From NCBI GenBank assembly GCA_015501595.1, contig JADNRX010000587.1, positions 1 to 31,255 on the forward strand: 31,255 nt of DNA. Direction: 5' to 3'. The notes beneath the pieces were generated by a model. It did no database searches. It was given only the letters and a program-made list of their open reading frames with translations, and was not told the origin of the DNA. Within the stretch, counting starts at the first letter, position 1, and every line of letters starts with the position of its first letter. Source of the DNA: Hymenopellis radicata (lineage: Eukaryota > Basidiomycota > Agaricomycetes > Agaricales > Physalacriaceae). Shown piece by piece: positions 1-31,255 of this stretch. The position numbers and the translations under genes are program-made.

Positions 1-14
1 ACGTGAACACCGGG

Positions 15-23
15 GAATCCCAG
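15..23. repeat. Left 9-bp target-site duplication of the MULE
   Basis: GAATCCCAG lies directly outside the left terminal inverted repeat and is repeated exactly at 11533-11541 outside the right one. Perfect conservation suggests that insertion was not ancient. Confidence 0.88.
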
Positions 24-55
24 GAGTCCCTACTAAGCTGGTCTTTCGGGTGCCT
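24..55 (+). repeat. Left terminal inverted repeat of the MULE
   Basis: 32 bp starting GAG. The core at 38-55 (CTGGTCTTTCGGGTGCCT) is a perfect inverted match to 11501-11518. Mismatches are confined to positions 27-31 and 37. Similarity stops abruptly inward of 55. Confidence 0.88.
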
Positions 56-355
56 AGCGGCAGGAGAAGCCAGGTCAGATAAGACCAGGCGAGATAAGAT
101 TGGAAAACGTTTCTGATGCGCAGAGGTCGGAAACGTCAGTTTTACCACGTCATCTTCAGTCGGGCGTCGGGAAAGGCGCAGCTGCTATAATGTCACTTGT
201 CACACTATTCCAAGAAATATTCTAAACGTACCCGTTTCCTTCCTTCCTTCTTGGCACATCCAATAATGTTCACCGCCATGATTCTTCTTTCCGCCCTCAC
301 TTCCGTCTTCACTCCTTGAACGAAGCATCGAGGAGATATGTGGACTTGTTGGATA
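56..355. other. Left subterminal region of the MULE, non-coding
   Basis: No supportable gene is seen between the left terminal repeat and the first start codon at 356. This stretch probably contains the promoter of the first cargo gene, but no specific element could be identified. Confidence 0.4.
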
Positions 356-2219
356 ATGTCCGACTTCAACGCTGCCATTGTGCGCGCCCGCCGCCTCAAG
401 TCATATACCACAAGTGGACGTTTCTTCAAATCCAAGTCCCCATGCTCCTTTCCGAGATGCTCGCCCAAGCACTGGTGGTCGAAGACTGTACCGCGGTGGT
501 TACTCTTCCTACAATACGCGTTCCTTCCCCCATCCTTACGCTTCGCGGAATACCATCCATGGTGTTGTTGGAGGTGTCCAGCGTCAGCTTGATATCATCG
601 CCAATGAGCCCAGTTCAGCTGTAGTCGACGAGTTCCGGCGTCGTCTGAACGAGGGCAATGCCCAAGGCCTCATGCTCCACTTCAATAGGTCACAGGGGGT
701 TATGTCAGGATGGTTTAGGTAAGTGGTTCTGTTGAGCGTTCGTGACTATCACTCACTATTTCGTAGACCTTGCCGTGTTTTAGCCTTAGGCTGCCTGACT
801 CAGATGGGCGCTGGAGGTTTACAAGGGCATCCAGACTATACGCCTCCGACTTGCATCTATACTTTGAACCCCATCCTTACCAACAAGGAGTGCGAAATGG
901 AACTCCACTTGCGCAAGCGTCTTCCAGATCTTCCTGGTCTTCACGATTTCTTCCGATGCCCTCTTGGACACAGCCCATGCTATTATAGTATGTTCCTCAT
1001 CCTTGCACATTACCGCCATACTGATCCATTGCTAGTGATCATTCCTAAAATTCAACCGTCCGTTATCATTCATTCAGAAGAGGAACTGGAACAGGAACTT
1101 CGTGTGTGTATCCTCTTTTTTTCTGGCACCTTCTCTTACCCACTGCACAGTTGCATGATACATGATTCCCAGCGAGGAGGACTACAATAGTAAGATGTCG
1201 GTCTTACCATTTTTGCCTGTATGCTTACGGGATCACGTCTCTTGTCAGTCGAGGCTGAAGATATGCAGCAAGCTATAGAGGATGCTCGTCCATTGTCTGA
1301 GACCTTTGATCCACGAGTCATCCTTCTCTCCGATGTCAACCAACTGGACGATGAGAGCAAGATACTCGGTCATTACGCGTTCTACCCTCAAGGTGCTGCT
1401 ATAGCCCGTGCAACTAATGGTACTTCTGCTTTTCTTGATACTTGATTTGTGCTGAAACAGTTTTAGACCAAGCCTTAATCGCAGTCATCCAACAACAGCA
1501 GTCAGAGGGTGTATATAGACGTGCGTAAGCTTCCTTTATAACTTTCTTGGTCTAATCTAATTTCTAGGATCATTCCACGCTCATCCTGCCTACTCCATAT
1601 CATCTGCGTCACATCATCTATTGGCCCCTTATGATGCGCGCTAGAATCCCGGATGCGAGGACCTTCCTTGGACCTTCATTGAGAACTTCGACACTACTCT
1701 TGGACGTGCTATTCGTGAGATCAACTCATGTGAACTTCCCGCGACGTCGTGGCATCAAATCCAGGGCTGGACCATAGAGTGCAAAGCCTGTAAGCAGTAC
1801 TTCTCAGAAGAAGGATATCACGATCATATTCATCGTGGATTCTGCACGAACTGGATGACACCGACACCAGGTAGAAGTAGAACTGTCCCTCTTCGTAAAT
1901 ATCTGCTGATGGTTTCTGAATAGTTCGCGCTCAACACTCAGATATCAATGATGTGGAAGAGTTTCATTTTCGTACCTTTTTAAAAAGAGAAAGTATTCCA
2001 CAATTTGAAGAGTTCATGAATACACCCGTTGCATTGGCAATGATGGCATGGAATTCACGACTAGGAGTACCAAAGGACGTTTATACTATGATATTTACTG
2101 CTGCTACTTAGTGTGATACTTGTAGATTAGTTCATACTTTCCGTGCTTATCTAGCTCATCTCACTGCAGATGGAGACTGTGGGGACTTGGGGGAGAAGGG
2201 TGCTACCATTATTCAGTAA
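356..2219 (+). pseudogene. Zinc-finger-like cargo gene, copy 1, with two in-frame TAG codons
   Basis: A multi-exon reading frame can be followed from an ATG at 356 to a TAA at 2217-2219. Supported exons include one ending at 718, then 767-987, 1036 to about 1101, 1249-1419, 1461-1520, 1568-1870 and 1924-2219. All introns are 41-60 bp with GT-AG ends, and phases are consistent. The exon at 1568-1870 encodes a C2H2/C2HC-like motif: C-x2-C, then F, Y, H and C, around CKACKQYFSEEGYHDH. The last exon has a C-x2-C pair (CDTC). The frame is interrupted by TAG at 1642-1644 and again at 2109-2111, while flanking sequence stays in frame and resembles copy 2 downstream. I do not recognise the family by name. 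Its position inside the MULE and its zinc-finger-like motif suggest a DNA-binding or accessory element protein, which is inference. Some 5' exon boundaries (before 461 and near 1102-1172) are uncertain. Confidence 0.6.
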
Positions 2220-2477
2220 TAGTATCTGTTGTTTCTGAATGTGTAGTACTGAATTGATGTTTGTTTCTTGACGTCTAAAAGAATAACACTTCATCTTGTG
2301 GGCGGACGTCCTCAAATACTAATGCTTAGCTCGGGGCTCAGACATTGGTTTGCTTCGAAATTGGTGCATCATCGTGCACTGAGATTCTCAATGCCGCTTG
2401 ACTTGCTTTCGTTATCTTCCGCACGGAATGGAAACACCTCTGCTTAAAAAGAGAGCCTCTTCAGGGCTGATTAACTC

Positions 2478-3521
2478 ATGGCGAACTTTTTTAAGCTTTC
2501 TGCGTGTTCTGGTTCCCTCTACGAGTATCTCTTAGGTCCACTTCCATCCTCCTCTGCAGATCCTCCTTCCTCCCCGCTTGCACGCTACTCGACACTGCCT
2601 GCTCAGAATCAGAGTCTGGCCACATCTCCAACCTCGCCTACCGTTCATTTGTCATATGAAGACTTTGAAGAAGAACAAGCTGTCAAGACACTTCTCATGC
2701 TAAAGGATCCTCTTCCTCCTCGAGGCTTCTTCTCTGAGAAGGTTGCGATTGCTCATGCCAATCCAGATAGGCAACGTTTAATGCATCTGTAGATCATTAC
2801 TGATTTACCTCAGACCAAGAGATTATTCAGGATGTTATGAGCAAAGTACAACGCTGGTTACTTTGAGGGTGTGTGTGTTGATGTAATCTTGTCCCTGATT
2901 GTCTAACTTCTCAACAGAGTATCCTTCAGCGCATCTAGCCAGTCATTTACTTGATGACGGTCCTTTGTACAACCCTCGTATCCCCGCGATTGGTCATAGT
3001 TCTAGAACTATCTTAGCCCAGCCGGTGATGCTATTTCGCGCTTTGATTCCACAGAAGGCATTCCCAAAGAGACCTGGCTGTCACTAAAGATGTGGTCGAT
3101 GATTTGCAGCATCTGCAAGTGCTACTTTTCTGGAGATGGATACCTGGACCATGTCGTTGATGAGGCTTGCGGGAACTGGTATAAAAAATGGAGCGGTATG
3201 TGATCTTTTTAATGCTAATTTGAGTACATAGCTTATCGTGCAACAGTTGCATGTGATCATTATGCTTTCGATGAGGCGCATATGAAACATCCTATGGCAG
3301 TGCAGAGATGCACTGGTTCTCCTACGGAGCACGCGTTCTTAGAATGGAATTCCCGAGTTGGGGTACCAGAGGACGTTTGGCAAGTTCTCATTACTAGTGA
3401 GGCGTACTGTACGACTTGCGAGCTCATTCACTTTATTAAAGGTCATGAGCTGCATCTTGACTCTGATAGAGAATGCGGAGACATCAGACAAAGACACAAG
3501 GCGCGATGTGGTTGTATTTGA
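2478..3521 (+). pseudogene. Zinc-finger-like cargo gene, copy 2 (tandem paralogue)
   Basis: The 3' half is clearly a diverged duplicate of copy 1. The exon ending near 3196 encodes CSICKCYFSGDGYLDH, matching CKACKQYFSEEGYHDH of copy 1. After an intron of about 50 bp, the final exon (about 3247 to the TGA at 3519-3521) encodes EWNSRVGVPEDVW and a C-x2-C pair, matching AWNSRLGVPKDVY in copy 1. The exon beginning near 2921 resembles the copy 1 exon at 1568, but a reading-frame change is needed near 3025 to join it to the zinc-finger part. The region from ATG 2478 to 2792 is an open frame that only weakly resembles copy 1. The last exon is clean and lacks the TAG present in copy 1. Overall this is probably a partly decayed tandem copy; a functional shorter transcript cannot be excluded. 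Confidence 0.5.
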
Positions 3522-3588
3522 CTTCTATATCTTACTTCTTGAAAGTACTATGAAAGTGTATTGTACATAGTGAACGCGCCATCTGGTC

Positions 3589-5388
3589 TCACCCATTTCT
3601 CAGCATCAGCATTTCCTGAATGACCCTCAAAGCGCACCTAAATAAGAGTATCATATTCCGTCTCTGACGTTTGAAATATGGAGGCTTGATTAAATAAACA
3701 ACTGAACCACGCCCATGTCCGGCCACCCACTCTTCATCAGAGGTTTCACTAACCATGCCCAAGGGTTCAGAATTTTCCTGTGTTGGTTTCTCTCCATTGG
3801 GAGTAGTAACAATCTCGATGTCTCCTATTTCAATAGTGAAATCAATGTACATGAAATAACTGCAGGACTTATCTCGACGATCAACATTGAAATGAATAAA
3901 GAGAGCAGAGGGGTAGAGGAGGAATACGCCCGGAGGAAGTTCAATGCAGACTCCAGCTTCCCATATCACTAACCAGGCCTTTTCTCGATGGTTGAAGAAT
4001 CCGTAGACGAAGACGATACAAATGCCTAAGGCTAAGTTCTTTGCGTCGACGTGGGGATCACAGTATACGCACTGAACACCTGGCCGTGGGGCATTAAGAC
4101 ACCAGTTGTAGAATAGTCCATACTCTAGGCTCAGGTCGTAGTGCGCTCTTATATAGGCCATGCAGGCTTCGTATCATCAGGCGACCCCAGGAAAGTACTG
4201 CTCAAGAAGAGCATTGGCTAGCAAACTATAGCCAAAGTTAGAAGGAGAAAACTTGTATTCAAACTATTCACGTACTTGATCGCATAGAAGGCCGTACCCT
4301 TAGCAAAGAATTTCTTCAAGCGTGCCGCGTTCTCCCTATGCTATTGGGAGTAGGAAGGAATCTGATGGGGTGTGTCAGTAACTGAAGGTGTTCTGGGATC
4401 GTAGACACTTACAGTTTTATTGTTCCTATCAACACCGGCAATGCAAAACCAGTGTGATCCACGCCTGTTACTCTGCATAGCGTCCTCGCCCATGCTGCCA
4501 CAGGCGCGAACAAAATCACGGGCCTCTGCCAGAAACTGAGGCAGCAGTTGTCGCACGTTGTTCGTAATTCTTGAGCGATAGATGATAAGGCGGCCAGCAG
4601 CGTCCAATAAACGTGTAGCAACCCTGGCTTGGTGTTTGAAAGGCTAGATCAGAAAGGAAAGAAACGTACCCTTGGTAGGGGACGAGGCGAATGCCTGAGA
4701 GATGGCTCCAAATGACGTCCAAGGAGCCTGAGGCATGAGCCTCTCGTAAGTCGTTTACTGGGACGTTTTTGAGAACGGCATTCCCATCCACCACGTTTTG
4801 GTAACAGGGAGGTCCTCAGCAAGCAAATTGTCCTGCGCTTGAAGATATTCGTCTTGGGCCTCCTGCTTGGCTATCTTGCGATGGCGACGTCTAAAACTAC
4901 GACCGGCTTGACGAGACAGGGTCGGAGGGACCTCCAGGTTCAGAGGTGTCTCCGGTAAGGCTCTAGATCTGCAGGAGAGCATTAGTGCAGGTCCAAGAAC
5001 ATAAGTTGTCGGCTTCTTACTTGGGGGCGTAACTAACGGGTGGGACGTTGACTGTCGGTTCGGTCTTGGGTTTCTTGGTAGCGAGTGGGACATGGGAAGA
5101 CGAGCGGCGTTTAGAGGTGGAGGCGGCGGCTTGAGAAGCAGTGTTGGAGCCGGCGGCGAGAGCTGTCGTCGCGTCGCTGTCGTTTAGGATGGCTTGAATG
5201 ACTGGGTCTTGACTCCTGTAGTCCTGGTCCGCGTCGTTATGACGGAGTAAGGCGACGTCGAGCAGGCTAACAGAGAGCTTGAGCTCTGCGTCGTTGTCGC
5301 CAGGCTTAAGCTTGGTAGTGTAACTAGGCGAACGCGATGAGGATGATTTTGGGGGGAGTGGAGGCCACTCACTTTGGTTTAACGCCAA
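3589..5388 (-). pseudogene. TET/JBP-like 2-oxoglutarate/Fe(II) dioxygenase relative, broken
   Basis: Exons on the minus strand: 5388-5021, 4968 to 4670, 4623-4413, 4361 onward, and a 3' block at 4161-3589. The 3' block encodes DPHVD (an HxD iron-binding motif), a beta-rich stretch with a LVIWEAG segment, then LPPGVFLLYPSALFIHFN with a distal His. This is the order expected of a double-stranded beta-helix dioxygenase, and it resembles a family common in Agaricomycetes that I associate with TET/JBP-like proteins. Damage visible: a frame change near 4790, an in-frame TAG at 4341-4343, and two consecutive TGA codons (4174-4179) just upstream of the catalytic block. The N-terminus is low complexity and basic (SKRRSS, KKPKTE). 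The gene is convergent with zinc-finger-like copy 2 and lies inside the MULE. The family call is inference from motif order; the pseudogene status is seen directly. Confidence 0.55.
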
Positions 5389-5839
5389 AGAACGCGGTAA
5401 GGAGGTTCGCCAGCTTGAGTCGCGTCAACATGACGGCGACGGCGTCGAGAAGGTGGGCGGTGTGCACAGGTTCTGCAGCACGCTGCTTTGGTACTAACGC
5501 GAAGCTTTCCCGGAGACGTGTAGGTTGTTCTGCCAGGACCGTGTTAGGGCCCTTGAAGTTACACGTCTAGGGAGTGACCCAGAAAGACGCGCACCTATTT
5601 ATGCTAGAGCCACCGTCAACAAAGACGCGCCAAACAAGTCCACACGCGCGGTCCACACGTGAGATCGTGGAAGGAAAACAAAGAGCGTCGATATGTTTTC
5701 CGTTGTGTGGCTGGTTGCCTAATTCGGACAGGTCAATCTCTTTGTCCTCCGCCTTCACCACAGCAACTCCGTCGTCGCTGAATTAACGTTCGCTGTTTCC
5801 TGCGGACGCTGCTTTGGCCAAGCCTTCTCGCCCTTCGTC
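5389..5839. other. Intergenic stretch inside the MULE, no gene seen
   Basis: Lies between the start of the TET/JBP-like pseudogene (minus) and the first recognisable part of the coatomer alpha fragment (plus). Open frames here show no family features and overlap on both strands. Probably the 5' flank of the oxygenase relative plus the capture junction. Confidence 0.35.
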
Positions 5840-7080
5840 TCGTCTCAGCCCGACCCATCATCGACGCGAGTTCCATACGGCATGCCGGTATGTCTTGTTT
5901 TTTTACGCATATACGCGTCTTTTGACGACGTTCTGCTCTCATTTCTCGCAGGCCTTGCCTTCCGCCTGACGCAGCCTTTGCTGGCCGCCGCACTCCACAA
6001 CGGAAGCGTACAACTCTGGAACTACAGAATGGGAGTGCTCGTTGACCGCTTCGAGGAACACGAAGGCACGTCGTGATGCCCTGGACAGCACTTTGAAGCT
6101 GACGCTTTTACTGTAGGACCTGTCCGAGGTGTCCATTCCATTCGAGCCGAGCCCTGCTAGTTTCTGGAGGCGACGACTATAAAATCAAAGTCTGGGGTGC
6201 GTTGACCGGTGTCAAGGGGATAAAAGAGCTAACAGGCATCACAGACATTCGACCGCAGAATAGGCGCTGTCTGTTCACGCTCCACGGCCATCTCGACTAT
6301 ATCCGAACCGTTCAATTCCATCATGAAATGTCCTGGATTGTGAGTGACAATTCTTCATCTCTGCAAAAAAATGCTAAATACGCCTAGCTCTCCACGTCCG
6401 ACGATCAAACGATACGCATATGGAACAGCACATCTCGCCAGTGCATCGCTGTCCTAACTGGCCATACCCACTATGTCATGTCGGCCTTCTTCCATCCCAA
6501 AGACGACCTCATCGTATCCGCCTCCATGGACCAAACGGTCCGTGTATGGGACATCTCAGGTCTTCGAAAGGGAGGGTCGTCCAGCAGCGGTCCTTGAACT
6601 TTGAGACCTTTGACACGTTCTCTACCGTCAAGTACGTGCTTGAAGGTCACGATCGCGGTGTCAACTACGCCGTCTTCCATCCCACTCTACCTTTGATTCT
6701 CTACTCTGGAGAATGAGCGAGACTAAAGCTTGGGAGGTAGACTCGTGCCGCGGTCATTTCAACAACGTATCCAGCGCTCTTTTCCACCCTAAATCCGAAC
6801 TCATCGTGTCTTGTGGTGAAGACAAGACTGTTCGCGTCTGGGACTTGGCCAAGCGGACAGCTATCCAAACATTCCGCAGAGAACACGACCGCTTCTGGGT
6901 CCTCGCCTCACACCCCAATCTCAACCTCTTTGCTGCCGGTCACGACAGTGGTCTGATCGTGTTCAAGCTGGAACGCGAACGCCCAGCATTTGCCGTTCAC
7001 GACATGCTGCACTACATTCGCGACAAGTACGTTCGCTCGTATGACTTCAATACTGGATCGGATATCGGTCTCTTGAGTGT
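5840..7080 (+). pseudogene. Captured, decayed fragment of coatomer subunit alpha (N-terminal WD40 repeats)
   Basis: Translations in shifting frames give the WD40 propeller of alpha-COP in order: [141 protein letters not shown] and [20 protein letters not shown]. Alpha-COP is a housekeeping subunit of the COPI vesicle coat of over 1100 residues; only about 350 residues' worth is present and there is no start or C-terminus. Introns are retained (5885-5952, 6066-6116, 6199-6246, 6342-6388 region), so this is a DNA-level copy, not a retrocopy. Damage: a GC instead of GT donor at 6066, a one-base frameshift near 6137, a frame change near 6595, and loss of the end of one WD repeat near 6715. An intact functional copy presumably exists elsewhere. 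Confidence 0.85.
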
Positions 7081-7109
7081 ACGCATAGGACGACGCTGGT
7101 GTTTTCCTC

Positions 7110-7734
7110 TATTCAACGTACTGTCTTCCCCAAGGGTAAGCTATTTGTTCGCCATTGCCTTTCACGATACTCACCTGGCATGTTGCAGATGTTTTCAACG
7201 TTGACGGCGCCATCGAGCTCGGCCAGCGCCAGTCCCAGTACGTTGACTTCTGGTTATCGACCATGTCCTTACGATTCCTCATAGACTGATCATGATTTTC
7301 GATTGTCAATTTCACTAGGGCACCGCCAGCGACGGATCCGAATTCAGAGGGCGCATCGACATCCCCAAGGTCTCGCACGAATACACGGTCGTTGCTACCA
7401 TCGCCGCCCCTCCAAAGTTCCTCAAGAAGCCCGACGTCAAGGCTGTTAATACAACGACGGTCACCGTTGAAGGAAACTTCGCTGCCAGCGCGGATGACTT
7501 GTTGGGCTTGCTCATGAACGAGCAGTGCATTCCCATGTCGACGAGGACGCCTGCTCAGGTAAGTACCTTGCTTCCCTTGTTTGGCAGCGTGCTAAGATCA
7601 GGTCTTAGAGCGCCGCGAAAGCAGATATGGACTATTTCCTGTTCGGCGGTGCAATCAAGGGCAAGTACCTCGAGTCTCTTTTCCTCCCCGCGAACGACAC
7701 TAGCATCAATGAAGTTGGTATAGCGCGTAGTTAG
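7110..7734 (+). pseudogene. Captured, decayed fragment of AHA1 (Hsp90 ATPase activator)
   Basis: Reading frames give two parts of the AHA1 family. The end of the N-terminal domain is seen as DGAIELGQRQS, LIMIFDCQ, GTASDGSEFRGRIDIPKVSHE; the start of the C-terminal SRPBCC domain is seen as TVTVEGNFAASADDLLGLL and DMDYFLFGGAIKGKYLESL. AHA1 stimulates the Hsp90 ATPase; the full protein is about 330-350 residues. Here the beginning, the middle (a jump straight after the KVSHE segment) and the C-terminal end are missing. There is an in-frame TAG at 7316-7318 and a premature TAG at 7732-7734. Introns survive (about 7136-7188, 7240-7286, 7560-7608). It follows the coatomer fragment on the same strand, although the two genes are unrelated, so the pair looks like a chimeric capture. 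Confidence 0.75.
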
Positions 7735-7781
7735 AATAGTTTCAATGATATTCTGTTCAAGCTCAAAAGTGTGAATTTCTT

Positions 7782-10700
7782 TTACTGACTGTTCACGAGG
7801 TCGTCTACCGACTGAAATATAGGTATTTGCCCCGATCCAGACTCAAGGGCTTCTCCGGCTGAAAGCTCTCGTGTAACTGCATTGTACGCACGTTCCAGCA
7901 CACTCTTCGCCGTTGCCCATTTCTTCTGAACCGTCTTCAAATGAGGCCTCCTGTTGTACTCCTGTTGTGCAGCGTCATTCCGAACAAGTGCCGCCTTGTA
8001 TTTGTCCCAGAGCGCCAGGCACTTATCATTGTGTGCTTGAATCTTCGTGTCCAGAGCGTCAAACTGCTTATGACGGATGGCGACTAGAAGCTTTATTAGC
8101 TGACCCACTCGACCAAGATCTACCAGCCACATACATTTTCTCCGGAGTGTCTGGACAGTGTTCTCGGTTGGATGCCCGGCTTTATAAGACGGTCTGATTC
8201 CATGCATCTCATGCACCTGATGGTCCGTAAGTAACAGCTTTGCACGCATAAGCTCAAGCCTCACGTTTAAAGTACTCAGTTTCATGATGTCGTAGTGCTG
8301 GGCTTTCTGCAGGCCGTTGACCAGTGTACACTTTGTCCCCTCTTCATTAACATCGTGGTGAACGATTTCCGCGATGTTTGTATGGCGAGGAGCAGCCCTC
8401 CAGATGGCCTGATGAATGTCGCTCCTTTCCCAACAGATACCTTGAAATACAAAATCACCGTCGACTTTGTTTTTGACCCAATCTATCAGGCCATGAGCAA
8501 CGAGCATGCAGCACAGCTAGAACTGGAACGTACCACGACCACTCTTCCCACCCAGCCTCTGAATCTCACCAACGGTACCCTCAAAGTCTGTGTGCTCCAG
8601 GCAAGACAAACTACGCATCAAGTTACGCACTTCCTCCGTGACATTACACTGTCGAATGTTACGGAAATAGTGGATTTCACATGCGCGGAACAGCCGATGC
8701 AGGTGCTCGTACAGGGAGAGCTGAGAGACTAACTTGGAAGGATGAGCAAGGTCGAGGCGTACAGGAAGAAGTTGCGCCTTCTTTTGAAGGAACAATCCAA
8801 GCCCTTGAGATCATATTAGCTTGACCGTCATGAATGCTGAAAGTAAGGTCACCCTTTGCCTGCCCCGGATGATGATCTCCGATCCATAGGAGAATCAATC
8901 CGTGAAAAAAGTCTCTGTGGGGTGCATGTAGATGATAAAAGCGCAGTTCATACCCACAGTCCTCTTGGAAGATGATATCAATCTCTTCAAATAGCCGACA
9001 GTGGGTTTCCGCTGTCTCAGAAGTGACAAAGGCGCGACAAAAGGTGATGCCTCAAGAAACCTTAGAAGCTTTCCACAGTGAGTAAAGATAGAGTACTCAC
9101 TCTGATGTGATTCAGAATCCCATGCAGCTAACTCGAATTCCTGATAGCCAATGACACGTTTAAAGGCAATATCACTCTGAAGATAAGACGCCATTGCAAG
9201 TCGACGACTGCCACTTGGAGACATGCATATCACTATTTTGAGTGATTCATGCTCGTGATCCTCGTCGTCCGAGTATTCCAGACCCGTTGAAGGATCCAAC
9301 TCAAGAATTCGCCGAATGTACTTGGCCTCTACAGGCAGATCTTTATCTTGAAGGGACTTGAGGTGACGTACGCCTAGAATAGAGATGAGGATCACGTATA
9401 TGAAAATAGCGACGCTCACCTTGTAATCCTGTGCCATAAGGATAGAATAGAGCCTTCACCTGGTCAATGTACGAGCGCAGATGGGCTCTATTAGCCAGAG
9501 AGACGTGAAGATCTCCTAGAGTGGGGCAAACTGCGCGCGGAAAGACTTCCTGCAGAAAACTTTTCAACACCGGATGGCGAAGAAATCGACGTGCAGTCAA
9601 GCCCGCCAAGTCTGCCCCAGTCTTTTCAAAAAGCTGAAATAGGCAGTCTCGGAGTCTGGGAGGCGTCCTTGTTGGGAGTGGAACAGGATGGGTATGCAGA
9701 CCGCGAATAGTCACCAGAATGAAAGGTGAACGGACGCGATACTCCTGTACTGGTTCGAACATTCGGAATGTGACAGCGCATCGGGTCTTAATCATCTGAG
9801 GTTGATAGAGGCGTCCTTCAGCATCACGATGATCGAATGCTAGAGGAACAAATCAGATTGAGAACTCGCAAACTTGCAGTTTACAACTTACGGCAGACTA
9901 CTCTCTTTGAGGAAAAGTTCGCCACTGTCTGACACTCAACTAAACGGCCATATCTGGCGCATTTAGCGTCATGCTCAATGCGTGTAATCTCGTCTTCATC
10001 CTCTTCCAGAACGGCCTCCAGAATCCACTGCAATACATCATACGAGCAATCGAGGGCCATCCAGAAGTGATCACGATCTGTCTTGAAGCAGTGATGTTCG
10101 CAGCTATAGCATTGTTAGAGACGCACATAGAATAAGACTTCATACTCACGTGAGAATGGGAGTCCCATCGTTGAGCTCACTCAAAACAATTCGACCTTCA
10201 CACCGAGGTGTTCTAGGCTGATAACCGCGACGAATTCGCTCGTTGTGAGCATTAACGAAATCAACAGCAATCTGTTCGGAGGGTGATAGTGCTGTAACGT
10301 GGTGTTGTACAGAAGTACAGCCTGCACGACGAATAGCACTCAGAAGAGCAGCAGTCTTCTTGAAGATGGTAGCACGGGGAGAGGAAGATGTTACTCGAGT
10401 TTCACGATCAAGAGCTAGTCGGGCAGAGACATCTGCTCGGGTAGCGGTTGAATGAGGGCGACAGAGTGAGATTTGATTTGCGTTTGGACAGATTTTTGAA
10501 CCCTGACCTAAGAGATTTTCATTCTGTGATTCAACATTTCGCTAAGGGGTAAAGAACGTACACGTATAGTGTCTCTCTATGCAAGGCACATCAAGACGTG
10601 TCTGTTCATCCAGATTTAGGGTACAGGACTCGTCTGTCTGCCCTACAGGTGTTCGACCAGAAGGGCTTCCACGGGAATATGCGAAGTCAAGCATAGGATT

Positions 10701-11012
10701 TCTCCAATTAGCAGGGTCTACACGAAACAAGTAGCCAACAGGATTGGGAGAGCCAGACTCTGGTAGATCAACATAAGCATCGGAGCTATCATACACGTAG
10801 AGTGTCGAGAGGATAGTTCGACTGTTAATCTGAACATTATCATATGTGCGCGAGGGTGTTGAATTTCCAGAGAAGCTGTCGGCAAGACCCGTGAAAGGGA
10901 GTGCTGGATCAACATTCAATTGGGATGGAGGGCTAGGAGTGGCGTGTTCAACAGTGATGTCCTGTTCAGGGGTTGGATTTAGGAGCGAGGATATTTGCAT
11001 TCGCCCAGACAT
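7782..11012 (-). CDS. MULE-type transposase, nine exons, 944 aa
   Basis: Exons on the minus strand: 11012-10562, 10507-10150, 10103-9892, 9839-9420, 9373-9101, 9050-8853, 8803-8534, 8482-8265, 8216-7782. All eight introns are GT-AG, 46-54 bp, and every phase joins without a stop; the CDS totals 2835 bp. Landmarks: Cys/His-rich N-terminal half (SKICPNANQ near residue 155; CEHHCFKTDRDHFW near 270), GLHTHPVPLP in exon 4, SLANRAHLRSYI, then SDIAFKRV (Asp near 548), GDHHPGQAKGLG (Asp near 630), C-x2-H-x3-N as CEIHYFRNI (679-687), and RHTNIAEIVHHDVN (Glu near 766). This D...D...CxxH...TNxxE order is that of the Mutator transposase core, and the 9-bp target duplication of the surrounding element fits. 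The last 140 residues are charged and helical, possibly a coiled coil. Likely the active transposase of the element. The start codon is the first ATG of the open exon and is not independently confirmed. Confidence 0.88.
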
Positions 11013-11500
11013 GAAGATAGAAGGTAGGATTAATTCAAAACATACCGACTAATCTACAACACGAACAGTATAGGGCGTCGAGCCCTAACTCACTTGACCG
11101 AATCTCCCCAAGCCCCCGTCTTACAACCCATCCGCACTCAACGCGCCTCGTTGCACCGTTCCAGACTACTTGTCGCCAATCCCGCTCCGTTTTGAATCAA
11201 GGCGGATGGCTGGTCAAGACAAGACACCCGGATCCCGCCCTCATCGCGAGGAGGATAGAAGACAACCATCACATAAATTCCGATACAGGCGCATGCAAAA
11301 GGTGTTTGACACATATCCGTTGTGATGGGAAGAAAAAAGCAATGGGACACCAGTCACACAGCTCCGTATTTATTCTTAAGGACTATAAACAACAAGTACG
11401 GGAGGGCGGGTGATGGCGGTCAATGAGATCCGCCAAGGACGGATTGTGTCACTGACAAGACGGATCCCGAGGATTCCGCATGCTATGCGCGTGGGGTGTC
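11013..11500. other. Right subterminal region of the MULE, non-coding
   Basis: Between the transposase start and the right terminal repeat no supportable gene is seen. It should include the transposase promoter on the minus strand; no convincing motif could be pinned down. Confidence 0.4.
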
Positions 11501-11532
11501 AGGCACCCGAAAGACCAGGTTAGTGTAACCTC
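11501..11532 (-). repeat. Right terminal inverted repeat of the MULE
   Basis: Inverted partner of 24-55. The plus strand carries the 18-bp core AGGCACCCGAAAGACCAG at 11501-11518 and ends CTC at 11532, directly followed by the second copy of the 9-bp target duplication. Confidence 0.88.
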
Positions 11533-11541
11533 GAATCCCAG
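11533..11541. repeat. Right 9-bp target-site duplication of the MULE
   Basis: GAATCCCAG, identical to 15-23 and in the same orientation. It marks the right-hand boundary of the transposon. Confidence 0.88.
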
Positions 11542-11639
11542 AACTACCCGCGATGAACTGGAGCAAGTTACCGACCAGGCGGTCAGGCGCTGATGCCCAC
11601 GCGAACGCCGACAAACTCTGGAACGCCAAGATATGAGTC

Positions 11640-12195
11640 CAAGACTATAGCAAGCAGGACTCTCTCATGCCGTCATGATCTGCCTGTCACTTCCCGCTCT
11701 AAATTTACCATCAGGGCGGCTAACCCCTACGAGCGTTACCCCAACATCTCCTACCCCACACCACGATCCAGCTCGCCCTATTACCCTGCCCACCGTCCAT
11801 CGATAAATCTAGGCGCGGCGACTTTGGACGCGAGGTGATAGGTATCCAATCCGCGAGCCTCGATGACGAGACGTTTCCGGCGATAGCGCAGGCCTTGTGC
11901 GCAGAGTATCGTTGATAATGGGATTCTGAATTGAATTGACTGGGCAGTATGATGCACTGCTCTTTCGCAACGTCAACTTGACGCCAGAGGAACAGTATGC
12001 GTTGGTACAGGGGCGTTCCACCCTCCTACATTCTAATCGAATGATAACAGCAGTGATATCCGGAAATTCGAACCCACGGCGACGAGCTACGGCAACGACA
12101 ACGACAAGATCGACAACGCCAAGGCCCACATCATACACTCCTACGTCAAATTCCACGAAGAAGCAGAAGACGCCAACTGATGGTCCGCAGGCAGG
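11640..12195 (+). pseudogene. Decayed TfdA/TauD-like dioxygenase N-terminal region
   Basis: Pieces in different frames line up with the start of fungal taurine-dioxygenase-like proteins: NPYERYPNISYP, a GREVIGIQ-type segment followed by SLDDETFPAIAQALCAEY, then DALLFRNVNLTPEEQYALVQ, and finally a YGNDNDKIDNAKAHIIHSY segment that resembles the family stretch ending in an HPD-type motif. The pieces are interrupted by frame changes near 11820 and 12060 and stops near 11910-11940. None of the catalytic C-terminal part was recognised downstream. This family oxidises sulfonates or related substrates using Fe(II) and 2-oxoglutarate. The fragment starts about 100 bp from the right edge of the MULE. 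The family call is moderate because it rests on scattered fragments. Confidence 0.42.
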
Positions 12196-12199
12196 AGAA

Positions 12200-13031
12200 G
12201 GATCAGATGCTCTGGAATAATCGCGGCCTGATGGACAGTGTTGTTGGTCGTGTTGCGAAAGACCAGATTTTACTATTCCACCAGTGCAATCTCGCCGCCT
12301 CCTCAGGCGCGCCGCTTGGACCAAGTGGGGAGGATGTGCGAGCGGTCCAGCGAGGATCGACGAGGGCTGGGAGTTGCTGTGAATGCCTGGAGGTTATTGT
12401 TGAATGTACATTCACCTGCCTCTGCCGAACAAATGGAAACACGTCAAACACGCCTAGGGAGCTCGCGTCCATCCGTCTAGATCCCTGCGGTGCCGCAAGT
12501 CGGAGTATGCTTGTCGTCGGGTGGTTTTGCTATAGCGACTATGAGGGCCAGAAGATGGGAGAGCCCACGAATATTGTCGGCATCGCCGTCTCAGCGTTGT
12601 GGGGGGGTTTCTCGTAATGACATGGTGGTGCAAGAGCAAAAGGCAGTAAAGCCGAACGGCCGAATCCTCCTCGCTTATCGTTTTTTCCGGTCCGGATATT
12701 CATCGGCTGTTCATTCATGTCCTCAAGTTACCAGCCTTTAATATTTGAATGGGCACTCCTCCGATGAAGAGTAAGAATCAGGAAGGGTCATCTAGAGAGG
12801 GTGCCAACACAGGCTTTCGAACTCTAAAAACACTCTGAATCGCCTTTAAGTTTTTACCACTAGGATGCATGTCCCTAAGACCTACTCTGCAACTTAAGTA
12901 TTTAAACAGCACAGTGTTAGGACGAATTTGATCGTTCCATGTAATTAAAATCGATTCTGACAGAAATGATGCACGTCGAAAGCTAGGCGAATGTCACCTT
13001 CACGCAGATCATCAGACACCGAAGGGATAAA
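12200..13031. other. Intergenic, no gene supported
   Basis: Only short overlapping open frames on both strands, without family features. The last 100 bp (from about 12930) is the 3' flank of the ADP-ribosylglycohydrolase gene and resembles 23830-23938 downstream of the second copy, so it belongs to the duplicated block. Confidence 0.4.
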
Positions 13032-14096
13032 CTAGACTTTGCCCAAGGTCTGTTCCTTCGCCACTAGCTCCGCCGTGACGGTCTTAATAACGTCCTTTTT
13101 CACCAAATCATTGTACCATCCATCCAGCCGCACCGTCCAAAAGGTCTTATCCTCATCCGCATCCGTCCCATACCAACAGCCCGCCAATCCGCCATAGACA
13201 GCCGCCACGGTATCGGCATCATTTCCCAAGTTCGCTGCGCGTAAAGCGCCAGCATCGTACGCGTCCGTGGAAAAGAAACAGAACAACGCCGCGACAAGCG
13301 TATGCAGAACATGTCCAGTGGAAGGAAGTATGTCTTCCTCTGGCAGCTTATCCTCCTTCATCCCAAGAATGACCTTCATAATGGGATGCTCTGTATCGAG
13401 ATCATCGCCCGTATACGCCAGCGCCTGTCGCAGTTTCGCGTTCTGGTACGGAAACTCGGAAAAGTAGTGCAAGACATCCCGCTTGGTCATCGTCTCTCCA
13501 TTCGCGGCAGCACGCATGACCCGCACCACGGCGCCCGTCCACACCTCACAGGCCTCTTGGCATATCTCATTCGGGTGCGTCGTTAGACTGCTTCGCCTCG
13601 CCAGCTCCCTCGCTGCCTTCTCATCGCGCCAGTATAACACTCCCACGGGGATAACACGCACCAAGCTCCCGTTACCCGAACACGCTTCTCCACCCAGACT
13701 TTGCTGAATCGTCTTCAACGCGCCCGGAGTAGGATCTTTGACGTAGATGCCGACTGCGTGTAGAATCGTATTCCCAATGTCGAAGCATTTCCCTGTCGCA
13801 CTGAGTACGCCATCCTTCCACCACCGAGTATACGCTGCAAGTTGATCCTCCTCGTCGAATCCCTTGTCGGACGCGATGGAGCGCGCGAGGCAGAGCGTCA
13901 TGCTCGTGTCGTCCGTCCAGACCCCTTTTGGTAGGTGGAGGTTAGGATTGCGGATCATTCGGTCGACGGAGGGGAATTTAAACCGGCGGTGGCATTCGTT
14001 AGGACTGCCTAAAGCGTCGGCGAGAGCCGTGCAGAGGATAGCGCAGCGAATCTTGGTCGAAGGAGGGGCGGCCGTGACGATTTGGGAGAGAGACAT
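13032..14096 (-). CDS. ADP-ribosylglycohydrolase (ARH/DraG family), copy A, 354 aa
   Basis: Intronless 354-aa protein. Family landmarks: LADALGSP (residues 25-32), VWTDDTSM (59-66) with the metal-binding Asp-Asp-Thr, a SGNGSLVRVIPVG block in the middle, and GNDADTVAAVYGGLAG near residues 291-306, which supplies the second metal-binding D-x-D-T. This is the all-helical dinuclear-Mg fold that removes ADP-ribose from proteins or small molecules; the real substrate cannot be told. I chose the Met at 14096 because the second copy aligns with it exactly to the same length, whereas sequence upstream differs between copies. Odd: the usual ALG-x-P-x-E-F segment reads ALGSPNECH here, while copy B keeps ALGGPAEFH. 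Copy A may be diverging in substrate specificity. Likely cytosolic, as no signal peptide is seen. Confidence 0.87.
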   Translation of the reverse strand: MSLSQIVTAAPPSTKIRCAILCTALADALGSPNECHRRFKFPSVDRMIRNPNLHLPKGVWTDDTSMTLCLARSIASDKGFDEEDQLAAYTRWWKDGVLSATGKCFDIGNTILHAVGIYVKDPTPGALKTIQQSLGGEACSGNGSLVRVIPVGVLYWRDEKAARELARRSSLTTHPNEICQEACEVWTGAVVRVMRAAANGETMTKRDVLHYFSEFPYQNAKLRQALAYTGDDLDTEHPIMKVILGMKEDKLPEEDILPSTGHVLHTLVAALFCFFSTDAYDAGALRAANLGNDADTVAAVYGGLAGCWYGTDADEDKTFWTVRLDGWYNDLVKKDVIKTVTAELVAKEQTLGKV

Positions 14097-14240
14097 GGTG
14101 GTTCGGTGCAAGTTAAGCGGGACGATCAAAGTCAAACATTCCGCTAGGATCTGTAATATTAACACAGTGTCTGCATGCCTGGTGGGGAGGAGATCTGGCT
14201 ATCTTTGACCCTAACAGGAAGTGCCAACTAGTGATCCAGC

Positions 14241-14268
14241 GCTGGCTCTGGCTTGAAGCCAAGCCAGC
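14241..14268. repeat. Near-perfect hairpin
   Basis: GCTGGCT at 14241-14247 pairs with AGCCAGC at 14262-14268, and TGGCTT pairs with AAGCCA inside it, leaving almost no loop. Further GCCAGGCC-type sequence follows at 14283-14300. It could be the remnant of a small foldback element; function unknown. Confidence 0.5.
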
Positions 14269-15144
14269 CGTGTTTGAACTAGAGCCAGGCCAGGCCGAGA
14301 CGACGGCTTGATAGAGCCTACGGCGGGGCTCTGAACTATACGACAGCTCATGATGTCAAGTCACATGAGCAACGCGTAGCGCGTTGACAAAGTCGATGAT
14401 GCGGTCGATAATTTCTTGAGGAAACGATCTTTCAACTGGTCATAGTGGTCTAGGGAACATGTTACCGCGTTAAATTCAGACATGAAAAATCATGTACCGT
14501 AGAAGGAGAAGCCCTAAAAAGTCAGAGGTACGCCTGCACGGTGCGTGGAGGAGACTGGAGGAGATTTATATCGTATGTTGATGGCTCCGAAGCCACGAAC
14601 TTCAGCGTGATCCGCATCAACTATCAGTTAGAGCCATCGTAAGCGTGCGCCATAACATAAGAAAAGAAACCTTTTTAGCCAGGATTTTCACGGTCAGAGC
14701 GACAAGGGCGCTTTCACATACAAGTTGAAGAAAGAAGAACGAAAGAAATGAGCGGACCCAGGCGGGCCGGGTGAGGCGGCAAGCGCCGATTACATAAAGC
14801 AACGCGCAAATCCCTCTCCTAAACTGTGCTGCATGTACGACTTCGGTAGAAAGAGCAAGCCTTACACGTATCCGCGCGATCTTCGCGTAAGAAATACAGG
14901 TATGACTCCCTTTGGCTCTCGTCTCTGGTTCTATCTGGGTGCTCACGGCTTGACTCCGACTCTGACTCGCGCACATGGACTTTTTGGAAGGGTGGACGAC
15001 GCGAGATGCCAGAAGCTTTGCTGAAGTTACCGTGTCTTGAATATCCTACTGGTCTGTCCGCCAGATTCCCCAGTAAATGCGCTGCAAGTCCATGGCTAAA
15101 CCCGCGCGCTGGTTAGGAGGTCTCTCGTCTTGCTGAAAGAGGCT

Positions 15145-15420
15145 GCTGATCAACCCCCTCTTACCCTCAAAGTACAGGAAATACGCAGACCGACTTTGCC
15201 AGTACAAGACACGAGCAATACAGGTATGAACTCCCATCGTCTATCTATCTATATGCCATTTTCCAGTATTAACCTCAGCAGTGCCTTCGGTACCCAGCTG
15301 AGTAATACCCTTCCTTCCTTCCTTCCCTCCACCTTGTCAACTCGTGATTGGCTGTGGAATAAGGGCTTGCCTTACGCAGGCCCTTCGCGCACTAGGTACC
15401 ATCCGCGGCTGAATAGCGGC
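15145..15420 (+). repeat. Left arm of inverted duplication
   Basis: About 110 bp (15145-15255) around CTTTGCCAGTACAAGACACG and CAATACAGGTATGAACTCCC is repeated in inverted orientation at about 17417-17535. Weaker similarity continues through CTCGTGATTGGCTGTGGAAT (about 15342) against the partner near 17380. The left arm carries about 60 bp and 25 bp of extra sequence relative to the right arm. Confidence 0.7.
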
Positions 15421-15695
15421 TTAATCCGCCCTAACGGTTGTCCGAGGAATTAATTCATGGGCCTTACCAGTGCGAATCGCGCGTGCATGGTATTTTTTGA
15501 TGGATGTTGCACACAGTAGGCTACAGCAAAATTTGAAGCTTTGTCCTCGCTAGTAATGTACATGGTCCTGATTATATGCTAAGTATGTTTCGTGGGTAGA
15601 GAATAATGGAGCTATGAAGAGGCGCGTAATAGTTGTACAAATGCTTAAAACCCTAAAGAGAAATTGAAATTGAAATATGAAGATTGTGTTCACGC

Positions 15696-16919
15696 CTAGT
15701 AGTTGGCACCGACGTCGTGATTGTCCTCCGCGTGGACAGCGCGGACTGGCTCGTCGTGGGTCGTCTGACCCGACGACTCAGGCTGACAGGGAACTTCCTT
15801 CGCTGTGGCAACAGAAGACACGTCCGCGGTCGTTGCGGAATCCTTGGGAGGAGCAAGGGACGAGTAACCCTTCACCTTTCGCCGTTTGTTCGACGGGAGC
15901 GAAATTGCTAGCGGAATGACAGGTAATTCAAGTGGACGTTTCGAGACAGAGGAATGTGCAGTTGGCGAGGATTGGGTAGGAATGGAAAGGATAATCGAGG
16001 CGGGAGCATCACATGAAGGAGCCGATACAGAGGCGGTAGGGAGTTCTTCGATTGGTGGAGTAGAGCATGTTGGCAGTGTTGGTTCATGCAGGGGGACGTT
16101 TGGCGTGGAAATTGACTGCGATTTGTCCTGTACCGTCGGAAAGCTAGGTGTTACACTTGGCGGGCACGTTAACGCCTGGACTCCCGCGTCAGGCGCGCTT
16201 GGCGGTTTCGCAGGCGGCGCTGGCCTGGAGGGTCGCTCAGCTACGCGAGAAGGAGTAGATACCAATGGTGTGGATGATGCTGGCTTCCACCGGGAAATAG
16301 TGATCGGAATGCAGTTGGAAGACGTCGCAGGCAGAATACGCTTCTTCCCCCGGATCGTTGAGTATCCAGCCTGTGATGCCCGCTGAACTGCTTCATTAAA
16401 CGCGCGAGACACTGGGGCAGATGGCGCTGGCGACAAGGATGGCGTTATGGTCGAAAAAGAAGGAGTAGGATTCGATGACGCGAACGATGAAGGCTTCCAC
16501 CTGGGAGTCATGATGGGGATCTGGTTGGAAGACATGACGCGCGGGACATTCTCCTTCTCAGAGAGCTTGAATGCCGTTATCAATGTGTTTGTAGAAGGCA
16601 TCAAGTCCCGCTGCTCCCACCAAGCCGCGAGAACCTCGCGGGGCATGTCTGGATAGAGTACCTGCAAGGGCTGAGCCGCCTTCGAGAGCGGTAGATCAAT
16701 CAGTCTTTGGGAAGAGACATATTCAAACACGTTTGTCGCCAGCTTTCTAGACGAAATCTTGCTTGCATTCTCGGCCAGCGAGGTAGACAAAGTTTGGGTA
16801 GACTCGCAGTACTCGTCGAGGAGCCAGAACAGGCGCTCCTGTGTACGCATATGTGGTGTGGGTGGGCGTGGATGCGCGTCGTGAGTGAGGCTGTTGTCAT
16901 GGATTGTCGTGTCATTCAT
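15696..16919 (-). CDS. Hypothetical Pro/Ser/Thr-rich protein, 407 aa
   Basis: A single open exon of 407 codons. Residues 20-110 look like a folded, mostly helical domain (RLFWLLDEYCESTQTL, then VLYPDMPREVLAAWWEQRDLM). The rest is low-complexity Pro/Ser/Thr, with a basic patch SNKRRKVKG near residue 345 that could be a nuclear localisation signal. There is an internal repeat: SSNQIPIMTPRWKPSS (about residue 130) and SSNCIPITISRWKPAS (about 199). No family recognised. Upstream, a probable intron acceptor TTTAG lies just before the ATG, so a 5' untranslated intron (donor near 16978) is likely. The gene sits between the two arms of an inverted duplication. The open antisense frames come from the same low-complexity composition. 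Confidence 0.62.
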   Translation of the reverse strand: MNDTTIHDNSLTHDAHPRPPTPHMRTQERLFWLLDEYCESTQTLSTSLAENASKISSRKLATNVFEYVSSQRLIDLPLSKAAQPLQVLYPDMPREVLAAWWEQRDLMPSTNTLITAFKLSEKENVPRVMSSNQIPIMTPRWKPSSFASSNPTPSFSTITPSLSPAPSAPVSRAFNEAVQRASQAGYSTIRGKKRILPATSSNCIPITISRWKPASSTPLVSTPSRVAERPSRPAPPAKPPSAPDAGVQALTCPPSVTPSFPTVQDKSQSISTPNVPLHEPTLPTCSTPPIEELPTASVSAPSCDAPASIILSIPTQSSPTAHSSVSKRPLELPVIPLAISLPSNKRRKVKGYSSLAPPKDSATTADVSSVATAKEVPCQPESSGQTTHDEPVRAVHAEDNHDVGANY

Positions 16920-17299
16920 TGCTAAAGACGCCGTCAGTGTCGGTGGCGACGTTTTCGGTGCATATGTGGTGCGTACCTTTGGTCGTTAGGAGTCGGGCAA
17001 GGCAATGCAGGCACGAACGGCGACGAAAGGGCGTGTAGCAAGAAATGGAGAGGGAGAGATGACGCGCGGGAGAGAACGCAGATGATGGTGGCAAGAGGAA
17101 GAAAGAGGAACACGTACGTCACAGAAGCTAGTGACGCGCCTTCTCGCAGATCACGTCCACCTGTGGCGCGCTACCATATGAAGCGTAATACGGCGGCGCA
17201 AGCCAATGGCTCACATACTATGAACCCGCCTTTCAACCAGAGGAAGCCTAAGTGAATTCAATCAAAGGATCAAAAACACCATGCGCGATCACGCGATTC

Positions 17300-17540
17300 G
17301 CTGTTTAGGCACCCTCATCCTCCTTGAGCGGATTTGGCCGATACTCACGAGAAGGGAGTGCTTAGTGCGCCAATATTCCACAGCCAGTCACGAGCTGACA
17401 AGGTGGTAATACTGGTACTAACATATAGATAGATAAGTAGATGATGGGAGTTCATACCTGTATTGCTCGTGTCTTGTACTGGCAAAGTCAGTCTGCACAT
17501 TTTCTTCACTTTGAGGGTAAGAGGGGCTGATCAAGGGACT
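17300..17540 (-). repeat. Right arm of inverted duplication
   Basis: Inverted partner of 15145-15420. The best conserved part is 17417-17535, containing GGGAGTTCATACCTGTATTG and CGTGTCTTGTACTGGCAAAG. Together the arms bracket the 407-aa gene. No clear target duplication was found outside the arms. Confidence 0.7.
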
Positions 17541-17824
17541 CAACGGCAAAATCTGCGAGGGAGAAAGTTGGACTAGCGCTCCGATCAGCAACCTCCTTAC
17601 CGCGAGGGGTCGGACTGAGTGATTCCAGAGCGCGTCGAACGTTAACCTTAACGTTGTGTATTGCGCATACAGTGCTACAGTGATGGGCTCTTGACTTGCC
17701 ACTCGGTTCACTCCTCGGAGTTGGCCGTTGTGGTTGTCCGTAGACGAACACTGGTATCGATGGCAAACTTTTCGTAGAAAAGTCAATAACAATACGAAGT
17801 AGCGGGATCTATGGGGTGGCATAC

Positions 17825-19390
17825 TCAGATCCTTTCGTAAAACAGTAGATATGGCGTGACGGCGTCATCGCCAGGGAATCTAAGGCTATTGAACAGAGCA
17901 GTTTCATCGACAGGGAGCACTTGGTCATGATCGTCGAATAACATCCACTGGTCTTTCACGCGGAGGTCAGGAAGGTGGGGGAAGCCGGGGTGCAGAGCAT
18001 ATGTGAAATAATGCCCGCTCGAAAGCGTATCACCTCGATGCATGACAACTGAAAAGATGTTCAGACTCATCGACCACACAACATGCAGGTATGCTTGACA
18101 TACTCGATTTCAGCTTGTATTCTGTTCGAACTCTGGACTCGTACGTCAAATACTCTAAACATACCGTCAGAAGGTTCCAATTTCACTGCGCTGCGAACGT
18201 ACCAGGGTAGAATACGATTCGGGGGTCTATGTCGATGGTCTTGCAGTACTTCTGGTATTCTCCGTCTCGTTTATTCCATAGATGTTCATGCATTAGACAC
18301 ACAACCAAGACTGGTGGAAGGTGATGTAATATTTGTTGGCGCTTGTGGTATAGTCCAGAATGGCTAGATGCCGGCAGCCGGCCTTCTGGCACAAGATATT
18401 CGCGGAGAGCAGTCTGCACACTCGTGACAGTGTTGTACTACAACGAAATTAGCTCGTGGCAATGGCGTGGATACCTTTTTCACGTACATTAGTTCCAAGG
18501 GTCAATGTCAGAAAAAGTTGCTCCTTGATTGTTACATTCGTCACAGGGTGTCCATAGGCATCGGTGCAGCAGCTTGCGACATGGAATGATCCTGAGAATG
18601 CTTGGAACAGCGATGTCGGATACTTCCATCCTGTCAGTTCCCGAAGAAGGTTTTCGTCGCCGGCGCGGTCCCGTGAAAAGGACTCAATGTGTTCGGGCAC
18701 CTGGGGAGGCATAATATTGGAACGAATCTGGCGGAGTTCTTCCTCCAATGTGTACAGGTATGCTTGGAGAAACGACTCTGCGTCTTGCTGTTCATGGCAA
18801 TCTATCTGCAAACAGATATATCAGCTTCTCATGTTTGAAAGCGAGCGGTACCGGACTCACAAATAAAGGGTCAAGCAGGGCAGCGCCCCTCATTGCGTCC
18901 CGAAGAGATCTAATTTCGAGGCAGTTGCCTGGTAGGCCCACTGCGGGTTTGCCGTGGTCATATAGTCCCACAGCATTCGGGGTTCGCCATGTGTTTCGGA
19001 CGAGTCGGATGGTGGCGTGTGTTACCGGGTATTGGGCGAGCTCATGGTGACGCGTCGGACCAAGAATCGCATCCAAGTCAAGGAATATGTCCACGAAGGG
19101 ACGCGTAGCCAGTAATGCTTGAAGGGGCGCGATGCAGAAACATATTGTACCTGTAAAATTTCGAATACCATGTGCCACGAATTCCCGTTGGTGAGATAGG
19201 CGGTAAGGTCCATCGTTCAAGGAGCCACAAATGTCGATTGCTCTTTGTTCGTCTTCGTTCCAAAACTGCTTTGCGCGCTTGGCAGTAGTATGCGTTCTCC
19301 GACGCGTCTGGAAGCGGACACGTTTAGGCGTTTCCTGCCGTATTCAGGTTAGAGAGACAGCCAGACCTGTGTAAGGTAAAACACACCATG
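17825..19390 (-). CDS. Ubiquitin-specific protease (USP/UBP, C19), about 432 aa
   Basis: Exons on the minus strand: 19334-18861, 18805-18488, 18437-18203 and 18093-17825, joining in phase to a TGA at 17825. The intron before 19334 may start right after an ATG at 19389-19387; a longer first exon from an ATG at 19451 is the alternative. Landmarks: the Cys box HGIRNFTGTICFCIAPLQALL, the HEQQDAESFLQAYLYTLEEEL box typical of USPs, LPPVLVVCLMHE, and the His box DTLSSGHYFTYAL followed by WMLFDDHDQV and PYLLFYERI at the C-terminus. These enzymes cleave ubiquitin from proteins. Odd: in the Cys box the spacing from the oxyanion-hole Asn to Cys is six residues rather than the usual five, and the Asn of the usual LNA/MNS after the Cys is absent (CIA). 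The 109-bp last intron is longer than others here. Activity is therefore plausible but not assured. Confidence 0.8.
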
Positions 19391-20062
19391 AGGTGTATGT
19401 TTCGAGGTACGGTGTTGAGTGGGAATCCGAATTACGAGGCATTCCCTGCATATAGTCTATATATTAGTCTTTCCACAAACAAACAACAACCATCCTCTCT
19501 TTTGTTCCCTTCCGGGCGAGCTCTTGTTCAAGCTTGACCCACTAGTGATGTGTAGGTCACGTTTTGTCAGCCACAATTGTTAGGGACCATTGTTCCTTGA
19601 ATGGAGCGGTACATTTCCAACTTGGGGAAAAAGAAATGGGACGATTGACGACGCATGTCCTCCGTGCACAGCTAGGCCTGGTCGACGAGCAGGAAGAGGG
19701 TGACCGTTAAGAGTATTAGGCACGCGTTATTTGCTTTACCTGGTGTTTCCATTAGTCGCACGTGCGCGCGCGCTACTAGGCCTACTAGCGCGGCGCTAGT
19801 AGGCCTCTCCGTCAACCAGTCATGCATTGCGGTACACCGCTTCTTCCCTCATTGATATATGGAGTTTTCTTGGTTTTAAAAGCCGAATTCCACTCACGAA
19901 ACCGGCACCGAGAAAACTCTGGCAGACAAAGCCGTGTTTTGCACGGTCATGGGGAGCAACAAATCCAAGATTCGTATATTGATATCACGTTTATAACATT
20001 CTGCTAAGACTTCTGTGAGGTCCTGTTCTCTAATTTTTCTTTCCAATTCAGCGTTCGCAGAG
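19391..20062. other. Intergenic between USP and P450 genes
   Basis: No gene supported. It holds the 29-bp palindrome at 19778-19806, and should hold the USP promoter and the 3' end of the P450 gene. Confidence 0.4.
19778..19806. repeat. 29-bp palindrome
   Basis: AGGCCTACTAGCGC at 19778-19791 is followed by one base and its exact reverse complement at 19793-19806. Overlapping CTACTAGGCC sequence lies just upstream. Could extrude as a cruciform or be the footprint of a foldback element. Confidence 0.7.
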
Positions 20063-21604
20063 TCAAGGGAAGGCCATCGGCAGGTTCTTCAAGGGAGGAC
20101 GGTTAGCAACCTCAAACAAGACATTCGGAAGAGCACCCACTGAAGGTAATGATATGCTCAGCTCTGTACGTCTGTCCAGCATAGGCTGGTTCCACCAAGA
20201 ATTCCGAAAGTATAGAACTACACCGTGAGGCTTACAATCAGCTTCTTGAAGGCAATGAAAGTGCTGCGCGACGTACACAAGAAGCGCTTTGATCTCCATC
20301 AGCGCCATATTCTTCCCAATGCATGCACGTGGTCCAACACCAAACATGAATCGAGAGAACGTAGTGTCATAGCTATCTGGGAGGTCGAGCCATCGTTCCG
20401 GGATAAACCTGTCAACACGTATTACTTCTATATGTGTGCGACAACAAGGACAAAACGTACTGTTCAGCAGTCTCTCCCCAACGCTCTTCAGAGGTGCCCA
20501 CATTGCGGAACTTCATGAGCGGGTGAGCCGCATAGTAGGAACAACGGTGGTAGGCGGCGTACGCAGACATGAACATGTGTTCCCTTCGGAACACTGATGC
20601 CCTTCAACTTGACATCCCTGTTCGCTACTCGACTCGACACCGGGATGGGCGTCATGATCCGCAGACTCTCGCTCCTTGGGTACTAATTAAAAGAAGTTCA
20701 TAAGCACGTTGAAGGGAAAGAACGAACAAGACGGCATCGAGATACACCAGCGATTTGAGCTTTCTGAAATCCGGCTGGCCATCTTGGTTAAAAATTGAAG
20801 CGGATTCCGCACGTAGTCTCTGTTGACGATCTTGGTCGTTCGCTAAAAACCAAAGAGTCTGCGGATTGTTCTTAGATTACCAAGAGTTCAAGGTGACGAA
20901 ATACTGCGCACCCAGGATACAGCCGCTGAAATAGTTTCATGTCCTCCGGTCATGAACGTCAACTATCCAGAAAGTCAGCCACACAGATCTGAGTAGGCCG
21001 GTTCAAAGAGACTGACAACTTGATCAACCAGATCGTCGTCGCTCAGGCCTTCAAGCTCGACATGATCATTCTGTCTCGCATGAACAAGAATGCTCATCAC
21101 GTCCTTCCTCGCAACCGCAGTCCCAGATGCATCGCTGACTTTCTGGTGTATCATATCGCGAGTTATCTCCCTGACGACGGTCATGTATTCCAGGAACCGA
21201 GCGACGCGCGCTAAACAACGAACATTAGTTCCAGGCTGCTCGTGGTGCAAGCAGACCCGACAGACCAGGAAATCCGCCCAACCTCTGGACCCACTTGAGA
21301 CGCCTCGACGACCACGGAGATGTGAGAAGCCATGTCCCCCCAGGTACACAGGTTATCAAAAAGAGAGTAGCGATATTGGATCCTGTCTGTAGTCCCGCGA
21401 GGCCTTCGTACGCTCGTGCGAGTGGTTCATCTGGGTTATTGACAGAGTCGCATTCATAGCCAAACACGCTCTTGCAGAGGAGGTCAAGGGTTATCTTGTT
21501 CACTACGAAGGTTTTCGTTAATTGTGAGGGACTAAATTAAGAGGACGTACGCCAGTGAGCGACGGGAACGACGACGCTCTCTTTCGGCACATCGTCGTCT
21601 ATTA

Positions 21605-21691
21605 CACCGGAGGCAATCATGGAGGGAGGTAAAAGTGACCTGCCTGACAGGCAGGTCGTCAGGCAGGTAACTGGCAGGTGTCCGGCAGGTC
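21605..21691 (+). repeat. Left TIR with GGCAGGT units
   Basis: About 85-bp terminal repeat. It contains four GGCAGGT motifs spaced about 13-15 bp apart after the inverted CCTGCCTGACAGGCAGG. Confidence 0.85.
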
Positions 21692-22312
21692 GTGAATTTG
21701 CCGTAGATAGAGTAAGCATATTATGTCACTCACTTTACTCTGCCTTCTCCCACCACAGCACAACGTTTGTGTTGTGTTCGTCGGCCTCAGAAATTCTTCT
21801 GGGGCTTGTTCAACCTCTTATCTTTGTTCTCCTTCGCTTTTCTCATGTGGTTTGGCTTCGCGCTGGCCGCTGCGCCCTCAGATATGTTCCGGGGCATTCT
21901 GGTGTTCGTCCTCGCTATGTACCAATTTGACAACAACAATTGCCGCGTAAGCCCTCACAAGCGAGGCAGCACTTATACTGGACTATGATCTCCTGTTTCT
22001 TTCTTTCTTGAGGAGCAATTAACACGGATCCGAGATTCATAAGCCCTCTGGACGAGGCCACATGCATTTTTTTCGCGTTCGGCTCTCTCGATGAGCAACG
22101 CGCATGTGTAAGCCTCCCCAGCCGAGCTGCAGGACTCGTGAACGATGGAGACGGGCTTGAAGATGCTGGATTCACTCCTGTGCCATCATATTCTCGCGCA
22201 GCAACAATCGAGGAGCAGAACTTCTAGGCTGGAAGGCGTCGTGGACGCTTCTAGGCCAAGACGGTATGTATTATTTCTTTCCCTCATCGTGTCGTCGCCT
22301 GCCTTGCGGCGA

Positions 22313-22365
22313 CCGTCTCCTCACACCCACCGTCTCCTCACACCCACCATCTCCTCATCACCATT
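22313..22365. repeat. Short tandem repeat inside the TIR element
   Basis: A 17-bp unit (CCGTCTCCTCACACCCA) occurs twice exactly and a third time with changes. Confidence 0.7.
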
Positions 22366-22969
22366 TCCTCCCCTGCCCCCACCTTTCTGCACTTGGTTGA
22401 GCTGCGGTTCTTGCTCTTGCAAGTAGCCGGGGCCTCGCCAATGCGTATCGTGCATGTCGCTAACCCCTGCGCAATTGCTCGGGGGTCGTCGGCATGCACG
22501 AAATGTCCTTCCAACCTCTCCGTTCCTCACGGGTGCACACCCGCCACCCGTTTCGTACCTGCATGGGAAAATCACGGGTAACCTGTACCCAAGCATTGGG
22601 TGATCAGGTTTGGGTGGGAGTGCTCATGAGCCCGTGCTATTCACTATCAATGGTGCATGGTCTCTTGGATGATGATGGTGGTGGGGATTGAGAAGCTGAC
22701 TGTGCGAACCGGGCACGCTTCCCAGTCACTAGACGTGACTCGGAAGGCGCCTGTAGGTCCCGAGGATGGTTCGGGCAGTTGCAGACATGAATCAAAGTAC
22801 GCGACAATGAAATTGATAATGAAGGAATTGATGAAAGGATGATCAAAGCTAAATGAAAGAGCTGCGCGACGCGTGTGGGATAAAATTCAATGTGTTGAGA
22901 GCTATCTGAAACGACTTTGTTGAATCTAATCTAATCTTGCCCTTATAGCTGGTGGAGCAGGTACCAGCG

Positions 22970-23055
22970 ACCTGCCGTCTACCTGCCTTACCACCTGCCT
23001 GTCACCTGCCTGTCAGGCAGGTCACAGCTACCTCCCTTGACTATTGCCCCCGGTG
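22970..23055 (-). repeat. Right TIR with ACCTGCC units
   Basis: Inverted partner of 21605-21691, with the same array of GGCAGGT (here read as ACCTGCC) and the same outermost CACCGG. It differs by one indel and scattered substitutions. Confidence 0.85.
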
Positions 23056-23665
23056 TTAAAGTACGCAGCTTTTTGAGAAATCTGGAAGCGCGCGTGAGTG
23101 AGTCAACGGTGCTTGAAGAGTAATAGAGAATGCGCACCCTTCTATCGGTCCGTAGTACATATCAGATTCTGAAAAATAGGTAGCTCAAACCATCGAAAGA
23201 AGAATTCACAGAAAGCTCACGCTGCGCCACATTCGCCAACGAAAACGCTGGATTGAAAAGCTTCCTCAACCGCTGATGGGTATCCCCATACGTCGTCATC
23301 ATCCCCGTGTTTCCTGCCATGATCCTCAGCAGCGTCTCGATGTACGGCGCCTTATCCCAGTCCGCCCAATTACGGTCAAGGATCTGTGACAGTGCCTCCT
23401 CGTCCTTGATTACGAGACGCTCCATCCCCAGCGGGGCGATGACCCGTACGATGCTCCCGTACCGCTTGAACCATGCTTGTTGAATGGAGCCGACATTGGG
23501 TCCATGCAGGGTGTTGAGTTGGCCGAAGAGAGGATGACCTACAGGAGGACCGGGGATATGTTGGAGAGGCGAAAAGTAACGAGGGTAGAGAACGATTTTG
23601 AAAAGACTGTATACTAATGTCGGAATACTTAGTGGGCGGAGTATGAGTAAAGGAAGAACGAACAT

Positions 23666-23938
23666 GAAAGAGCAAGAGCAAGGTAGCCGACGTGGACTAG
23701 TGTGATAACATCGAAGGAACTAGAGATGGAACTGAATAGCGGGAGGAGCATGATGATGATAACGATGATTTGGAACCAAACGTCCTATTTAAAGTAGCAG
23801 TACCGAGAGGTGACTAAAAAAGGATCGTCCCATGCAACAAAGACTTGATACTGACAGGAAAGATACACGTCGAGACCTAGGTAAATGTCAGCTCCATGTA
23901 GATCATCACAAAAGGTTGACACACCAACTCATAGTACA
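23666..23938. other. Intergenic: P450 5' flank and ADP-ribosylglycohydrolase 3' flank
   Basis: No gene. From about 23855 the sequence (ACACGTCGA..CTAGG..AATGTCA, AGATCATCA) resembles the 3' flank of copy A at about 12960-13016, showing that the duplication extends past the stop codon. Confidence 0.5.
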
Positions 23939-25003
23939 CTAAACGTTCCCCAAAGCTTGTTCCTTCGCCACCAACTCCTCCGTCACGGCCTTTATAACAT
24001 CCTTCTTCACTAGGTCTTTATACCATCCATCTAGCCTTAGCGTCCAAAAAGTTTTATCCTCGTCCGCATCTGTCCCATACCAGCAGCCAGCCAATCCGCC
24101 ATAGACAGCCGCCACGGTATCAGCGTCACTCCCCAAGTTCGCTGCACGTATGGCTCCAGCATCATACGTGTCTGTAGAAAGGAAACAGAACAACGCCGCG
24201 ACGAGCGTATGCAGAACATATCCGGTAGATGGAAGTATGTCTTCCTCTGGCAGTTTTTCCTCCTTCATCCCAAGGATAACCTTCATGATGGGATGATTCG
24301 CGTCGAGATCATCGCCCGTATACGCCAGCGCCTGTCGCAGTTTCGCGTTCTGGTACGGAAACTCGGAAAAGTAGTGCAAGACATCCCGCTTGGTCATCGT
24401 CTCTCCATTCGCGGCAGCACGCATGATCCGCACCACGGCGCCCGTCCACACCTCACACGCCTCTTGGCACATGTCATTCGGGTGCGTCGTGAGACTGCTT
24501 CGCCTCGCCAGTTCCCTCGCTTCCTTCTCATCGCGCCAGTATAACACTCCCACGGGGATAACACGCATCAGACTCCCATTACCCGAACACACTTCCCCAC
24601 CCAGACTTTGCTTGATCGTCTTCAGCGCGTCGGGGGTCGAGTCCCCGGCGTAGATGGCGACTGCTTGTCGAATCGTATTCCCGATGTCGAAGCAATTCCC
24701 CGTCGCACTAAGCACGCCATCCGTCCACCACCGAGTATACGCTGCAAGTTGATCCTCCTCGTCGAATCCCTTGTCGGACGCGATGGAGCGCGCGAGGCAA
24801 AGCGCCATGCTCGTATCGTCCGTCCAGACCCCCTTTGGTAGGTTGAAGTTAGCATTAGGGAGCATTCGGTCGACGAAGGGGAATTTAAAGCGGCGGTGGA
24901 ACTCGGCAGGACCGCCTAAAGCGTCAGCAAGAGCCGTGCAGAGGATGGCACAGCGAATCTTGGTCGAAGGAGGAGCGATGGTGACGATTTGGGAGAGAGA
25001 CAT
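23939..25003 (-). CDS. ADP-ribosylglycohydrolase (ARH/DraG family), copy B, 354 aa
   Basis: Same length as copy A with no gaps. By eye about 40 of 354 residues differ, so close to 88-89 percent identity. It keeps the first metal-binding motif VWTDDTSM and the second as GSDADTVAAVYGGLAG (copy A has GND). The segment ALGGPAEFH is closer to the family pattern than copy A. It has the same orientation, is intronless, and starts at the Met of MSLSQIV. The 5' flank is also duplicated but carries a 14-bp insertion near 25022. The middle third of the gene is identical at DNA level to copy A over 124 bp (24303-24426). Expected role: hydrolysis of ADP-ribosyl bonds in the cytosol or nucleus; substrate unknown. 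Confidence 0.87.
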   Translation of the reverse strand: MSLSQIVTIAPPSTKIRCAILCTALADALGGPAEFHRRFKFPFVDRMLPNANFNLPKGVWTDDTSMALCLARSIASDKGFDEEDQLAAYTRWWTDGVLSATGNCFDIGNTIRQAVAIYAGDSTPDALKTIKQSLGGEVCSGNGSLMRVIPVGVLYWRDEKEARELARRSSLTTHPNDMCQEACEVWTGAVVRIMRAAANGETMTKRDVLHYFSEFPYQNAKLRQALAYTGDDLDANHPIMKVILGMKEEKLPEEDILPSTGYVLHTLVAALFCFLSTDTYDAGAIRAANLGSDADTVAAVYGGLAGCWYGTDADEDKTFWTLRLDGWYKDLVKKDVIKAVTEELVAKEQALGNV

Positions 25004-26745
25004 GGTAGTTCGATGCAAGTTACATGATAGGAATCAAGCGGGACGATCAAAGTCAAACATTCCGATAGGAGGGCTGTGATACCAAGACGATGCCTACACG
25101 CCCCGTGGGGAGGAGAGCTGGCTGCATTACTGGTGCTTTGGCTATCTTCCACGGTAACAGGAGTACCAACGGGGTATAGAATCTGTATTCCGAACTTGGA
25201 TTGTGACTGAGGTGCGACGTCATTGTAGTGGGTCTGCTTCGAGGAACAATCCGAACATTCCGTTTGTCCACAGACCATTTAGGGCTGGTGGTGTGGGCAC
25301 ATACGAACAACACCTGGTGAATTGTAACTTAAGAAGAAAGATTAACATGGTTGATTCAATATCAATGCATCCAAAGAACTCACAAGATATATATGACTTT
25401 TTGGCGGTGGTTCGTGGTACCCGCTGTAGAGTACGTTTCAAAAGACATGCGGTCCACCTGTGCGGAGGGTCAAGCAAATAGGTGGGTGGATAGTACAGCT
25501 GGTGGGCAATGAGTGAGTACCAAATGTCTTCCGGAGGCGGCTATTTACTCACCGTCGCATTTATTACAGAATTCCTTTCCAAGGCGCCTTTTGTGCGCGG
25601 TCAACAGCTCGCCGGCCGGGGGAGGCCATTCAAATGCGGGACTGGTGGTGGTCGGGAAAAAAAAAAGCGCGTGCATTATGTAATTCCAACAGCCGATGAA
25701 TATCCGACGGCCGCCAATCATACCGACGGTCTGTCTTTTGCAAGCACTGACCACCAAACTTGGCTTTTGACCACCACGACGACCTTTTACCACCCACCCA
25801 TCAGCACCCCACCATCGACCACCATTTATGCCACCTTTGCCTTACCTGCATTTCTTTGCGCGTTGAAGGCCACGACCCGAGCTCGATAGGCGTGTGCTAC
25901 GTTCTGCTGTGACCCGAGCTCGATAGGCACAAGCATTTTTTGTCCTTTGGTCAGACTACAATGGTCTCCTGTTTTGAGGACGTTGAAAGCTACGACCCGA
26001 GCTCGTTAGGCGTATGCTACGTTCAGTTTGATAGCCACGACCCGAGCGCGATAGGCGTGTGCTTGTCTTGCCGTTACCCGAACAGAAAATTGATAGGCAA
26101 GCCGAAAATGTATGCTGATTTTGTGAAACAAACCACGCCCCGAGCTTGTAAGAACGACGATGTTCTATTTCCTCTCTCTATCCTGCATCCTGTCTGTTTT
26201 CGGGGACCATAAATTTTTCGGTGGCTGCTCCTGTACAGTTTGGCGGCGATTGCCGGTCGACGAAAGTATGCCGAATAAGCCGAGCTCTTCCTCTCGTTTG
26301 AACTTCCTATCTCCTTGGATGCTCCTGCCGGCCCTTGAAGTTCTACCGCCGTCGGCGTACGGTGAGATCGGCTTCCTGGAATGGTAGAGAGCGCAAGAGA
26401 CGTACGGGTGATATCTCACGATGTTATCGCGTGCGCACCTCTTGCGACCAGCCGGTCCTGTGGGCCAATTGGCTGTGTAACAACAACAACAACTTTCGCT
26501 GCTTCGGTAAACATCCTGACAATGTTGCTAGCTATTCCTGCAGATGATTATGTTGTTCGCAATGTTCTCAGGCTTGCGCGCGTGATTATTTGGTATAGTA
26601 TGTACCGTCCTGCACCAGCTGCTCGCGCTGTAAAAGCATAAAAGAATGGATGCTGATGTTCACTGAGCCCGCAGTTCAAAACTAAGTCGAGTAGTAGTTT
26701 CAGTACGTGGAAAGTTCTGCTAACTGGTGATTAGGACTTCACTTT
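25004..26745. other. Gene-poor stretch with degenerate repeats
   Basis: The first about 170 bp is duplicated flank of the ADP-ribosylglycohydrolase. Beyond it open frames are short or low complexity (Thr/Pro-rich around 25750-25850, poly-A at 25661-25670) and show no family features. The repeat cluster at 25863-26150 lies here. Confidence 0.4.
25863..26150 (+). repeat. Degenerate dispersed repeats, about 20-45 bp units
   Basis: ACGACCCGAGCTCGATAGGC and close variants begin at about 25872, 25909, 25992 and 26037, with a weaker copy at about 26134. The copies at 25863 and 25982 are similar over about 45 bp, including TGCTACGTTC. Spacings are 37, 83, 45 and about 97 bp. Three of the copies are in the same frame and would encode (Y/H)DPS(S/A)(L/I)GVC, but no gene context supports coding. 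Confidence 0.7.
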
Positions 26746-28275
26746 TCATGTGCGTGTGAGAACAGAATAACTAACCGCAAAGGAATCAGTTAAGGTCTGC
26801 TTCGACGGATCGGGACGTAGCTGTTCGCTTAGTCGTTTCCGAGAGTTAAGCATCGTCACCATCGATATAGTGTAGACTGTCTCCCGAGATGAGCAAGGAT
26901 AACCCTGTGAGAGTCGACGGACCTCACATTTGGACACAACGTCACCGAGAGCAAGGTATATGAGGTCACGGCTGTCGAAGATGATCTGCAGATGGCGTCA
27001 GATTGTTGAGCACGGCTGGCAGTTCGACATACAAAGACCATCACCACGAGCGCCAGCACCGTAGTCAGGATCCCGTTATTGATCGTGTACAGAATCAATC
27101 GATTGATGAGAGTGTCTGTCCTACCCCATGTCCCCGAACGCGTAGACCTGGATAAAATGATGGATGAGATGCGGATGCCCCGAGGTATCATCGAGAGATA
27201 CTTGCAAGTTCTTGGGAGTCCTCGGTCGGCTCTTATGCAAGATCACTGTCAATGAGGCGGCGATTACAATGTCAAGAAAAGCGGCGACGGCGAGAGCCAC
27301 TTTGGTCAAGGTCTACTTTCTTATCAATAACGAAGCAACGAAGCCGGCCGGACTTGCGTACGAGAGGGAGGTGGCCGAGGCGGTTATCTCCCGACAGACT
27401 TTGCAGAGGTTAGCTTGGGATGACAAAGGAATGCGTGCGAGGCTCACAGGAATCCTGTCACGACTAGAGTGTGCGTATGAGCTTTTCATCCATCTGAGTA
27501 ATCTAACGGACTCACTCCAAGAAAAAGCTGTTGTCGAGTTTAGTATACTGGCCTATTGATAGGAGTATAACGTACCGAGGTTTAAAAGAGCAAGAAAGCA
27601 CTTCATCAATCATCAACCAATCATCAACAACGGAACACACGGAGAAGGCTAAACAAACATACGATGGAAAGAGGTAACACCTTGACCTTTCGATCTGTCA
27701 CTGTAGAGATGTTACACAACACAGTAGCATTAGTGAACCGATTAACTCACGAATATAGATCCTTCGAGCGTAGCTAAGGTGCACAATGAACACTACGCAT
27801 GCCTACCCGCGATCATAGTAAGTCATTCATCGGACAACACGGAGAAAACGTCACTGACAAGGAGGCCCAAGTTAACGGCAGGCGCCCAGATAATGTTCAT
27901 GAGCGCACTCGGGTTATTGTAGTTCACAACGAGATAGTAGTGTACTCCATATATCGTGTTTCCAAAGTGGGCTGACTCGAAAAGCCAAATGACTGCAACC
28001 TGTAGAGTTGATGAGAAATAAACACATTCGGCTAATTTTCCAACATACAGTCCACTTCATGAGTGCCGGATCTGACCTCGAGTGATGGCGAAAGTACGAG
28101 ATGATTTGCATGCACGCCACACCGAACAGACTTTGAAGAGAACACATCAGCAAGTGTGTAGTGAAGAATTACTACCGGTTCACCTGGCTGACGCGATGAG
28201 GCCAAAGAAGTATGCACCATACGTCGTGCCGAGGTCTACTGACACAGCCGGATGGCACTCGGTAGTGGAGGACAT
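26746..28275 (-). CDS. DUF6534-type multi-pass membrane protein
   Basis: Exons on the minus strand: 28275-28184, 28130-28049, 27999-27859, 27802-27751, 27700-27663, then one or more exons up to 27202, 27147-27033, 26985-26928 and 26876-26746. The start is ATG at 28275. Landmarks in order: VDLGTTYGAYFFGLIASA, FGVACMQIISYFRHHS, YGVHYYLVVNYNNPSALM, VVFIVHLSYARRIYI, VALAVAAFLDIVIAASLTVIL, TDTLINRLILYTINNG and VSKFYTISMVTMLNSRKRL. These match the Agaricomycete family of seven-helix proteins annotated as DUF6534; their function is not established. Two weak points: the exon(s) between 27663 and about 27309 could not be resolved, and the join between 27202 and 27147 is out of phase, implying a frameshift or a missed splice site. 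It may therefore be a recently broken gene. Confidence 0.72.
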
Positions 28276-29773
28276 GCTCTATACAGAGAATGGGGACTGC
28301 GGGCTCAGTGACGCTCATCATGAGTAGGCGCGCTTATAAGGAAGGTCTGCAGTTCTGAGCATCATGATTTTGACCTCCGTCGTCGCCAGAAGCCTGACAA
28401 TCTAGCAAGACCGGTGAGTACGGCAGATGTCGTAGCAGAAGTGGACTGACTTCGCCATCGTGATATCCCCGTGTCGCATAGTTTCATAGATACTGCACCG
28501 GTAAAGGATGATGAGAGTAGAACAGTCACACAATTTCATGAATCACTTACATAGACGCGGGAAGATCCCATCCCATGATGTTGATATGATGTGAGCGGCG
28601 GTTCTAGTACACGGAGAGGTACTGTATTACAAGCGCCGAGAAAAGCTTTCCAAACACTGGCGACGCAGTTTCGGGAGCATCGACTTGCAGACAAAATACT
28701 ACCGGAGTCGGACACGCCTCCGTTCGAAGGCCAGACGAGATTCTTTGTCAGATACTTGGAACGAGGGAAAGCCTTGAATTGGAGCTGATGGTAACGGAAG
28801 AAGGCGCGGATTGCCGCCGCGGCATCTGACAACGCGCATTTCCCATCGTTCTTCGGTGTGCTGTCCTGGGAGACACAATTGAAGCCATAACCAACAGGAG
28901 TAATTAATCAAAGAGACTAGTACGTCACTTACGAAAGTACGAGCGGGAGACGTAAAGACTTGAAATAGACGCTTGAACTGCGCTTGAATAGACGTCGGTC
29001 GACTCGGTCCTTAATCTGATCTGCAATTTACAGATCTGAGATTCCATCACTTTCGAAATAGATTCTCGGGAAGCTCAATAGACAGGCCAACCCGCGTCGC
29101 GTTCAACGGGACCCTCCCTGGTCCTCAATGTGCAAGACACTGTTTCGTGCCTGTCAACGACTAGCAAGCGAAGAAGCAAATCGTTCGTACCATGATAGAG
29201 GATATTGACGTAGGCCAACGATATGTTGAGAACACAATAGAGTCTATAACAACTTCGGAGGAATCGGAGAAGTAACGGCAGGAGATCATATAAGACGAGA
29301 ATAAGCCTAGATCGCAGAAAAAAGTCGCGTACATCAGGTCACGGAGACGTCAATGGATCGCCTTTCCTGACGGAGAAGATTTACGCATCTTGCAGGACCG
29401 ACTTCCCGCTGGCGTGTGGCATGATCAGGAAGCCTTCAAGTCAGTATTGAAAAAGTCGTTGGGGCGCGGTGATGGTCAACACGTGTTGTTCGGATGTACG
29501 CAGTTAATTTATTGCGCCATTAGGAAGTTATGGGGGCGCTCAGTCTCCAAATATCCTTGCTCGTTACTGTGCGAATGTAGAGAGATTTGAATGGTGATAG
29601 TTTGGAGTAGAGGACGCGACAGGGGGCATTTATCGGCCCGGTGACCCGCACCTTGATGTCTAACTAACCACACATACGCGATTCGCAAATTAAAACACAC
29701 AACAACGCCCGACAGTCCTCAAGCTTCAGGGATTTACAAAGGACGAATTTGCCGAAAATCACGATGTTAACAC
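28276..29773. other. Stretch without recognisable genes
   Basis: Open frames up to about 98 codons occur on both strands (for example 28591-28788 plus and 28536-28832 minus, overlapping), but none shows family features, and I could not link them into a multi-exon gene. Confidence 0.35.
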
Positions 29774-29818
29774 GTGTCGTATTTCTCTTCCTTACCAACT
29801 CCTTTGACTAAGGGTACC

Positions 29819-30142
29819 ATGGCGTCCCCTACCAGTCTGCCAGGCCTGCCCAAGATCCCGAGTCTCTATGAGAATGAGGGGTCCCTTCTCTGCTGCAAAG
29901 ATATAGGAACCACCGACTTTACATCCTGCCTCACGCATCTCGAGGAGCTATTGTACGAACATCTGTGGAGCGGTTGGAGAGCCCTCCGATTTACCACTCT
30001 AGATAAGGAAGGAAACGGGCCTTACGAATTTCATGCTTCACGAGTTCTACTCGCTCCATCGCGTCGAAGCCTTTCTACACCTTTAGATTTGTTGAATGGA
30101 GACTCGTTTGCTCCATTTCGAAGTGTAAACGTTACTTTCTGA
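29819..30142 (+). CDS. Small hypothetical protein, 107 aa
   Basis: Open frame from an ATG in good context (TACCATGG) to TGA. An upstream in-frame ATG at 29774 would add 15 residues. The product is MASPTSLPGLPKIPSLYENE..., with two Cys in LLCCKD and a predicted helix TSCLTHLEELLYEHLWSGW. No family was recognised, and no transmembrane segment or signal peptide is seen. It could be a first exon of a longer gene or a spurious frame. Its neighbour on the right is the convergent dehydrogenase gene, with only about 90 bp between stops. Confidence 0.4.
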   Translation: MASPTSLPGLPKIPSLYENEGSLLCCKDIGTTDFTSCLTHLEELLYEHLWSGWRALRFTTLDKEGNGPYEFHASRVLLAPSRRSLSTPLDLLNGDSFAPFRSVNVTF

Positions 30143-30228
30143 GCAGAAGCTGGAATGTGAAAGGAAAACACGGAATCATTTGCTTCTTTGCATACAGTTT
30201 GTACAGGTTCTTCTTGAGCAGCGACACC

Positions 30229-31016
30229 CTACCAAGAAATTGCGCCATCAGGTCCCCAGAATACACCTACCAATAACAGCGTCAATACATATGCAATGAG
30301 GCGAACAACGCTCACGTACACGTTCTGTCCTTCTCCTCCGCCCACGGGGCAATGACGTCCGCTCCTTCTTTCCACGTCCTACCTCCCGGTGCAAACCCAT
30401 TTAACTGGGTTGAGACGAAGCCGGGTGAGACAGCGTTCACCTTAACCTTGCCCTCCAACGTCTTCGCCAGCGAAACCGTATACGAGTTCGCCGCCGCCTT
30501 GCTCGTGTTATACGCAATCCAATCGTTGAACATTTCCGCCCCCTTACTCGCCCTGAATAGAGTACTCCCCAAAGCAGTGGTCACATTGACGATACACGCC
30601 TTTCCCGCGGGAGCACAAAGGAGGAGGGGCACGAACGCCTGGCAGACGGTGATGAGACCGAAGAAGTTGACGGCCATGGCGTCGTGGATGTTTGGCAGCC
30701 GCTCGGTGAGCGGCCCAGAGCTGTGCTGCATCAGCCCAACGCCCGCGTTGTTAACCAAGGAGTCTAAACGCCCCTCAGCCTTCTCTACAACGTCCTTCGC
30801 AGCGGCGACAGATTCGGGCGACGTCACGTCGAGGAGAACGAAGCGCACATCCAAACCCTCGGCGACGAGCTTTGCTTGGGCGGCTAGCCCTGCCTCCTGT
30901 TTCCGTGCAGCGAGATAGACACGGTGCCCTTTCTCTGCCAGACTCTTGACGATTTCGAATCCAATGCCGGTATTGGCTCCAGTGACGAGGATTACGCGTT
31001 TGTAGGTGTCGGACAT
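30229..31016 (-). CDS. Short-chain dehydrogenase/reductase (SDR), 244 aa
   Basis: Two exons: 31016-30320 and 30266-30229, with a 53-bp intron (GTACGT...TAG) that joins in phase; the last residues are FWGPDGAISW and the stop is TAG. Motifs: the NAD(P)-binding TGANTGIG at residues 12-19, LDVTSPESV, LVNNAGVG (NNAG at 89-92), the active-site Y-x3-K as YNTSK (169-173), and NAVSPGFVSTQLNGF after it. The Rossmann fold and order match the classical SDR family, with similarity to carbonyl-reductase-like members. Residue R38 in AARK suggests NADPH preference, which is inference. Odd: the stretch that normally carries the catalytic Ser (NVSS) reads NVTT. The C-terminus is typical. Substrate unknown; likely cytosolic. 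Confidence 0.88.
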
Positions 31017-31255
31017 GGTGTGCTCGATATGGGTGTAGAATCAACACTCAAGTTGAGCTTTATACGAACAAAAATAGCGTGGAGAAACGCATGCCGAGCG
31101 TCCACATACGCCTAATCAGCCGCTGATCCGAGAGAAGGTCAATCGTGGTGACACTTTGTGCGATTACTCACGTATGCTCACCCAATGTACCAACCGACAC
31201 TACAAGTCACCTTGTCCTTCGTCCGCTGAAATTAGCCGCCGGGTCCGTTACAGCA
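31017..31255. other. 5' flank of the SDR gene to window end
   Basis: No gene seen. Presumed promoter region of the dehydrogenase; no definite regulatory site was identified. Confidence 0.35.

What the first reader, a model, noticed from the sequence alone, without database searches (positions are those of the whole stretch)
15..11541. An 11.5-kb Mutator-like transposon with matching TIRs, a perfect 9-bp target duplication and its own transposase
The 32-bp inverted ends, the identical 9-mers placed exactly outside them, and an intact MULE-type transposase inside are three independent signals that agree. The element is large for a MULE and carries several other gene-like blocks, so it may be a cargo-carrying element not previously described. 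The 9-bp duplication is seen directly; the Mutator link is family knowledge; the cargo interpretation is inference.
Basis: partly seen in the sequence, partly recalled or inferred. Interest (0 to 1): 0.92.

Follow-up and report, generated by a model that had tools for sequence, protein, structure and literature searches.

The report
Mutator-like transposon carrying TET-like gene
This stretch of a mushroom genome is an 11.5-kb DNA transposon, likely Mutator-like, that carries beside its predicted transposase a gene whose relatives are predicted to fold like TET enzymes and would therefore likely oxidise methylated DNA, a possible way for the element to escape silencing.

The parts
15..23 (.). 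left target-site duplication GAATCCCAG
24..55 (+). left terminal inverted repeat (32 bp)
   Evidence: 26/32 match to the right end, 23/24 in the core; same core at other insertions
357..3518 (+). gene 3: zinc/c-SKI-like protein, exon pieces homologous to BDZ89DRAFT_1038518 (P0107) of the C1096 copy; interrupted here by at least one in-frame TAG (2109-2111)
   Evidence: tblastn pieces colinear with the C1096 element; P0107 c-SKI_SMAD_bind 28.5 bits against cut-off 25; pN 0.36, pS 0.71 over 384 codons
3592..5431 (-). gene 2: TET-like Fe(II)/2-oxoglutarate dioxygenase by predicted fold of relatives; its N-terminal part is annotated as BDZ89DRAFT_1146276 (P0063)
4174..4179 (-). two in-frame TGA codons in gene 2, upstream of the metal-binding motif
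   Evidence: the C697 relative is open there
4045..4053 (-). HxD metal-binding motif (HVD) of gene 2; the codon of the second histidine begins at 3894
   Evidence: in A2 H 29/32, D 29/32 (two gaps and one other row each), second H 31/32 (one gap)
5926..7188 (+). captured fragment of the coatomer alpha (COPA) gene, frame-broken, an apparent intron kept
   Evidence: 95% to the COPA gene on C717, a second block at 80%; coatomer alpha among the best PDB matches of one exon
7183..7668 (+). captured fragment of an Aha1-like gene
   Evidence: 78-87% to C636, C1166, C1218; the C636 copy matches Pfam Aha1_N at 2.6e-14
7782..11012 (-). gene 1: transposase, predicted 8 exons, 960 aa (BDZ89DRAFT_904984 is a partial model of it)
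   Evidence: first five introns at matching places in the C1096 copy (compared by eye); pN 0.20, pS 0.81 over 630 codons
9171..9173 (-). first catalytic Asp (D548)
   Evidence: column 28/28 D
8875..8877 (-). second catalytic Asp (D630)
   Evidence: column 27/28 D, one gap
8367..8369 (-). catalytic Glu (E766)
   Evidence: column 27/28 E, one gap
11501..11532 (-). right terminal inverted repeat (32 bp)
11533..11541 (.). right target-site duplication GAATCCCAG

Best explanation
Bases 24-11532 are a DNA transposon with inverted ends and a 9-bp target duplication; it is likely moved by cut-and-paste by its own predicted Mutator/IS256-type DDE transposase, and its second gene belongs to a family predicted to be TET-like dioxygenases that would oxidise 5-methylcytosine and so likely help such elements escape DNA-methylation silencing. 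Shown directly: the ends, the duplication, four other insertions with both ends and their own 9-10-bp duplications, a diverged unoccupied homologous site, the same three-gene order in a second full-length copy, and host-gene fragments inside. Inferred: the transposase cuts at the 32-bp ends and joins the element to staggered 9-bp target cuts; the dioxygenase acts on methylated element DNA; the third, zinc-containing protein is a DNA-binding helper. The copy in this window probably no longer makes the dioxygenase itself, because two TGA codons lie before the metal-binding motif; it may still make transposase.
Confidence: 0.74

Rival explanations
1. The element belongs to an undescribed transposase superfamily (or a distant branch of KDZ, hAT or P), and only resembles Mutator in the length of its duplication; the TET-like gene was gained as in other fungal TET+ transposons.
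For: MULE profile match in 0 of 28 relatives; fold scores of IS256, Hermes and P element lie within about 3 Z units; one row near KDZ at E 0.071.
Against: 9-10-bp duplications in five of five insertions fit Mutator/IS256 (recalled range 8-11) better than Kyakuja (7) or Zisupton (8) or hAT (8; 5-7 in subgroups), as given in Kojima 2025; ISCth4 ranks first; conserved C..H and C..C..HxH columns as recalled for MULEs.
Confidence: 0.3
2. A gene-capturing (Pack-MULE-type) element that picked up the TET-like and zinc genes by chance together with COPA and Aha1 pieces.
For: COPA and Aha1 fragments are present, and COPA differs between copies: in the window and C192, not in C1096.
Against: Genes 2 and 3 are in the same place and orientation in C1096 at deep divergence, with pN well below pS; gene 2 recurs beside other transposase loci in one orientation.
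Confidence: 0.1
3. A chance pair of inverted repeats around ordinary host genes.
For: Two other inverted 24-mers exist elsewhere in the window.
Against: Five insertions with the same end core and different flanks, an empty-site homologue, 0 of 30 shuffles.
Confidence: 0.02
4. Gene 2 is a TET-fold enzyme that acts on another substrate (for example RNA, 6mA or a hypermodified base) and serves transposition or host control rather than 5mC removal.
For: Sequence is far from known TETs (0 of 32 match Tet_JBP); CMD1, with a different reaction, is also a structural match; Kojima 2025 (section 4.2, read) leaves other activities open for the divergent types.
Confidence: 0.3

Closest known systems
[quoted passage not shown] Kojima 2025, PMC12730594; abstract, introduction, sections 3.2, 3.4, 4.2 and legends read, passages elsewhere)
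   Same: A DNA transposon that encodes a TET/JBP-fold dioxygenase beside its transposase, also in Agaricomycetes.
   Different: None of the eleven listed lineages is Mutator/MuDR ('Mutator' and 'MULE' 0 times, 'MuDR' only for other anti-silencing genes). Duplication here is 9-10 bp. The dioxygenase family keeps HxD, whereas the divergent PE type has HxE, and it matches no Tet_JBP profile.
Mutator-like elements (MULE/MuDR; fungal Hop, recalled) and the bacterial IS256 family (kinship recalled)
   Same: 9-bp duplications, TIRs, predicted DDE transposase with conserved C..H, fold nearest ISCth4.
   Different: TIRs are short (32 bp); no sequence-profile match; extra TET-like and zinc genes.
Plant Vandal MuDR elements with a protein against silencing; Phytophthora MuDR with SET methyltransferase (both as named in the introduction of Kojima 2025)
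   Same: Mutator-class transposons that carry a gene acting on epigenetic silencing.
   Different: Here the enzyme is of TET fold, a DNA-base oxidase by prediction.
Pack-MULEs, and host-gene capture by other fungal transposons (histone H3 in hAT elements, PMC6710886, passages seen)
   Same: Host-gene fragments between the TIRs, here COPA and Aha1.
   Different: COPA was taken with an apparent intron, whereas the hAT histone H3 copies lack introns; the element also keeps its own transposase.

Membership tests
Mutator-like elements (MULE/MuDR) | target-site duplication of 8-11, mostly 9 bp (range recalled) | tested here: met
   9, 9, 9, 9 and 10 bp at five insertions
Mutator-like elements (MULE/MuDR) | terminal inverted repeats | tested here: met
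   22-27 of 32 positions, ungapped, at five insertions; short for a plant MULE (recalled)
Mutator-like elements (MULE/MuDR) | transposase homologous to MULE/IS256 transposases | tested here: inconclusive
Mutator-like elements (MULE/MuDR) | DDE triad | tested here: met
   D548, D630, E766; columns 28/28, 27/28, 27/28. Assigned from conservation and the order of strands and helices in the model, not by superposition on a solved active site
Mutator-like elements (MULE/MuDR) | N-terminal WRKY/GCM1-type zinc finger (recalled) | tested here: inconclusive
   C, H, C, HxH columns 27-28 of 28; Pfam GCM in 1 of 28 at E 0.29
TET/JBP dioxygenases | double-stranded beta-helix fold of the TET/JBP type | tested here: met
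TET/JBP dioxygenases | HxD...H metal triad | tested here: met
   H 29/32, D 29/32, H 31/32
TET/JBP dioxygenases | Arg that binds 2-oxoglutarate | tested here: inconclusive
   R466 29/32, three gaps; by conservation only
TET/JBP dioxygenases | match to Pfam Tet_JBP | tested here: not met
   0 of 32; hence called TET-like, by fold
TET/JBP dioxygenases | oxidation of 5mC | not testable with these tools
   needs an enzyme assay
PE-type TET/JBP (Kojima 2025) | HxE in place of HxD | tested here: not met
   HxD in 29 of 32
KDZ transposons | KDZ transposase profile PF18758 | tested here: not met
   1 of 28 at E 0.071, the other 27 none
KDZ transposons | 7-bp (Kyakuja) or 8-bp (Zisupton) duplication, as in Kojima 2025 | tested here: not met
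   9-10 bp
Pack-MULE-type gene capture | host-gene fragments between the TIRs | tested here: met
   COPA fragment 95% to C717 with an apparent intron kept; Aha1 fragment

The most novel reading that the evidence does not exclude
A Mutator/IS256-class transposon lineage of mushroom-forming fungi that carries a standing three-gene kit, transposase, a fourth type of transposon-borne TET enzyme (HxD, missed by sequence profiles) and a c-SKI-like zinc protein, and that erases its own DNA methylation while it also picks up host genes.
Probability: 0.45. Interest if true: 0.78.

Novelty: new variant of a known kind. Interest (0 to 1): 0.66.

Why it matters
TET genes on fungal transposons have been read as a weapon against methylation silencing. 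Finding the same solution in a Mutator-like element, with a dioxygenase so divergent that the Pfam profile misses it, would mean that the association is wider than the eleven lineages listed and that annotations hide it (the relatives seen here are named 'hypothetical' or 'uncharacterized'). Loci with open and with interrupted dioxygenase frames in one genome would make the escape idea testable: methylation and expression of the copies can be compared directly.

Tried and rejected
Sequence profiles for the transposase: Pfam on single exons, on six proteins of the family and on all 28 of A1, NCBIfam on all 28: nothing above chance. PDB by sequence profile for A1 and A2: nothing relevant. Foldseek for the whole transposase model: no match below 0.001; VIA-align then placed three ISCth4 entries first. 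A Ulp1-protease reading of the 4344-4643 exon (Pfam C48 at E 0.23) was dropped once a gene 2 relative folded as a TET-like protein. KDZ was considered and not supported. The window's Aha1 piece gave only E 0.71 in the PDB; the name rests on the C636 copy. Three reading frames in or across the stretch of C1096 where COPA would lie matched no Pfam family. dS by NG86 was saturated, so pN and pS are given; gene 2 and 3 counts come from tblastn pieces and may include some intron codons. Co-localisation: the 7-kb limit was chosen after seeing the lists; I grouped 86 and 102 matches into 14 and 53 loci by eye; two single partial transposase hits (C496, C1283) were left out; two of the seven pairs (C25, C511) rest on weak gene 2 hits (34-35% over 61-63 aa, E about 1e-4); several contigs look like pairs of one locus (C1096/C192, C25/C1173, C796/C637, C391/C1362), so loci are not all independent, and C1173 and C637 showed no gene 2 hit; the search scores only the best candidates. 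A1 used 28 of the 60 proteins; A2 used 32 of the 46; both searches scored only the about 8,000 candidates sharing most words. Ends and duplications of the C1395, C796, C25 and C511 elements could not be examined.

Full report
What is there. The window is a whole 31,255-base contig (C948) of a 75.5-Mb genome in 1,405 contigs. The annotated proteins BDZ89DRAFT_904984 and BDZ89DRAFT_1146276, both on a 31,255-base contig of Hymenopellis radicata, carry the window's reading frames, so the organism is almost certainly that mushroom. Bases 24-11532 are bounded by 32-bp inverted ends (26/32; core 23/24) and flanked by the 9-mer GAATCCCAG on both sides. 0 of 30 shuffles gave an inverted 24-mer of that quality; the real window has two others, unrelated to the element.

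It is a mobile element. The core of the end occurs at 13 places with up to two mismatches. Four further insertions with both ends have their own duplications: C1096 (11,715 bp, CCATGACGG), C707 (1,223 bp, ACAGAATCC), C851 (1,001 bp, CCATTCGCA) and C58 (991 bp, 10-bp TTAGAAGGAT). C58 and C851 are 97% alike yet have different duplications, so short copies moved more than once. C192 holds the C1096 insertion again, with the same flank on the transposase side (about 97%), cut by the contig end. C505 holds a left end with about 640 bp in two blocks at 93% and 97%. The right flank of the window has a homologue on C158; there window bases 1-12 recur exactly, 5 bases before the start of the match to the right flank at 11549. 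That is an unoccupied site, diverged in length at the insertion point and without GAATCCCAG.

Gene 3 (plus strand, 357-3518) corresponds to an 813-aa annotated protein of the C1096 contig (P0107) with a c-SKI Smad-binding-like region (28.5 bits, cut-off 25) and repeated C..C..H..C motifs (read). One search found only that protein, a search that is blind to distant relatives. In the window an in-frame TAG (2109-2111) interrupts it.

The three genes belong together. Window and C1096 are colinear over all three genes, in blocks of 65-80% DNA identity. Against C1096 gene 2 has pN 0.35 and pS 0.85, gene 3 0.36 and 0.71. In the whole genome I counted 14 transposase loci and 53 gene 2 loci. Seven of 14 transposase loci have gene 2 within 7 kb, and in 7 of 7 it lies downstream on the same strand; expected about 1.3% per locus (binomial P 1.6e-10; 5 of 12 and 2.4e-7 without the window and C192). 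The limit was set after looking, some loci are probably alleles, and two pairs rest on weak hits. The other seven transposase loci showed no gene 2.

Captured host pieces. Bases 5926-7188 are a frame-broken part of the coatomer alpha gene, 95% identical to the gene on C717 over the main block, with an apparent intron included. Bases 7183-7668 are part of an Aha1-like gene with about ten partial copies in the genome at 77-87%. C192 has a COPA piece in the same gap, 84% to C717, while its partner C1096 has none. So capture varies between copies, unlike genes 1-3.

How it most likely works. Shown: ends, duplications, several insertions, a diverged empty site, a conserved gene kit. Inferred from fold and motifs: transposase cuts at the TIRs and inserts at staggered 9-bp cuts; gene 2 protein oxidises methylated cytosine on element DNA; gene 3 protein helps by binding DNA. 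Untested: activity of any of them.

What is known. Kojima 2025 (PMC12730594; abstract, introduction, sections 3.2, 3.4, 4.2 and figure legends read, passages elsewhere) describes TET/JBP genes in eleven lineages of fungal DNA transposons. Mutator/MuDR is not among them; MuDR is named only for plant Vandal and Phytophthora SET genes. Its divergent PE type has HxE; the family here has HxD. Six searches for Mutator, MULE, MuDR, KDZ or TET with fungi or basidiomycetes showed no other paper on such an element by title or start of abstract; the lists were capped (for example 10 of 477) and the library holds only open-licence papers. Supplementary tables were not readable, so whether H. radicata is in Kojima's Table S1 is not known.

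Verdict. The new point is a Mutator-like transposon with a standing TET-like gene.

Noticed in passing
whole genome G000; window 15-23 and 11533-11541: The 9-mer GAATCCCAG is over-represented: 657 occurrences on both strands against 127 for the pattern read backwards. Perhaps part of a repeat or a preferred target.
   Followed up: no
G000 C192:3367-4163 and C1096: Two near-identical copies of one insertion (about 97%) differ in a COPA fragment that only C192 has, in the same gap as in the window: capture or loss between alleles, or an assembly join.
   Followed up: partly
window 7183-7668; C636, C1166, C1218, C774, C485 and others: An Aha1-like gene segment exists in about ten partial copies at 77-87% identity, as if amplified.
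   Followed up: partly
window 15185-15243 and 17438-17496: A second inverted repeat of about 59 bp, 2.3 kb across, outside the element.
   Followed up: no
window 13035-14165 (-) and 23942-25018 (-): Two ADP-ribosylglycohydrolase frames (Pfam PF03747, E 7.5e-58 and 6.7e-62) in the right flank.
   Followed up: no
window 23165-23665 (-) and 30315-31016 (-): A cytochrome P450 piece and a short-chain dehydrogenase frame.
   Followed up: no
G000, about 30 loci such as C161, C1229, C556: A second, more distant group of TET-like genes (25-43%, mostly over about 60 aa) is scattered through the genome; which transposons carry it was not examined.
   Followed up: no
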